From assembly GCA_026984795.1 (NCBI GenBank), contig JALSRK010000009.1, positions 1 through 64,000 of the forward strand: DNA of 64,000 nt, read 5' to 3'. The DNA is from Solibacteraceae bacterium. GTDB lineage: Bacteria; Acidobacteriota; Terriglobia; Bryobacterales; Bryobacteraceae. This document shows, in pieces, positions 1 through 64,000 of this stretch. The position numbers were made by a program, and so were the translations under genes. The notes beneath the pieces are model-generated. The model worked only from the letters and a program-made list of their open reading frames with translations, made no database searches and was not told where the DNA came from. The first letter of the stretch is position 1, and the number at the start of each line of letters is the position of its first letter.

Positions 1-1
1 G

Positions 2-430
2 ATCGGCGGCATGATGTCGGTGCGCAGCGGATTCGCCATGACCGTTCGGGGGCGCGATGTCAGCGGCACCCGTTCCCGGGGCGCCCGGGCCGATCACGTC
101 GCCAAGGATCGCAACGAGCCCCACATCCCGGGGCCCGGGGGCCAGTGGTTCGACACCTCGGCTTACGCACAGCCGAAACCCGGCACCCTGGGTAGCGCGG
201 GCAACGGCACGTTCCGCGGACCGGGACTCTTCGACCTCTCGCTTTCCTTGCAAAAGTTCTTCGCCCTCACCGAAGGCATGCGGCTCCAGTTCCGGGCTGA
301 GGCCTTCGGGCTGACGAACACGCCGAATTTCCAAGGAGTGCAGCGCAACGTCGTTTCTTCCCGGTTCGGCGAAGTCCGCAGCTCCCAGGGTGAGCGAAGA
401 GTCCAGTTCGGCTTGAAGCTGCTGTTCTGA
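2..430 (+). CDS. C-terminal end of a TonB-dependent receptor / Oar-like outer-membrane protein (partial)
   Basis: The reading frame is open to the left edge, so this is the last ~143 residues of a longer gene. The segment ends in a phenylalanine after alternating hydrophobic residues, as outer-membrane beta-barrels do for BAM recognition. The stretch LRFRAEAFGLTNTPNF (roughly residues 92-107 from the edge; the window reads LQFRAEAFGLTNTPNF) and the preceding 'GPGLFDLSLSLQKFF' are typical of the last strands of the very large carboxypeptidase-regulatory-domain/TonB receptors that are expanded in Acidobacteria. The likely role is outer-membrane binding and uptake of a large substrate, probably a glycan breakdown product; the substrate cannot be told from this piece. 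A strong terminator follows directly, so this is the last gene of its transcript. Confidence 0.8.
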   Translation: MGGMMSVRSGFAMTVRGRDVSGTRSRGARADHVAKDRNEPHIPGPGGQWFDTSAYAQPKPGTLGSAGNGTFRGPGLFDLSLSLQKFFALTEGMRLQFRAEAFGLTNTPNFQGVQRNVVSSRFGEVRSSQGERRVQFGLKLLF

Positions 431-455
431 TCCCCGATCCACCCCCAGGAGAGCA

Positions 456-492
456 GCGCACCCGCCAGCTTCCGGCGGGTGCGCCCCTTTTT
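456..492 (+). terminator. Rho-independent terminator after the TonB-receptor gene
   Basis: An 11-bp perfect GC-rich stem (arms 456-466 and 474-484) with a 7-nt loop is followed by CCC and five T residues (488-492). It lies 26 bases after the receptor stop codon. On the opposite strand there is no T-run, so it mainly serves the plus-strand gene, although it lies in the convergent space with the histidine phosphatase gene. Confidence 0.85.
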
Positions 493-535
493 GTGCAGCC
501 GGGCGAACTCAGCAAACGCCGCCTGCCAACCCGCC

Positions 536-1126
536 TCAATGGGCCGGCGTAGCTTCGCCGTACTCGGCCTTCCGGAGCTCCGGCTCGGCGCCGGCACACC
601 AGGTGGCCACCCAAACATCGTCGTAGTCGGAATGGCAGATGCCGCCGTCGCACGGGAACCACTCGGCGAAGTGTTCGCGCACGCTCCGCGGCGCCAGCCG
701 CTCCAGAACCGGCCGCACCGTGTCGCTGTGGCCCGCGTAGACGATCACCACCGGCCGCTTCCCATCGTTCCTGGCCCGCTCCCGGCGGATGGTTTCGATT
801 ACGGCGTCATAATCGTGCGGGTCGAACCGGTGGACGGCCACCCCGCGCCGGCTCACGCGGCGGTCCTCGAGAAGCGGCTCCAGCGTCTGGTAGGTCCGCT
901 CGACCGTCGTCGCGATCACCGCGTCCACCCGGCCGAAGGTTCCCAGCACCAGATCCCGCAGCGCCCGGGCCCGCTCCCAGCCCTTCTCGTTCAGCAACTC
1001 CCCGTCACGGTCCGCGTGGCGGACCAGGATCACCACCGCCTCCGGCTTCCCCGCCGGACATTCGGCCACCGGCAGTTCCGCCGCGGCGATGGAAAGTGCG
1101 AAGAAACACAACGCCAGCCCTCTCAT
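536..1126 (-). CDS. Secreted histidine phosphatase family protein (phosphoglycerate-mutase-like)
   Basis: This 196-residue protein has an N-terminal signal peptide (hydrophobic run LALCFFALSIAAA) with likely cleavage near residue 16. The histidine-phosphatase signature is present: V-R-H-A-D with R36 and the nucleophile H37, a second arginine in ATTVERTYQ (R77), and the second histidine in Y-A-G-H-S-D-T (H133). Members of this family hydrolyse phosphate monoesters through a phosphohistidine. An export signal suggests a periplasmic phosphatase, but the substrate is unknown. Two cysteines in FPCDGGICHSD near the C-terminus could form a disulfide, which fits export. The gene is divergent from argF and shares about 110 bp of intergenic DNA with it. 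Confidence 0.75.
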   Translation of the reverse strand: MRGLALCFFALSIAAAELPVAECPAGKPEAVVILVRHADRDGELLNEKGWERARALRDLVLGTFGRVDAVIATTVERTYQTLEPLLEDRRVSRRGVAVHRFDPHDYDAVIETIRRERARNDGKRPVVIVYAGHSDTVRPVLERLAPRSVREHFAEWFPCDGGICHSDYDDVWVATWCAGAEPELRKAEYGEATPAH

Positions 1127-1166
1127 GATTGTTCGCAGTGTAACAACCCAAGCGAAGGCAAGGGGG

Positions 1167-1195
1167 TTTACGTGTGGTTATTTATTCGCTAGAAT
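1167..1195 (+). promoter_or_regulatory. Predicted sigma-70 promoter of the argFGHR operon
   Basis: A -35 box TTTACG (1167-1172) and a -10 box TAGAAT (1190-1195) are separated by exactly 17 bp. They match 4/6 and 5/6 of the consensus. Transcription would begin near 1202, giving a short leader before argF. The surrounding ~50 bp is distinctly AT-rich compared with the window. The ARG boxes described separately overlap the spacer and the -10, as expected for a repressible promoter. Confidence 0.6.
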
Positions 1196-1208
1196 GAATA
1201 AAGATTCA
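1175..1208 (+). promoter_or_regulatory. Tandem ARG boxes (ArgR operator)
   Basis: The core TGAATAAAGATTCA at 1195-1208 matches the palindromic ARG-box core known from E. coli and Bacillus, TGAAT-N4-ATTCA, without a mismatch. A weaker half-conserved copy, TGGTTATTTATTCG, is at 1175-1188. The two are 20 bp apart start to start, close to the ~21-bp spacing at which an ArgR hexamer binds paired boxes on one face of the helix. The strong box covers the end of the -10 and the start site, so repression by steric block is likely. The repressor gene is the last gene of the same operon. Confidence 0.7.
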
Positions 1209-1235
1209 TCACGGCTGGCAGGAGCAGCCGCGGCC

Positions 1236-2174
<939 letters not shown>

Positions 2175-2243
2175 CCGCGCCGCCCGGCTTTCCGGCCGGC
2201 GCCTCCCCTCACGACAGAGATGGGGAAACGGAGCACAGAACAG

Positions 2244-3449
2244 ATGAACAAACCGAAAAAGGTGGCCCTTGCCTATTCCGGCGGACTGGACACGTCGATC
2301 ATCATTCCCTGGCTGCGGGAGAACTATGACTGCGAAGTGGTCGCCGTCTGCGGCAATATCGGCCAGGGTGACGAAGAGCTCGAAGGCCTGGAAGAGAAGG
2401 CCATCAAGACCGGCGCCAGCCAGGTCTTCGTCGAAGACATGCGCGAGGAGTTCGCCCGGGACTACCTCTGGCCCCTGGTGCGCTCCGGCGCCGTCTATGA
2501 GCACAAGTACCTGCTGGGCACCTCGATCGCCCGGCCCCTGCTGGCCAAGAAGCAGGTGGAGATCGCGCTGAAGACCGGCTGCGACGCCCTGGCGCACGGC
2601 GCTACCGGCAAGGGCAACGACCAGGTCCGCTTCGAGCTGACCTACAAGGCCCTGGCCCCGCACCTGCAAGTGATCGCGCCGTGGAGGGAGTGGGATATTG
2701 TCTCCCGCGAGGACGCGCTGGAGTACGCCGCCAGGCACAACGTCCCCGTGTCGGCCACGACGAAGAAGATCTACAGCCGCGACCGCAACCTCTGGCACAT
2801 CTCCCACGAGGGCGGACCGCTCGAAGATCCCGCCAATCCGGCCCCGGACGAGATCTGGATGCTCACCCGCGATCCCAAGGACGCTCCGGACACCCCGGGC
2901 GAGGTGACCATCGGCTTCGAAAAGGCCGCTCCGGTCTCGGTGAACGGCCGGGAGATGTCCGCAGTCGAGATCATCGAAACGCTGAACGAGATCGGCGGCG
3001 AGCACGGCGTCGGCCGCACGGACCTGGTGGAGAACCGCTTCGTCGGCATGAAGAGCCGGGGCTGCTACGAGACGCCGGGCGGCACGCTGATCATCGAGGC
3101 GCTGCGGGAGCTGGAATCGCTGACGCTCGACCGCGCCACGGCCCACTACAAGCAGAAACTCGCCCTCGACTACGCCGAACTCGTCTACAACGGCTTCTGG
3201 TTCACGCCGCTGCGCGAGGCGCTCGACGCCTTCTTCGCCCAGGCCAGCGCGCGCACCACCGGCGAGGTGACGCTGCGGCTCTACCAGGGCACGGTGCAGC
3301 CGGTCTCCCGCAAGTCCCCCCATTCGCTCTACTCGCTCTCCATCGGGAGCTTCACCATGGGCGAAGACTACGACCAGACCGACGCCAAGGGCTTCATCAA
3401 CCTGGTCGGGCTGCCGTTGAAGATTTCGGCGATGGTAGCCGGCAAATGA
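2244..3449 (+). CDS. argG: Argininosuccinate synthase
   Basis: This enzyme joins citrulline and aspartate with ATP cleavage to AMP and PPi, forming argininosuccinate. It has 401 residues, the usual bacterial length. The N-type ATP PPi-loop AYSGGLDTS (residues 10-18) is intact, and further family blocks such as ATGKGNDQVRFE and YSRDRNLWHISHEGG follow in order. ATG 2244 has GGAG ten bases upstream; an in-frame ATG at 2220 would add eight unconserved residues. The gene lies 69 bp after argF. Its stop overlaps the argH start in an ATGA, which indicates translational coupling. Confidence 0.95.
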   Translation: MNKPKKVALAYSGGLDTSIIIPWLRENYDCEVVAVCGNIGQGDEELEGLEEKAIKTGASQVFVEDMREEFARDYLWPLVRSGAVYEHKYLLGTSIARPLLAKKQVEIALKTGCDALAHGATGKGNDQVRFELTYKALAPHLQVIAPWREWDIVSREDALEYAARHNVPVSATTKKIYSRDRNLWHISHEGGPLEDPANPAPDEIWMLTRDPKDAPDTPGEVTIGFEKAAPVSVNGREMSAVEIIETLNEIGGEHGVGRTDLVENRFVGMKSRGCYETPGGTLIIEALRELESLTLDRATAHYKQKLALDYAELVYNGFWFTPLREALDAFFAQASARTTGEVTLRLYQGTVQPVSRKSPHSLYSLSIGSFTMGEDYDQTDAKGFINLVGLPLKISAMVAGK

Positions 3450-4858
3450 GCGACAGGGAAGAAAAGCCGGCTTCGATGAAACTCTGGGGCGGACGTTTCG
3501 CCTCCGGCCCCTCGGAGGTCTTCGAGCGCTTCAGCGGGTCGCTTTCCTTTGACCGCCGGCTGCTCGAGGCCGACGTCCGCGGCTCGATGACCTACGCCCG
3601 GGAGCTGCACCGGGCCGGAATCCTCTCAGCGGAAGAACGCGACCGCCTTCTGGCCGCCCTCGAAGAGATCCGGCGAGAGGCCGCCGCCCCGGACTACTTC
3701 GACGGCGCCGATGATGAAGACATCCACACCTTCGTCATCCGCAAGATCAAGGAGAAGGCCGGCGAGGCCGCCGGCAAGATCCACACCGGCCGCAGCCGCA
3801 ACGAGCAGGTCTCGCTCGATACGCGCCTGTGGCTCCGGGACGAGATCGACCGCGGCCTGGAGCTCCTCGTCGGGCTCGAAGAGGCCCTGCTGGCCCTGGC
3901 GCGGCGCCACCGGGAGGCTGTCATCCCAGGCTACACGCACCTGCGGCGGGCCCAGGCGGTCCTGTGGCCGCACTACCTGTTGGCCTGGTTCGAGATCTTC
4001 CTCCGCGACGCCGAGCGCCTCCGCTTCGCCCGGCGCCAGGGGAACCGCCTGCCCCTCGGCTCCGGCGCCCTGGCCGGCAGCGCCTTTCCGTTCGACCGCG
4101 AGGCGATGGCCCGGGAACTCGGCTTCGAGGGGATCACCCGCAACAGCATGGACGTGGCCGGCGACCGCGACTTCGTCCTCGACTACCTGTTCGCCGCGGC
4201 GATGATCATGCTGCACCTCAGCCGCCTGGCCGAGGACTGGATTCTCTACTCGAGCGAAGAGTTCGGCTGGCTGGAGCTGGGCGACGAGGTCACCAGCGGC
4301 TCCAGCCTGATGCCGCAGAAGAAGAACCCCGACGCGCTCGAGCTCATCCGCGGCAAGGCGGGCCGCGTCTGGGGGAGCCTGAGTTCGCTCTACGTCACGG
4401 TGAAGGGCCTGCCCATGACGTACAATCGGGATCTGCAGGAGGACAAAGTGCCCTTGTTCGAGGCGGCGGACGAGCTGAACGGGTCGCTCGAGATGATGCG
4501 GGTGGTCGTCGAATCCGCGGATCTTCGGGAAGAGGTCGCCGCCCGGGCGGTGGAAGAAAGCTGGGTAGTGGCCACCGACCTGGCCGAGGCGCTGGCCCGC
4601 CGCGGCGTGCCCTTCCATCGGGCCCATCAGATCGTCGGCCGGCTGGTGCTCGAAAGCGTCCGGGCGGGCAAGAAACCCAAGGACTGGACCCCGGAAGCCC
4701 TGGCCGCCTTCGCTCCGGAGTTCACCCCGGAGATGGCGGATCTGCTCGACCCGGCGGCCGGGATGAGGACCCGTGAAGTGCCGGGGGCGACCGGGCCCCG
4801 GGCGGTGGCGGCGGCGCTCGAGGCCGCCGAGGAACGGTTGCGGGAGTTCAAGCCATGA
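3446..4858 (+). CDS. argH: Argininosuccinate lyase
   Basis: This enzyme splits argininosuccinate into arginine and fumarate, the last step of the pathway. It has 470 residues and belongs to the fumarase/aspartase superfamily. The signature GSSLMPQKKNP starts at about residue 285 and holds the catalytic serine. HTGRSRNEQ and the N-terminal MKLWGGRF are also characteristic. ATG 3446 overlaps the argG stop (ATGA); an in-frame ATG at 3476 starts exactly at MKLWGGRF, so the first ten residues may not be translated. The frame stays open far upstream through argG, but that part is only a shadow. The 3' end overlaps argR, again as ATGA. Confidence 0.95.
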   Translation: MSDREEKPASMKLWGGRFASGPSEVFERFSGSLSFDRRLLEADVRGSMTYARELHRAGILSAEERDRLLAALEEIRREAAAPDYFDGADDEDIHTFVIRKIKEKAGEAAGKIHTGRSRNEQVSLDTRLWLRDEIDRGLELLVGLEEALLALARRHREAVIPGYTHLRRAQAVLWPHYLLAWFEIFLRDAERLRFARRQGNRLPLGSGALAGSAFPFDREAMARELGFEGITRNSMDVAGDRDFVLDYLFAAAMIMLHLSRLAEDWILYSSEEFGWLELGDEVTSGSSLMPQKKNPDALELIRGKAGRVWGSLSSLYVTVKGLPMTYNRDLQEDKVPLFEAADELNGSLEMMRVVVESADLREEVAARAVEESWVVATDLAEALARRGVPFHRAHQIVGRLVLESVRAGKKPKDWTPEALAAFAPEFTPEMADLLDPAAGMRTREVPGATGPRAVAAALEAAEERLREFKP

Positions 4859-5283
4859 ACAAGAGTTACCGCCAAGGCCAGATCCTGAAACTGATCGAGC
4901 AGAAGCACATCAGCACGCAGGAGCAGCTCGCCCGGGAGCTGGCCCGCATCGGCATCAAGACCACGCAGGTCACTCTGTCGCGCGACATCCGCGAGCTGGG
5001 CCTGGTGAAGACGGCCACGGGCTATCAGCAGGTGACGCCGGCCGAAGCCGGCCCCGACCTGGCCGTCGTCGCCGGCGAGTTCCTCCGGGACATCCGCGTC
5101 GCCCAGAACCTCGTCGTGCTGAAGACCTCGCCCGGCCACGCCAACTCGCTTGCCGTTTCGCTCGACGCCGCCGGCTGGCCGGAGGTCGTCGGCACCGTCG
5201 CCGGCGACGACACCATCCTGGTCGTCGCCCCGGACAACGACACGGCCCTGGTCATCCGGGACAAACTGCTCGAGTATTTGTAG
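4855..5283 (+). CDS. argR: Arginine repressor ArgR
   Basis: This 142-residue protein has the two-domain ArgR layout. The N-terminal winged helix-turn-helix (about 1-70) contains TTQVTLSRDIRELGL, with the serine-arginine recognition pair. The C-terminal oligomerisation and arginine-binding domain (about 78-142) contains GTVAGDDTILVV, whose adjacent aspartates bind L-arginine at the trimer interface. With arginine bound it forms a hexamer that binds ARG boxes; a perfect box core lies in front of argF at the head of this operon. Being the last gene of the operon, overlapping argH by ATGA, argR is probably autoregulated. It may also act as AhrC-type activator of catabolic genes elsewhere. Confidence 0.95.
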   Translation: MNKSYRQGQILKLIEQKHISTQEQLARELARIGIKTTQVTLSRDIRELGLVKTATGYQQVTPAEAGPDLAVVAGEFLRDIRVAQNLVVLKTSPGHANSLAVSLDAAGWPEVVGTVAGDDTILVVAPDNDTALVIRDKLLEYL

Positions 5284-5472
5284 CCCCGACGCAAGGGCCC
5301 CCGACCCATGGCGGGACTTCGTATCTGCCGGGATGTCCTCCGGCCGCGAATTCGAGTCACGCATCTTCTATGTCCGGCTCCACCCGGCCGCGGTAGGATG
5401 AGCAGTGGGGCGCGGGAAACAACGGCCGGTCCTCGGTCCCTGGTCCGCGATGCTTCGCACTCACGGGCGGCT

Positions 5473-5802
5473 ATGAACGAAGCTGAAGTGAAAGCGGAAA
5501 TCCGGAGGATGGTGCAGAGAATCGTCGAGCGATTCCATCCTCAGAAGATCATCCTGTTCGGATCACACGCCCGTGCAACCGCGGACGCCGACAGCGACGT
5601 AGACCTGCTGGTCGTCATGCCGGTGGTGGGCTCCAAGCGACGTCAAGCCTCGGAGATCGACCAGGCGCTGGCGGACCGGCGGCTCCCTCTCGACCTGATC
5701 GTCGTGACGCCTGAAGAGTTCGCGGCGTACAAAGACGTGACCGGACACATCCTGTACCCGGCGGTTCGCGAGGGAAAGGTGCTTTATGAAGCCGCGGCCT
5801 GA
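5473..5802 (+). CDS. MNT-type nucleotidyltransferase domain protein (predicted antitoxin of an MNT/HEPN pair)
   Basis: This 109-residue protein has the minimal nucleotidyltransferase signature: ILFGSHARATADADSDVDLL gives G-S followed by D-x-D, with a third acidic residue in LDLIVV. In the MntA/HepT systems the MNT protein AMPylates and thereby silences its HEPN partner; the general family role is established, while activity here is inferred. ATG 5473 was chosen because the conserved domain starts here; upstream in-frame codons lack similarity and run into the argR trailer. The next gene starts 17 bases before this one ends, so the two are co-translated. Confidence 0.8.
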   Translation: MNEAEVKAEIRRMVQRIVERFHPQKIILFGSHARATADADSDVDLLVVMPVVGSKRRQASEIDQALADRRLPLDLIVVTPEEFAAYKDVTGHILYPAVREGKVLYEAAA

Positions 5803-6196
5803 GCAGGTCCAGCTAGCTCGTCAATGGGCAGTAAGAGCCGAAGAGGACCTCTTCACGGCGGAACACATGTTGGCCCTAGGGGAGACTGGCCCGGCTAGCA
5901 CTGTTTGCTTTCGAGCGCAGCAATGCGTGGAGAAGTATCTCAAAGCTTTGTTGACATACCTAGGGATCTCGTTTCCGAAGACACACGATCTCGTACTGCT
6001 CTACAACCGGCTCGGTGGTGAACCAAGGCTCAACGTGCGAGTCGAGGATCTTCAACCGTTGAACCGGTATGCGGTCGAAGCCCGCTACCCCGGCGATTGG
6101 GAACCGATTGGCTACCCCGCGGCGCAAGAGGCGGTCGCAGTGGCCCGCCGGATTCGCGAGGTGATCAGAAGAATGCTGCCCTGTGCTGCGCAATGA
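5786..6196 (+). CDS. HEPN domain protein (predicted toxin partner)
   Basis: This 136-residue, mostly helical protein has the HEPN core. The block CFRAQQCVEKYLKALL (about residues 46-61) is the classic F-x-x-Q-Q-x-x-E-K-x-L-K motif, and KTHDL follows. No clear R-x4-6-H ribonuclease motif is seen near the C-terminus; RYPGDWEP occupies that area. This suggests the ARYP-type HEPN subfamily, whose RNase activity is less certain. It overlaps the MNT gene by 17 bp. GC content is visibly lower in the first third than in the arg genes, which fits a mobile defence or toxin-antitoxin cassette inserted between two biosynthetic operons. Confidence 0.78.
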   Translation: MKPRPEQVQLARQWAVRAEEDLFTAEHMLALGETGPASTVCFRAQQCVEKYLKALLTYLGISFPKTHDLVLLYNRLGGEPRLNVRVEDLQPLNRYAVEARYPGDWEPIGYPAAQEAVAVARRIREVIRRMLPCAAQ

Positions 6197-6277
6197 GGGC
6201 GCCGGCCCTGCTGTCGAGCACATGCTCGGCCCATAAGTAATGCGCAGGCCGAGCTTGCCTCGCTGGGAGCGTGTCAC

Positions 6278-7168
6278 GTGGAAACCCTGCAGACAGCGAT
6301 CGCCATTGTCGGCGCGGGACGCTTGGGCCCGGCGCTGGCCCGGCTGCTCGTCGAGGCGGGCGAGCCGGTGGTGGCCATCGCCTCCCGAACGCCCGCCCAC
6401 GCTCGTGAGGCCGCGGCGTTCGCCGGTTCCGGAGTGCGCCCGGTCCGGGTGGAGGAATTACCCGGGATCGCCGGCCGCATCCTGCTCGCCGTCTCCGACA
6501 GCGCCATCGCCGCGGTGGCCGGGCAGCTCGCCCGGGAGGGGTTTCACCGGGGCCTGGCGCTTCACTGCTGCGGCTCCATTGGTCCGGAGCCGCTGGCCCC
6601 GCTGGCGGAGCGCGGGGTGGCTTGCGGCGTGCTGCATCCCCTCCAGACGATCCCTTCCCCCGAGGCGGGCGTCGAAGCCCTCCGGGGGATCTGTTGGTCC
6701 ATCACCGGGGAAGGGGAAGCGGCGGCCTGGGGGCGCGAGATCGCCGCACGGCTCGGCGGCCGCGTCATCGAGATCGCCGCCGAACACCGCGCTCTCTACC
6801 ATGCGGCGGCGGTGATGGCCTGCAACTATTTCGTGGCCGTCGAAGACGCTGCGGTAGCGATGCTGGAGCACGCCGGCGTCGCCCGGCAAGACGCCCTGGC
6901 CGCGCTGCGGCCGATCGTCGGGCAGACTTATCAAAACGTCTTCGGCTCCGGCCCCGAGAAGATCCTGACCGGCCCGATCACCCGCGGCGAGGCCGAAACC
7001 GTAGCCCGGCATCTCGAAGCGGTCCGGCCCCTGCCGGAAAACATCCGGGAACTGTTCCGGACCGCCGGCCTCTACACGGTCTCGCTGGCCCGCCGCCGCG
7101 GGCTGGAACCTGCCGCAGCCGCGCGCATGGAACGCCTGCTGCGCGACAATGGGAGCGAGGATGCCTGA
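6278..7168 (+). CDS. Rossmann-like / DUF2520 oxidoreductase, candidate ketopantoate reductase (PanG-like)
   Basis: This 296-residue protein begins with a dinucleotide-binding fold: IAIVGAGRLGPALARLL near the N-terminus is a GxGxxG-type loop. A C-terminal helical DUF2520 domain follows (about 150-285, including HPLQTI and the helix around YHAAAVMACNYF). Proteins of this architecture have been reported as an alternative ketopantoate reductase (PanG) in Francisella; that link is from memory and is not proven here. The gene lies directly before panB and panC and overlaps panB by 8 bp, supplying the reduction step that panE would give. GTG 6278 is preceded by GGGAG (6264-6268). Confidence 0.75.
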   Translation: METLQTAIAIVGAGRLGPALARLLVEAGEPVVAIASRTPAHAREAAAFAGSGVRPVRVEELPGIAGRILLAVSDSAIAAVAGQLAREGFHRGLALHCCGSIGPEPLAPLAERGVACGVLHPLQTIPSPEAGVEALRGICWSITGEGEAAAWGREIAARLGGRVIEIAAEHRALYHAAAVMACNYFVAVEDAAVAMLEHAGVARQDALAALRPIVGQTYQNVFGSGPEKILTGPITRGEAETVARHLEAVRPLPENIRELFRTAGLYTVSLARRRGLEPAAAARMERLLRDNGSEDA

Positions 7169-8006
7169 ACTTACCCGCCGGGTGCGCGTCACCGACATCA
7201 AGGCCAAGAAGCTCCGGGGCGAGAAGATCGCCATGCTCACGGCCTACGATGCCACCATGGCGCGCCTGCTCGAGCGCGCCGGCATCGAGATCCTGCTGGT
7301 GGGTGATTCGCTCGGCATGGTCGTCATGGGCGAAGAGACCACCATCCCGGTCACCCTCGAGGCCATGATCCACCACACCCGGGCCGTCACCCGCGGGGCG
7401 CGGCGCGCCCTCGTCGTCGCCGACATGCCGTTTCTCACTTATCAGGCCTCGGTGGCCGACGCCGTGCGCAACGCCGGCCGCCTGCTCCAGGAAGGCGGCG
7501 CCGCGGCGGTCAAGGTCGAGGGCGGCCGCCCGGTGGTGGAGGCCGTTCGGCGATTCGTCGAGGTGGGGATTCCCGTAATGGGCCACCTGGGGCTCATCCC
7601 GCAGTCCGTTCACCAGCTCGGCGGCCTGAAGCGCCAGGCGGTGGCCGGCGAAGAAGCCGAGCGCCTGCTCGAAGACGCCGTGCTGCTCGAGCAGGCCGGA
7701 GTCTTCTCCATAGTGCTCGAATCGATTCCGCCGGAGCTGGCCCGCCGCGTGACGGAAACCGTGGCCGTGCCCACCATCGGCATCGGCGCCGGCCCCTACT
7801 GCGACGGCCAGGTGCTGGTCTGCTACGACGCCTTCGGCCTGTTCGACAAGTTCGTGCCGCCCTTCGTCAAGCAGTACGCGAACCTCGGGGCCGAGATCGT
7901 CCGCGCCGCCGAGGCCTACGCCGGCGACGTCCGGGCCGGCCGCTTCCCCGAACCAGATTCGAAGACCGCCGATGAGAAGGCCCGAACTCATTCGCACGAT
8001 CGCTGA
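7161..8006 (+). CDS. panB: 3-methyl-2-oxobutanoate hydroxymethyltransferase
   Basis: This enzyme transfers a hydroxymethyl group from 5,10-methylene-tetrahydrofolate to 2-oxoisovalerate, giving ketopantoate, the first step toward pantothenate. It has 281 residues. The Mg-binding VGDSLGM and DMPF motifs, VKVEGG and HLGLIPQS are all present in order. ATG 7161 has GGGAG six bases upstream and overlaps the preceding oxidoreductase gene by 8 bp; an alternative ATG at 7149 would add four residues. The 3' end overlaps panC by 35 bp. The three genes form one pantothenate operon. Confidence 0.95.
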   Translation: MPELTRRVRVTDIKAKKLRGEKIAMLTAYDATMARLLERAGIEILLVGDSLGMVVMGEETTIPVTLEAMIHHTRAVTRGARRALVVADMPFLTYQASVADAVRNAGRLLQEGGAAAVKVEGGRPVVEAVRRFVEVGIPVMGHLGLIPQSVHQLGGLKRQAVAGEEAERLLEDAVLLEQAGVFSIVLESIPPELARRVTETVAVPTIGIGAGPYCDGQVLVCYDAFGLFDKFVPPFVKQYANLGAEIVRAAEAYAGDVRAGRFPEPDSKTADEKARTHSHDR

Positions 8007-8826
8007 GCTGCGCGCGCGGCTCGCCCCCCACCGGCGCGCCGGATCCATCATCGGACTCACCCCGACCATGGGCGCCCTGCACGCCGGCCACGGCCGCCTG
8101 ATCGAGCAGGCCCGCCGGGACTGCGACATCGTTGTCGTCAGCATCTTCGTCAACCCGATCCAGTTCAACCAGGCCGCCGACTACCAGCGCTACCCCCGCG
8201 ACCTCGACGCCGATCTGGAGTTCTGCGCCGCCCGCGGCGTCGATTACGTCTTCGCGCCCCCGGAAGAAGAGATGTACCCGGCCCCGCTCGACACCTGCGT
8301 CGAGGTCGCCCGGCTGACGGACCATCTCTGCGGGCCGCACCGTCCCGGCCACTTCCGGGGCGTGACCACGGTCTGCACGAAGCTCTTCATGATCGTGCAG
8401 CCCGACAAGGCCTACTTCGGCGAAAAGGACGCCCAGCAGCTCGCCGTCATCCAGCGCATGGTGCGGGATCTCAACATCCCGGTGGAGATCGTCCCGGTGC
8501 CCACCGTGCGGGAGTCCGACGGGTTGGCGCTCAGCTCGCGCAACTTGCTCTTGAGCCCGGGAGGCCGGCGGGCGGCCGCGGGGATCTACCGCGCTCTGCA
8601 AGCCGCTGAAACCGCACTGGCCGCCGGGACGCGGGAGGCCGCCGCCGTGCAGAAGGCCGCGCTGGAGGTGCTCGCGGCGCATCCGGAGATCCGTGTCGAG
8701 TACCTTCAGGTGGTCGATGCCGTGGAGATGCAGCCGGTCCCGGTCGTGGAAGGCCCGGTGCGGGTGGCCGTGGCAGCCTGGGTGGACGACACGCGGCTCA
8801 TCGACAACATCCTCTGGCGGCCTTAG
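7972..8826 (+). CDS. panC: Pantothenate synthetase (pantoate-beta-alanine ligase)
   Basis: This ligase condenses pantoate with beta-alanine through a pantoyl-adenylate and completes pantothenate synthesis. It has 284 residues. The adenylation signature HAGH (residues 37-40), FVNPIQF, YFGEKDAQQ (a KMSKS-like element) and LSSRN are intact. The gene overlaps panB by 35 bases, a rather long overlap. It ends 24 bp before the convergent arsenite methyltransferase gene, and no clear terminator is visible between them. Confidence 0.95.
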   Translation: MRRPELIRTIAELRARLAPHRRAGSIIGLTPTMGALHAGHGRLIEQARRDCDIVVVSIFVNPIQFNQAADYQRYPRDLDADLEFCAARGVDYVFAPPEEEMYPAPLDTCVEVARLTDHLCGPHRPGHFRGVTTVCTKLFMIVQPDKAYFGEKDAQQLAVIQRMVRDLNIPVEIVPVPTVRESDGLALSSRNLLLSPGGRRAAAGIYRALQAAETALAAGTREAAAVQKAALEVLAAHPEIRVEYLQVVDAVEMQPVPVVEGPVRVAVAAWVDDTRLIDNILWRP

Positions 8827-8850
8827 CCGTCCCGGGGGGACGCACCGGCG

Positions 8851-9948
8851 TCAGCAACAGCCGCCGGGTTCGAACTCTTGCTTTGCACCGCCCGAGGCCT
8901 CCGCCGGGCCGCACGGAAACAGCCCGTAGTGGCGGCTACGGTCGCCCACGACTTCGAAGTGCGGCGCCAAGCGCGTTTCCTGGAGCATTGCGGCGGTGTT
9001 CCCGCAAACCAGCGCCGGCTTGCCGGTGACGAACTCATGGTGGTCGTCGAGGATGAAAGTATGCGGGTGCTCGGCGACGGTGCCGCGGTAGCGCGCCACC
9101 TGCCCGTAGTCTTCGCACCGGTCCTCGAGGCTCGCCAGCTTGAAGATCCGAACCGTCATCGAGTTGAACTTCGCCGGCCCCACCTTGCCGGCGATCTCGG
9201 TGTTGTTGAGCCGGATCGGGCGGCTGGTGACGATGCGGTAGTCCAGCACGCCGAAGCCGAGCAGCAGGCGCCGGAAGTCCTCGACGTACATCGCCCCGGC
9301 CAGGCATTCGCCGACGAGCACCGGGTCCTCCATCCATTCCCGGGGCAGCCGGCGGTCGGCGAAGACGTCGGCGAACAGCAGCTCGCCGCCGGGCTTGAGC
9401 ACCCGGAAGATCTCCGAGAAGACGCGCTCTTTGTCGGGGGCCAGGTTGATCACGCAGTTGGAGATCACCACATCGACGCTCTCGTCGGCGATCCCCAGCG
9501 AGGCCAGATCCTCGATGTAGCCCTCGAGGAACGTCGTGTTTGGCTCCCGGTAGCCGAACCGCCGCGCCACTTCGCCTTCATGCCGCAGCGCCACCTCGAT
9601 CTGCTCGGCCGTCATATCGACGCCGATGACGCGGCCCCGCGGCCCCGCCAGCCGGGCGCAAATGAAGCTGTCCCGGCCCGTCCCACAGCCCAGATCCAGC
9701 ACCGTGCAGCCCTCGATGGCCGGCGGAATCGGCGAGCCGCAGCCGTAGAAGCGGTCCAGTACCGCGTCGGGAATCTGGTCGAGGATCTGCTGGATGTAGG
9801 GCGGCTGCGATTCCAGGGCGCAGCAAGCATCCGTCTTCAAGTCGCTGGTGCTCTTGAGCATCCGCGCGTAATAGTCTTTGACGTGCTCGATTGTCGTAGC
9901 GCTCATAGCGGTACTCTGCGGCCCGAAGCCTGTCCCTTCATTTTCCAT
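8851..9948 (-). CDS. arsM: Arsenite S-adenosylmethionine methyltransferase (ArsM-type)
   Basis: This 365-residue class I methyltransferase has the SAM motif VLDLGCGTGRDS and the ArsM-typical SNCVINLAPDK. Four cysteines (C42 or C43, C70, C165, C215) have nearly the spacing of the As(III)-binding cysteines described for algal ArsM (44, 72, 174, 224). Such enzymes methylate arsenite to mono-, di- and trimethyl forms, detoxifying it by volatilisation. The protein ends in Gly-Gly-Cys-Cys, a possible extra metal-binding tail. ATG 9948 overlaps the upstream gene by 11 bp; ATG 9906 (MSATTIEH) is nearer the usual family start. No arsR or ars transporter is adjacent. Confidence 0.8.
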   Translation of the reverse strand: MENEGTGFGPQSTAMSATTIEHVKDYYARMLKSTSDLKTDACCALESQPPYIQQILDQIPDAVLDRFYGCGSPIPPAIEGCTVLDLGCGTGRDSFICARLAGPRGRVIGVDMTAEQIEVALRHEGEVARRFGYREPNTTFLEGYIEDLASLGIADESVDVVISNCVINLAPDKERVFSEIFRVLKPGGELLFADVFADRRLPREWMEDPVLVGECLAGAMYVEDFRRLLLGFGVLDYRIVTSRPIRLNNTEIAGKVGPAKFNSMTVRIFKLASLEDRCEDYGQVARYRGTVAEHPHTFILDDHHEFVTGKPALVCGNTAAMLQETRLAPHFEVVGDRSRHYGLFPCGPAEASGGAKQEFEPGGCC

Positions 9949-11743
9949 CTTTCGGCGGCGGCGCGTGGCGGGTTACGGGCGCCGGGGGCTCCCAATCCTC
10001 GAGAATCAAATAACGGTACAGAACACGCCGGCGGAACGGGACCTCCGCATCGGCGGGCCGCCGCTTCAGAGGCGCCAGCGTCCTGACTCCGGGGATCGGC
10101 GTTTCCATCCGCACCAAACGTCCCCGGCGCCCGCGCAACAGGATGTACTCCGGCTTCTCAGGCAACTTCTGGTAAGAGGGCAGCTCAACGACGCTCCGCA
10201 GCGGCCTTCCCGCCCGCAGCTTCGCTTCCCAGCCTCGGAAGATGGGGATTACTTGCGGCCATCTCGACCAGTCAGCCGGGAACTCGTAGAGCCGCCAGAC
10301 GACCATGTGCGTAGCCCAGCTCCAAGGGGCGATTTCCCGCAGACCCGCCGCACCTATGCGCTCGACAAGGACGACCGTGTCCTGAGTCAGGTCCGGCGCC
10401 AGCCGCACGATCTGCGTCCAGGCCTCCTGCTGCACCCGCCAGGAACGGGCATACTCGCCCTGCACCTCCAGGCCTGCTCCCACCAATCCAATGAAGTACA
10501 CAGTCGCCGCCAGCACCGCGAGCAGCGCGCATTTGAGGCGGGCCGAGATCCGCAACAGCGCGGACCAGATCAGCCCGATGAGCAGCGATGCCCCTACCGC
10601 CGCCGCCACGTGCACCCGGGTACCTCGCCCGAAGGTCGTCCTCGCGTCAACGGTGGCCGTGAACGGATAGGCGAGCGCCAGCAGGACCAGGCTCGCCGCC
10701 ACGAGGCGGACCGCCCGGATTTGCACCGCCTGGGAAATGAATGCGAGCGGGTCCCGAGGCCGTCCCCGAACGCCGCGGGGCTGCACCTCGGGCTTCTTCT
10801 TGCCGCGCTTCTTCTTGCGCCGCAGCGCAGCTTCCGAGGCACGGGCTCGAAAGCCCGGCCATGGAGGCAGCTCGATTACGGAGAGCGCCGAAAAAACAGC
10901 GGCGGCCGCCACTGCCAGCACCCACCAGTACTCGGCATTCAGGCTGCCGATCCCCTCCCGGAACTTGTGCCAGTAAGACGACAATGCGACAACCGGTCCC
11001 TCAACGATGTTGTGCATCAGCCGCTGCCGCACCGCCTCGGACTTCAGCAGATGCACGCGCTCCTCGCCGGCCACAGAGCGTAGCAACACAGCCCCGCTGA
11101 CCACCAGCGCGAAGACCCCGCTGTGGAGCGCGGCATGCCTGCGCCAGCGTCCGTTCCACTCTCTCTCGAGCAATGGAATTCCCAGCCACAGCGGGTAGAT
11201 GGTTTCGTAGCAGAACAGCGAGCCGGCCGCCACGACGTGGGCCACCTTGCGTCGCCCGCTCAAATAGAGGTAGGTCCCCAGCAACAGGAACCCCAGTGAA
11301 GGCTGGATTCCGAACGAATGGGTTAGAAAAGCTTGGGTCGTATCAGCGGGAAACAGCGCAAAAGCGAAGGCCGCGGGGATGGCAACGTGCTCAGGAAGTT
11401 CCGCCCGCCGCAAAACGGCGAGAAACAGGATGGAGTTCGCCGCGACGATGACGAACGCCAGCACGAACATTCCGAGCATCCCGCCCAGGTGGGCGCCGAT
11501 CCAAGCGAAAAGTTGGATCAGGCCGTCGTGCAGAGGGCGCCCTTGCGTGTGCCCGTAGTTGAGAACCAGATTGGTGAGCCACGTCCACAGTTCCCCCCAG
11601 CGGGCCTCCATCGCCGGGGGAATGCGCCAGTAGTCGTCTTCGTAGAGGCCGAATTCGCCCATCCGGCAGAAATGACCCGTCCACACCGCCGCTGCCAGTG
11701 CAGCGCCGATCGAGATCTGCCGTCTCGAAGACGGGAATGCCAT
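9938..11743 (-). CDS. Multi-pass membrane protein, GT-C-fold glycosyltransferase-like
   Basis: This 601-residue protein has about ten predicted transmembrane segments between residues 10 and 410, then a soluble C-terminal part of about 190 residues. The motif YEDDYWRIPP lies in the first loop after the first membrane helix. That is where GT-C enzymes (PMT/ArnT and YfhO-like) carry their catalytic acidic pair, so a polyprenyl-phosphate-dependent sugar transferase is the best guess; the family is not recognised exactly. A basic segment (RRKKKRGKKK, about 310-320) marks a cytoplasmic loop. Its end overlaps the start of the arsM-like gene by 11 bp. Confidence 0.5.
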   Translation of the reverse strand: MAFPSSRRQISIGAALAAAVWTGHFCRMGEFGLYEDDYWRIPPAMEARWGELWTWLTNLVLNYGHTQGRPLHDGLIQLFAWIGAHLGGMLGMFVLAFVIVAANSILFLAVLRRAELPEHVAIPAAFAFALFPADTTQAFLTHSFGIQPSLGFLLLGTYLYLSGRRKVAHVVAAGSLFCYETIYPLWLGIPLLEREWNGRWRRHAALHSGVFALVVSGAVLLRSVAGEERVHLLKSEAVRQRLMHNIVEGPVVALSSYWHKFREGIGSLNAEYWWVLAVAAAAVFSALSVIELPPWPGFRARASEAALRRKKKRGKKKPEVQPRGVRGRPRDPLAFISQAVQIRAVRLVAASLVLLALAYPFTATVDARTTFGRGTRVHVAAAVGASLLIGLIWSALLRISARLKCALLAVLAATVYFIGLVGAGLEVQGEYARSWRVQQEAWTQIVRLAPDLTQDTVVLVERIGAAGLREIAPWSWATHMVVWRLYEFPADWSRWPQVIPIFRGWEAKLRAGRPLRSVVELPSYQKLPEKPEYILLRGRRGRLVRMETPIPGVRTLAPLKRRPADAEVPFRRRVLYRYLILEDWEPPAPVTRHAPPPKDGK

Positions 11744-12236
11744 CTCAACGAAGCGGTCCAGTCCCCGACAGAAACGACCGGTCGAGACACCAGTCTCTCA
11801 CACCGAGGGGCACGGCTCGAAACCCTTGCGCAGAGCCGGCCGTGAAGCCGCTGGCGGGAGACGTGTGGGGGTGGAACGAAAAAGGGGCGCCGTTGCTCCC
11901 CGGCCGGAGGATCGAGCGCGCGTGACAGCGGGCAAGCCGCTGTCAGGGCTGCCTTCCGCGGCAGTGGCCGGGCGCCGGCTGGGGGCCTCGGCGATGGTTC
12001 AGACCGCGTTGGGATGGCCGGCGGTGGTCAGAGAATCGCCGGGCGACGCGGCCGGCGGCCCACACCGGGCCGGTACGCGTGAGGATCGGATTTGGGGCGG
12101 CGGGCCCAACTGTCGCTGAGGCCGGAGGAGAGTCACCCCAGTCGGGCTGGCCAATGCAGGCGCAAGCACGATGACAGAGGGCCCGCCACAAGCCGCCGCG
12201 GCTTTCGCGCGGCGGCGAACTTAGTCCGCCGGTCGC
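11744..12236. other. 493-bp intergenic region, no gene seen
   Basis: Both flanking genes are on the minus strand. Open frames here show no start signal, family similarity or coding-like composition. Two hairpins stand out. TGACAGCGG-GCAAG-CCGCTGTCA (11923-11945) is a perfect 9-bp stem without a T-run. A GC-rich stem with arms at about 12192-12200 and 12208-12216 lies just past the stop of the VCBS gene and could act as its terminator, though the following U-tract is poor. Confidence 0.5.
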
Positions 12237-15200
12237 CTACCTTCCCGAGGAAGGCGCCGGCCGGGAGATGATGGAGTTGTCCGGCACGATCGTCCTTACC
12301 CGCCTGGCCGCTTCGGGGACGGCAGGGGGCATTCTGAAATACAAGTCCCCGCGGGACGTTTGCCGGACTACTCGGAAATAATCGATTCGCGAGACGAATT
12401 CAGGCGCCGGATTCCCCGAAGCGCCCTCGTTGCCGCTGAACAGGCCGATCCGCTTCATGGCCAACTCATGGTGGATCTCGAACAAGGCCAGCAGCACTCC
12501 CGTAGCACTCCAGTACTCGACGCGCCACGAGTCGCCCTTCCTCTGTACGTTCACCCGGCTGCAAGCAGCACCCGCCGGAAGGCCCATCCTCTGCTCCAGT
12601 ACTGGTTGGCCTCCGGTGAAGGCGGCGACGAAGGCTTCCGGTCCATCGCCGTTGTGGTGCATGTCTATCCGTAAGAAGTCGAGGGGGTCTTGCTCGACCA
12701 GTATGCCCTGAATCTGGTATTGAGCCGCCACCGGCGAGTGAAATCCGGCTTCCACCTCGAGATCGAGATCCCCGGCGGGCTGCATCAGCCGGACCGCGGC
12801 GTCGCCGTCTACCCAGATATCGTGATCGAGCCCTCCCGGTACGAAGAGTTCGAGTTGTCCGGCTTCGACGGAATAGCTGCCGTCGCCGACAGGGTTGACG
12901 AAGGCCCACTGCGGTTTTACCGATCCCACATTGAACTCGTCGGACACCGGCGCCGGCGGGCAGTTCGTGGTAGTGAAGCGGCGGTCCCTCGCCACCGACG
13001 GGCCACCTCCAGAACCAACAGCGACCACCCGGAAGTGGTACCGGGTCGAACACTCCAAACCGGCGAGAGCCACCGCATGCGCGCGGCGCGGGTTGATGTC
13101 GAGCGGCGTAACCCAGTCGTACCGGCGCGTCTTCCCATAAAGAACGCGGCTTCCGGCCGGCTCGCTCGTTTTCCAAGAGACCTGAGCGGAGTAACGGCTC
13201 GTCTCCGCCCTCACCGAAGTGATCTGAACCGGGGAAGCGCCGGCCGGCCCGCCCTCGCCGGCGGCCGTGTTCAGAAAAGAGGCTACCCGGGCGGTGAACG
13301 CCGGGGACGCCTCTTCCGGCCGGCCATGGTTGGCCGCGAACGGTCCGATCAGCTGCACCTCCATGCTGTGCGTGAACGCAGCCAAGAGTGTGAACGTCTC
13401 GCCGTCCATGGACCAGCTCGCCGCCCACCGCCGGCCTCTCCTCTCCAACCGAAACCAGATGGGACCGCCGGCAGGAAGCGTTCGCCGCTCGGCGAATACG
13501 GGATTCAGTCCCGACAGCGCCGCGACAAGGACCTTTGCTCCGGCTCCGTCGTGGTACGCGTCCAGCCGGACGAAGTTCTCGGCGTCCTGCTCGACCAGAA
13601 TGCCTTGCATCTGGTACTGCTTGGCGACGACCGAGTCAAAGCGGGCGACGACGCTGAAGTCCGCGTCCGGAACAACCTGAACGAGGCGCGCCGCGTGGTT
13701 TCCCGTGGTCCACACGTCATGGGATCTGCCGGCCGGCACCGTGATCTCGAGCGCTCCGTCTCGGACCGAAAAGCTGCTGTCGGCCCGCGGGTCGAGAAAG
13801 GTCCAGAGTCCCGGGGCCGCCACCCCGAAATGGAAGCCGTCGGAAACGGGTCCCCCCGCCAGACAGGCCGCGGTGCGGAAAGTGGCCGGTGGTGAAGCAA
13901 CGCCTGCGCCGGCCTGATCGACGGCCAACAGGCTGAAATAATAGGTTCGCCCGCATCCCAGCCCGCTGATCGTCACCTCATGCGCCGTCCGAAGAGCGGC
14001 ATCGAGCGGCGAAAAAGACTCGAGTGCGGCATCTGGCCCATACCGAACCTGACTCGTGGCCGGCCGGTTCGTGATCCAGGTGAAACGGACGCTTTCGAAC
14101 GAGACCTTCACCGTCACTTCCGAGATCACCAACTGGCTCGCCACTGCGGCCCGCGGATGGTTGAGATTCTCGTAAACCAGCACCCGCGGGTGCGTGTAGC
14201 CGATAGAGATAATGTCCAGATCACCGTCGTTGTCGATGTCCGTGAGCTGTGTCCCGTCGTGGTGCTCGTCGCCGGTGAACAGCAAATGTTCGATCCAGCG
14301 CCCGCCGGCTCCATCGGCGTTCTCATAAAGAAGCAATCGCGCGGCGTTCGGCTTCTCTCTGGAATGCTCCCCGACGACGATGTCCACATCGCCGTCGCCG
14401 TCGAGATCCCCTACATCCAGGCTCATGGGACGGTCCGAATACCCGACTACGTGCTCGGCCCACGCGGAACCGGCGTCGGCCGGCTGCTCGTACCAGGCGA
14501 GCTTGCCCCAGGGATCGGACTTCTCGAACCCTACCACGGCGTCCAGGCGCCCGTCCCTGTTGACGTCGGCCAGTTCACTACGATCCGGCAGGCCGGCGTT
14601 GCTCGCCAGTGAGAGCACGGAGAACGTTCCATTCCCGCTGTTCCGCAGCCATTTCGTGCCCAGAAGCAGGTCGATGTCCCCGTCCCGGTCGATGTCGGCG
14701 TCCGACACCTCTTCCCCTTCGGACACCTGGCTCAGAAGGCGAATCGGCCACGGCTCGGCCCCGGGCAGCGGCGGGACCGTCAAGGCTTCCACCCCCGCCT
14801 TGGCTTGGTGCCAGGACAAGATGACATTCAGGGGGGCTTGCGGTCCCAGGCGCGTAACGGCGACTCCCTGCAAGAAATCGCCGCCGCCGATACCGATCCC
14901 GGGAAAGACGGTGAACGAACCCCCATCATTGCGTGCCCACACCAGCCGGGGATTGTTCTCGAACCCCTTCCCCTCCGTCCCGAAAAGATCGATGTCGCCA
15001 TCCCGGTCGATGTCCCAGGCCGCGGCGTAGTTCCGGAATCGCGAACCCACCGCCCGGCGTTCCCACGGCCGGTCAGGAGCTCCGGGATTGCGATACCACC
15101 AGGCGCCGGCGACAATATCCTTCCAGCCGTCCCGGTCGAGATCCTCGGCAGTGAGGAACACGGCCGGCCAGGGGCGATCTTCATCAATGACGTGCCGGGC

Positions 15201-16406
15201 CCAATTGTCGATGGAGATACCGGGATTGAGCTCGTTGGACCAATACTCCACTGGAGCCCCGGTCTCCGCCGCGTTGTTGTGGTTGGCTCCGAATATGTCG
15301 AGATCGCCGTCGTGGTCGATGTCCGCCAATCTCAGGTTGTGTGACCCCGTTGTGGCCACCACCTGTTGATGCCAATGGAGCCCCGCGCCGTCGTTGTAGT
15401 AGACGCTCACTTCCCGAGGAGGCGTACCCTGGTGCATTTCCGCGGTAGCCAGGTCCAAATCGCCGTCCCGGTCGATGTCACCCGCCTTGAAGGTGTGGAG
15501 GTATTCGACCGTGGGGTCGATCACGTGCTCCACCCACACGCCTCCGGCGGGATCGGGCGGCGCCTCGTACCAGGACAGTTTTCCGGGCGCCGATTCGGAT
15601 GGGGCCAGCACAATGTCTACCAGACCGTCGGTGTTTATATCCGCCAGTGTGACTCCGGTGGCGTCCGGCCACCCGCCGGCGAAGGGATGCTCCCTCCAAC
15701 CGCCCGCCTCCGGGGCCCCCCGCGGCAAGGGATTCTCCAGCCAGTATCCGTTGATGACGATGTCCAGATCTCCGTCCCTATCCACGTCGCCCAGCGCCGT
15801 GCCCTCCCGCGGGCGCGTGCTCACCGGCACCTGTTCCCACGCTCCGGCTTCCCGCTGCAAGTACAAGGTCATTTCACCCGACCGGACCACCACGTCCAGC
15901 TTTCCATCGTTGTCCAGATCGCCCACTTCGACATCGTGGGCCGGAGCTTCCCCGATCTCGTGCTCTGTCCAGGCGGTTGTTGCGGGATCTCCTTCCGGGC
16001 GGGGGTTCTCGTACCACCATACGGACGCCCCATAATGGGCTCCCTTCGGGATCACCACGTCAAGGTCCCCGTCGCCATCCACGTCGCCGACCTGCATGTC
16101 GGTCGAATAGGAGCCGCGGGCGATGTTGTGTTTGCTCCACTCCGGATAGCGGTACCAGAAGATACCGTCTTGAAAATCGGAAGAACTCGCAGCCAGGGCG
16201 TCGGGGAACCCGTCGCCATCGATGTCGCCCACGGTCTTGCAATGAGGATTGGGAGGGTTGTTCCGGTCGATGATCTTGTGAACGAATACCGGGTCGGCGG
16301 CCTGGCTTGCCGGCAGGCCCGATAACCAGAGAACGGCCAAAGCCAGCGCCGGCCACGGACGCCGCCGTCCGTGTTGCCGGAATCGCGTTGAGATCAATAC
16401 ACCCAT
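12237..16406 (-). CDS. Large secreted VCBS/FG-GAP repeat protein with duplicated fibronectin-lectin module
   Basis: This protein of about 1389 residues has a signal peptide (basic start, hydrophobic ALALAVLWLSGLPASQA). The first ~760 residues carry thirteen calcium-binding loops of the form D-x-D-x-D-G-x-x-D (for example DVDGDGDLD and DIDRDGDID), the mark of VCBS/FG-GAP beta-propellers. After that the order is a fibronectin-III-like domain, a concanavalin-type DUF1349-like domain (about 880-1070), a second fibronectin-like domain and a second lectin-like domain. It is likely extracellular or surface-bound, perhaps adhesive or glycan-binding. ATG 16406 was chosen for the signal peptide; the frame is open to 16526 but that adds no sensible leader. 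Confidence 0.8.
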   Translation of the reverse strand: MGVLISTRFRQHGRRRPWPALALAVLWLSGLPASQAADPVFVHKIIDRNNPPNPHCKTVGDIDGDGFPDALAASSSDFQDGIFWYRYPEWSKHNIARGSYSTDMQVGDVDGDGDLDVVIPKGAHYGASVWWYENPRPEGDPATTAWTEHEIGEAPAHDVEVGDLDNDGKLDVVVRSGEMTLYLQREAGAWEQVPVSTRPREGTALGDVDRDGDLDIVINGYWLENPLPRGAPEAGGWREHPFAGGWPDATGVTLADINTDGLVDIVLAPSESAPGKLSWYEAPPDPAGGVWVEHVIDPTVEYLHTFKAGDIDRDGDLDLATAEMHQGTPPREVSVYYNDGAGLHWHQQVVATTGSHNLRLADIDHDGDLDIFGANHNNAAETGAPVEYWSNELNPGISIDNWARHVIDEDRPWPAVFLTAEDLDRDGWKDIVAGAWWYRNPGAPDRPWERRAVGSRFRNYAAAWDIDRDGDIDLFGTEGKGFENNPRLVWARNDGGSFTVFPGIGIGGGDFLQGVAVTRLGPQAPLNVILSWHQAKAGVEALTVPPLPGAEPWPIRLLSQVSEGEEVSDADIDRDGDIDLLLGTKWLRNSGNGTFSVLSLASNAGLPDRSELADVNRDGRLDAVVGFEKSDPWGKLAWYEQPADAGSAWAEHVVGYSDRPMSLDVGDLDGDGDVDIVVGEHSREKPNAARLLLYENADGAGGRWIEHLLFTGDEHHDGTQLTDIDNDGDLDIISIGYTHPRVLVYENLNHPRAAVASQLVISEVTVKVSFESVRFTWITNRPATSQVRYGPDAALESFSPLDAALRTAHEVTISGLGCGRTYYFSLLAVDQAGAGVASPPATFRTAACLAGGPVSDGFHFGVAAPGLWTFLDPRADSSFSVRDGALEITVPAGRSHDVWTTGNHAARLVQVVPDADFSVVARFDSVVAKQYQMQGILVEQDAENFVRLDAYHDGAGAKVLVAALSGLNPVFAERRTLPAGGPIWFRLERRGRRWAASWSMDGETFTLLAAFTHSMEVQLIGPFAANHGRPEEASPAFTARVASFLNTAAGEGGPAGASPVQITSVRAETSRYSAQVSWKTSEPAGSRVLYGKTRRYDWVTPLDINPRRAHAVALAGLECSTRYHFRVVAVGSGGGPSVARDRRFTTTNCPPAPVSDEFNVGSVKPQWAFVNPVGDGSYSVEAGQLELFVPGGLDHDIWVDGDAAVRLMQPAGDLDLEVEAGFHSPVAAQYQIQGILVEQDPLDFLRIDMHHNGDGPEAFVAAFTGGQPVLEQRMGLPAGAACSRVNVQRKGDSWRVEYWSATGVLLALFEIHHELAMKRIGLFSGNEGASGNPAPEFVSRIDYFRVVRQTSRGDLYFRMPPAVPEAARRVRTIVPDNSIISRPAPSSGR

Positions 16407-17209
16407 GTCTGCTCGATTCTGTTTCGTCAGTACCCGCCCCGGAGGGCGGCGCTCTCCCCCATATGCGGGATAGCCGAATCCCCACCCAGTGGCCGGCGGC
16501 TGCCCGGGGCCGCCTCGAAGATGCACTTTTGCCTGTCAGCCGGTAAAATCTACAGGCGTCGAACAATTTCCCGTTCACCCGCTCCAGTCATCCCCGTCCG
16601 CCTGAATCGCTCCCAACGCGAAAGGAATCAATGGGCTATGCTCCTCGCCGCGGGGCCCCCCGCCATCCGTCCCCGATTGGCAACCTGATTGCGACACCCA
16701 TACGCTACTCCGGCGGCAGCCTCCCGACAGGGCCGTCTTGCGACTCATTTGGATGAACCTCAAGGTGCGTACAACGACCCGTTTGCATCACCGCCCCAGT
16801 GGCAGCCTCTGTACGCGGCCGCGGCTGCCCGATTGCTTCCCGGAAAGCCCCGCCAAGCGGCCTCACGGCGCGATCCGGCAACATCGGCGGCATCCGACTC
16901 CCGTTTCCCCGGCCGTCCCCGGGACGAAAAGGCGGCCGGACGATTGCTATAGAGTGCTGGCATTTCCAAGGGATCTCCGAGGTCGTCCTTGCGGGTTTTC
17001 TCTGATGTCGCGCCGGATCGCTCCCGTCGATAAGCGGATGGACGGTCCGGAACAGGTTGGCGCTACCGATTAATTAGTTGCCGCTCGAGTCGCTTATCGT
17101 TCACCAGTTTCGACGCTCCGAATGTGTGGGCAGCTTGTAGCCGAGGCGCCCATATGGACAGCACAGCGTTAAAGCTGCGGAAGACCAATACACAGGGAGA
17201 CGGACTGAA
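16407..17209. other. 803-bp divergent intergenic region, no gene seen
   Basis: This region separates two divergently transcribed giant secreted-protein genes and must hold both promoters. Frames within it are short and overlapping, with no ribosome-binding site or recognisable domain. No convincing -35/-10 pair was found for either direction. From about 17060 onward the DNA becomes clearly more AT-rich, which continues into the start of the plus-strand gene, and an AGGGAG ribosome-binding site sits about ten bases before ATG 17210. Confidence 0.45.
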
Positions 17210-20200
17210 ATGCGGACGACACATCTTAGATACATCTGCCATAGTATTTTTATTTTGTCCTGCGCCGCCCACTTAATCTATCAGCCCTATCTTTGGGGGC
17301 AGCAAACTGAAGTCCCCGCCAACCAGCTTCGATTGTGGTTGAGAGCAGACTCAGGTGTTATCCTTAAGAATGGACGGGTTCAAAAATGGCAGGACCGCTC
17401 CGGGAACAGCGTCGATGCCGTCCAGCCGGATCCTGCCCGCCAGCCGCTCTATGTCAGCAACGCGGTCAACGGCAAGCCGGCCGTCGCCTTTGACGGCGCG
17501 GGAGATCACATGACCTTCCGCCTGCCCCTCAACGGTCTCGCCAAGCTCACCCTCGTGATCGTCTGTTCCTCGCCCATGGACGCCGATGGAGGTTGGAACG
17601 GCGTCCGCAACGCTCCCCTGTTCTGGGACGAAACCGCAGCCTGGGGCACCGTCCATTTGAGTCCGTTCCCCAAGATCATCCGCTATCGCTTCGGCACCGG
17701 GCAGAGTCAGAACCTCCCCTCTTACAAACTGCCGGATCCGGCGGCCAACCGTTACCGGGTTGTCTTGGCGATCAAGGATGGATCCCGCGAGTCGCTCTAC
17801 GTGGACGGCATAAACGTCCTGAATCAGAATGGCAAGTTGACTACGATCCAGAACGTCCAGGACGTAGGAAACTTGGGGCGCGGCTATCAGGATACATACT
17901 TCAAAGGTGAGATCGCCGAAGTCCTGGTATACGGAAAAGCCCTCTCCAGCGCCGAGCGAGGCCAACTGACAGCATACTTGAATGAAAGATATCTCGCCGG
18001 CGCCGCCTCGCCGCCTCCCAATCAAGCGCCCACCGTGAACGCGGGCAGCGACCAGACGGTCACCTACCCGCAAGCCGCAACCTTGAACGGGTCCGCCGGC
18101 GACGATGGGTTGCCTTTCGGGCAGCTCAACCTCTCCTGGACGAAGGTATCCGGGCCGGGAACCGTCACCTTTACCGCGCCGCAAAAGGCCGCCACGCAAG
18201 CTTCGTTCAGCGCCCCCGGGACCTATGTGCTCCGGCTCACCGCCACGGACGGGGAACTCAGCTCCTCCGACGAGGTTCAGGTCGCGGCGAACAGCTCCGT
18301 CACCGCCGCCGCTGCCGGGGTTCCCGCGGCCGGGCTGAAGTTGTGGCTGGCGGCCGATCAGGGCGTCACCCTGAACGGCGGGAAAGTCCAGCGCTGGAAA
18401 GACCAGTCCGGCACCCGCGCCGACGCCGTGCAGAACACCGCCGCCTATCAACCCACGCTGGTGACCAACGCTCTCAACGGCAAGCCCGTCGTGCGCTTCG
18501 ACGGCGTGAACGACTTCATGACGTTCCAGTATTCCCCGAACGGTCTCACCGGCATGACGCTCGTTCTCGTCAGCGCCGCCGCCCAGGACTATGACGGCTC
18601 CTCCAACGGTGTTCGCAATGCTCCGCTGTTCTGGAACGAAACGGGTAGCTGGGGAACGGTGCATCTCAGCCCGTTCCAGCGAGTAGTCCGGTTCCGCTTC
18701 GGCACCGGCCAGACGGGCAACCTCCCTGCTTACCAGTTGCCCGATCCCCAGGGAATGAAGGAGCGCATCGTCATCGCCGTTAAGAACGGTCCGAACGAGT
18801 CCCTGTTCGTCGATGGGAAAAAGGTGCTCAACGTCAGCGGCAAGCTGTCTACGATCCAGCGGATCCAGGCCCAGGGCAACCTCGGCCGCGGATACGACGA
18901 CGACACCTTCTTTGCCGGCGACATCGCCGAGGTGCTGGTATACCAGCGGGCCTTGACCGACCAGGAGATTTCCTCGCTCCAACAATACCTCCAGGCGAAG
19001 TACTTCGGCGGCGCCTCCTCCGGCTCCGGCGCCGGCTCTTCGCAACCCCTTTCCGGGGGAGCGGCGAACCAGGCGCCGGTCGTCGACGCCGGCGCTGACT
19101 TCAGCGTCACGCTTCCGGCTTCCGCCGGCCTTCAGGGCAGCGCCGACGACGACGGCCTCCCGTCCGGCACGCTCACGTACCAGTGGTCGCAGGTAAGCGG
19201 GCCCGCCGCGGCGACAATCGCCAACGCTACTTCCTTGTCTCCCAGAGCTTACTTTACGGCGCCCGGGCGGTATGTCCTGCGTCTGACGGCCAGCGACGGC
19301 CAGCTCTCCGCTTCCGACGACGTCACCGTCACCGCCGCCCGTTCCTCGTCCAGCAGCCCCACCGGTTTCAACCAGGTTGACTTCGACGAATACGTGCCCC
19401 AGGTCGATGGGGTGATCAACGTCAAGACGATGTGCGGCGCCAAGGGCGACGGCGTCACTGATGATACGGCGGCTTTGCGGAACTGCATCAGGAACAATAT
19501 CGGCGCGGGTTACAGCCGCCGCTATTCGGTCCTCTACTTTCCTAAAGGAACGTACCTGGTCAGTGACACGCTGGCCTTCCGGGACTCGACAGGAGCCTGC
19601 CGCGCCTATCTCGCCGTCGCTGGAGAATCGCGTTCCCAAACGATCATCCGCCTCAAAGACAAAGCGCCCGGTTTCGGCAATCCGGACCGCCCAAAGGCGG
19701 TGCTCTGGTTGGCCAACGAGCAAACGCCCGGTTCGGCGGAAGACGCTGAATGCGCTGTGGGACAGTCGGGATTCGGAAACGATATCTGGAACTTGACCAT
19801 TGACGTCGGCTCGGGCAACGGCGGGGCGGTGGGCATCGACTATGTCGGTCACAACGGAGTCGGCATCTACGGCGTCACCGTCAAGAGCCGCGACGGGAAA
19901 GGCCGGTACGGGATCGGCGCCTATCGCCGCCGGCCGTACGGACCGGTTCTGGCTCTGTTCAACTACATCACCGTGGAAGGCTTCGACTACGGCATCTTCC
20001 TCGACGACTCTTGCTGCAGTCTCACACTGGAACATATCGAACTCGACAACCAGAACAAGTACGGCGTCTACAATCGGGCGCAGGCATTATCGATCCGTAA
20101 GCTTTTCTCGAGAAACGCCGTCCCCGCTGTTTACGCGGAGACCAATCTCAGCCAGATCGTCCTGCTGGACAGCCGCCTGGAAGGCGGCGCCTCCCGGAAC

Positions 20201-21265
20201 TCGGCCATCGTCAATGCCAACAGCAGTGGCAGCCTCTTCGTCCGCAACGTGGCGGTCAACGGTTATGGTCATTCCATCAACGACGCCGGCAAGACGGTTG
20301 ACGGCGATATCTCCGAGTGGTGGTCGGACGGTCCGTACAAGCTTTTCCCCAGTTCGAACACCTCCTTGAATCTCCCCGTCGAGGAAACACCTGTCTACAC
20401 GAACCGCACGCCGTCTGACTGGGCCAACGTTCGGGACTACGGCGCCAAGCCGGACGATTACCGCGATGACGCCGCGGCGATCCAGGCGGCCATCGACAGC
20501 GGCAAGCCGGTGATCTACTTCCCTCGGGGACAGTACAACATCGGCCGAACAGTCTACCTCCGGGGAGCCGTCCGCAAGCTGACCGGCTTCGGCGCTCAGA
20601 TCCGCCCGCATGACACTTCGATGACGTCCTCCTCGAAACCGGCGTTCATCGTAACCAATAAACTCGCCGGCCCTGACGTCACCATCGAGCATATTGGTTT
20701 CTCCCCCAACTACACCTCGAAGGGTACTCTGAGATTCGGCAGAGTCTTCTACAGCCAGAGCGACGCTGACGTCATCCTCCGCTACCTCAAGAGCGGCACC
20801 TCCTATGCCGGCAAGCCTGGCGTGAAAGGCAGACTCTTCGTTGAAAGCGTCTGCTGCGGTCTGTTCCTGGTTGATAATCAGAAGGCCTACTTCCGGGGTT
20901 TCAACCCCGAGGGGACAAAACAACACCTGCTCGTCACCGGGAGCCAGGCTCAAGCGTGGTTGCTCGGGGGCAAGTCCGAAAGGTTCCAGAGGGGCAAGGC
21001 GCTCTTCGAAGCCAGGGCTGGCGCCAAGCTGGAAGTGCTGGGCTTCCTTTTTGCGGGCGGCGCCGGAAGAGATCCGAGCAATACGCCTCTCATCCGCGAT
21101 GTGGAAGCCGACGTTTCGGGCACCTTCTGCACGTACTACTCGACGCCCCCGGACTTCACCGTGATCGTTCAGGAAACCAAAGGAGGCGTCACGAAACAGC
21201 AGGGCCGCTCCGGACTTCCTAACCGCGGTCCCTGGAAGCACATACCCCTCTGGGTCGGCTGGTAA
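17210..21265 (+). CDS. Giant secreted pectate-lyase-fold protein with duplicated LamG-PKD module
   Basis: This 1351-residue protein has a signal peptide (hydrophobic core at about residues 9-30). Domains in order: LamG-like lectin (about 36-265), PKD-like beta-sandwich (about 272-360), a second LamG (375-605), a second PKD (630-710), then two beta-helix segments of the pectate lyase 3 / GH28-GH55 type. The helices open with VINVKTMCGAKGDGVTDDTAA (about 735; quoted in part: GAKGDGVTDDTAA) and YGAKPDDYRDDAAAIQAAI (about 1090). The enzyme probably binds and may cleave an extracellular polysaccharide; the substrate is unknown. The first ~130 bases are AT-rich and use codons unlike the rest, suggesting the leader was acquired separately. 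Confidence 0.8.
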   Translation: MRTTHLRYICHSIFILSCAAHLIYQPYLWGQQTEVPANQLRLWLRADSGVILKNGRVQKWQDRSGNSVDAVQPDPARQPLYVSNAVNGKPAVAFDGAGDHMTFRLPLNGLAKLTLVIVCSSPMDADGGWNGVRNAPLFWDETAAWGTVHLSPFPKIIRYRFGTGQSQNLPSYKLPDPAANRYRVVLAIKDGSRESLYVDGINVLNQNGKLTTIQNVQDVGNLGRGYQDTYFKGEIAEVLVYGKALSSAERGQLTAYLNERYLAGAASPPPNQAPTVNAGSDQTVTYPQAATLNGSAGDDGLPFGQLNLSWTKVSGPGTVTFTAPQKAATQASFSAPGTYVLRLTATDGELSSSDEVQVAANSSVTAAAAGVPAAGLKLWLAADQGVTLNGGKVQRWKDQSGTRADAVQNTAAYQPTLVTNALNGKPVVRFDGVNDFMTFQYSPNGLTGMTLVLVSAAAQDYDGSSNGVRNAPLFWNETGSWGTVHLSPFQRVVRFRFGTGQTGNLPAYQLPDPQGMKERIVIAVKNGPNESLFVDGKKVLNVSGKLSTIQRIQAQGNLGRGYDDDTFFAGDIAEVLVYQRALTDQEISSLQQYLQAKYFGGASSGSGAGSSQPLSGGAANQAPVVDAGADFSVTLPASAGLQGSADDDGLPSGTLTYQWSQVSGPAAATIANATSLSPRAYFTAPGRYVLRLTASDGQLSASDDVTVTAARSSSSSPTGFNQVDFDEYVPQVDGVINVKTMCGAKGDGVTDDTAALRNCIRNNIGAGYSRRYSVLYFPKGTYLVSDTLAFRDSTGACRAYLAVAGESRSQTIIRLKDKAPGFGNPDRPKAVLWLANEQTPGSAEDAECAVGQSGFGNDIWNLTIDVGSGNGGAVGIDYVGHNGVGIYGVTVKSRDGKGRYGIGAYRRRPYGPVLALFNYITVEGFDYGIFLDDSCCSLTLEHIELDNQNKYGVYNRAQALSIRKLFSRNAVPAVYAETNLSQIVLLDSRLEGGASRNSAIVNANSSGSLFVRNVAVNGYGHSINDAGKTVDGDISEWWSDGPYKLFPSSNTSLNLPVEETPVYTNRTPSDWANVRDYGAKPDDYRDDAAAIQAAIDSGKPVIYFPRGQYNIGRTVYLRGAVRKLTGFGAQIRPHDTSMTSSSKPAFIVTNKLAGPDVTIEHIGFSPNYTSKGTLRFGRVFYSQSDADVILRYLKSGTSYAGKPGVKGRLFVESVCCGLFLVDNQKAYFRGFNPEGTKQHLLVTGSQAQAWLLGGKSERFQRGKALFEARAGAKLEVLGFLFAGGAGRDPSNTPLIRDVEADVSGTFCTYYSTPPDFTVIVQETKGGVTKQQGRSGLPNRGPWKHIPLWVGW

Positions 21266-21405
21266 CTTCGGCATCCCCGCACTGCGCCCGTCCTTGCACC
21301 GGTCTTCTGAGTGCCGTGGGGCGGGCGCCCCCCTCGCTCACTTTATGGACTCGCCTCCTTGCCGCCGTACCGGCGCCCCGTTCGAGAGCCGCCCGTCCCT
21401 CCGGT

Positions 21406-22389
21406 TCATGAGATGTCACCGGCGGCCCGCGCCGGGGCGATTTCAGGCCGGCTCTTCTTGTCCCGGTCGCCGGCAAGCCTCCCGGCAAGCCGGCGGGCTG
21501 CTACCAGGAGATCCCGTGCCATCCGGGGCGAGTTCCAGAAAACATACTTGGCCATCGCGCCATAGCAGTAAACTGCCTCCCAGGGAGTGAACGGTCCTTG
21601 GCGAATGATCCGTAGAAACTCTCCGGCAAGTCTCCAGTCCGGGAATACGATCGCATTACGGTCGGCAAGACGCCACCACGACACCTGGTGCCTCCGGCGC
21701 AGGTAAACCAAGGTGAACTTGCTGGAGTGGGTCCGGTTGAAAAACAGGTACTCAGGGATCTTCGCGAACCTCCCCAGAGCGGCCATCCAGGCGACCAGGA
21801 TGTGGTCGCCGCCGGAATGGCCGCAGAACAGCGGCGTCCGCCGCAAGGCATCCGAGCGCATCAGCCCCCAAATGATTTCGACGTCGGAATGCGGATGCCG
21901 CAGGAACGGATACGGAGGCCGCAGCCGGCCGGCACGGGCGGCGAATCGCACGTGACGGTACGGAGAGTCATAGCCGATCGTGTCGGGATCGCGGAATTCC
22001 ACCACGTTGCCGTCCTCGTCGATCTCCGCCGTCTTTGTGTAAGCGATGACGGCCTCCGGATTGGCGTCCAGAGCTGCTATGCATCTCTCCAAATAGTTCG
22101 GGGAGATCAAGTCATCGTGCGCCGCCCACCTGAAGTATTCCGTGTGGCACTCGCGGAACACGTAGTTGAAATTCGCCGCTGCGCCCAGGTTCTTCGGATG
22201 ACGATAGTAGCGAATCCGGGGATCCCTGGCGGCATACTCCCGGCAGATCTTCTCCGTATCGTCCGTGGACGCGTTGTCTCCGATAACAAGTTCAAAGTCT
22301 TGAAAAGTTTGCGCCAGAATTGAGTCCAACGCTTCCCGGAGATAGCCGCTGCCGTTGTACACCGGCATACCTATGGTTACACGAGCCAT
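21406..22389 (-). CDS. Family 2 glycosyltransferase
   Basis: This 327-residue protein has the GT-A fold. The N-terminal MARVTIGMPVYNGSGYL is the nucleotide-sugar binding strand, GDNASTDDT follows, and HDDL (about residue 100) supplies the metal-binding acidic pair. There are no clear membrane helices, so the enzyme is cytoplasmic or peripheral. It transfers one sugar to a lipid-linked or growing glycan; donor and acceptor are not predictable. It is the last gene of the 24-kb polysaccharide operon, 15 bp after the preceding glycosyltransferase gene. Confidence 0.88.
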   Translation of the reverse strand: MARVTIGMPVYNGSGYLREALDSILAQTFQDFELVIGDNASTDDTEKICREYAARDPRIRYYRHPKNLGAAANFNYVFRECHTEYFRWAAHDDLISPNYLERCIAALDANPEAVIAYTKTAEIDEDGNVVEFRDPDTIGYDSPYRHVRFAARAGRLRPPYPFLRHPHSDVEIIWGLMRSDALRRTPLFCGHSGGDHILVAWMAALGRFAKIPEYLFFNRTHSSKFTLVYLRRRHQVSWWRLADRNAIVFPDWRLAGEFLRIIRQGPFTPWEAVYCYGAMAKYVFWNSPRMARDLLVAARRLAGRLAGDRDKKSRPEIAPARAAGDIS

Positions 22390-22404
22390 TCTTAGTTTCT
22401 CCTC

Positions 22405-23583
22405 CTAAACAATGGGCAATGGATTCTGAAGAGCGACAGGTCGAGCGGTATGTACGATCTCTTCGTAACTACGGGCGGCTTCCTCTGCCGCCCGGTCCCA
22501 GGTGAAGTGGGCGTACGCGTAGCAGCGCCCCGCTTCCCCGAGGACAGGCCACCGGCGCCGTTCCCTCAGCGCCGCTTCCAGCCCGGCCCATAGGGATGCG
22601 GCGTCCGGCGCGACGACGTACCCGCAACCAGCGGCTTTCACCGCTGAAGTGATTCCCGTATTCGTAGAGACGATCACCGGCGTCCCAACGGCCATCGCTT
22701 CCAGAACGACTCTAGGGAACGCGTCGTGCCGCGACGGGCACAATAGCAGGTCGGCCGATTTGATGGTTTCCCAGCGGAGCGCCGGCTCCACCGGGCCCCG
22801 GAATCGGACCAGCCCGCCCAGCCTCAGGTCCTTAGCCATGCGCAACAGCTTCGGTGTCTCGCCGCGTTGGTCGGGCCCCACCAACGAGACCTCCAGCCCC
22901 TCCGGCGTCTTTCCGGCTGCCCGGCCTGCCGCGAGAGCCCGGAGCAGCAGATCCAGGCCTTTTGTGTGAGCGTCGATGCGGCCGAGATACAGCAAATGCA
23001 AGCCGTCACCGGGCGGCCGTGGTCTGGGGGTGAGCCGGGCGAGTTCCTCGTCGTCCAGACCGCTGTGAACCACAAAGGTTGGCGTCCGGATTCCGTACTC
23101 CCGCAGGCATGCCGTCTGGTACTCGTCGAAGACCTGGATGGCCACCGCCCCATTGAGCATCGGCCGTTCAAACAACCGCCCGTAGAGGGCTTTGCGCATG
23201 GAGCGCCTTCCCAGCAGGGCGGGGTGGTGCAAGCCCCGGGGGCATACCACGTACGGAACGCCGGCGCGGCGCGCGCTCCACGCCACCAGCGCCGCAGCAG
23301 GGTTGAACAGCCCATGAACAACCAGCAAGTCGAGCTGGTCGCGGTTCTCGGCAAAGCGCTCCCGCAGACCGCGGCAGATGAAGTGCGGCAGGCCCCGCGG
23401 CGCCGGATAGTGGACGACCCGCAAACCGGGCGTCTCGCCCTGCTTCTCTCCGCCCGCCGGAAGCCCGCAGCCGTAGATGACGACCTCGTGACCCAGCCGC
23501 GCCAGGCCCGCCGCCAGCTCCTTGACACCGCGCGTGGTGCTGCCGGGAGCTGGGTAATGGGAGAGGAAGTGGCCGATTCTCAT
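22405..23583 (-). CDS. Family 4 glycosyltransferase
   Basis: This 392-residue protein has two Rossmann-like domains of the GT-B fold. The N-terminal part has HFLSHYPAPGSTTRGVKELA, a typical GT4 acceptor-binding start. The C-terminal part holds LYLGRIDAHTKGLDLLL and the E-x7-E region FPRVVLEAMAVGTPVI that contacts the nucleotide-sugar. It is a retaining transferase, cytoplasmic side. Its ATG overlaps the stop of the gene before it (ATGA, 23580-23583), showing translational coupling in the operon. Confidence 0.9.
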   Translation of the reverse strand: MRIGHFLSHYPAPGSTTRGVKELAAGLARLGHEVVIYGCGLPAGGEKQGETPGLRVVHYPAPRGLPHFICRGLRERFAENRDQLDLLVVHGLFNPAAALVAWSARRAGVPYVVCPRGLHHPALLGRRSMRKALYGRLFERPMLNGAVAIQVFDEYQTACLREYGIRTPTFVVHSGLDDEELARLTPRPRPPGDGLHLLYLGRIDAHTKGLDLLLRALAAGRAAGKTPEGLEVSLVGPDQRGETPKLLRMAKDLRLGGLVRFRGPVEPALRWETIKSADLLLCPSRHDAFPRVVLEAMAVGTPVIVSTNTGITSAVKAAGCGYVVAPDAASLWAGLEAALRERRRWPVLGEAGRCYAYAHFTWDRAAEEAARSYEEIVHTARPVALQNPLPIV

Positions 23584-24665
23584 CCGCCCCGTCCCCCGCC
23601 GGCGGGATCTTCCCCCGGCCTCTCAGCTTCATCCGCGGGCCCTCTCGCCGCGGCGGTTGCTAGGCCGCGGCGTCGGCGAGTCCGCCGGTAGCGTAGCCAT
23701 TGCCGGGCGAAGAGAACCACGAACCGCGGATTGTGCTTGAGATAGCGCCGCCACAATCGCCGGGGCTCGGTCGCCAGCCGGAAGAGCCATTCGAGCCCGA
23801 GCGGCATCATCCATTGCGGCGCCTGACGCTTCGTTCCGGCGAGGAAGTCGAAGGCCGCTCCCACCCCCAGCATCACCGCCCGGACACGGCCACGGTGCCG
23901 GTGCATCCACGCGTCCTGTTTCGGACTGCTCAGCCCCACGAACAGGATCCGCGCGCCGCTGGCGTTCATCTCCTGGACGACCCGGTCGTCCTCCTCCGGA
24001 GTCAGGGGGCGGAACGGCGGCGACCACGCGTACGCGACCTCGAGCGCCGGATATTCCTTCCGCACCGTAGCCAGAAGCTTCCCGAGCGTTTCCGGCGACG
24101 CTCCATAGAATCCCACGGGCAGGCCTTTACGCTCGGCCTCCTCGAGCAGGCGGGGCGTCAAATAGGGACCGTAGACGCGTGTGGCGCCGCTTACTCCAAG
24201 CGCCCGCAGAGCCCAGACCAGGGGCATCCCATCCGGAGTTACCAGGTCGGCCGTGTTCATTACCGCCTGCAGCGGCGCCGAATCCCAAGCTTCCATGACC
24301 TGGTTTACCGTAGCCACGCACACATATCGCGATTCCTGCCGCTGGGCCCAGGCGGCCACCAGCCCGACGGCTTCTTCGTAAGAAGTCGCATCCACCCGGA
24401 TGCAGACGACGTCGCGGGATTCCATGGGAGCCGGCGGCGGGCTTCCCCCCCATGAGAACCCATTTCCGGCGGACCGGGCCCCCGGTCCGCCGGACGAAGC
24501 CGCGCCCGCAGGACCGAGGACCGGCGCACAGGATACGGCTGCTGTCGTGGAGTTTTTCATGTTACGCGTCACCCATGCGGCGCCGTCTGTCCCCAGGGGT
24601 CGCCCCTGGCTTCCTCCCGCGCGCGCCGCGTTTCTTTCCCGGCCTGGCCGGTGGTACGGCTTCAT
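23580..24665 (-). CDS. WecG/TagA/CpsF family glycosyltransferase (GT26)
   Basis: This 361-residue protein has a GT26 domain from about residue 82. Visible blocks are TVNQVMEAWDSAPLQ, TPDGMPLVWALR, RVYGPYL, FYGASPETL and FVGLSSPKQDAWM. Known members add N-acetylmannosamine or N-acetylmannosaminuronic acid to polyprenyl-linked GlcNAc, at an early step of repeat-unit assembly. The first 80 residues are unconserved and Gly/Pro/Ala-rich. The ATG at 24665 overlaps the previous stop as ATGA, which favours it, but ATG 24560 or 24425 would remove the unconserved leader and one of them may be the true start. Confidence 0.85.
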   Translation of the reverse strand: MKPYHRPGRERNAARAGGSQGRPLGTDGAAWVTRNMKNSTTAAVSCAPVLGPAGAASSGGPGARSAGNGFSWGGSPPPAPMESRDVVCIRVDATSYEEAVGLVAAWAQRQESRYVCVATVNQVMEAWDSAPLQAVMNTADLVTPDGMPLVWALRALGVSGATRVYGPYLTPRLLEEAERKGLPVGFYGASPETLGKLLATVRKEYPALEVAYAWSPPFRPLTPEEDDRVVQEMNASGARILFVGLSSPKQDAWMHRHRGRVRAVMLGVGAAFDFLAGTKRQAPQWMMPLGLEWLFRLATEPRRLWRRYLKHNPRFVVLFARQWLRYRRTRRRRGLATAAARGPADEAERPGEDPAGGGRGG

Positions 24666-25858
24666 GATCGCTGATTCTCGATTGCACGGCTGTAGATCTC
24701 CATCAATCGCCCGTAGTTCTTTTCAGCCGTGTACTTCTCCAGGTACTCGGCCCGGGCCGCCGAGCGCATCCTCGCCCGCGCGCGGGGATGCGAATGGATC
24801 CAGTTGACCTCCGCGGCGAGAGACTCGGAACGCCCGGCCGCACAAAGCCGCCCCGTGCGCCCATGTTCGACCAGTTCCGCAGCCGCGCCGAGCCGCGTCG
24901 CGATCACCGGCAAGCCGGTAGCGAACGCCTCCACGATCGCCAGCGGAAAGTTCTCGTAAGAGAGCGACGGGTGGATCAACGCCGTCGCCCTCTTCATCAG
25001 CGTCAGCACCTCAGTCTTGGTCCGCCGTCCGATCCATTCGATGTTCGGCCGGCGCTTCACGGCTTCCCCCACCGCGCCCGCCAGCGGGCCGTCGCCGGCT
25101 ACCAGCAGCCGAATGCGCCGGTCCACTCCCTCCCACGCCTCCAGCATCGTCATGACGCCTTTGTAATCCGCCAGGCGGCCGGCGAACAGCACAAACCCGC
25201 CGTTCTCGTCCCCTGGGCCCAGATCCGGAGCATGGAAGTTCGGCTTGACGAAGATCCGGTCGGCCGGGAGCCCGCCCTGGATGAACGTCCGCCGGGAAAA
25301 TTCGCTCAGCGCGATGTAGCCATTCACCTTCTTCGTCCAAGTACCCGTCACCCGGTGCACCGCACTGATCGCCGCCGCCACCGCCGTCTCGGCGCGCGAA
25401 CCGTGGTAGCAGCCGTGCAGCACCCCGGGCCAGCCGAACCGTTTGCCGACGCACGCGTGACATGGCTTCCCGTCGCGGAGCAATAACGCGTTCGGACAGC
25501 AGATCCGGTAGTTGTGCAGGGTGTGCACCACCGGCACGCCGGCATCCCGGCAGGCCCGGAAGATCGCCGGCGAAAGAGTCGGAAAGTAGTTGTGGACGTG
25601 GACGATCCGCGCCCGCGTTTGCCGGCACAGCCGCCCGATCCGCGCCGCCCACTCCCGTGACCACACCGCCTGCAACCCTGTCCGTAACCGGCCCCGCAGC
25701 GTCGCCACGTCCGCCGGGTCCAGGACCACCGGAAGCGGAGCCCACCCGTGCGAACGCAACAGCTCGCACTCGGCCGCGAAGACTTCGTCTTCCCCGCCCC
25801 GCTCCCGGTAGCGGCAGTGCAGCAAGAGGACCGTCGGTCGAGACGTATGGCTTTCCAA
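24662..25858 (-). CDS. Family 4 glycosyltransferase
   Basis: This 398-residue GT-B protein has an N-terminal half with VHVHNYFPTLSPAIF and HTLHNYRICC, typical of GT4 enzymes of capsule and exopolysaccharide clusters. The C-terminal half has VLFAGRLADYKGV and ENFPLAIVEAFATGLPVIAT, the nucleotide-sugar binding E-x7-E element. Several cysteines (CCPN, CHACVG) lie around residues 118-138, a pattern often seen in this subgroup. It ends in an ATGA overlap with the GT26 gene and starts 19 bp after the methyltransferase gene. Confidence 0.9.
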   Translation of the reverse strand: MESHTSRPTVLLLHCRYRERGGEDEVFAAECELLRSHGWAPLPVVLDPADVATLRGRLRTGLQAVWSREWAARIGRLCRQTRARIVHVHNYFPTLSPAIFRACRDAGVPVVHTLHNYRICCPNALLLRDGKPCHACVGKRFGWPGVLHGCYHGSRAETAVAAAISAVHRVTGTWTKKVNGYIALSEFSRRTFIQGGLPADRIFVKPNFHAPDLGPGDENGGFVLFAGRLADYKGVMTMLEAWEGVDRRIRLLVAGDGPLAGAVGEAVKRRPNIEWIGRRTKTEVLTLMKRATALIHPSLSYENFPLAIVEAFATGLPVIATRLGAAAELVEHGRTGRLCAAGRSESLAAEVNWIHSHPRARARMRSAARAEYLEKYTAEKNYGRLMEIYSRAIENQRS

Positions 25859-25877
25859 TTCTTTGCGCCCTGCCTTG

Positions 25878-27056
25878 CTACGCGAAGACCATCCTGCAGT
25901 TCAGCCCCAGGTCATCAATGAGAGCCTGGATCTCTTCGGCATAGATGCGGTTCATCACGATGATCTCTGACGGCGGGTTGTGCACCAGTTCAGACGGAGC
26001 GACGATCCGGTGTCCGGTGACGGCCACGAATTTTCCCTGCTTCTTCGGGTTCACATCCACCACCACCGTGACCTCCTCGCCGGCCCCGGTCAGGTTCAGA
26101 AACATCGTCCCCTTCGAGCCGGCGCCCCACACTGCGGCCGTACGTCCGGTCCGCCTCAGCTCGGCCAGGCGGGCACTCCACCTGGCGAGCTTTCCCGTGA
26201 ACCTGCGGCGAAAGGTGACGATCTCTTGAACTGTCGGCGTCTTGCTGCCAAGGCCCGAAGCGGTTTCGCCGTTCGGTCCCGCATAGACGCCGAGAAACTG
26301 GCCCGCGTACTCCTCCGACACCCGGCTCGCGCCGAAGCCGGCCCGCTGGAACAGATGGCGCAAAGACTTCGGACAGAAATACGAGTAGTGCTCGTAGATG
26401 AGGTCCCAGATGCCGAGATCCCGAAAAGAGAACAAGGAGTTCGGCACTTCGAAGAACACCCCACAGGGCGCCTTGGCGCACAACTGCGCCCGCAGGTTCT
26501 GGACGAACTGCTGCGGCTCGGCGATGTGCTCGAGGGTCTGGCGGCAGCAGACCAGATCCGCCGGGATAAGGTCCGGGACCTCCCCGAAGGACTTGGAAAT
26601 GTACGATACCTCGTACCCCGTCCCGGCCACGGTAGCGGGCCCGTTGTGCGCCGGGTCGAAACCGACCCCCCGGCTCCCGCTTTCGGCGCAGATCAGCTCG
26701 AGAAAGAACCCCTCGCCACACCCTACATCCACCACGACTCCTCCATGGAGCTCGAGGAGATCGATGAGCCGATGAGCCAGATCCGCCGTGTAACGGGTAA
26801 AGCGCTCAGAGACTTCGAGAGGGTTGTGGTATGCCGGGTCGTAGGCAACCAGAGCCGGCTCGAACGCCTGGTTCCAAACATGGCCGCAGTCGGGGCAGAA
26901 GACCAGGTCCAACTCCCCTACGGCCGCTTGGCTGGCCTCCTCGGCGGACTCGAGCAATCGGTTGCAGAAGACAGGCACCCCCCGCAGGTGAAAGAACCTG
27001 AGTACTTCGTCGTTGTCGCAAATCGGGCACTGTGCGTGAGAGGTGCGAGCGTTCAT
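25878..27056 (-). CDS. Sugar C-methyltransferase-like protein (first of three in tandem by position)
   Basis: This protein of about 392 residues has three parts. An N-terminal zinc-ribbon-like domain carries CPIC and CPDCG. A class I methyltransferase domain has VVVDVGCGEGFFLEL. A C-terminal Rossmann-like domain has VWGAGSKGTMFLN. This is the layout of deoxysugar C-methyltransferases of the TylCIII/NovU group, which methylate C3 or C5 of NDP-4-keto sugars. ATG 27056 has AGGGA close upstream; a TTG at 27080 would add eight residues that overlap the previous gene. Its substrate presumably comes from the neighbouring CDP-sugar genes. Confidence 0.75.
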   Translation of the reverse strand: MNARTSHAQCPICDNDEVLRFFHLRGVPVFCNRLLESAEEASQAAVGELDLVFCPDCGHVWNQAFEPALVAYDPAYHNPLEVSERFTRYTADLAHRLIDLLELHGGVVVDVGCGEGFFLELICAESGSRGVGFDPAHNGPATVAGTGYEVSYISKSFGEVPDLIPADLVCCRQTLEHIAEPQQFVQNLRAQLCAKAPCGVFFEVPNSLFSFRDLGIWDLIYEHYSYFCPKSLRHLFQRAGFGASRVSEEYAGQFLGVYAGPNGETASGLGSKTPTVQEIVTFRRRFTGKLARWSARLAELRRTGRTAAVWGAGSKGTMFLNLTGAGEEVTVVVDVNPKKQGKFVAVTGHRIVAPSELVHNPPSEIIVMNRIYAEEIQALIDDLGLNCRMVFA

Positions 27057-27076
27057 TGGTTCCCTTCGATCTCTCT

Positions 27077-28300
27077 TCAAACTGTGGATACCGTGGGCCG
27101 CAAGCCCATACTCTCGAGCTCACCCCGCACTTCGTCACGATAGATGGGATTCATCAGAATCACCTCGTCCGGCGGCTCCTCCTTGAGCGCCGCCGGGCCG
27201 ACGATCCGATGCCCCGTCCCCGCCAGGTACGTGCCGTGCTTGTGGGGGTTGATGTCGACAACCAAGGAGACCGCTTTCCCCAGGCCTACCGCCGTGAGAA
27301 ACGCGACCGCCTTCGAACCTCCACCCCAGACCACAATTCGCTTACGCGCCGCCAAGGACGCTTGCAGGCGCCGGCGCCAGCCCTCGATCGCCGCCGCCGC
27401 TCGCCGCTGGAACCCAGGAATCAGGGCCGCGGCCGCTGCTTCGTCATCGGCTTCTGCCACAGAAACCACGGGCTTCACGCCGTTGGTCAGCCGGGCCTCC
27501 CCGATCAGATACTGCCCGCCGAAGTCGCGCTCCAAGTGGAGCACGTCGAATCCCGTCAGCCGGAACAGGCGGGCCAGCGAGGCCAGCGTGAAGTAGGAGC
27601 AGTGCTCGTAATAGATGTCCCAGAAAGCCGTCTCCTCGAGGATTCGCCGGAAGCAGGGCAGTTGAATGAACAGAACCGGGTTGTAGCCCGGCCGGATCGA
27701 CTGGCGGATCACGCGGAACAGCTCCGCCGGCCACGCGATGTGCTCGAGGGTCATCTTGCAGCAGATGAAGTCCGCTTGCACGTCGGCATAACGAGGCGAA
27801 TAGAAGTCTCGTACGAAGCGCACCCGCCGGCTTTCCCGGCTGCGGCTCCGCTCACGGACATAGGCCGGATCGAAACCGACGCCGGTGTTCCGCCCCAGCT
27901 CGCACAGCAGCGTCAGGAACTCGCCTTTCCCGCAGCCGATTTCGATCAGCTTCTTGTGCCGGAGCCCGTGCCGTTTCACCAGGCGCTCGGCCAGCCGGCG
28001 TTGGAAGTCGTTGAACGTTTCCGAGAATCCCTGCGTCTCCTCATAGTCCGCCGAGTACCGCATGGCCGATTCGTCGAAGGCCGCGTTCCATACGAACCCG
28101 CACTCGGTACAGTGCTTCAGCTCCAGGTCGCCGCGCGGGAACCGCACCGCCTCATCGCGGGAGCGGAACAGCAGGACGCTGTGGACCGGTACGCCCTCTT
28201 GACGGTAGAGCGGCGCCGAACCGGGCGATCCACAAACCGGGCAGTCCTTTCTCGCGGGCGTCGTCGAATCGATCGTTTGAACGTGTGTTTCTACTAGCAT
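27077..28300 (-). CDS. Sugar C-methyltransferase-like protein (second of three)
   Basis: This 407-residue protein has the same three-part layout as its neighbours. Its zinc-ribbon cysteines are in CPVCG and CTECG. Its SAM-binding loop is [13 protein letters not shown], followed by [12 protein letters not shown] in place of the usual acidic motif. The C-terminal Rossmann-like part shows [13 protein letters not shown] and [18 protein letters not shown]. The DINP-x-K(H/Q)G-x-(F/Y) block is shared with both neighbouring paralogues, so the three genes clearly arose by duplication. It overlaps the third methyltransferase gene by 7 bp and ends 20 bp before the first. Confidence 0.75.
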
Positions 28301-29556
28301 CGAACCGTCTCCATCGGCGGGCTGCAGATCACCTTCAGATTGGGCAAAGGAACGATGAAACGCCCGCCGCGCTCGAGATACTCCTGCTGCTGGGCTACGA
28401 TCTCATCGGCGAAGTTCCACGCCAGCAGGAGGACGTAATCGGGCTTGTCCTCGAGCAGCCGCCCCGGCGGGTAGATCGGCAAGTGATTGCCGCCCATGTA
28501 CTGGCCGTGCTTGACCGGGTTGAGATCGACGATGTACTCGAGCAGGTCCCGTCCGATCCCCAGATAACTGAGGAACGTTGTCGCCTTCGCCGCCGCTCCA
28601 TAGCCCGCCACCCGCTGATTTCGCCGTCTCAGGGACTCGAGCAGGCCGCGGATCCCCATCTTCATCTCCTCGATCGCCGCGACGAACTCCCGGTAGTGAT
28701 CCAGGTCGCGCACGACGGGTCGTTCGGCGGCGAGGTGGCCCAGCACTGTCCTGGTGGGACGCTCTTGTTTCTCGATGTAGAGCCGCAGCGAGCCGCCGTG
28801 GATCGAGAGCCGCCGCAGGTCGTTCAAGAACAGCCCGTGCCGCCGGAACAGCGCGTCGAGCGAGGTAACCGAGAAGTAGCACAGGTGCTGGTGGTAGATG
28901 GTGTCGAATTCGTGCTTCCGCAGCAGCTCTTCGACGTAGGGTACTTCGATGACGATCTGGCCGTCCGGTTTCAGCAGCGTCTTCAATCCCCGGACGAAAC
29001 CGTTCAGGTCACGCACGTGCGCCAAGACGTTGTTGGCCACGATGATGTCGGCCGCCCGGCCTTCCGAGCGCAGGCGCTCGGCCAGATCCACCCCGAAGAA
29101 GTCACACAGGGTCGGGATCCCTCTCTCCACCGCTTTCGACGCCGGACCCTGGGCCGGATCGATTCCCAGCACCGGGATTCCCGCGTTGCGGAAGTGCTGC
29201 AGCAGGTAGCCGTCGTTGCTGGCGACCTCCACCACCAGGCTGTCCTCGTCCAGCCCGCGCGCCGCGATCAGTTCCTCGACATTCTTTCGGGAATGCTCCA
29301 CCAGGGCCGGCGAGACTGAGGAGTAATACGGGTAGTCGCGATGGAACAACACCTCCGGATCCACCGTCTCCAGGATCTGCACCAGGCCGCACTCACGGCA
29401 AAGCGCCAGGTTCAACGGGGCGGTGATCTCGGGCTCGGACAGTTTCTCGGGCGGCACCAGCCGGTCCGCCAGCGGCGTGACACCCAAGTCCAGGATCTGG
29501 TTCAGGCCACCCCGCCCGCAGGAGCGGCACTCCCTCTCAATTCGCAATACGGACAC
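28294..29556 (-). CDS. NDP-sugar C-methyltransferase (TylCIII/NovU type, third of three)
   Basis: This 420-residue protein is the most typical member of the trio. It has a zinc-binding N-terminus (CRSCG and CRECG, with [12 protein letters not shown] between) and the atypical SAM loop [12 protein letters not shown] seen in TylCIII-type enzymes. The conserved [21 protein letters not shown] is present (quoted in part: [12 protein letters not shown]), where a histidine pair is thought to take part in deprotonation. The C-terminal half has [15 protein letters not shown]. These enzymes add a methyl group to a carbon next to a keto group in NDP-4-keto-deoxysugars. It overlaps the epimerase gene by 20 bp. 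Confidence 0.85.
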
Positions 29557-30595
29557 GATCCCCTCCGTTCACTCCATTCGTCCAACGCAGCGAGGCGTCC
29601 AGCGTTCCGGATGCCAACAGCTTCTTGATGTGGGCCACCCGCTTGAACCGGGTCCCCTCGAACTCTTCCGGTGACACCTGGGTCCGCCGGAATGCCCCCA
29701 GCAGCTCCCGCACTCCGGCCTCGGCCGTCCAGCGGGCGCTGTAGCCGAGCTGCCGCTCGAGCTTGTCGCAGCTCACCCGATAGCACCGCTTGTCCGGGCC
29801 CGCCCCGGGCGCATAGTCCACGTGGGCTCCCGGAGTCAGGCGCACCACGATGTCGGCGAGTTCGTGGATCTGGTAGTTCTCGGCGCTCGAGCCGACGTTG
29901 AAGGCTTCGTTGTGCACGAGCTCCCGCGGCGCCTCGAGAGCCGCCAGGAACGCCCGGGAGATGTCTTCGATGTGGACGATGGGACGCCAAGGCGTGCCGT
30001 CGCTCTTCAAGTACACGCGCCCGGTCGTGTAAGCCCACGCCGTCAGGTTGTTCAAGACGAGGTCGAATCGCAGCCGCGGCGACACTCCGTAGGCGGTGGA
30101 GCTCCGCAGGTACACGGGGCTGAAATCTTCGTCGGCCAGCTCGGCCAGGTCCCGCTCGGCCCAGACTTTCGATTCTCCGTAAGGCGTCACCGGGCGAAAC
30201 TCGGCGGACTCGTCGATGAGGCCGTCTCCCGACGCACCGTACGTGCTGCATGAGGACGACATCAGAAACCTCTTGACGCCCGCCTCTTTCGCCAGCCGGC
30301 CCAAACGGACCGAAGCGCGGTGATTGATCTCGTAAGTCAACTGCGGATTGAGATCCCCCAGGGGGTCGTTGGAAAGAGCGGCCAGGTGAATGACGGCGTC
30401 GAAACCGGCCAGGTCGGCGGCCTCCACGTCGCGTATGTCTTTCACGATCTCGGGAACGCCGCCCTTGTCGGTTCCGAAAGTGCACGTGTCGTACAGATGG
30501 GTGTCGAGGCCCGTCACCTCATGGCCGGCCCGGACCAGGATCGGCGTCATCACGGAGCCGATGTAGCCGGCGTGTCCAGTAACTAGAACGCGCAT
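29537..30595 (-). CDS. NAD-dependent nucleotide-sugar epimerase/dehydratase
   Basis: This 352-residue extended short-chain dehydrogenase has the N-terminal NAD-binding [14 protein letters not shown] and the catalytic Y-x3-K in YGESK, with the S/T element SSSCSTYG before it. It acts on a nucleotide sugar in the cytoplasm, as epimerase, 4,6-dehydratase or reductase; the sequence does not decide which. Between a CDP-glucose-forming enzyme and three C-methyltransferases, it probably shapes a branched deoxysugar. ATG 30595 has GGAG eight bases upstream and lies only 4 bp after the rfbF stop; the longer open frame upstream is not supported. Confidence 0.88.
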
Positions 30596-30599
30596 CGTG

Positions 30600-31373
30600 T
30601 TACTCCGCCCATACCTTCCACGGCGCTTGGCCGCTTTCCCATAGCCTCTCGAGCAGCCGCTTGTCCCGTAGCGTATCCATGCACTGCCAGAACGACGTAT
30701 GCCGGTAGGCCACCAGTTGTCCGTCCCGCGCCAGCCCCTCCAGGGGCTCCCGCTCCCACTGGGTGCTGTCACCCTCGATGTAGTCGATCACCCCCGGCTC
30801 GAGCACGAAGAATGCTCCGTTGATCCAGCCTTCGGCCGCCTGGGGCTTTTCAGAAAACTCCACCACCCGGTCGTCGCTGAGCTGTAGATGTCCGAAACGA
30901 GCCGGCGGGCGCACCGCGGTGAGCGTCGCCAGTTTCCCGTGCCGCCGGTGGAACGCCAGCAAGTCCTGCAGATTCACATCGGAAACGCCGTCGCCCCAGG
31001 TGAGCATGAAGGTTTCGTTTCCCAGTATCGGGGCCAGCCTCTTGATGCGGCCGCCCGTGTTGGTATACAGGCCCGTATCCACCAGACTCACGTTCCAGTC
31101 CGGCGACGAGCCGCCGTTCCGCCTTACTTGTCCGGTGCGCAGGTTCACCACCAGGTCGCTGTGCAGACTGCAGAAGTCAGTGAAGTATTTCTTGATGTAC
31201 TCGCCGTGGTATCCCAGGGCGATCACGAAGTCTTTGAACCCGTAATGGGCATAGTGGCGCATGATGTGCCAGAGAATCGGCCGGTTCCCTATCTCGACCA
31301 TTGGTTTGGGCTTGGAGTCGGTTTCCTCGGCGAGCCGAGTGCCCAAGCCTCCAGCCAGAATTGCAACTTTCAT
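30600..31373 (-). CDS. rfbF: Glucose-1-phosphate cytidylyltransferase
   Basis: This enzyme makes CDP-glucose from glucose-1-phosphate and CTP, the entry to CDP-deoxysugars. The 257-residue length is normal. [18 protein letters not shown] is the nucleotide-binding start, [16 protein letters not shown] the sugar-phosphate contact block, and TWGDGVSDV and WINGAFFV are RfbF-typical. No CDP-glucose 4,6-dehydratase (rfbG) or E1 dehydrase (rfbH) was recognised in the operon; the next gene's dehydratase-like protein may fill the first role, or the genes are elsewhere. There is a 90-bp gap before it, one of the longer gaps in the operon. Confidence 0.92.
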
Positions 31374-31463
31374 TTCTCCTCCTCACCTCCGTGGTCCGAA
31401 GGCAAACGCTTTAGAATCTCTTTCCCAGCCGGATGCGGCAACGCTGTGGCGTTCCCGCCCCGG

Positions 31464-32975
31464 TCAAAACCCCTGTCTCGCCTCCGCCCCACGCACTGCC
31501 GGCTCCGGCTCCCGGATCCTCCCGGCAGCCGCCCCCGCCGCACCCCCTCTCTGCTCGGCGTTGCCGGCCGCCCACGCCACCGCGCAGAGGGCCGCCAACG
31601 GCAGTGTGTAGCCGGGCTCTTCCAGCCAGCTGTAGACGACACCAAGCACCGCTCCACTCAGCAGCGCTCCGTTGATCACGCCGCGAAACTGCCCGGGCAA
31701 GCGGGACGCCGCCGACCAGATCTCGAACCCGATCCACACGTAGATCGCCAGGCCGAGCAGCCCCAAATCGCCGAACACGCCCAGCCAACTCGAGATCCCC
31801 GTCCACGCCGACGACGACCACATGAAATTGCTCCGGTAGGAGTCCAACAGCGCTCGAGTCGTCGGGGCGGTGCGCAGCCCCAGCGCCGAAACCGGCGAAT
31901 CCCGCTTCACCATGCCCCCCGCCGTCAACAACGAGACGCGGCTGATGGAATTGCCCGGACCCAGCCCCAACAGAATCCGTACGGGCGACGATTCCATGCG
32001 GTCCAGTACCAGGCGCGCCGAGCTCACCTTGTTCTCGATCCCGCCGCGAAACAGTTTCGCGTTCAGAAGCGACTGAAGCGGCGAATAGACATACGCTGCG
32101 GAAACCACCAGAACTGCGATCAGCGCACTCGCCGCCACCGCCGGAGCAATCCGCCGGCCCGACGCCCTGGCAACTACCAGGGCGAACGCCGGCAGGAACG
32201 CCACGATCACCTGCTTCGCATCGGCGAGCACGGGCACCGCGAACAGCGCCAACGTAAACGCTACCCAGCGCCCCCGCTGGAGCGTACCCGGCTCTACGGC
32301 CCGTGCCAGAACAATCAACAGACCCAGACACGCCACCGCCCCGGCTACGTGCGCTCCCGCCGCCAGGCCGGCAAACGTGCCCGCCACCGCGTCCCCCCAC
32401 CCCAGGCGTACCGATTGCCACAGGGCCAACGGGATCTGCAGCACGCTCAAGCCCAGCAGTACGGCGAGAAACGCCCGCGCCCGCTCCCAGCGCATCGGAG
32501 ACCGCACCAGGGCGTAGAACAGCAGAAACGGCTCTATGAACACCAGCCACGTAAGTATCGGGCGGAGAAACTCACCCCCGTTCCATGCCCACGAAGCGTA
32601 GGCCACGCCGAGCAGACCCAGAATACCCGCTCCGACCCGCCGCCCCAAAGCAGTCGAGTCGTTCGACTCGAGCGTCGCCACCGCCGCTGCCGCCAGCGCC
32701 AGAGGAAAGTGCGCGAAGTTCAGCGCCGCGGGCGCCACGCCCCAGCTCACCAGGACTCGCGACAGGACGGCCGCCCCCAGCGCTCCACCGGCCCACAAGT
32801 ACGCCGGCTGGTTGATCAAGACGATCCCCGCCGAAGCCCCGATGCACAGCCACGCCCACTCCGGCCTCGCCGCTACCACGAACCCCGATGCGGCCGCCAA
32901 AGCCACCAGAACGGCCCACATCAGCAGGCGACGCCCCGGAAGCGATTTGGACCGGGCTGGAAACGCATACTCCAT
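31464..32975 (-). CDS. O-antigen ligase / polymerase-like membrane protein
   Basis: This 503-residue protein has about eleven to twelve hydrophobic segments and one large periplasmic-type loop between roughly residues 300 and 395. That is the layout of Wzy polymerases and WaaL ligases, which work on undecaprenyl-linked glycans at the outer face of the inner membrane. Arginines in the large loop (for example RLVLDRMESSPVRILLG, about 312-328) fit the family's substrate-binding positions. ATG 32975 overlaps the previous stop in a TGATG. Polymerase is more likely than ligase because the operon otherwise has a flippase and a Wzc-like protein but no other Wzy. Confidence 0.78.
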   Translation of the reverse strand: MEYAFPARSKSLPGRRLLMWAVLVALAAASGFVVAARPEWAWLCIGASAGIVLINQPAYLWAGGALGAAVLSRVLVSWGVAPAALNFAHFPLALAAAAVATLESNDSTALGRRVGAGILGLLGVAYASWAWNGGEFLRPILTWLVFIEPFLLFYALVRSPMRWERARAFLAVLLGLSVLQIPLALWQSVRLGWGDAVAGTFAGLAAGAHVAGAVACLGLLIVLARAVEPGTLQRGRWVAFTLALFAVPVLADAKQVIVAFLPAFALVVARASGRRIAPAVAASALIAVLVVSAAYVYSPLQSLLNAKLFRGGIENKVSSARLVLDRMESSPVRILLGLGPGNSISRVSLLTAGGMVKRDSPVSALGLRTAPTTRALLDSYRSNFMWSSSAWTGISSWLGVFGDLGLLGLAIYVWIGFEIWSAASRLPGQFRGVINGALLSGAVLGVVYSWLEEPGYTLPLAALCAVAWAAGNAEQRGGAAGAAAGRIREPEPAVRGAEARQGF

Positions 32976-34327
32976 CAGTCGGCCCCTTTCGCCAGCCATC
33001 CGTCGATCGCGCCCCCGTGGCCGGCTTCCCCGGCCAGCGGCCCCGCCTCGACACTCGCCGGCGCTCCCACTTCAATGCTGCCGGCGCCCGGAACGCGCCT
33101 CACCAGCTCCCGGTAAAGTCTCCGCAAGATCAGCCCCTTGCGCACCCACCGGAATTCCTCGTCGGCGCGGCGGCGGCCGGCCTCACCCATGCGGCGGCGA
33201 AGCGCCGGGGCGGCGGCAAGATAGCCGAATGCCTGGCTCAGTTCCAGGACCACCTGCCCGGGTGTTATCGGCACGATCTTGATCCCCGTTTCCCCGTCCA
33301 CTTGAAGCCCGGGCCCGCCCCAGTCCAAGCACACGACAGGCCGGCCGGCGGCCATCGCTTCCAGGCACACCCAGCCGCCGGAATCATGCAAACTGGGATG
33401 CACCAGCGCGTCACACCGCCCTAGCAATCTCAGCGCTTCGTCCCTCGGCTGCCCGCCGAAAAACTTCACGCGGTCACCGACGCCCAACTCGGTCGCCAGA
33501 CGCTGCAAGGGCCCAAGTTCGGGACCGTCGCCGACAATCCAATACTCGCTCCGGCTGTCACCGCGGGCGAACTCGGCAAATGCCCGCACGCCGAGTTCGA
33601 AACCTTTCCAGTTGACCAGGCGCCCGAGACTGATCAGTCGCAGCCATTTCCCGTCGGGAGGCGGCATCGCCGCGAGCGAGCGTACATCCTCGTCACTCAG
33701 CCCCGCCTCGCTCTGGACTCGGACATCCCGGCATCCCAAACCCCGCAGACGGTGCGCCGTCTGTTCCGTCGTGGCCAGCGCCACCCCGCTCCGCCTCGCC
33801 GCCGACCGCACGAACGGATCCATCTCGCCCCGCTGCCGCAACGCCATCCGCAACCATTCGTAAGCCCGCGCCCGGGGGCCCAACCAGGACCAGAAGCCTG
33901 GCGGCAGCGACTCTCCTCCCCCGACCGGTCCCCAGAGGAACGGCGCCGGCAACGCCGCCAGGAAACTTGGCATCCAGTAGTTGACGAATGTTACGTGGTG
34001 CACCAGGTGGAAGCCGATCCGCTCATGCCACTGCCGGGCGACCCGCAGAGCGCCGGCTTGCCACAGGTAATAATAAGTCCGGATGCCGCGCTGGCCCCGT
34101 TTCCAGAAACGTGCCCATCCCGGCAAGTCGTAATAGATGAAGTGAAGGTTCGGATCTGCTTCCCCTGCAGCTTCGATCGCCGGGCGATTGTTCCCCCGCG
34201 TCAGCACCCAAACTTCGTTTTCCCGCGCCGCCTCCCGCGCCACGTTCCAGCCCACACCCGGCTCCGAGCCCCGATTCGGTTCACAAGCGTAGGCCGACAG
34301 TAGAATTCGCAGCTTCAACGGCTTCAC
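32975..34327 (-). CDS. Family 4 glycosyltransferase
   Basis: This 450-residue GT-B protein has the N-terminal AYACEPNRGSEPGVGWN, a motif of GT4 enzymes from exopolysaccharide clusters. C-terminal RLISLGRLVNWKGFELGV and DSGGWVCLEAMAAGRPVVCL form the nucleotide-sugar site. The last ~45 residues are Ala/Gly-rich and unconserved. It starts in an ATGA overlap with the flippase gene and ends in a TGATG with the polymerase gene. Confidence 0.9.
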   Translation of the reverse strand: MKPLKLRILLSAYACEPNRGSEPGVGWNVAREAARENEVWVLTRGNNRPAIEAAGEADPNLHFIYYDLPGWARFWKRGQRGIRTYYYLWQAGALRVARQWHERIGFHLVHHVTFVNYWMPSFLAALPAPFLWGPVGGGESLPPGFWSWLGPRARAYEWLRMALRQRGEMDPFVRSAARRSGVALATTEQTAHRLRGLGCRDVRVQSEAGLSDEDVRSLAAMPPPDGKWLRLISLGRLVNWKGFELGVRAFAEFARGDSRSEYWIVGDGPELGPLQRLATELGVGDRVKFFGGQPRDEALRLLGRCDALVHPSLHDSGGWVCLEAMAAGRPVVCLDWGGPGLQVDGETGIKIVPITPGQVVLELSQAFGYLAAAPALRRRMGEAGRRRADEEFRWVRKGLILRRLYRELVRRVPGAGSIEVGAPASVEAGPLAGEAGHGGAIDGWLAKGAD

Positions 34328-35664
34328 CTCACCGGCCCCTGGGACGGCGTCGCGCCCTTCGCGGTCTTTCGCCCGAATAAATAGGCCGTGACTCCCATGG
34401 CGGAAACGTAATACAAGCAGGCTGTCGCAACGATCCCCGGGAAACCGAGCAGGGCGGTGGCGGGAACGCCGAAACCGACGCAGACGGCGGTCGTCGCCGT
34501 ATGCCGTACGGTGATCGCCTGCGGCGCCCGAATCGCGCGCAGACCCGCTTCAAACATCCCGGAGACGAGCAACGCCACGATCGCGAGCATCAGCGGCGGC
34601 AGATAGTCAGCGTATTCACTGTACGCGCCTCCGTAGAGGAGCCGGAAGATCTCGTGCCGGAAAACCGTGGCGGCCATCCAACCCAGGAGGCCCAGGGCCG
34701 CAAACAGGAGCCCGATTCTCCAAACCGCCTTCCTCGTCGCCCGGGCGCCTCCGCTGGCAAAGGTCTCGGAAAGCCGTGGCACCGCGAGGCGGTTGATTGC
34801 GTTGACGAACTGCTGCGCCGGCAGCGTCAAGTTCATCAGCGCCCGAAGCGCCCCGGTCTCTGTCATTCCCAACAGGGCCCCGCTGGCGCCGTAAATCGCA
34901 ATCCGGTTGACGGAACCGATCCCGGTGGACGTCAGCTCCCACTTCCCGAACCGCCAATGCCGGCCCCACTGTTCACCGAACCGGGATACCCCCGCGTAGG
35001 TGAACCGCGGCCGCAACCGGCTGAACAACAGGCCCGCCGTCACCAGGGAGCAGACCCCAAGAAGGACCAGGACCGAGAAGATCGAAACGTTTCCGGAAAC
35101 CCGCAAGGCCCACAAGCCGGCCAGCGTGATCACGACGTAAAGGGCGTCACAAGCGCTCGCCGCCTTCGGCCCGCTGGTGATATAACTCGCGTTCCGGCCG
35201 AGCCAGAACAACATCACGCCCAGTATCGCCAGCCCCGCCCCGGCCAAGGCGTATGGTGTTTCTCCTTTTTCAAACCATGACCAGGCGAAGCCCAACGCTC
35301 CAAACAGGAGTGCTACCAATCCGCCGATGGCGATCGAGCCGAGGATGAGATTCCCGAAATACTCACGTTGATCCGCCTTATAGATCGTGCCGCCGAAAAC
35401 CCTCATCGGTTGGATCACCAGCGCTTGCTGCACTGAAGCCAGTACGTACACAAACGACAGCATCAGCGCGTACAACCCGTACTGGGCCGGCACCAGCCAC
35501 CGGGCTAGCAAGACACTAGTGATGAAGTTCGTGCCGGAGACCATCGCCTGGTCGGCGAGAGCCAGCCCTCCATCCAGCACATGACGCCGGTAGCGCCAGG
35601 GCAGGCGCCGCGTCAACCATTCGCGGGCCACCGCCGGAGCCGAGATTGGTTCCGCCACGCTCAT
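34324..35664 (-). CDS. Polysaccharide flippase (Wzx/MATE-like, oligosaccharidyl-lipid flippase)
   Basis: This 446-residue protein has about twelve to fourteen transmembrane segments and the polysaccharide-synthesis flippase layout. The first helices contain GLALADQAMVSGTNFITSVL and LARWLVPAQYGLYAL, typical of the family. It would move undecaprenyl-PP-linked repeat units across the inner membrane for polymerisation. ATG 35664 overlaps the stop of the preceding gene (ATGA, 35661-35664); the frame is open to 36051 but that stretch is a shadow of the APH-fold gene. Confidence 0.85.
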   Translation of the reverse strand: MSVAEPISAPAVAREWLTRRLPWRYRRHVLDGGLALADQAMVSGTNFITSVLLARWLVPAQYGLYALMLSFVYVLASVQQALVIQPMRVFGGTIYKADQREYFGNLILGSIAIGGLVALLFGALGFAWSWFEKGETPYALAGAGLAILGVMLFWLGRNASYITSGPKAASACDALYVVITLAGLWALRVSGNVSIFSVLVLLGVCSLVTAGLLFSRLRPRFTYAGVSRFGEQWGRHWRFGKWELTSTGIGSVNRIAIYGASGALLGMTETGALRALMNLTLPAQQFVNAINRLAVPRLSETFASGGARATRKAVWRIGLLFAALGLLGWMAATVFRHEIFRLLYGGAYSEYADYLPPLMLAIVALLVSGMFEAGLRAIRAPQAITVRHTATTAVCVGFGVPATALLGFPGIVATACLYYVSAMGVTAYLFGRKTAKGATPSQGPVR

Positions 35665-36893
35665 TGAGCCGATCCCCGGCGAACCCGCACGGTCCGGGTG
35701 GAAAAGCGCCCGGCCCCGAGTTTCCCGCCTCCAACCGAGAGTTCCAATGCCTGTCTCCGGTACCGCATCGACGAGTCGCCCCACGGGAGGCCCTCCTCGG
35801 CAAGGCGGCTCGCGGAGTCCACCAGATACAGCAGAGACAGTCCTGTTGCCCGAGCGTCTCCGCAAGTCTTTTCCAGAACTTTCTCGGGCCGCCATCGCGG
35901 GTGTACCAGACTGTCCCACTGGACGAGGAAGTGCAGGCGGTCCCACCCGGACGGCGCCGCCCACTGCGCCAACTCCCAGTCGAAGACCGTGAGCCGTCCG
36001 CCGGCGCGCCGCGTATTCCACGGCGCAAAATCGCCGTGGGCCGGCCCGCAAGGCACCGGCTCACCGCCCAGCAAACGCCGGGCGCGATCGATCGCCGCCG
36101 AGACGGCAATCCGCCAACTCGCGGGCGCCAGACAGCAAACTCGTGTCCACCTGGCCTCGACTTCATCCGCAACGTCCTCCGGACTCCGGCTCGAAGGCGC
36201 CACCCGCTGCAGCCGCGCCAGAAAATCGGCGTGTTCCCGGGCGAACTTCTCCGGCCCTCGCTCCTCCCCCACTGGGGCCTGGAACAGCACGTACCGGCCG
36301 TTCCAGGAACCGGTCGCCAGCACCGCCGGGACGGCGTCGCGCAAAGCCGGGATCGCCGCCAGCCGCTGCAACACCCCGGCTTCGTGCCGCACCCGCCGCT
36401 CCGCCGCCGCCGTCAAACCCGCTTTGAAAAAACCCAACGTCTGCCCTTCCGCATCCAGCGCCTGGACCGTGACTTTCGCCACCCGGTTGTCCGCTCCCAG
36501 CGACACGGAAAACAGCGCCGCCTCCCGCCCCGTCGAACTTCTGACCAGCCGGCGCAACGGCTCCCACTGCTGCTCCGGAATGCCGACCCGGTCGCGCGCC
36601 CGCCCGCGCCAACCGTAACGCATGGCCCGCGTCAACGCGAACTTGAACATCCGGGCGCGCCAGCGCCAAGGCTCGTAAACGCCTAGAGCGGCCGAGCCGT
36701 TCGCGAAGCCCCGGAGCGGGGCCAGCCATCGCACCCGGGAAAGCGACGGCAAGGCCGTGAACCACTCCATGGCTTCGCCATTCCGCCGCGGCCCTACGGC
36801 CGGTTCGACACCGCTCCCGAATACGGTCGTGATCCGCCCCAGACCCATTCGCCGGCTCGTGTCCGCCGAACCCGGCGCGAAAACTTCACCCAT
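35661..36893 (-). CDS. Aminoglycoside-phosphotransferase-fold (APH/choline-kinase-like) protein in the polysaccharide operon
   Basis: This protein of about 410 residues has a clear APH/ChoK kinase core. HGDFAPWNTR (about residues 292-301) holds the catalytic aspartate and the metal-binding asparagine, and VFDWE follows with the DFG-like aspartate. An upstream FKAGLT segment may hold the ATP-binding lysine. The first ~100 residues are not recognised. Its substrate is unlikely to be an antibiotic here; inside a glycan operon it more plausibly phosphorylates a sugar, alditol or amino alcohol to make a decorating group. It overlaps the kinase-fusion gene by 8 bp. ATG 36893 is preferred over a GTG at 36908. 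Confidence 0.7.
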   Translation of the reverse strand: MGEVFAPGSADTSRRMGLGRITTVFGSGVEPAVGPRRNGEAMEWFTALPSLSRVRWLAPLRGFANGSAALGVYEPWRWRARMFKFALTRAMRYGWRGRARDRVGIPEQQWEPLRRLVRSSTGREAALFSVSLGADNRVAKVTVQALDAEGQTLGFFKAGLTAAAERRVRHEAGVLQRLAAIPALRDAVPAVLATGSWNGRYVLFQAPVGEERGPEKFAREHADFLARLQRVAPSSRSPEDVADEVEARWTRVCCLAPASWRIAVSAAIDRARRLLGGEPVPCGPAHGDFAPWNTRRAGGRLTVFDWELAQWAAPSGWDRLHFLVQWDSLVHPRWRPEKVLEKTCGDARATGLSLLYLVDSASRLAEEGLPWGDSSMRYRRQALELSVGGGKLGAGRFSTRTVRVRRGSAQ

Positions 36894-38283
36894 GGTCCCG
36901 GCCTCCACGAGTCCCGGCCCATTCCGGACACCGCCTGTTCGTACGCCGCTCCAGCTCGTCGATCACACGGCTGATCCCCGCCATGGCCACCACTTCCGGC
37001 TTTGCTGAGGCATCGATGACGCATCCGCCTGCGGCTTCCGCTAGATCCAGGTACCCTTTCAACTGTCGCCGGAGTTCCTCCGAGCCCACTTCCTGCTTCC
37101 TTGCGCGGACGGCTTCCGGCGGCGCATGCAGGATCAACAACGCGTCAGGTTTCGGCGCCAGCCGGGCCAGCGCCCTCGCCAGCCACGGCGGCCCCCCGTA
37201 CCGATAGCGCCGGGGGTCCACGAGAATGTCGTGATAGTAACGGTCGAAAACCACCAGCCCGGAGCGCGCCCTCTGCCAGCGGAGCCGCAACCGGGCCACT
37301 TGATAGTCGAGACCCACCCACAGGAGCCGGAGCACGGAAAGCCATTTCGGATCGGCGCCGGCGCCGTGAGGATCGACTGTCTTCGCGCCTGCCCGAATGG
37401 AACCGAGCAGGCCGGGCCGCCAATGGTAACGGTAGACGCGCCGGAACGCGGGTGCGACCCCCCGAACCACGTTGCCGATGAAAGTCGATTTTCCGACCCC
37501 GTCCGGGCCCACGACCGCCACCATCAGCCCGGTGGGCCGCAACCCGCGCCGCAGACGGCGTACCCCGTCTCTCCACCAGAACGAGACAAGGTGGAGCGGA
37601 TGCCGCCAGGCATTGCGCCAGAGGAGGCCTGGCTGTAAAGCCCTTGCCCGCTGGTCCAGCTTCCCGGCCGCCGCTTCGACCACGCGCGGCGCGTCGGCTC
37701 CGAAGAGATCCGCCACCGCGGCCTCCGCCTCGACCGCCCCTAGTTCCTGCAACAGGCGCGCCACCCGCTTTCCCTTTCCGCCCGGCGCCCCGCCTTTCAG
37801 AACGCGTTTGGCCGCCAAATAGCGGAACTCCACCGCCGCCGCCGGCACCTGAAAGCCCTCGTGAAGCCGAGTCCGGGCCACCATCGCCTCGCCTGAGTCC
37901 ACTCGGATGCCCCGCCTCCAGTGGGCGGTGATGACATCGACACGGGCTGCCTCTATCCGGCCGTCCGAGATCCTGAAGAAGACGAGATAGTGAGCGTCGG
38001 GCGCATAAGGCAAACACTGCACGAGGCGGTAGCCCAGATTCCGCAGCTCCTGGATCGCCCCGCCCAAGGCGGCGAGATCCTCGGGGTGGACCGCCATGTC
38101 CAGATCACTGCCCAGACGCTCCGGAAGTCCCTCCCAGTCGTGTAGCACACAGTAGCGCACGCGGCGCTTCCGAAGAGCGTCCGCCAGCGCCTCCAGAAAA
38201 CGCCGCGGAGCGGGCTCATCCCGCCTCTGTTCCACGCCGGCCGTCGCCACCGCCGCGCTCATGCTCTCCTGCACGCTCCCCAT
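36886..38283 (-). CDS. Nucleotidyltransferase-like domain fused to a thymidylate-kinase-like P-loop kinase
   Basis: This 465-residue protein joins two domains. The N-terminal part (about 30-200) has LGSDLDMAV, a G-S-D-x-D nucleotidyltransferase motif, and a later VDVI that may give the third acidic residue. The C-terminal part (about 255-450) has the Walker A GPDGVGKST and the DR motif VVFDRYYHDILVDP, as in thymidylate kinases. The product is probably not dTDP; in a glycan operon the pair more likely activates a small phosphorylated group. The fusion sits beside an APH-fold kinase, so three activation activities lie together. ATG 38283 overlaps the previous stop as TGATG. Confidence 0.7.
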   Translation of the reverse strand: MGSVQESMSAAVATAGVEQRRDEPAPRRFLEALADALRKRRVRYCVLHDWEGLPERLGSDLDMAVHPEDLAALGGAIQELRNLGYRLVQCLPYAPDAHYLVFFRISDGRIEAARVDVITAHWRRGIRVDSGEAMVARTRLHEGFQVPAAAVEFRYLAAKRVLKGGAPGGKGKRVARLLQELGAVEAEAAVADLFGADAPRVVEAAAGKLDQRARALQPGLLWRNAWRHPLHLVSFWWRDGVRRLRRGLRPTGLMVAVVGPDGVGKSTFIGNVVRGVAPAFRRVYRYHWRPGLLGSIRAGAKTVDPHGAGADPKWLSVLRLLWVGLDYQVARLRLRWQRARSGLVVFDRYYHDILVDPRRYRYGGPPWLARALARLAPKPDALLILHAPPEAVRARKQEVGSEELRRQLKGYLDLAEAAGGCVIDASAKPEVVAMAGISRVIDELERRTNRRCPEWAGTRGGRDHG

Positions 38284-39839
38284 CAGTAGGCCCCGCTGGC
38301 TGTGAATACGGCGCGAGGCGTCTTGAGCAGAATCTTGCAGTCCAGCCAGAACGACCACTGGTGCACGTAACGCAGATCCAGCTCGACCATCTTTTCAAAG
38401 CTCAATTCGCTGCGCCCGCTCACCTGCCATAACCCGGTGATTCCCGGCGCCACCAGGGACCGCTGCTCGCTCCAGATCGCGAATTCCTTGCTCTGACCGT
38501 CCGGGTCCAGGTCGCACGCCGGCAGCGGCCGGGGACCCACGAGGCTCATTTCCCCCCGTAAGACGTTGATGAGCTGCGGCAACTCGTCAATGCTGAACCG
38601 CCGAAGGAACCGCCCGACGGGAGTGACCCGAGGATCGTTGCGGATCTTGAAGATGTGCCCCTGCTTCTCGTTCGCCCTCTCCAACCCGCGCCGGTCCTCA
38701 GTGCCGGCGTACATCGACCGGAACTTCAAGAACGTGAAATAGCGCCCCCCACGGCCGACACGCCGCGACCGGTACAGCACCGGCCCTCTCGACGTGAGCT
38801 TGATCAAGACCGCCACCGCCAGCATCAAAGGCGAGAGCGCCGCCAACAGAAGCGTGGAGACGCCCAAGTCGACCACCCGTTTGGCGACCTCACGGCCGCC
38901 CATCCACGCCACCGGCTGGAACTCGACCATCGGGAAGCCGGGTACCGGGTTCAGTCGCACCTTGGTCGCCGGGCCCGTGCGTTCCAGAACGCGGCTCACC
39001 ACCACCCCCATCCGGTTCGCGCTCTGGCACACGTGCTCGAGGTCTCTCCGGCCGATCTGACTGTCGAGAACGATCAGACGGTCCAGACCGTGGCGGTTGA
39101 TCAGAACAGGTACGTCCCGTAAACCGCCCAGCACGGGAATGCCGTTCCACCGCGTGGCCCCGGCGCCGGCGATGATTCCCGCCAGCCGCACCGACCCGTT
39201 GTGAAACCTGCGCATCTCGTCGGCCACGTGTTCGGCTTCCCGTCCGGAACCGACAATAGCCACGCATTCCGCCGTCCCGTCCCCCGGCCACATGGCGCTC
39301 GCGTACCGTCCCAGCAGCCTCATGCCCGCGAGCGTCGCCACCGCCACCGGCGTCAGCACCAGCGCGAATGACCGCGATATCGTCGCCCCGACCACTTCGC
39401 GGAAATACGCGCTCGCCAGCACCGTGACCACCCCGGCCAACGCCCCCGCCCGCAGGGCGTCGAAGAAGTCCACGAGATCGAAGCGATAGCGCTTCCTCAG
39501 CCGGCCGTCGCCGTCGCCATACAGCCCAAGCAGCAACATCGAGCCGGCCCAAATGACCAGCACCAGCAGGATCGGCGGCAGGAACTGCTCCAGTTCCGCG
39601 CGCTCGAAATGCACCGGCATCAAGGGATTCAGGAAAACCCGCACGGAGATCGCCAGCTTCCAGGCGATCACCAAACCGATGACATCCAACGCGGCAGGCG
39701 GGAGCCATAGCCGCCGTCCGGTTGCTTTCGCCTTCTCTTCGCGCTGGACGCGCTCTTGTCCGTTGCGCCGGCGATCCTTCGGCGCCGGCGTCACCAGCGG
39801 CCTTACAACCATACTGTCAGGCTGAGCTAATCGTTCCAT
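38283..39839 (-). CDS. Polyprenyl-phosphate sugar-1-phosphate transferase (WbaP/WcaJ-type initiating transferase)
   Basis: This 518-residue inner-membrane protein has about four transmembrane helices in the first 190 residues, a CoA-binding-like domain (about 190-310) and a C-terminal catalytic domain. The catalytic part shows the re-entrant helix [52 protein letters not shown] and GLWQVSGRS. It transfers a hexose-1-phosphate from a nucleotide sugar to undecaprenyl phosphate and so starts each repeat unit. The donor (glucose, galactose or other) cannot be fixed from sequence. Confidence 0.93.
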
Positions 39840-39863
39840 GAGTATTGTTCAGATGAAGCGCCG

Positions 39864-41216
39864 TCACCGCGACGGGCCGGCGGCGCGCCGCCCCGCTCCC
39901 CGGCGGCGTCCCGCCCGTCCATTTCCCCGGCCGCTGGCGTCTTCCACGCCTTCCCGGCATGTCCCGTTGTTGTACTCGTCCAGGTCGTCGGCGATCTTCG
40001 TCATCGCCGCGCCCATCTCGCTGTTCGCACGAATCCCGAGGGGCAACTTGCCCTCGAGCGACGCCAGCAAGCCGTCGGCCTGCGCAACAATCACCGAGAC
40101 CGGCGAGGGGTCGGAACCCGCTGCGAGATTGAGCTTGGCGGCGATCAGTTGATGAGCCAGTATCAGGCTCGCGTCACCCCGGGTCGGCGTCCGAAGCAAA
40201 GCCAACAGCTCCGGTCTGGCATATACCTTGGCCCCGAGTGTGAGAGTGGCGGCCGGCCAAGAACCGGGATGGTTCTTCCAGTAACCCTGGGTACACGCCC
40301 CCGCCGCCGGCTCCGTGGGGACAGAGAGGCCCGCCGCCAGCCAGTTGAGCGAAGCCGGCCGCGGCGCCGGGTCGGCTATGGGCGGAGCGTCCTCTGACAG
40401 CACCTGAACCGTGATCTCGGTGGCGCCCGCCGGAACCTCAACGTCGAGGCCCAGCGTGTCCCACGCCTTCCCGTCGCCGCTCGAGAGCGCATCGACGATG
40501 TCCGGCAGCGCGGTCCCGCCGACCGTCACTCTGACGACGTTGGGTCGTGGCCCGCCCTGCTCCAAGCCGAGGACGCTCGAGACAAACAGCCATAGCTTCG
40601 CCACCCGGGCCGTCGAAGCGCTCAGAAAATGGAAGGTCTGCGTGACCGTCGTGTCGAGCGGCGGCGCGAAGTTGCGGAAAGCGAGGTCCTGGCCGTCACG
40701 AACGTCGATGGCCGCCGGACTCGAGTCTGTCGCGTAGATTACGAGAAGTCCGGCGCCGCTGTTCTCCCAGGCGCCGCCACAGTTCAGGTCGCCCACCTCA
40801 ACCGAGTTCGGGCCGGGCTTGATCACTCCAAGGTCACTAATGTCGGCGCGATAAGTAGCGGCAGAAATGTCTTCACCGTTATATCGGAAAAAGGTCGTCG
40901 GCCCCCCGATGAGCACCCCGCTCACACTGGACGAGCCCACGGTCACCTCCGCGTCGCCTGATGTCCGGTATTGGCAGGACCAGTACAGCAGGACCTGTCG
41001 CACGGATGCATCTGCCGGGACTTCGATCTCGATCGTTCCCGGCTGGCCTTCCGCCAGGCCCGTCCCGGCGGCGACCAGGCCCGTGCCGGACTGAATGGTC
41101 ACCGACGGAGGGCCGAGCGCTTCGGTGCCGTCCGCCCGAAGCGGCCCGGGCGGGTACAGCGCGAGCAGCATTGCCGCTGCTGCCCAACAGAAATGAGTGC
41201 AGCCTTTCGAAATCAA
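39864..41216 (-). CDS. Secreted protein with a 'QGYWKNHPGSW' segment, function unknown
   Basis: This 450-residue protein has a signal peptide (hydrophobic WAAAAMLLALYPPGPLRA; cleavage near residue 28). The first ~280 residues look like all-beta sandwich domains and include LLYWSCQYR and LGLEQGGPRPNVVRV. Then comes CTQGYWKNHPGSWP (about 309-322), a motif seen in various secreted bacterial proteins, followed by a helical stretch and an Arg/Gly-rich tail. The protein is not recognised as a known polysaccharide component. It lies inside the operon between the tyrosine-kinase gene and the initiating transferase gene, so it may be an exported matrix or assembly protein. Confidence 0.7.
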   Translation of the reverse strand: MISKGCTHFCWAAAAMLLALYPPGPLRADGTEALGPPSVTIQSGTGLVAAGTGLAEGQPGTIEIEVPADASVRQVLLYWSCQYRTSGDAEVTVGSSSVSGVLIGGPTTFFRYNGEDISAATYRADISDLGVIKPGPNSVEVGDLNCGGAWENSGAGLLVIYATDSSPAAIDVRDGQDLAFRNFAPPLDTTVTQTFHFLSASTARVAKLWLFVSSVLGLEQGGPRPNVVRVTVGGTALPDIVDALSSGDGKAWDTLGLDVEVPAGATEITVQVLSEDAPPIADPAPRPASLNWLAAGLSVPTEPAAGACTQGYWKNHPGSWPAATLTLGAKVYARPELLALLRTPTRGDASLILAHQLIAAKLNLAAGSDPSPVSVIVAQADGLLASLEGKLPLGIRANSEMGAAMTKIADDLDEYNNGTCREGVEDASGRGNGRAGRRRGAGRRAAGPSR

Positions 41217-41277
41217 GTTCTCCTCCGTTCTTCAGGCTGGTTCGAGCGGCCCGGCGTTGCGCCGGGCCCGGCCACGG

Positions 41278-43551
41278 CTACGACCCTCTTCCCGGCGTTG
41301 CCATGTGCTTGTAGTAGTACCGGTAGCGGCCTCCGTATCGCCCTCGATCCGCCCGGGCCCGGTTCAGTACCGTCCCGAGTACGGGCGTACCGTCCACGGC
41401 GAACAGGCGGCGGGCTGTAATCGCATCGCCCCGGGGAGTCTTCCCGGAGGCCAGCACGATGACGACGCCGTCTGCCAGCTTTCCCAAGACCCTGGCGTCG
41501 AAGACCTCGATCACCGGTGGCGTATCGATCAGTACAGCGTCGAAATGCCGCCGCATCAGCGTCAACAGCACCGGCGTGTTCGGCGAGTGCAGCAGGTCCG
41601 AAACGTTGGCCCTCTCGTTGCCTGCCGTGAGCACGTAGAGATTCGAGATCTCGGTTTCCTGGATCGCCCGCTGGACCGTCTCCCAGGTCAGCGGCGTCGT
41701 CGGTCCTGCCTTCAGCAAGTTGCTCAGCCCGGCCGTCTTCTTCGGGTCGAAGAATCCGTTCGCCAGCAAGAAGAAACTGTGGAGATTCGGCCGTCGCAGG
41801 TCGGCATCCACCAGCAGTACCCTCTGGCGAGCCTCCGCCAGCCCGATCGCCAGGTTCACCGCCACGCTCGTCTTTCCTTCTCCCGAAGAAGGACTCGTGA
41901 TCACGATCAACTGGGGCGGCTTGCCGTCGCGCTGGGAAAGCATGAGCGTGGTGCGCGCACAGCGGAACGACTCGGCGAGCCGAGGGTCCGCTTGCTGCCA
42001 GGCATTGCATCCCCCCATTGCCTCGGCAGCCGAACGGTTGCCGTTCGGCGCTACCCGGGCCAAACCAGTCTCGGACACGGCCTTTAGGATCCCCGGGGCT
42101 TCCGGAATCACGCCGAGTTCCGGGACGTCGGCGTATTCGGCAAGCTCACCCGGCATCCGGACACTGTCGTCGCTGCGATCGCGGACCACACCCGCGCCGA
42201 AGCCCAGCAGAAGCCCGGCAAACAGCCCGAAAGCCGTGTTCATCGGTAGGTTCGGCCGGTACGGAGCCACTGGCGCCTGGGCCGGGTCCACGGCGCGGAT
42301 CTCACTCGCCAGAGGGGCGGCGGCCAGGGCCAGCTCTCTTGCCTTCTTCGCCGTGGCTTGATACAGCTCTCCATTCGTCTGGACGTCCCGCTGCAGGATC
42401 TCGAACTCGACCGCGTCGGCGGCTTCGGCCGACATTTTCCTCGTCTGCTTCAGATAGTCCTCAGCCAGCAGCTTTTCATGCCGTTTCGCGGCTTCGAATT
42501 CGCTCTTGATGCCGGTCAAGATCCGAGACCATTCCTTTTCGATCAGGGCGTTCACTTCCCGCAGCTCCGCCCGGGCGCGCCGCAGTTCCGGATGGTCCTG
42601 CGTGAACATCGCCTCGAGGTTGGCGATCTTCTCGCGCAACTCGCCGGCTCGCGCCTGGTAGCCTTGAAGCGCCTGGTCTTCCTGCGCTTCGGCCAGGGCC
42701 TCCACCGGTCCGCTCACAGCCGCCGCATACCGGGTTTGGAGCCGCCGGCGTTCCGCTTCGGCATCGGACAACTGCCGCTGCAAATCCAGCAGCTTGGTCT
42801 GTGTCAATTGGACGTTGTTGCCGACCAGGAAGCCCGTGCGGCGGGCGTGCTCCTGGAGCCGCGCCTCGGACCGCTCCAGCGCCTCTTTCAGTTCGCTCAC
42901 CTCCTGCATCAGCCACTCCTGCACGTAGCGGCTGCCGCGGCGGCGCATCTCGAGTTGCTGCCGGATCGTCTCTTCGACAAGCGTGTTCAAGACCTTCGCC
43001 GCCAGTTGTGGATCTTCCGCGTCGAACTGCAGCTCGATCAGCCGGGTGCCACGTATCGCACTGACCTTCAGGTTGCGGGCCAGGCCGGCCCGGGCCTGGT
43101 GCCGGCGCTCCTTGACGTCCTCCGTGCCCGAGGCGAACGCCGGCATATCCGCCAATCCCAGGCGGTCCACCACTCGGTCCAGCACCGCTTCGCTATGGAA
43201 GATCTCCACCTGAGTCTGCAGTTGGACGTCCGCCGTGACCGTGCCCGCTGCCGCCTTGTCTACCACGCCGGCGCTGACCACGTCGTCGTTGAAAGGAAGA
43301 ACTTCCACCGAGGCCCGGGCCTTGTACTCCGGGGTCTGGAGCAGCGAAAACGTAACCGCAGCCGCCACACAAACCACCACACTCACCGCTACTACCCACT
43401 TCTGGCGGAGCGCCACCTCCCAATACTGGTGCAGCGGCCCTCTGCTTGCGGACTCCGCCGGCGAGGGATTGACGTCGAGGATCTCCGGGGCGTGGCGAAC
43501 CACGGCCTCGCCGGGATCTCCCCTCGACTCGTTGGGATTCACATGCTGCAT
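41278..43551 (-). CDS. Wzc-type polysaccharide co-polymerase and tyrosine autokinase
   Basis: This 757-residue protein has an N-terminal Wzz-like chain-length domain with two membrane helices (about 52-70 and near 465-480) and a long coiled-coil stretch between (about 215-420). The C-terminal cytoplasmic BY-kinase domain has SSGEGKTSVAVNL (Walker A), VLLVDADLRRP (Walker A') and AVLIDTPPV (Walker B). The C-terminal tail carries a tyrosine cluster, YGGRYRYYYKH, the usual autophosphorylation site. Such proteins control polymerisation and export with Wza, whose gene precedes it by 8 bp. Confidence 0.92.
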   Translation of the reverse strand: MQHVNPNESRGDPGEAVVRHAPEILDVNPSPAESASRGPLHQYWEVALRQKWVVAVSVVVCVAAAVTFSLLQTPEYKARASVEVLPFNDDVVSAGVVDKAAAGTVTADVQLQTQVEIFHSEAVLDRVVDRLGLADMPAFASGTEDVKERRHQARAGLARNLKVSAIRGTRLIELQFDAEDPQLAAKVLNTLVEETIRQQLEMRRRGSRYVQEWLMQEVSELKEALERSEARLQEHARRTGFLVGNNVQLTQTKLLDLQRQLSDAEAERRRLQTRYAAAVSGPVEALAEAQEDQALQGYQARAGELREKIANLEAMFTQDHPELRRARAELREVNALIEKEWSRILTGIKSEFEAAKRHEKLLAEDYLKQTRKMSAEAADAVEFEILQRDVQTNGELYQATAKKARELALAAAPLASEIRAVDPAQAPVAPYRPNLPMNTAFGLFAGLLLGFGAGVVRDRSDDSVRMPGELAEYADVPELGVIPEAPGILKAVSETGLARVAPNGNRSAAEAMGGCNAWQQADPRLAESFRCARTTLMLSQRDGKPPQLIVITSPSSGEGKTSVAVNLAIGLAEARQRVLLVDADLRRPNLHSFFLLANGFFDPKKTAGLSNLLKAGPTTPLTWETVQRAIQETEISNLYVLTAGNERANVSDLLHSPNTPVLLTLMRRHFDAVLIDTPPVIEVFDARVLGKLADGVVIVLASGKTPRGDAITARRLFAVDGTPVLGTVLNRARADRGRYGGRYRYYYKHMATPGRGS

Positions 43552-43559
43552 CTCACCCC

Positions 43560-44582
43560 CTAGCGTCTCCAGATGACCACGCCCGCCAGGATCGCGAGCG
43601 ACGTCTTGAATGCCGCCTGCCGCATCTGTTTCATGGCGCTGGTGGGGATGAAGAGAACATCCCCGGAATACATCGCAATGTCGTTGGTTTTGCCCTTCAT
43701 CACCTTCTTCAAGTCCACCGGGATCTCACGGCGCACCGTGCCTTCCTCAATTCGAAGAATCTTCGCTTTCCCCGGCGCCGCCATCTCCGTGAAACCGCCG
43801 GCCGCCGAGAGGGCCTGCAACACCGAGACGCTCTTTTCATCCGCCAGCACGATCGCTCCGGGCTTCATCACCGCCCCGATCACAAAGGTCATGTCCGCCC
43901 GCGGCACGCTCACCACCGAGTTCGGCGGAACGAACACGTTGTTCTGGGGACTCTCCCCGCGCAGCAGCGGCTTGAGGCTGACCTCTTTCGTCTCCACGAT
44001 CTTCCGCCGCTCTACTTTGCCACCGTCCGTGAGTACGTCGCGCCAGACTTCGGTGGCGATGAGCACGCTGTGACCGGCATCCTCGGTCAGTCCTCCAGCC
44101 ATCGAGATGATCTCCAGCAGCGTCCGCGGCGCTTCCAGTTGGTAGACGCCCGGCCGCCTCACCGACCCCAGTACGGAGACAGGACTGCTCTTGCGCTCCA
44201 GCAGATTGACGCTGACCTCGGGTTCCAGCACGTACTTGCGCGCCCGTTCCCGCAGCTCGTCGCGGATCATCTTGATCGTCCGCCCAGACGCCCGAATCTG
44301 CCCCAGGTACGGAACATCCAGGACTCCGGAAGAATCGATTCGGTACACCTGTTCCCCTACGTCGTCGATCCCGAAAACCCACAGGCGAACCTCGTCGCCA
44401 GGGCCCAATTCATACGCGTCGTAGTCCATCTGGCCGGCGAAAGGATCTGGCCCTTGCTGGGTCCCCTGCTGGGCCAACAAAGGCAACCCGAGCGCCAAGA
44501 TCATCGATAGGAGCCACCCGTAGACGTTCGGGTGCCCCGCCCCGCGAGCCCGCCGCGTTGCATTTGCCGATTTTTCACCCAT
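43560..44582 (-). CDS. Polysaccharide export outer-membrane protein (Wza-like)
   Basis: This 340-residue protein has a signal peptide (hydrophobic VYGWLLSMILALGLPLLA; cleavage near residue 38). A Poly_export domain follows, with YELGPGDEVRLWVFGIDDV (quoted in part: LGPGDEVRLWV), then two SLBB domains, recognisable at SSPVSVLGSVRRPGVYQL and MTFVIGAVMKPGAIVL. No lipobox is seen, unlike in E. coli Wza. It ends in a short hydrophobic stretch after residue 315, which may be a membrane anchor. ATG 44582 has GGAG about ten bases upstream. Confidence 0.9.
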   Translation of the reverse strand: MGEKSANATRRARGAGHPNVYGWLLSMILALGLPLLAQQGTQQGPDPFAGQMDYDAYELGPGDEVRLWVFGIDDVGEQVYRIDSSGVLDVPYLGQIRASGRTIKMIRDELRERARKYVLEPEVSVNLLERKSSPVSVLGSVRRPGVYQLEAPRTLLEIISMAGGLTEDAGHSVLIATEVWRDVLTDGGKVERRKIVETKEVSLKPLLRGESPQNNVFVPPNSVVSVPRADMTFVIGAVMKPGAIVLADEKSVSVLQALSAAGGFTEMAAPGKAKILRIEEGTVRREIPVDLKKVMKGKTNDIAMYSGDVLFIPTSAMKQMRQAAFKTSLAILAGVVIWRR

Positions 44583-44677
44583 GATTCTTGATCTCCAGCC
44601 CACCGTCTCCTTTGGTGAGTGTCGACCGCGCGTGGCGCCGGCCCCTCGAGCCTCCGCCGCTCCGCCGGTATTCCTGC

Positions 44678-45256
44678 TCAGGCAATCCCGGCTCTCGCCC
44701 GGTCACGGCACTGCTGGATGCGCTCGCCCATCCTCGCACCCCACTCTGCCGCCCACCCGCAAGGCCTCGCCCACTTCCGTTCGATCTCCACGGCGACAGA
44801 GCGGCGCAGCATGCGCACCGACACCACGAACCGGTCGCGCCCCGCAGTGCTCACCAGGACGCCGGTCAGCCCGGCCAGCGGCCCTTCCTCGATCACCACT
44901 CTCCGCCCGACCTCGAGGTACTCGTGCGGTTCGGCCGGCAAGCCGCTGCCCGCCACTTCACGGATCGCCTCGATTTCGGCGTCCTCGACAGTCGCGCGCT
45001 TCATACCTACGCACACGAAACCCACTACGCCGGGAGTTTGAAGAATGGGTAGATACCGGGCGGACTCTTCCAGCCGGCAGAACAGATAGCCGGGAAAAAG
45101 AGGTCTTACTTGCGGTCGGAAACCTGTGCTCGAAGACTTAGGAGCACTACATAAAGGCAGGAAAGTCTCGAAATGTTTCTGGCTCAGTAGCTCGTGAACG
45201 CGCTTATCTCGCTTCGGAGCCACTCTGATGGCATACCAGTACCGTTTCTCGGCCAT
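44678..45256 (-). CDS. UpxY/RfaH-type transcription antiterminator (NusG paralogue)
   Basis: This 192-residue protein has an N-terminal NGN domain (YWYAIRVAPKRDKRVHELL, LFPGYLFCRL) and a C-terminal KOW domain (about 128-160, VVIEEGPLAGLTGVLV). NusG paralogues of this type (RfaH, UpxY, LoaP) load onto RNA polymerase at the start of one long operon and suppress pausing and termination in it. Its position as the first gene before 18 glycan genes, behind a single promoter, matches that role. ATG 45256 is preceded by GGAGGAG; an earlier in-frame ATG at 45280 lacks a ribosome-binding site. Confidence 0.9.
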   Translation of the reverse strand: MAEKRYWYAIRVAPKRDKRVHELLSQKHFETFLPLCSAPKSSSTGFRPQVRPLFPGYLFCRLEESARYLPILQTPGVVGFVCVGMKRATVEDAEIEAIREVAGSGLPAEPHEYLEVGRRVVIEEGPLAGLTGVLVSTAGRDRFVVSVRMLRRSVAVEIERKWARPCGWAAEWGARMGERIQQCRDRARAGIA

Positions 45257-45359
45257 ATTCTCCTCCGTAAGGCCGATCATTTTAGGAGTGAGGCCGGAGC
45301 GCGCAGGCTGCCGCCCCGATCGCCGTTTTCGCGGTGGGTCCCTCCTCCGAACGATCTAG

Positions 45360-45375
45360 CAGTTTCTGTAAACTG
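45360..45375 (-). promoter_or_regulatory. Inverted repeat at the predicted transcription start of the polysaccharide operon
   Basis: CAGTTT-ACAG-AAACTG (read on the minus strand) is a perfect 6-bp palindrome with a 4-nt centre. It lies about 10 to 25 bp beyond the predicted -10, so it spans the first transcribed bases. It could be a dyad operator for the adjacent LuxR-type regulator, or a 5' RNA hairpin that pauses polymerase for loading of the UpxY-type antiterminator. The sequence alone does not decide. Confidence 0.4.
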
Positions 45376-45383
45376 GTAATTTC

Positions 45384-45411
45384 AGCATACAGCCGTTCCG
45401 TATTCTGTCAA
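45384..45411 (-). promoter_or_regulatory. Predicted sigma-70 promoter of the polysaccharide operon
   Basis: A perfect -35 box TTGACA (45406-45411) is followed after 16 bp by TATGCT (45384-45389), a 4/6 match to the -10. The start would be near 45377, leaving a leader of about 120 nt before the antiterminator gene. It is the only strong promoter-like pair seen in front of the 24-kb operon. Confidence 0.55.
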
Positions 45412-45632
45412 GGGTGGATTCGACCCAACCCCCAGTGGCCCCAGCCGCCACCCACGGGCTGACGCGGGCTGCAGTAATTGAGGTTCACCGGCTCCCGGAC
45501 CGCGCCTCCCTCTCCCGGTATATCCGCTCAGCGTCGAAGCTCGGGTTCGGGGGAACAGCGGCTCGAAAGAGGCTGACTGCGCACTGCCGCCTCCACAGGT
45601 CGAGTCTTACGGATTGGTCCGGAAAAAGAGGT

Positions 45633-46298
45633 TCAGTGCTCAGCAGGCGGGCCGACTACCGAGTTGTCGCCTCTCACCGGGCGTCCGTGGATGCCAAGCT
45701 TGGCATACAAGCGGCGTAAATGCCAGCGGACCGTTTCCCTGCTGATGAATAACTCCTCAGCAATCTCGGTGTTCTTTCTGCCCTGGATCACCAGATTGAG
45801 TATCTCGTCTTCCCGCTTCGTTAACTTGGACCCATGGTTGGCGTCCTGGTAAGCGCGCAACACGTCGGCAAGGATTCGCCGTGACGCCCAGATCTCACCC
45901 CGCGCCACCGCTTTCACCGCGGCCAGCGCCAGTGCCAGCGAGGCGTCGGTGGGGAGCACCCCGGCGCACCCACGTTCGATCAACTGCTTTACATGCCGAT
46001 CCCCCGCCGATGAGAGCACCAGGATCCTCATTGCCGCCACGGCTGACGAACCCGCCGGGTCCAGTCCAGAAAGCACGTCATCCAGCAGCTCTTCGTGAAG
46101 AAGCAAGATCGACGGCCGGAAACGTTCAATGTGGTGGATCAAAGTCCCCGAGTTGGCAGGGATGCGAATCCCGACGAACCCGGCCTCGTCCGCTAAAGCT
46201 CCGATAAGGTCTCCGCTATGGGACCACGTCTCGCTGGCGACAGCGACAACGCTCTCCTTCGGAGACAATTCACCCACCCTGGGCTTAGTCTCCACCAT
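45633..46298 (-). CDS. LuxR/NarL-type transcriptional regulator with a degenerate receiver domain
   Basis: This 221-residue protein has a response-regulator-like N-terminal domain (about 17-130) and a LuxR helix-turn-helix (about 155-205, LTKREDEILNLVIQG ... NTEIAEELFISRETV). The receiver has lost its key residues: the acidic pair is replaced by ASE, the phospho-acceptor aspartate position reads LLLHEEL, and the usual lysine is proline in GVLPTDA. It is therefore probably not controlled by phosphorylation. It lies directly upstream of the polysaccharide operon on the same strand. ATG 46298 has GGAGGAG in front. Confidence 0.85.
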   Translation of the reverse strand: MVETKPRVGELSPKESVVAVASETWSHSGDLIGALADEAGFVGIRIPANSGTLIHHIERFRPSILLLHEELLDDVLSGLDPAGSSAVAAMRILVLSSAGDRHVKQLIERGCAGVLPTDASLALALAAVKAVARGEIWASRRILADVLRAYQDANHGSKLTKREDEILNLVIQGRKNTEIAEELFISRETVRWHLRRLYAKLGIHGRPVRGDNSVVGPPAEH

Positions 46299-46323
46299 GA
46301 CTCTCCTCCTGATGGTTACCTCG

Positions 46324-46353
46324 ACCCTAGCACTTCGGCGCGGCGAATGTCAA
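46324..46353 (-). promoter_or_regulatory. Possible promoter of the LuxR-type regulator gene
   Basis: TTGACA (46348-46353, minus strand) is followed after 18 bp by TAGGGT (46324-46329), a weak 3/6 match for the -10. The -35 is perfect and lies in an AT-rich stretch, but the poor -10 leaves the call uncertain. Confidence 0.3.
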
Positions 46354-46540
46354 TGAGTCATTCTCACAACACGAAGAAATGTTTCAAATAATAAAATCTC
46401 ACGCCGTCTGATCACCCGGAATCCGTTCTTCGGTCCGCCTTGCCCGCGCTCGCCTAACGGTTGCGGCCGGACGGCCTCGTTGGCGTCTCTCAGCAACGTT
46501 CCGACTCCGCGCCGGGAACCTCGATAATGGAAAGCAGGTT

Positions 46541-47428
46541 GTGCGCATTGCAAAGCTCTTCTGCCTCGTCCTGGTAACGGCCTGTGCGCCGGGTCCGCAC
46601 AGTCTCCGGATCGACCCGGCTCTGGCGACCCTTGTCCCCGCCGACGCCATCGCCTTGGCCGGTATCCGGATCGACAAGCTCACCCGCTCGCCGCTCTACC
46701 GGGATCTCCGCCCGCTGCTCGACACCAACCTCGTCAGCCGGCTCACCCGGCGCACGGGAAGGCGCCTCGGCGATCTCTGGGAACTCCTGGCCGTTGCCAC
46801 ACCGGAGGATATCGTCTGGATGGCTCGGGGCCGCTTTTCGGCCTCGGGGATCGAGCCCCGCCTCACCTGGCCGGGAGCCCGGCGGGCCACCTACCGGAAT
46901 CACCTCTTCATTTCCGACGCGCGGCAGGCGGTTTCCTTCATGAACGCCAGCACGGCCCTGGCCGGCCGGCCGGAGCGGATCAAAGCCATCATTGATCAGC
47001 GGGACTCCGAGGCCGCTCCTCCCGCGGACCTGCTCGCGTTGGCCGGCGAAATCGACGATTCCGCACAAATATGGGCCGTCGTTCTGGGGGGACGTAAACC
47101 GCCGCCCGGTGTGCTGGAGCCGCTGCGGCGCCTCCTCGAAGACATCCTCCCCAAGATCGAGCGGGCCCGGGCCGCGGTGAAAGTCGGAGAGACGCTCGCC
47201 TTGAATGTCGAAGCTGAATGCCGGAACCTGGACGACGCCGAAACGCTGCGCTCGGCCGCCAACGCGTTCCTCGGCTTCACCAGGCTGCAGCGGAACGAGG
47301 GCCCGGCGCTCCGGGAGGCTCTCGACCGGTTGTCGGTCCAGCGTGAAGGCGCCCTTGTGAAGCTCACCGTCGAGCTGCCTGCGCCGCTGGTGAAGAAGTT
47401 GCTCCCGATCCAGAAACCGGCGTCCTGA
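46541..47428 (+). CDS. Putative lipoprotein, function unknown
   Basis: This 295-residue protein starts with a short basic and hydrophobic leader ending in LVTAC, a plausible lipobox with the lipidated cysteine at residue 15. The body alternates helices and strands (for example LVPADAIALAGIRIDKLTRSPLYRDL, quoted in part: ADAIALAGIRIDKL). This 'AGI-R-x-D-x-L' opening recurs in uncharacterised acidobacterial lipoproteins. It shows no enzyme motif. The start is GTG 46541 with GGAAAG six bases upstream. It is divergent from the LuxR-type regulator gene, about 240 bp apart. Confidence 0.65.
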   Translation: MRIAKLFCLVLVTACAPGPHSLRIDPALATLVPADAIALAGIRIDKLTRSPLYRDLRPLLDTNLVSRLTRRTGRRLGDLWELLAVATPEDIVWMARGRFSASGIEPRLTWPGARRATYRNHLFISDARQAVSFMNASTALAGRPERIKAIIDQRDSEAAPPADLLALAGEIDDSAQIWAVVLGGRKPPPGVLEPLRRLLEDILPKIERARAAVKVGETLALNVEAECRNLDDAETLRSAANAFLGFTRLQRNEGPALREALDRLSVQREGALVKLTVELPAPLVKKLLPIQKPAS

Positions 47429-47469
47429 GCTCGACCCCACCCCCAGCGCCCCGCCGCGTCCTGCCGGCT

Positions 47470-47823
47470 TCAGCGGTTCCCGAGACTCAGCAGGACGATC
47501 CCCGCCAGAATCAGCCCCAGCCCGAAGAACTTGTTCCGCGTGAACGGCTCGCCGAAAAACAGTCGCGACCACAGCAGCGTGAAGATGTAGCCGAGCGAGA
47601 CCATCGGATACAAGATCGTCAGCTCCCCGCGGCGGATCCCGGCAATGAACAGCAGCGACGAAGCGACGAACAGCGCCACCCCCACGGCCAGGCGCCAGTT
47701 CAGCAGCAGAGTCAGCGGGTTACGGTGCAGCCGTCCCGCCCCGGCCTTCAAGAAGACTGACCCGAACGAGCCGACGAAGGCTGCCGCAAACACCAGCAGG
47801 ATCGACGAAAACGGCGTGGTCAC
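47470..47823 (-). CDS. SMR/EamA-type small transporter subunit (second of a pair)
   Basis: This 117-residue protein has four transmembrane helices (starting PFSSILLVFAAAFVGSFGSVFLK, quoted in part: FVGSFGSVFLKAG). It resembles the small multidrug resistance superfamily, but lacks the SMR hallmark glutamate in helix 1, as EamA-like flippase subunits of the ArnE/ArnF type do. The start is a GTG (47821-47823) that overlaps the stop of the preceding gene in GTGA, so the two are co-translated. The pair probably acts as a heterodimer. Confidence 0.75.
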   Translation of the reverse strand: MTTPFSSILLVFAAAFVGSFGSVFLKAGAGRLHRNPLTLLLNWRLAVGVALFVASSLLFIAGIRRGELTILYPMVSLGYIFTLLWSRLFFGEPFTRNKFFGLGLILAGIVLLSLGNR

Positions 47824-48254
47824 CGGCCAGGCTTCCTCCCCAGCACCGCTACGCCAAGGACGATCACCGTGATCCCCGCCAGCTTGAACGCGTTCATCGA
47901 CTCCTTGAAGATCAGTACCGACAGCACGGTCACCCACACGTAGGTCAGCGAGATTACCGGGTAGAGGATCGAAAGCTCCCCGTCGCGCAGCGCCAGCGTC
48001 AGCAGGATCGTGCTGAGCCCGTACAGGCAATACCCGGCGAACAGCGGCGGATCCAGCAGGAGCCGCAGAATCTGTAGCGGATGCCCGAACAGACTTCCCA
48101 GCGCCATCCCGGCCAGGTCGTTGGCCCCGAATTTGAACAGGATCTGGGCGGCCGCCCCGAAGATGGTGCAAACAAACACCAGGGCGATCGCCTGGCGCTG
48201 GGTGAACCGGAAGGACGGACGCTCTGGTGAAACTGTGGCCGGGTGATGGTTCAA
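47820..48254 (-). CDS. SMR/EamA-type small transporter subunit (first of a pair)
   Basis: This protein of about 144 residues has four transmembrane helices; the conserved part starts at RQAIALVFVCTIFGAAAQILFK. It is paralogous to the gene that follows: both have the block R-x-G-E-L-(S/T)-I-L-Y-P. Heterodimeric pairs of this type flip lipid-linked aminosugars (ArnEF) or export small cations; the substrate is unknown. No ATG fits; TTG 48252-48254 with GGAG nine bases upstream is the best start, and longer frames run into the HyuB gene. The pair follows hyuB by about 20 bp. Confidence 0.7.
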   Translation of the reverse strand: MNHHPATVSPERPSFRFTQRQAIALVFVCTIFGAAAQILFKFGANDLAGMALGSLFGHPLQILRLLLDPPLFAGYCLYGLSTILLTLALRDGELSILYPVISLTYVWVTVLSVLIFKESMNAFKLAGITVIVLGVAVLGRKPGR

Positions 48255-48276
48255 CAGCGTTGACTCCGCAAAGCCT

Positions 48277-49866
48277 TCATGATAGCCGATTGGATGAGCC
48301 GGCCCGGCCGTAGCCGCCGCCTCCAGGCGTCTCGATCTGGAGTACGTCGCCGGCGCCGGCCTCGACTTGGGCCTTGCCGGGCAGCCGCCGCCGGCGTCCG
48401 CCTCTGACGATGTGATTGCCCCCCGCACGCCCGGGCCCGCCGCCGGCGAGCCCCCATGGCCGGTAGCGTCGCCGGTCGCTCAGAATCGTTACCCTGGCCG
48501 GGGAAAGGAACTCTATCTCGCGCACTACGCCGTCGCCGCCACGGAACCGGCCTCGCCCCCCGGAGCCCCGCCGGATGCGATAGCTCTTCACCCGCATCGG
48601 AAACTGGTGTTCGATGGCCTCCACCGGCGTATTCAGACTGTTTGTCATGTGCGTATGGACCGCCGAGTGCCCGCCTCCGCCCTGCGGGCCCGCGCCCATT
48701 CCACCGGCGACCGTCTCGTAGTAAGCGAACGGCCGGCCGCGGGTCGCGTCCCATCCGCCCACGCTCAGGTTGTTCATCGTCCCGGAACTCGCTGCGGGGA
48801 TGCGGCCCGGGGCAGCCCGGGCCAACGCCCCAAGCAATACATCGGCAATTCGCTGCGACGTCTCCACGTTGCCCGCCGCCATCGCCGCCGGCGCCCTGGC
48901 ATTCACCACCGTCCCCTCAGGGGCGATCACCTCCACTGGACGCATCAGCCCCGCAGTAAACGGCACCTCGGCAGGGAGCAAACAGCGGAAGACGTAGGTG
49001 ACCGCCGAAACCGTCACCGCATAGTTCGCGTTCACCGGCCCCGCCGTCTGCGGGGCGGACCCCGTGAAATCGACAACCGCTTCTCCGCCCCGGATCCGGA
49101 TGGACACCCGAATCGGGACCGGGCCGGAGCCCAGTCCGTCGTCGTCCAGCCGGTCCTCGAACTCGTACACCCCTGCCGGCAGCCGCCGGAGCATGGCGCG
49201 CATCATCCGCTCGCTGTAGTCCTTCAGCGCCTCCATGTGGCACCGGATTCGACTCAACCCATGCCGCCGAACGGCCTCGCCCAGCCGCTGCTCGCCCCGG
49301 CGGATCGCCATCCACTGGGCCAGCAAGTCCCCCTCCCGCTCGGCCGGCGTCCGGACATTGGCCAGAATCGTCTCCAGCATGTCTCGCTGCAACTGCCCGG
49401 CCCGCACGAGGAAAACCGGCGGGATCCGGATCCCTTCCTGGAAGATCTCCCGCGCCAGCGGCATCGAACCCGGCGCCATGCCCCCCACATCGGCGTGGTG
49501 CGCCCGGTTGGCGATCCAGAAAGCCGGCTGCGGCGAGCGGCCGAAGAAGACACCCGCCACCGCTGTGATATCCGGCAAGTGCGTGCCGCCGCGGAACGGA
49601 TCGTTGAGGATCACTACGTCGCCCGGGCCCGGCCGGCACGCCTCGAGCGCATGCTTTACCGAAAGCGGCATCGCCCCCAGATGCACCGGCATATGGTCGC
49701 CCATGGCCACCGTCTCCCCTCCGGCGTCGTAGAGGGCACACGAGTAGTCCCGCCGCTCCTTGATGTTGGCCGAATAAGCCGTCCGGCACAGGACGATTCC
49801 CATCTCTTCACAAATCGACCCGAGCAGATGGCGGATCAACTCCAGCTCGATCGCGGCGGCGCTCAT
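48277..49866 (-). CDS. Hydantoinase B / oxoprolinase family protein
   Basis: This 529-residue protein is homologous to HyuB, the subunit that with HyuA forms ATP-dependent N-methylhydantoinase, 5-oxoprolinase or acetone-carboxylase-like enzymes. Typical blocks are SANIKERRDYSCALYD, ILNDPFRGGTHLPD, ANRAHHADVGGMAPGSMP and GGGHSAVHTH, with an NSLNTPVEA-type stretch after it. The length is normal and intact. No HyuA gene lies next to it, which is unusual. It starts in an ATGA overlap with the stop of the BNR-like gene upstream. Confidence 0.88.
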   Translation of the reverse strand: MSAAAIELELIRHLLGSICEEMGIVLCRTAYSANIKERRDYSCALYDAGGETVAMGDHMPVHLGAMPLSVKHALEACRPGPGDVVILNDPFRGGTHLPDITAVAGVFFGRSPQPAFWIANRAHHADVGGMAPGSMPLAREIFQEGIRIPPVFLVRAGQLQRDMLETILANVRTPAEREGDLLAQWMAIRRGEQRLGEAVRRHGLSRIRCHMEALKDYSERMMRAMLRRLPAGVYEFEDRLDDDGLGSGPVPIRVSIRIRGGEAVVDFTGSAPQTAGPVNANYAVTVSAVTYVFRCLLPAEVPFTAGLMRPVEVIAPEGTVVNARAPAAMAAGNVETSQRIADVLLGALARAAPGRIPAASSGTMNNLSVGGWDATRGRPFAYYETVAGGMGAGPQGGGGHSAVHTHMTNSLNTPVEAIEHQFPMRVKSYRIRRGSGGRGRFRGGDGVVREIEFLSPARVTILSDRRRYRPWGLAGGGPGRAGGNHIVRGGRRRRLPGKAQVEAGAGDVLQIETPGGGGYGRAGSSNRLS

Positions 49867-50855
49867 GAGCGGGGCTTCTTCAGAGTGGGCGGCTTCTCGT
49901 CTCGGGCCGGTTTCTCCGCCGGCTGGGCCACACTAGGCGGGGGAGCGCCGATCACGAAAACTCCCTTGTCCTCGGCTGGAGCCTGGACGGCCTGTCCGGC
50001 CGCCGCCGTCTCAGGCGCCTTCCCGGCCTCGGCTTCGGCCTCCGCTACCGCTTTCTCCTCCTGCCTCACACAAGCGCCGGCTCCGATCGCGAACTCCGCC
50101 GCCGTCACCCACCCGGTGTCGGTGCGTTTCCGTACCGCCCAGGCATCTCTCGCTTCGTCGGTCTCGATGCGCCAGTCCTGGCGGCGGGGCGCCGGACGGC
50201 GCCGGACGCGGATGGGACGAGAGCTGACCTCGCGGACCATCCAGCTCTCGGCCCCGGTCATCGTCTCGAACCGCTCATACTCCGTGCCCGTCCCCTCCTC
50301 GGAGCGCGCTTCGACGAGCAAGATACCGCTGTGATCCGAATCGAACCAGAAATCCTCGATCACCGCTGCCCGAGGTTTCTCGAAAACCGGCCTCCGCCGC
50401 CAGAACTGCCCGCCGTCGGTGGTGATCAGGAAAAAAGGATCGTGCGGCCGGCCCCCCTCCAGCACGTGCCCGGCCGCCCAGCCATGCTTCTCGTCGAAGA
50501 ACACCACCCGGTCCAAGGTCGCCCGGGGCACGCGGTCCGCCGCCTCCCTCCAAGTGAGGCCGCCGTCTTCGCTCGCCAGCAGCACCGAAGCAATCGTCAC
50601 CGCCTCCGTGTGAAGATTCCCGGCCACGTAAAGCTTGCCACCGATGAATTCCACCGAACTGAGCTGGAGGTATACCGGGCAAGGGCTGTCGGCGGGACAG
50701 AACAGCCCCACCGATTCCATCACCTCGTTGGTGCACTTCGCGGGCAGGACGATCGGCTCCCCCGTGTACGCGAATTCCGCCTTCTTGGCCGTTTCGCACC
50801 AGCCCGCTCCGGCGGCCAGAGCCAGCGCGATCACCGGGATGAGGCGGAAGGACAT
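49863..50855 (-). CDS. Secreted BNR/YCF48-like repeat protein
   Basis: This 330-residue protein has a signal peptide (LIPVIALALAAGAGWC, cleavage near residue 20). BNR or photosystem-assembly-like repeats follow, with the aspartate boxes SEDGGLTW and TTDGGQFW, and FFDEKHGWAAG between them. The last ~100 residues are Ala/Pro/Glu-rich and low-complexity, possibly a cell-wall-spanning or flexible tail. The role is unknown. The stop overlaps the hyuB start (ATGA), so the two are co-transcribed, although a functional link is not obvious. Confidence 0.7.
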   Translation of the reverse strand: MSFRLIPVIALALAAGAGWCETAKKAEFAYTGEPIVLPAKCTNEVMESVGLFCPADSPCPVYLQLSSVEFIGGKLYVAGNLHTEAVTIASVLLASEDGGLTWREAADRVPRATLDRVVFFDEKHGWAAGHVLEGGRPHDPFFLITTDGGQFWRRRPVFEKPRAAVIEDFWFDSDHSGILLVEARSEEGTGTEYERFETMTGAESWMVREVSSRPIRVRRRPAPRRQDWRIETDEARDAWAVRKRTDTGWVTAAEFAIGAGACVRQEEKAVAEAEAEAGKAPETAAAGQAVQAPAEDKGVFVIGAPPPSVAQPAEKPARDEKPPTLKKPRS

Positions 50856-51087
50856 GGCCTTCTACTCCGATTGTAGCCCCCGGCGATAACGCAGGCGGAA
50901 AACCGAACCGCCCGGCGGCGGCTTGCGGAGGAGACGAGGAAACAGTGTCCTGCCGCCGGGCGGCGGTGATTGTCGAGGAACGAAATGGATCGTTCTGCGA
51001 TGATAGTGATTTCAGCCGCCCGGGAATCTCGGGCAAAATGAAAGTCGGCCGTGGCTTTCCCGCGAGAGCCCGGCACGGAGATCACCC

Positions 51088-51534
51088 GTGTGGCGTTGGA
51101 TCAGACAGGTGGCGGACAGGATCCGGCCCGGCAGCCGATCGGGCGGGGCTCACCCTTCGCCCCCTCTGGCCGGAACGCCCCCGGTCCGCCGGCGCAAGAC
51201 CTACGCCGGCGACACCGGCTACGTCTACGAGTACTATTACGAAGGCTACCGGGTCTCGGACCGGAGCGGCCGCCTGGGGGTGGAACACATCTTCACCGTC
51301 TCCTCGGACCGCCGCAATTGGTTCCCCGTCCCGGTCTTTCTGGAAGACGCCGCCGTGGCCGGCTGGGAGCGCCGCCGCGGCCGCGAACTGAACATGACCG
51401 AGCGCTACGCCATCGTGAAAATGGCCCTTTTCCGCGCTTTTGATGACCGGGAAAAGCCGCGCCTCATGCGCACCGGCGTCACCGTCGGGACGGACCAGAT
51501 CGACCCTCTCCTCGAAGCCCTCGGCATCGACTGA
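51088..51534 (+). CDS. Conserved-looking hypothetical protein
   Basis: This 148-residue protein has a basic, proline-rich start, then a compact part (about 40-148) with TYAGDTGYVYEYYYEGYR and VEHIFTVSSDRRNWFPVPVFL. Nothing in it matches a family I can name. The GTG start at 51088 has GGAG (51077-51080) seven bases upstream, and third-position GC is high, so it is probably real. It is convergent with the malic enzyme gene, 39 bp apart. Overlapping longer frames in the other phases have no such signals. Confidence 0.6.
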   Translation: MWRWIRQVADRIRPGSRSGGAHPSPPLAGTPPVRRRKTYAGDTGYVYEYYYEGYRVSDRSGRLGVEHIFTVSSDRRNWFPVPVFLEDAAVAGWERRRGRELNMTERYAIVKMALFRAFDDREKPRLMRTGVTVGTDQIDPLLEALGID

Positions 51535-51573
51535 CGCCCCCAGGACGCCGTCGGCGCCTGCAGCCGGGATTCT

Positions 51574-53862
51574 TCAAACCACCAGCCGGAACCGCCGGCT
51601 GCCCAACACCCCGGCCTCCTGCGCGTCCACGACCGCGATCGCCGTCATGTTCACGATGTCGCTCACCTCGTCGCCCCGCTGCAGCACGTGTACGGGCTTG
51701 GACAGCCCCATCAGGATCGGCCCGATCGCCTCCGCCCCGCCGATCCGCTGCAGCAGCTTGTAGGCCGCGTTCCCCGCGTCCAGGTTCGGGAAGATCAGCA
51801 CGTTCGCGCCGCCCTTCAGCAAGCTGAACGGATAACGCTCCTCGATGATTCGCGGCACCACCGCCGTGTCGGCCTGCATCTCGCCGTCCACCATCACGTC
51901 CGGGGCCCGCTCGTGGATGATCTCCACCGCCCGCCGCACCTTTTCCGCCTCGGGGTGCCGCACGCTGCCGAAGTTCGAGAACGAGATCATCGCCACCCGC
52001 GGCTCCACGTTGAATCCCCGCGCCGTCTCCGCTGTCACGATGGCTATCTCGGCCAGATCCTCGGCCGTCGGCTCGATGTTCACCGTAGTGTCGGCCAGGA
52101 AGTACATCCGCCCGTTCGGCGTGATCAGCATGTACATGCCCGAGACCCGCCGCAAGCCCTCCCGGACCGGGATCACCTGCAGCGCCGGCCGCAGCGTGTC
52201 CGGATAGTTCTGGCTCAGGCCCGCGATCAGCGCGTCGGCGTCGCCCAGCCGCAGCATCATCGAACCGAAAACAACCGGGTGGACGATCAGTTCCTCGGCT
52301 TCGGTCCGCGTCACGCCCTTGCGCTGCCGGATCTTGAAGAAATGCTCCGTATACTCGGTAAGCCGCGAGAACGACGGCGGGTGGATGATCGGCACCCCGT
52401 CCAGGTTCAGCCGCAACGACTCGATCTTCGTCCGGATTACCTCCGGCTGGCCCAAAAGAATCGGCTCGGCGATCCGCTCATCCACCAGGATCTGGCACGC
52501 CCGCAGAATCTTGTCCTGCTCGCCCTCGGGAAAGACCACCCGCTTCGGCTGCCGCTGCGCCTTGTGGATCATCACCCGCATCACTTCGTGGGCTTTGCCC
52601 AGGCGCCGCTCCAGCCGCTCCTTGTACTCCTCGATGTTCACCGGATTCTGCGCCACCCCGCTCTCGATCGCCGCCCTGGCCACCGCCGAAGCCACCCAGA
52701 TCAGCACCCGGTGGTCGAACGGCTTCGGAATGATGTATTCGCGGCCGAAGGTCATGTCCTCGACCCCGTATGCCCGCCTCACCGAGTCCGGCACGTCTTC
52801 CTTGGCCAGCGCCGCCAGCGCCCGCGTCGCCGCCAGCTTCATCTCATCGTTGATCGCCGTCGCCCGGACGTCCAGCGCCCCACGGAAGATGAACGGGAAA
52901 CCGAGCACGTTGTTCACCTGGTTCGGGTAGTCCGAGCGGCCCGTCGCCATGATCACGTCCTTGCGCGCCTTCACCGCCGCTTCGTAAGAGATCTCCGGAT
53001 CCGGGTTCGCCAGCGCGAACACGATCGGATTCTCCGCCATCGAAAGCAGCATCTCCGGCGTCACGCAGTCCGCCACCGACAGCCCGATGAAGGCGTCGGC
53101 GCCCTTCATCGCGTCAGCCAGCGTCCGGGCGTCGGTCTCAGCCGCGTATCGGGCCTTGTACTCGTTCATGCGCTCGGTCCGGCCCTTGTAGATGACGCCC
53201 TTGCTGTCGCACATGACGATGTTCTCTTTGCGGACGCCCAGGTTGATGTAATGGCCGGCGCAGGCGATGGCGCTCGCCCCGGCCCCGTTGATCACGATCC
53301 GGATCTCGCCGATCTTCTTGCCCGCGATCTCCACCGCGTTCAGCAGCGCCGCCCCGGAGATGATCGCCGTGCCATGCTGGTCGTCGTGGAAGACCGGAAT
53401 CTTGAGTGTCTTCTTCAGCTCTTCTTCGATGACGAAGCACTCCGGCGCCTTGATGTCCTCCAGATTGATCCCGCCGAAGGTCGGCTCCAGCAGTTGGCAC
53501 GCCCGAATCACCTCTTTCGGATCCTCGGTGCCCAGTTCGATATCGAAGACGTCGATGTCGGCGAAGCGCTTGAAAAGAACCCCCTTGCCTTCCATCACCG
53601 GCTTTCCGGCCAGGGCGCCGATGTTGCCTAGCCCCAGCACCGCGGTGCCATTGGACACCACCGCCACCAGATTTCCCTTCGCCGTGTAGCGGTAGACTTC
53701 CGCCGGGTTTCCGTGGATCCGCATGCAAGGGACCGCCACGCCCGGGCTGTAAGCCAGCGACAGGTCCCGCTGGGTTCGGCACGGCTTCGTCGGCGTCACC
53801 GAAATCTTCCCCGGGGGGTACGATGAGTGATATTCGAGTGCATCTTCGTCGCGAATTGCCAT
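51574..53862 (-). CDS. maeB: NADP-dependent malic enzyme (MaeB type, with phosphotransacetylase-like domain)
   Basis: This enzyme decarboxylates malate to pyruvate with reduction of NAD(P), linking the citric acid cycle to pyruvate. The 762-residue length fits MaeB, whose C-terminal ~320 residues form a phosphotransacetylase-like regulatory domain. Malic-enzyme motifs are [11 protein letters not shown] (catalytic tyrosine), [21 protein letters not shown] (metal-binding aspartates) and [12 protein letters not shown] (dinucleotide binding). The phosphotransacetylase-like part opens at about residue 430 with [13 protein letters not shown]. The gene is monocistronic, with a 236-bp divergent gap to the ferredoxin gene. 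Confidence 0.95.
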
Positions 53863-54098
53863 AGCAGATTCCAGAGAATTGTGTTTCCTTACTCCCTTAT
53901 GTCAGCATCTCACGTCCGGACGGCTCCCTGCGCGTGAGCAGCCCCTCCTCGCCGCCGCTGACCTCCTTTCCCAGCCTGTGCCCCGCCGGATTCTTTGTCA
54001 AGCAGCGGCTCCTTGGATCCTCGCGGCGGTCTCCTGCATCCAATCTTCTAGAGATTAGGGGGCCGTTGTGCGCCGCCCCCGGTAGAATCGAGTAGGGG

Positions 54099-54491
54099 AT
54101 GCCGAAAGTAACCTTTCTGCCGACCAACGTCACCGTCGAGTTCGATCCGGAAACTTTGCCCTACAGCGGCCACGGCAAGCCGGGTTCGCTGCTGGACATC
54201 GCCCTGAACTTCGGAATCGATTTGGAGCACGCCTGCGGGGGCAACTGCGCCTGCACCACCTGCCACGTCATCGTCCGCCAGGGCGAGGAGAACCTCTCGG
54301 AGATGGAAGACGACGAGGCCGACAAGGTGGACGAGGCCGCCGGGGTGACAATTCATTCCCGCCTCGGGTGCCAGGCCGTCGTCAAGGGCGACGTCGTCGT
54401 CGAGGTCCCCGACTGGAACCGCAACTACGTCAGCGAAGGCGGCGGCTCGATCAACCTGGGCGACGCGATCCCGGCCGAAAAGAAGGGCTGA
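54099..54491 (+). CDS. 2Fe-2S ferredoxin (adrenodoxin / Isc-Fdx type)
   Basis: This 130-residue protein has the vertebrate-type ferredoxin cluster motif HACGGNCACTTC (cysteines spaced C-x5-C-x2-C) and the distant fourth cysteine in SRLGCQ. Such ferredoxins give electrons for Fe-S assembly or P450-type enzymes. The family is near IscFdx, but no isc gene is adjacent; the next gene is a radical SAM protein that could use it as reductant. ATG 54099 follows an AG-rich AGTAGGGG. Confidence 0.88.
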   Translation: MPKVTFLPTNVTVEFDPETLPYSGHGKPGSLLDIALNFGIDLEHACGGNCACTTCHVIVRQGEENLSEMEDDEADKVDEAAGVTIHSRLGCQAVVKGDVVVEVPDWNRNYVSEGGGSINLGDAIPAEKKG

Positions 54492-54588
54492 TCCGTTTCC
54501 ATACGGGGCCGTCCGGATCTGACAGTATAATCGGGGTGAGAAGCCATCCATCCCGGCGCAGACCGCGCCGGAAGAACAGAGGCGGCGC

Positions 54589-55632
54589 ATGGCCCGCGAC
54601 AAGCAAAGCCGGCGGGGGCTCGCCGCTCGTCTCGCCGGGGGGAGCCTGGTCATGTTCTCCTGGGGTTGCGGCCGCGGCATCGCTGAACTGCTCCCCGTCG
54701 TCCCCCGCGCCGAATTCGAACCCGCGTATCTCCGCCTGTACCGCAGCGGGGAACTCAGGGAGCGGATCCGGGCTCTCAAGGAGATCTACAAGGCCTGCCG
54801 CCTGTGCCCCCGGCAGTGCGGCGTCAACCGCGCCCGCTGGGAAAAGGGCGTCTGCAACTCCACGTCCCGGGCGAAGATCTACTCCGTCCACCCCCACTTC
54901 GGCGAAGAACGCCCCCTGGTGGGCCGCGGCGGCTCCGGCGCGATTTTCTTCTCGAACTGCAACCTGCTCTGCTGTTTCTGCCAGAACTGGGAGATCAACC
55001 ACCGCGGCGACGGCGCCTACGTGAGCGACGAGCAGCTCGGCCGCATGATGGTCTCCATCCAGGAGCGCGGCTGCCACAACGTCAATCTCGTCACCCCCAC
55101 CCACATCGTCCCGAACATCGTCGCCGCGCTGCCCTACGGCATCGCCCGCGGCCTCCGTGTCCCCCTTGTCTACAACTGCGGAGGCTACGAATCCCTCGAA
55201 GTCATCAAGCTGCTCGACGGCATCGTCGATATCTATCTACCCGACTTCAAATACACCGACCCGGAGATGGCAGCTAGGTACTCTTCTGGGGCCCGGGACT
55301 ACCCGGAGGCCGCCGCTGCGGCGATCAAAGAGATGCACCGGCAGGTAGGCAATCTGGTCGTGGACGAGAACGGCATCGCCCTTCGCGGGTTGATGATCCG
55401 CCACCTCGTGCTGCCGGAAAACGTCTCCGGCACCGACAAGTTCGTCAAGTGGGTGGCCGAAGAGCTGGGGCCGGGAACCTACGTCAACATCATGGCCCAG
55501 TACCGGCCCGAGAATAAGGCCCGGAAGTTCCGGCCCCTGGACCGCCGCATCACCGCCTCCGAGTATCGGCGCGCCATCCGCTGGGCCCAGGAGGCGGGCC
55601 TGAAACGCCTCGACGGCGTCACCGTCGGCTGA
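54589..55632 (+). CDS. Radical SAM protein, PflX/PflA-like (COG1313)
   Basis: This 347-residue protein has the radical SAM cluster motif CNLLCCFC (C-x3-C-x2-C) at about residues 125-132. Upstream is another cysteine group, CRLCPRQCGVNR ... GVC, as in PflX-type proteins. Members activate glycyl radical or related enzymes, but the PflX group has no proven substrate. The first ~40 residues are unusual: two arginines followed by a hydrophobic stretch (RRGLAARLAGGSLVMFSWGC) look like an export or lipoprotein signal, odd for an oxygen-sensitive cytoplasmic enzyme. It is 97 bp after the ferredoxin gene. Confidence 0.85.
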   Translation: MARDKQSRRGLAARLAGGSLVMFSWGCGRGIAELLPVVPRAEFEPAYLRLYRSGELRERIRALKEIYKACRLCPRQCGVNRARWEKGVCNSTSRAKIYSVHPHFGEERPLVGRGGSGAIFFSNCNLLCCFCQNWEINHRGDGAYVSDEQLGRMMVSIQERGCHNVNLVTPTHIVPNIVAALPYGIARGLRVPLVYNCGGYESLEVIKLLDGIVDIYLPDFKYTDPEMAARYSSGARDYPEAAAAAIKEMHRQVGNLVVDENGIALRGLMIRHLVLPENVSGTDKFVKWVAEELGPGTYVNIMAQYRPENKARKFRPLDRRITASEYRRAIRWAQEAGLKRLDGVTVG

Positions 55633-55656
55633 GCGCGCGCTTGCCTTCCGCGCCGC

Positions 55657-56565
55657 TCAGGCTTCGCCCTTCTTCCGCACCTCGATGCCCGCCGCCTCCT
55701 CGGTGAACTGCACGATCGCCGAGTGGTCCAGCCCGCCCTTGCCCTCGTTGATCAGCGCCACCAGCTCTTGCTGCACCAGGCTGGTGAGGGGCAGCGGCAC
55801 CCGCAATGAGTCGGCGGCCTGGAGGGTGTTCCGCAGGTCCTTCTGGTGCAATTCGATACGGAACCCCGGCTGGAAGTTCCGCGAGTAGACCATCGGCGCT
55901 TTCGCGTTCAGCACCGTGCTGCCCGCCAGCCCCCCCTTGATCGCATGGAACACCGTCTCCGGGTCGAGCCCCGCTTTCGCCGCCAGCACCAGAGCCTCGC
56001 CCATCGCGGCGATGTTGCACGCCACGATGATCTGGTTCGCCAGCTTCGTTACGTTGCCCGCGCCGACGTCGCCGGTGAGCGTCACCGAAGCCCCCATGCA
56101 CTCGAGAATCGGCTTCATCTTCTCGAAGACTTCGGGCCTGCCGCCCACCATGATCGCCAGCGTGCCCTCGATCGCCTTCGGCTCGCCCCCCGAGACCGGC
56201 GCGTCCAGAAACTCGACGCCCTTCTCGGCGCACGCGCGGCCCACCTTCTGCGCCACCAGCGGGTTGATCGAGCTCATGTCGATCACCACCGAACCGGCTC
56301 GCGCCCCCTCGAGCACCCCGCCCTCGCCAAGCACGGCCTTCTCGACGTCGGGCCCGTCGGGCAGCATCGTGATGATCACCTCCGAGCGCGCCGCCACGTC
56401 CTTCGACGAAGCGCCCGCTTCGGCGCCCGCGCTTACCACTTCTTCGACCCGCTCCGGCACGATGTCGTAGACCACCAGCCGGTGCCCTGCCTTCAGCAGG
56501 TTCTTCGACATCGGCTTGCCCATGATGCCCAACCCGATGAATCCAATGTTTACAGGCACTTCCAC
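55657..56565 (-). CDS. garR: 2-hydroxy-3-oxopropionate reductase (tartronate semialdehyde reductase)
   Basis: This 302-residue member of the beta-hydroxyacid dehydrogenase family has the NAD-binding GFIGLGIMGKPMSKNL, the substrate-binding DAPVSGGEP and the catalytic lysine in GNVTKLANQ. It reduces tartronate semialdehyde to glycerate in glyoxylate/glucarate metabolism. Closely related family members act on 3-hydroxyisobutyrate or succinate semialdehyde, so the exact substrate is not certain. It stands alone, convergent with the radical SAM gene; no gcl or garK gene is adjacent. Confidence 0.85.
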   Translation of the reverse strand: MEVPVNIGFIGLGIMGKPMSKNLLKAGHRLVVYDIVPERVEEVVSAGAEAGASSKDVAARSEVIITMLPDGPDVEKAVLGEGGVLEGARAGSVVIDMSSINPLVAQKVGRACAEKGVEFLDAPVSGGEPKAIEGTLAIMVGGRPEVFEKMKPILECMGASVTLTGDVGAGNVTKLANQIIVACNIAAMGEALVLAAKAGLDPETVFHAIKGGLAGSTVLNAKAPMVYSRNFQPGFRIELHQKDLRNTLQAADSLRVPLPLTSLVQQELVALINEGKGGLDHSAIVQFTEEAAGIEVRKKGEA

Positions 56566-56660
56566 TGGCTCCTTTCCCTGGGTGTCCCTTGCCGGGCTAA
56601 ACCGTGATTATCAGACACCCCCGCCCGGGCGTCAATTCCGCCGAACTCACGGAACCGGTC

Positions 56661-57125
56661 CTACTGTGAAAGATGCCGGAGGACCGCCGCGCCCCCGGGA
56701 CGCCACGTCCCGGCGAACCGCACCGTCGCCGACGGCGCCCCCTTCAGCACGCGCCGGCTGAAGACCGCCGGCATCGCGTAGCCGTCGATCGCCACCGTGA
56801 TCGTCTCCGGCTTGCCCGCCGGGTCCCGCGTCCACGAAACTTTCACGTGCTCGGGCTTCAGGCCAGGCGCCGCCTCCGAGCAGGCCTCGCCGTCCGGACG
56901 TCCGCAGGCCACCAGCTCCCGGATCCTCTCGGCGAACCGGTGCGCCGGCTCATCAAACTCCACCAGTGAGGCGTACCGCGCTCCGTTCGCCACCGCTGCG
57001 CTCAACTGGTGGTAGACGATCATCGAAATCGATACGTCGGCCAGCCCCACAAACAGCAGCGCCAGCGCCGAAAAGCCGAACGCGAATTCGATCAGCCCGC
57101 TGCCTCGCCTGCGTCTCCGCATCAT
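56661..57125 (-). CDS. TadE-like pilus assembly / pseudopilin protein
   Basis: This 154-residue protein has a basic start (MMRRRRRGSGLIEFAFGFSAL, quoted in part: RRGSGLIEFAFGFSALAL) followed by one transmembrane helix, the TadE signature with the glutamate after the cleavage glycine. The remaining soluble part has a cysteine pair (CGRPDGEAC). TadE-type pseudopilins join with TadG in Flp-pilus assembly. The ATG at 57125 overlaps the stop of the TadG-like gene (ATGA). No tadA, tadB/C or flp gene is present here. Confidence 0.75.
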   Translation of the reverse strand: MMRRRRRGSGLIEFAFGFSALALLFVGLADVSISMIVYHQLSAAVANGARYASLVEFDEPAHRFAERIRELVACGRPDGEACSEAAPGLKPEHVKVSWTRDPAGKPETITVAIDGYAMPAVFSRRVLKGAPSATVRFAGTWRPGGAAVLRHLSQ

Positions 57126-58009
57126 CGTACCAGCCTCACTTCGTAAAGTCCCGGACCGCCTGCCCCGTTGCGGTGAGCCCCGGCCAGCGGCGCCGATCCG
57201 GCGTAGATCAACCCGCAACCCTCGATCGGGGCCGGCGGAACGAGGAACGTCGCATAACCCACCCGATCCCCGTCCTCCCCGAGCACCGCCGCTACGATCA
57301 CTCGCTCGCCGTTGCCCCGTTCCGCATAGGCGGCATAGCTCCTCGAGAGCGGATCCGTGTCCGAGAGCAGCCGCCGCTCCAGCCGGCGGACGCACTCTTC
57401 GGTAGAGGGCTCGTCGCACTGATAGACCCCGTCCGCGAGGAACCCGAACCCCGCCCGCCCCGGTTCCGGCGCCCGCACGCGGAACCCCGCGTCCACCTCC
57501 GCTCCGGCGCCCGCCGGCGTCTGGCCGGCCACCGACCGCACCGCCACGGCCTGCTTATCGGGAATCTCCGGGATCACCGGCAGGAAGAATAGCTTCGCCT
57601 GCGCCTCCACCTGCACGCGGACGAACCGCACCCTCGGTTTCTCGACGGCCGAAGCCGCCCACGGCCCCCCGGCCGACTCCGCGAACGACACCTCCGCCCT
57701 CGTCCCGAGCGCCTGCCCCAGCCCGGCCAATGCCCCCCTTGCCCGCCGGCGCGCCCGCAAGATCCCTGCCGGCGTCCCGTCCAATTCCCGCGCCGCCGCC
57801 AGGGCGGCCTCGTCGGCGACGGCCTGTATCCGGTCGCGGACGATCAGCAGGTGGCCGGCATCGATCGCCGTGCCCAGCATCAGCACCACCACACCCATGG
57901 CGAACAAACACAGCAACAGCCCGGAACCGCGCTCCCCCGCCGGCTGGCCGGCATCCCCCCCGGGAACCGCCGGCCCGCAAGCCTTCCGCCTGGGGCTGGA
58001 CACACTCAT
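57122..58009 (-). CDS. TadG-like protein (Flp pilus assembly N-terminal domain)
   Basis: This protein of about 295 residues has a TadG_N-type segment at about 25-75: GSGLLLCLFAMGVVVLMLG (membrane helix), then AIDAGHLLIVRDRIQAVADEAALAAAREL (quoted in part: DRIQAVADEAALAAA). The C-terminal part is unrecognised; it has QCDEPSTEEC, a cysteine pair that may be a disulfide, and no clear vWA domain. It pairs with the TadE-like gene. ATG 58009 (MSVSSPRRK) is preferred over 58024. Confidence 0.75.
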   Translation of the reverse strand: MSVSSPRRKACGPAVPGGDAGQPAGERGSGLLLCLFAMGVVVLMLGTAIDAGHLLIVRDRIQAVADEAALAAARELDGTPAGILRARRRARGALAGLGQALGTRAEVSFAESAGGPWAASAVEKPRVRFVRVQVEAQAKLFFLPVIPEIPDKQAVAVRSVAGQTPAGAGAEVDAGFRVRAPEPGRAGFGFLADGVYQCDEPSTEECVRRLERRLLSDTDPLSRSYAAYAERGNGERVIVAAVLGEDGDRVGYATFLVPPAPIEGCGLIYAGSAPLAGAHRNGAGGPGLYEVRLVR

Positions 58010-58145
58010 CCTCACTCCCACCATCGGCGGCAGCGCAACCGCTCTTTAACCTCTTCCACCGAGGTTCTCGAGTTGGGAGCCGGCCGAGGAACCGGAGGAA
58101 CGGGCCGGCCGGAACCGCCGTCACGGCTGCAAACAAGGCGCCCGG

Positions 58146-60737
58146 TTACGCCCGCGCGGCGCTCTGGCGGGCGGCCTGGTCCGCTCCCTTGATCAGGCGC
58201 GTCACCACCTCCGTGAGCTTCGCCCCGTTCACCGGCTTGCTGAGATAGCCGTCCATGCCCGCCGCCAGACACTTCTCCGCGTCCGCCTTCATCGCGTGGG
58301 CCGTCAAGGCGCAAATCGGCGTCCGGGCGCCGTTCTTCTCCCGGTTGCGGATGTAGGCGGTGGCCTCGAAGCCGTCCATTTCGGGCATCTGGCAGTCCAT
58401 CAGGATCAGATCGTACCCGTTCTGCTCCCAGGCCTCGATCGCCTCCCGCCCGTTGTTGGCCACGTCCACCGCGAAGCCCGCCTTCTCGAGCAGCCGCACC
58501 GCCACCTTCTGGTTGATGGGATTGTCTTCGGCTACCAGCACCCGCCCCGCCGCCGCCATGGCCGGCGACGGCGACAGATTGCTTCGCCTCGCGGTCGCCT
58601 CTCCCTTGCCGGGACTACGCTTCGCCCGGCTGCGCCGCCCCGCCGCCAGCGTGTGCCGGGTCACCAGCGGCTCTTCCTGATCGTCCGTCCGCCGCAACAC
58701 TTCCGCGATCACTCCCCGAAGCTCCGCCGTGGTGAACGGCTTCACCAGGTATCCCGCATAGCCCGCCCGGCGGACCCGCAGCCCGTCGCCCCGCATCGGC
58801 GCCGACGTCATCGCAATCAGGCGCGTACCGGCGATCAACGGGTCTCCCTTGACGTCGTCCTGCACCCGGATGTGGTCGGCCTGGGCCACCGCCAGGTCGA
58901 TGAGGACCACCCCGAACGGACGTCCTTCGGAAACCGCCCGCCGCAACACCGCCGGCATCTTGCGCCCGTCCGGCAGGCCTTCCGCGTCACACCCTGCTGG
59001 AGTCAACTGGTTCGCTATGAGCCGCTGCGCGCTGCTCCGCCGGTCCACCACCAGTACCCGTACCCCGTCGAGCCGCTCCGCCTCCGCCGTCTCCGGCAAC
59101 CCCGAGTGCCGCCCCAGCGGCACCGTAAACCAGAACGAGCTTCCCTGGCCGACTTCGCTGCGGAACCCGATCCGCCCGCCCATCAGCTCCACGAGCTGCT
59201 TGGAAATCGCCAACCCCAGACCCGTGCCGCCGTACTTCCGCGTCATCGAATCGTCGCCTTGGACGAAGTTCTCGAACAGCCGCTCCTGATGCTCCGGAGC
59301 GATCCCGATCCCGGTGTCGTCTACCTGGAAACGCACCACCACTCGCTGTTCCCCGCCCCCGATCACCCGGCTCGACAGCTCGATCTTGCCGGATTCGGTG
59401 AACTTCAGCGCGTTGCTCAGCAGGTTGTTCAATACCTGCCGGATCCTCCCCGGATCCCCCACCACCAGGAAATCGGGATTCCCGTCCGAGCTCCACTCGA
59501 ACTCCAGTCCCTTGCCTCGCGCCCGGAGCCCGTACACGCCGGCCACTTCTTCCACCAAGGCGGCCAGATCGAACGGGATCGCTTCGATCTGCAGCTTCCC
59601 CGCCTCGATCTTCGAGATGTCCAGAATGTCGTCCAGGATCGTCAGCAACGAATTCGCCGAGCTCTTCAGGCTTTCGGCGTACTCCCGCTGCTCCTCGTTG
59701 AGCGGCGTCGAAAGCAGGAACTCCGTCATCCCAAGAACCCCGTTCATAGGCGTCCGGATCTCATGGCTCATGTTGGCCAGGAACCGGCTCTTCAACCGCG
59801 TCGCTTCCTGCGCCTTCTGCAACGCCTCTTCGAGCTCCTGGTTCTTCAGCCGCAGCTCCTCGGCGTAGTCCTCCAGCCGCAGCTTCGTCTGCTTCTGCTC
59901 GGTGATACTGCGGACCACCGCGATCGCCTCCCCCCAGTTGAGCGGCAGCAGGCGGACTTCAAAATGTTCCACATCGGCCCCGTGGGCGATTTCGTATTCC
60001 AGGCTCGACATCCCGCCTTTGCGGCGCACCTCCGCCAGGCAGGCCTCCAACTGCAGGCGGACGTTCGCCGGTACCAGGTCGATTACCTTCCGCCCCACTG
60101 GATCGGCCGAGCTTACGAACGGCTGCGCGGTCCGGCCCGGCTTGTAGTCCAGCACGACCCCGTCTTCGCCGATCCGGACGAAATGATCCGGGAAAGCTCC
60201 CAGAATCGCCTTCAACTCGGCGGTGGTACGATACAGCTCTTCTTCGTTCTTCTGCCGGTCCGTCACGTCGAAGGCGGCAAACGACATCCCGATCACCCGG
60301 CCCGCTTCGTCCCGTAACAGATTCTCGTACAGCTCGAGCGTCAGCACCTGCCCGTCCGGCCGCCGGTACTTCTTCCGCGACGGCCGCGGCTCGGTTTCCG
60401 TCTCCAGCTTGTGGAAAAAAGCGTAGCGCTCCTCGTCACGCTCCCCGGCCGGCAGCAGTTCCCAGAACGGCCGCCCGATCACTTGCTGCGCCGCCAAACC
60501 CAGAATCGCGCACTGGCGCTGGTTCACCTCCCGGATCACCCCGTCGGCGTCCACCGCCAGGTAGCCCAGCGGCGTGCCGTCCAACAGGTTCTTCAGCCGC
60601 TGCTTGTAAGACAGTCCGCTCCACTGCTCGTCCAGCGCGTCTTCCTCGCGCCCGCGGCGCCGGGAGAGCAAACGCCAAACGAGCACCGCGACGGCAGCCA
60701 ACGCCAGTACCGTGAACCGGTCCATCCCGCCGAACAC
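58146..60737 (-). CDS. Large hybrid sensor histidine kinase (PAS-PAS-HisKA-HATPase-REC-REC)
   Basis: This 863-residue protein has one N-terminal membrane helix (about 7-22), two PAS domains (about 45-160 and 165-285), a coiled coil (285-325) and a HisKA domain with phospho-acceptor H325 in ANMSHEIRTPMNG. The HATPase follows (NLLSNALKF, VDDTGIGI, GGTGLGLAI). The first receiver is partly degenerate: the phospho-aspartate in LIDL is kept but the acidic pair reads VDRRSS. The second receiver is complete (AEDNPINQKV, MDCQMPEMDG). Such kinases often relay to a separate HPt or response regulator, not seen here. No partner gene is adjacent. Confidence 0.92.
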   Translation of the reverse strand: MFGGMDRFTVLALAAVAVLVWRLLSRRRGREEDALDEQWSGLSYKQRLKNLLDGTPLGYLAVDADGVIREVNQRQCAILGLAAQQVIGRPFWELLPAGERDEERYAFFHKLETETEPRPSRKKYRRPDGQVLTLELYENLLRDEAGRVIGMSFAAFDVTDRQKNEEELYRTTAELKAILGAFPDHFVRIGEDGVVLDYKPGRTAQPFVSSADPVGRKVIDLVPANVRLQLEACLAEVRRKGGMSSLEYEIAHGADVEHFEVRLLPLNWGEAIAVVRSITEQKQTKLRLEDYAEELRLKNQELEEALQKAQEATRLKSRFLANMSHEIRTPMNGVLGMTEFLLSTPLNEEQREYAESLKSSANSLLTILDDILDISKIEAGKLQIEAIPFDLAALVEEVAGVYGLRARGKGLEFEWSSDGNPDFLVVGDPGRIRQVLNNLLSNALKFTESGKIELSSRVIGGGEQRVVVRFQVDDTGIGIAPEHQERLFENFVQGDDSMTRKYGGTGLGLAISKQLVELMGGRIGFRSEVGQGSSFWFTVPLGRHSGLPETAEAERLDGVRVLVVDRRSSAQRLIANQLTPAGCDAEGLPDGRKMPAVLRRAVSEGRPFGVVLIDLAVAQADHIRVQDDVKGDPLIAGTRLIAMTSAPMRGDGLRVRRAGYAGYLVKPFTTAELRGVIAEVLRRTDDQEEPLVTRHTLAAGRRSRAKRSPGKGEATARRSNLSPSPAMAAAGRVLVAEDNPINQKVAVRLLEKAGFAVDVANNGREAIEAWEQNGYDLILMDCQMPEMDGFEATAYIRNREKNGARTPICALTAHAMKADAEKCLAAGMDGYLSKPVNGAKLTEVVTRLIKGADQAARQSAARA

Positions 60738-60970
60738 TAGAGTCCTCTCGATTCGGTGCGCGTATCGCCGGCCCGGCCTGCGGCCCTATTGCCCGGCCCG
60801 CACGTCGAGCGGCACGAAAACTTACTCCTAATCCATCGACGGCTCGAGTGCGCAGGTTTAGTGGAACTGTAGCGAACCCAACGAGATCCGGGTACTAGGA
60901 CCCCCTGCCGGCCGCCCCCGCGAAACCCTTACCGAGGCTCTCAGACCGCTGCCTGAGCCCCAGCCGCCCC

Positions 60971-62212
60971 TCACCTGGTCTGAATCGTGATCCTCATCTG
61001 GTTCCACTTGTAGTTCACCGTGTGCGAGCGCCCCTCCTCGTTCTTCATCGCATCGGACCAGATGAGCACCATCTCCCGGCCGTCGGCGCTGATCCACTTC
61101 GGCGACAGCTTCGGCTGGTAGGTGCGGTTCTCCGGCGAATCCACCGTCCAGTGCTCGCTGTAGTAGAACTCCCGCCACGGCCCGTAAGGCGTCTCGGAGT
61201 ACCAGAAGCCCAAGCTGCCGGTCTCGGTGTGCATCCAGGCGTCGTAGTAGTCCTCGTCGGACGCCGTCATCCCGTGGCCGGCGTAAGTGCCGCCGTTCAC
61301 CATGATGTAGCCGCCCAGCCCCTCGTTCCAGACCACCGAGGGCAGCCAGGAATACCAGCCGAAGTATTTGCCGTCGCTGCTTTTTTCGGGGAACACGTGC
61401 GCCGCCCCCCGCTCGCGGATCTGCTTCGACCACACCGGCCGCCCCTCGCCGTCATAGCGGACGAAATACTCCCACGCCTCCCGCACTCCCAGCCGCCGCT
61501 TCTCGACCCGCGCCAGCAGCAGCCGGTTCGAGTGCGCCCCCTCGGGCGAGTAGATGTAGACGTAGCCGTCCCGCGCCGCCTCTCCGTCCCGGCCGTTCTG
61601 CACGAACGAAACGTAAGAAAAAGGATAGGCCTCCTGCTCGACGTGCGGCAGGCCGAACTCCTCGAGGAAGAACATCTCCTCCCGGCTCACGAGGTTGCGA
61701 GCCGCATCGAACCGCTGCAGCTTCCGCTCCCCGCCCCACCGGTCCACCCGGAACCACGTCTGGCCATTGTCCGGCGATTTCAGCAGCTTCAACCCCCGGA
61801 AGGGCCCCGACCACCGCGGACCCGGCGTCCTCGAGATCGTCGCGTAGAGCACCCCGTCCACCGAGACCACCCCGTAGCCGAACCAGCTTCCCTCTTCGCC
61901 GCTGAAGTCCGGGTAGTTGGCGATCTCTTCCCGCCGGAAGCCCTCCGGACCGCCCAGGATCCGGTACAGCCGCGTGTGGTAGGAGCGCCCCGACTCCAGC
62001 CAGTCGCCGTCGCACATCGACGTCACTTGGGAGTCATCGGCCGCCCAGGTAATGCACCAGTTGTCGCCCGCCTTGCCCACTCGTACCAGGGTGTCCTCGT
62101 GGAACACGACGCCCACCGGAACCTTTTTCGGCGCCTCCCGCGCGGGCTTCTGGCAACCGCTCCACAACAGCCAGGCGGCTGCTATGAGGAACCGCCACCG
62201 CCGCGCGCACAC
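60971..62212 (-). CDS. Putative lipoprotein with a five-bladed-propeller (DUF4185-like) domain
   Basis: This protein of about 413 residues has a body rich in aromatic motifs such as WCITWAADDSQVT, YHTRLYRILGG, SPDNGQTWFRVDRW and KYFGWYSWLPSVVWNEGLG (quoted in part: FGWYSWLPSVVW). These resemble DUF4185/glycosidase-like propellers of secreted proteins. A GTG at 62212 gives an ideal lipoprotein leader: two arginines, hydrophobic FLIAAAWLLW, then SGC as lipobox. ATG 62263 (GGAG eight bases upstream) and ATG 62278 give longer, less signal-like N-termini. It is presumably a surface lipoprotein; function unknown. Confidence 0.65.
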   Translation of the reverse strand: MCARRWRFLIAAAWLLWSGCQKPAREAPKKVPVGVVFHEDTLVRVGKAGDNWCITWAADDSQVTSMCDGDWLESGRSYHTRLYRILGGPEGFRREEIANYPDFSGEEGSWFGYGVVSVDGVLYATISRTPGPRWSGPFRGLKLLKSPDNGQTWFRVDRWGGERKLQRFDAARNLVSREEMFFLEEFGLPHVEQEAYPFSYVSFVQNGRDGEAARDGYVYIYSPEGAHSNRLLLARVEKRRLGVREAWEYFVRYDGEGRPVWSKQIRERGAAHVFPEKSSDGKYFGWYSWLPSVVWNEGLGGYIMVNGGTYAGHGMTASDEDYYDAWMHTETGSLGFWYSETPYGPWREFYYSEHWTVDSPENRTYQPKLSPKWISADGREMVLIWSDAMKNEEGRSHTVNYKWNQMRITIQTR

Positions 62213-62454
62213 GCCGCACTCTATTCTGTCCAAAGTCGCACCCCGGCTCGTGGATCTTGCCATCCTTCGGACTCCCATTCGGGCACTCGTCTATGAGAGG
62301 CTCCTCGGAATCCGTCCGGATGCCTGTTTCCAAGGCCTCCGAGCAGGCCGCCGCCCGCCGGCAGGAGGATGGACATTGCCGGCGCGCCTGCTGCGGGGCC
62401 GGATGACACCGCTCCCCGGCCCGGCGGCGCCCATAAGATATCATCACATGCTCC
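62213..62454. other. 242-bp gap between the lipoprotein start and the tandem repeats
   Basis: This stretch contains the 5' side of the lipoprotein gene, with its alternative starts, and unremarkable GC-rich DNA. No promoter or second gene was recognised. The tandem unit begins abruptly at 62455. Confidence 0.4.
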
Positions 62455-62592
62455 TGTCCCCGGATTTCCCCACCGCGGCCGCCACTGCTCCGATGCACTC
62501 GTGACCGGTGATCCACCCACCCCGCACCCGCGTGCCCCAGCCGGATGGCGGCGGCCGATGAATCCCTTCTTGATCAGGTCCCGGCGCTCACA

Positions 62593-62680
62593 GGGAAATG
62601 CGGGGACTGCCTCCCATTGCCCGGCGCCGGAACCTCGCTCTCAGTCAGAAGCGCAATTGGCTGGCTGTCCCCGGATTTCC
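62593..62680. repeat. Long imperfect inverted repeat (hairpin), copy 1
   Basis: Arms at 62593-62620 and 62653-62680 are about 28 nt each and nearly complementary, separated by a 32-nt loop. The outer part pairs GGGAAATGCGGGGAC with GTCCCCGGATTTCCC. The hairpin spans the junction between the first and second 211-bp copies. Confidence 0.75.
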
Positions 62681-62803
62681 CGACCACGACCGCCACTGCT
62701 CCGATGCACTCGTGACCAGTGATCCACCCACCCCGCACCAGCGTGCCCCAGCCGGATGGCGGCGGCCGATGAATCCCTGGCCGATCAGGTCCCGGCGCTC
62801 ACA

Positions 62804-62891
62804 GGGAAATGCGGGGACTGCCTCCAATTGCCCGGCGCCGGAACCCCGCTCTCAGTCAGAAGCGCAATTGGCTGGCTGTCCCCGGATTTCC
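62804..62891. repeat. Long imperfect inverted repeat (hairpin), copy 2
   Basis: Arms at 62804-62831 and 62864-62891 pair over about 24 of 27 positions, with two mismatches and one bulge, around a 32-nt loop. Here the inner part also pairs well (CCAATTGC with GCAATTGG). It spans the junction of copies two and three. Confidence 0.75.
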
Positions 62892-62977
62892 CCACCGCGG
62901 CCGCCACTGCTCCGGTGCACTCGTGACCGGTGATCCACCCACCCCGCACCCGCGTGCCACAGCCGGATGGCGGCGGC

Positions 62978-64000
62978 CGATGAATCGCTGCCCGATCAGG
63001 TCCCGGCTCTAACGCATCGCACCTAGAATAAGACGCTCGATGTCTAGTCTCAATCCCTTCTTGATCAGGTCTCGGCTCTAACGATCTCATCTCCGACACG
63101 TACGAGTTCAATGGAGTCTCAATCCCTTCTTGATCAGGTCTCGGCTCTAACGAGTCCGTCCGCCCGAAGCCCACTGAGACCGTCAGTGTCTCAATCCCTT
63201 CTTGATCAGGTCTCGGCTCTAACCCAAGGTAGCCGAGAAAGCCGCGCCGAGGCGCGTCTCAATCCCTTCTTGATCAGGTCTCGGCTCTAACTAGGTCTTA
63301 GCGCCCCGGCCAGCCCCTAGAAGCGTCTCAATCCCTTCTTGATCAGGTCTCGGCTCTAACTCTTCCAGTCTGCCTTGTTCAATGTCCTCTTCCGTCTCAA
63401 TCCCTTCTTGATCAGGTCTCGGCTCTAACCGTTCCACCCACAGCGTTGACATTCGTGACAGTCTCAATCCCTTCTTGATCAGGTCTCGGCTCTAACACAG
63501 CTTACTTCCACTACTTCCGCAAGTTCCCGTCTCAATCCCTTCTTGATCAGGTCTCGGCTCTAACGCGGCGTTGCGGACCGGATTCTCTCCCGCACCGGGT
63601 CTCAATCCCTTCTTGATCAGGTCTCGGCTCTAACGCAGACCCTGACCAGGTACACGGTGGAGGTGGCGTCTCAATCCCTTCTTGATCAGGTCTCGGCTCT
63701 AACGGGCGAATTGATCAACGACAGCGACCGCCCTCGTCTCAATCCCTTCTTGATCAGGTCTCGGCTCTAACGCAGACCCTGACCAGGTACACGGTGGAGG
63801 TGGCGTCTCAATCCCTTCTTGATCAGGTCTCGGCTCTAACGGGCGAATTGATCAACGACAGCGACCGCCCTCGTCTCAATCCCTTCTTGATCAGGTCTCG
63901 GCTCTAACTTTCTGCGGCAGCTTGCGCTGACCGGCTAGAGTCTCAATCCCTTCTTGATCAGGTCTCGGCTCTAACGCTGATCGAGTCGATCTGGAGAACT
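62978..64000 (-). CRISPR. CRISPR array, trailer end (36-nt repeats; continues past the right edge)
   Basis: Fourteen identical 36-nt repeats start at 63047, 63116, 63188, 63256, 63325, 63394, 63461, 63529, 63599, 63668, 63736, 63805, 63873 and 63940. A degenerate one (27/36 matches) lies at 62978-63013. Fourteen complete spacers are 31-36 nt long; a further one is cut by the window edge. On the minus strand the repeat ends in ATTGAGAC, resembling the ATTGAAAC 5'-handle of many type I and III crRNAs, so transcription is probably right to left. Degeneration at the left end agrees that this is the trailer. Leader and cas genes should lie to the right. Confidence 0.95.
63635..63872. repeat. Two-spacer block duplicated in tandem within the CRISPR array
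   Basis: The spacer at 63635-63667 is identical to that at 63772-63804, and the spacer at 63704-63735 is identical to that at 63841-63872. The repeat-spacer-repeat-spacer block is thus present twice with a period of 137 bp. This is a recombination between repeats, not four independent acquisitions. Confidence 0.95.

Follow-up and report, generated by a model that had tools for sequence, protein, structure and literature searches.

Terminal repeats of CRISPR arrays have been described as degenerate at their 3′ end, and duplications within arrays have been attributed to replication misalignment, in the part of a review available to us (PMC8047081). Tandem arrangements of another kind are found in Pseudomonas fluorescens SBW25, in which ordered REPIN clusters, according to the accessible text of that study, consist of tandem, near-identical hairpin elements together with their flanks, the largest ordered cluster holding four elements and an additional REP (PMC3116915). 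REP arms have a palindromic core and are often tagged with GTAG or CGTC (available portion of PMC3733652). A solitary repeat in a viral genome is the setting given for Racr RNA anti-CRISPRs in the sections at hand of PMC10651486. The locus considered here joins a palindrome to a decayed terminal repeat, a combination that was not found described in the open-licence literature, including the available parts of PMC8047081, PMC3116915, and PMC4004331, which is weak evidence of absence. The statement in an initial annotation of this DNA that no standard name exists therefore stands for the combination but not for its parts, since tandem clusters of palindrome plus flank (PMC3116915) and degenerate terminal repeats (PMC8047081) both appear in the portions available.

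The window, that is, the whole stretch analysed, comprises bases 1–64000 of contig 9 (85,331 bases) from a draft genome of 77 contigs and 5.23 Mb. An intact CRISPR array on the minus strand occupies 63047–64000 and extends as far as position 70998 of the contig; it has 115 repeats overall, one of them carrying a single change. Past its other end (last repeat at 70998) lie a Cas2 ORF (71268–71600) and an adjoining Cas1, and from 71.27 kb onward the plus strand gives family matches to Cas2, Cas1, Cas6, a Csm6-model ring nuclease, Cas10/Csm1, and Csm2 to Csm5, a set that is type III-A as judged by these matches. After this first cas2-cas1 pair, at 72635–73800 of contig 9, come two further matches, one Cas1-like and partial, the other Cas2-like. 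The minus-strand repeat terminates in ATTGAGAC, an end that we take to resemble a ATTGAAAC-type crRNA handle. The adaptation genes, by cas gene position, are at the opposite end of the array and the repeat direction agrees with this, so that 62454–63013 is the trailer, as the initial annotation had called it, and the leader would be at the far end; the last repeat is also degenerate at the transcript 3′ end. Inside the array, 63599–63735 and 63736–63872 form a 137-bp duplication of two repeat-spacer units, 100% identical, and the locus therefore does duplicate. Spacers numbered 2 and 16 (from 0, on the trailer side) are one spacer present twice. Downstream of the array lies a same-strand ORF at 60971–62278, starting at 62278, in which DUF4185 scores 37.6 bits, below the Pfam cut-off of 39.5.

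The trailer is built from a tandem unit. Tandem Repeats Finder (TRF) reports 62454–63007 as a repeat of period 211 with 2.6 copies, 94% matches, and no indels, which bears out the earlier description of a 211-bp unit in two full copies and a partial third. Between copies 1 and 2, 200 of 211 positions are identical, and over the 139 bases common to all three copies the identities are 130 (copies 1 and 2), 130 (copies 1 and 3), and 127 (copies 2 and 3). The unit consists of a palindrome, a flank, and a decayed terminal repeat. In the tandem alignment the flanks lie at 62471–62555 (copy 1), 62681–62766 (copy 2), and 62892–62977 (copy 3). The array-distal boundary of the cluster is an extra, lone palindrome arm on the minus strand (62454–62470), whose 17 bases recur in the arm of copies 2 and 3; on the minus strand, unrelated sequence follows it. 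The arrangement resembles the duplication of repeat-spacer blocks in the review text available (PMC8047081) in being a tandem duplication involving repeats, of which this array also has an internal example, but the duplicated block here includes non-array flank and a palindrome.

Each copy holds one decayed CRISPR repeat on the minus strand, at 62556–62591 (29/36, with an exact 20-nt core), 62767–62802 (25/36), and 62978–63013 (27/36, the terminal one), the scores being ungapped matches to the 36-nt array repeat. These are not chance matches, because the background in bases 1–62400 peaks at 21/36 on the plus strand (20/36 on the minus strand). The 27–29 of 36 positions claimed earlier for every block thus needs correction for copy 2, but the decayed repeats are real, and the different course of decay noted before is also seen, copy 1 retaining its exact core and copy 3 retaining GGCTCTAAC. 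Block 3 is followed by the oldest recognisable spacer (63014–63046, minus strand) and then by the first intact repeat, one normal repeat-spacer step of 69 nt away. Like the degenerate terminal repeats treated in the accessible part of PMC8047081, the blocks are leader-distal and degenerate at the transcript 3′ end; what differs is that three of them stand here in tandem, 211 nt apart.

All three blocks carry the same non-repeat base at five positions, and four of these fall among the first five on the plus strand, which correspond to the transcript 3′ end; the end that would form the crRNA handle is thus changed in every block. Seven further positions vary, and at each of these at least one copy has the base of the intact repeat. 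The five common substitutions indicate that one already degenerate terminal repeat was copied, in keeping with the initial proposal that the terminal repeat and its flank were amplified. Comparison of the three copies points to an order of decay, then amplification, then more decay. Variable positions make up 7/36 of the blocks and 7/102 of the flank (Fisher p 0.05); this somewhat higher density in the blocks may be a hint of conversion by intact repeats, or of selection rather than plain drift.

As 211 nt is approximately three repeat-spacer steps, it is possible that further decayed repeats fill the flank in register, with one weak candidate at −69. This possible older repeat (62487–62522, minus strand) lies 69 nt before repeat 1 and matches at 17/36, with counterparts at 62698 (18/36) and 62909 (16/36) in copies 2 and 3; shuffle P values were 0.02 (copy 1), 0.006 (copy 2), and 0.06 (copy 3), the copies not being independent of one another. 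Gapped local alignment of the flanks (300 shuffles each) gave no support on the plus strand, with P values of 0.85 (copy 1), 0.40 (copy 2), and 0.39 (copy 3), and uncorrected P values of 0.09 (copy 1), 0.23 (copy 2), and 0.04 (copy 3) on the minus strand. The 114 array spacers gave top local scores of 27–29 against the unit, with no control to set them against.

The palindromic element, absent from the initial annotation, is an 88-bp imperfect palindrome present in each full unit, on the minus strand at 62593–62680 (copy 1, model match E 7.2e-20) and 62804–62891 (copy 2, E 6.9e-21), both copies being in the training set of the model. The fold of copy 2 (62803–62891) as single-stranded DNA has −27.1 kcal/mol under DNA parameters, where shuffles average −15.7 (z −4.97), and none of 200 shuffles reached that stability. 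A covariance model built from six palindrome copies returned 14 rows over both strands of the genome at E ≤ 0.1, corresponding to 8 distinct places, to be read as at least eight, with 150 of 3056 candidates scored. Two of these are in the cluster and at least six are elsewhere (contigs 27, 76, 52, 72, 44, and 77); the training set included all of the eight except the copies on contigs 27 and 77. No CRISPR repeat was found near the six other palindromes (loci of 1.7–3.1 kb each), the top matches of 18–20/36 being at background, and no tandem clustering of the palindrome was seen at the one other locus examined for it. In 40 relatives, searched under stricter filters with 107 candidates scored per genome, the model matched at E ≤ 0.001 in two. 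The copies on contigs 27 (66169) and 76 (619) lie near contig ends, have flanks that resemble each other without being identical, and are possibly part of a longer duplicated element.

The palindrome invites comparison with ordered REPIN clusters (PMC3116915, as far as its available text describes them), which likewise place a hairpin of inverted arms together with its flank in tandem; the extra single arm here corresponds to the additional REP there. Two inverted arms do form a hairpin in the fold of copy 2. Unlike in those clusters, the flank here holds a decayed CRISPR terminal repeat, and few copies were found. The arms of one copy folded alone gave −2.4 and −7.9 kcal/mol, with 470 and 131 of 500 mononucleotide shuffles as stable (RNA parameters), and GTAG was absent from both strands of the two arms of one copy. 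Since the isolated arms do not exceed shuffles in stability, the element is termed only “REPIN-like”, and the precedent fits by architecture, not by membership. Y1_Tnp matches occur at two places in the genome, one of them a 269-aa ORF on contig 17 whose inverted flanks share, by eye, TTCGGGGACA and CCAATTG with the palindrome copies, with no full match; a RAYT link of the palindrome by way of these flanks is suggestive only. The palindrome also has inverted ends, as a MITE would.

Searches for the unit itself gave a different picture from those for the palindrome. The 211-bp unit was not found elsewhere in its own genome (40 of 68 first-look candidates scored), where matches were confined to parts of the palindrome and to the CRISPR repeat with its surroundings, and the whole unit occurred in none of 100 relatives, this genome being alone of 101; no same-genus genome was among the relatives listed. 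Phage and plasmid collections gave no match, and Rfam gave only sub-threshold CRISPR-DR8 matches, in intact repeats. A dispersed element and a phage or plasmid origin were each considered for the unit and rejected on these results. The initial annotation had also suggested that a repeat-containing element seeded the array end, an idea that finds no backing in a unit that was found at no other place among the candidates scored in this genome, is whole in none of the 100 relatives, has no match in the phage and plasmid collections, and whose dispersed part is the palindrome, with no CRISPR repeat seen near its other copies. It had named dispersal of the unit without CRISPR-like blocks as a finding that would speak against its reading; none was seen, and the palindrome alone is dispersed. 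Short matches to the unit occurred in two relatives, one of 28 bases at 96% (G045) and one of 33 bases at 88% (G053), and the 3-kb loci around them had no CRISPR repeat match of 20/36 or more. The 28-base match overlaps decayed repeat 2 and its edge; it is probably a chance similarity, but unexplained.

Array ends were surveyed more widely by scanning 58 stretches: the contig-9 locus, ten from seven relatives, and 47 Cas1 loci. Arrays of at least four repeats with a consensus of 24–40 nt were retained, 33 in all (one from this genome, four from relatives, 28 from Cas1 loci), and were oriented by the repeat end, by eye; some hosts are related, so the arrays are not fully independent. After 14 trailers and 4 leaders had been dropped because a sequence end truncated them, 19 trailers and 29 leader sides were left. 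A repeat match past the last good repeat was found at p ≤ 0.01 in 10 of the 19 trailers, the present one included, and on none of the 29 leader sides at p ≤ 0.05. Nine of the ten matches were decayed and one (L079) was a perfect repeat further on, and six of the ten top matches were approximately one or two normal repeat-spacer steps away. In addition, an array lost to the length filter (L067) and a short array (L072) each had a decayed repeat one step past the end (26/36 and 23/36, respectively). TRF, applied to the first 900 bases of each of the 18 remaining trailers, detected no amplified unit comparable to the present one. Decay past array ends thus fits a common state, and amplification looks rare; trailer decay as a rule accounts for the blocks, not for their copying.

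Further observations were made on individual loci of the survey. In relatives of the same family, decayed repeats in register were seen past the array ends at L065:8063 and L070:343. In L090, a Bryobacterales array, a 46-bp stretch of the trailer is exactly duplicated in tandem approximately 460–555 nt past the last repeat. Solitary repeat-like blocks occur well outside arrays at L087:9147 (30/36) and L102:9613 (31/37); in a reversed-repeat control, two chance matches of at least 23 were found in 480 kb. In a Sedimenticola sp. (L075:18965–19000), a repeat-like block (25/36) lies across an ORF's start codon, approximately 350 nt past the decayed last repeat of the array. The ORF is related to the Cas6 of the genome studied here (36% over 170 residues) and had no Pfam match in its first 200 residues; the block could be a processing or regulatory site in a cas6 leader. 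No repeat-like block of 23/36 or more precedes cas6 in the present genome outside the array region.

It is likely, in our assessment, that the trailer of this type III-A array was altered in steps and is a recombination scar. The terminal repeat would have decayed first, chiefly at the transcript 3′ end, as is common in terminal repeats, and a palindrome from the low-copy dispersed family would have lain beside it or been inserted there. Palindrome, flank, and decayed repeat would then have been duplicated in tandem until three blocks were present; replication misalignment or unequal recombination would be the mechanism, and the hairpin may have favoured it. The outermost palindrome would have been reduced to one arm, and the three blocks would have diverged from then on. 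The order of events is drawn from the three copies, because no relative carries the unit. What is observed is the anatomy, the substitutions common to the copies or private to one, the dispersed palindromes, and the array orientation given by the cas genes; the insertion, the order of duplication, the terminal deletion, and the lack of function we infer. The repeat blocks are most likely relics without a guide function, because they are at the end opposite the leader and the end that would form the crRNA handle is changed in all three.

Other explanations would give the cluster a role. Trailer-RNA hairpins could act on the array transcript, by terminating or protecting it, and could insulate the ORF on the same strand whose start is at 62278. 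Under DNA parameters the palindrome is far more stable than its shuffles, the RNA of the whole trailer has a fold z of −2.84, and the ORF at 60971–62278 is indeed downstream of the array on its strand. We consider a functional transcript end unlikely, however, as the unit is found in 0 of 100 relatives and the palindrome family occurs elsewhere without a nearby repeat. Amplified degenerate repeats might instead form a boundary that guards the array against loss by recombination at its last repeat, and polymorphisms of the terminal repeat may lower the chance of array collapse according to the part available of a review (PMC8047081). For this purpose one degenerate repeat would suffice, by our reasoning, and tandem copies, with the exact 20-nt core of copy 1, would add recombination substrate; the unit was again not found in 100 relatives, and such an element is extremely unlikely. 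The broader idea that palindromes and decayed terminal repeats are amplified jointly at array ends because the cluster is functional, for example by ending the transcript in hairpins and shielding the last repeat, strikes us as distinctly improbable.

Repeat-like blocks of 25–29/36 adjoining an array might also suggest a guide-like or anti-repeat RNA gene with repeat mimics, of the tracrRNA, CreA, or Racr type. Type III-A, to which the neighbouring cas genes belong, is not known to use a tracrRNA; every block is altered at the end that would form the handle; the blocks are spaced at 175 nt and not at approximately 33; and beyond sub-threshold CRISPR repeats in the intact array there was no Rfam match, and no phage or plasmid match. 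No type II or V effector was found among the nine ORFs scanned beyond the array, which gave matches to the Cas1, Cas2, and Csm1 to Csm6 families only. The blocks adjoin the host's own array and have no phage match, unlike the viral setting of Racr RNAs in the available part of PMC10651486. We give an RNA gene almost no credence. Duplication of the trailer by the assembly would be conceivable in a draft genome of 77 contigs, yet each copy has private differences, which argue against simple assembly expansion, and the contig has 62 kb of sequence to one side of the cluster and more than 22 kb to the other, so that an artefact is very improbable.

In the reading as a recombination scar, this case illustrates how local palindromic repeats can, along with duplication in tandem, reshape the oldest end of a CRISPR array. 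The small survey, in which 9 of 19 usable trailers, this one included, and none of 29 leader sides had decayed repeats, is consistent with decay being common at such ends. The case also counsels caution, in that repeat-like blocks in a trailer should not be taken for regulatory RNAs without conservation or RNA evidence.
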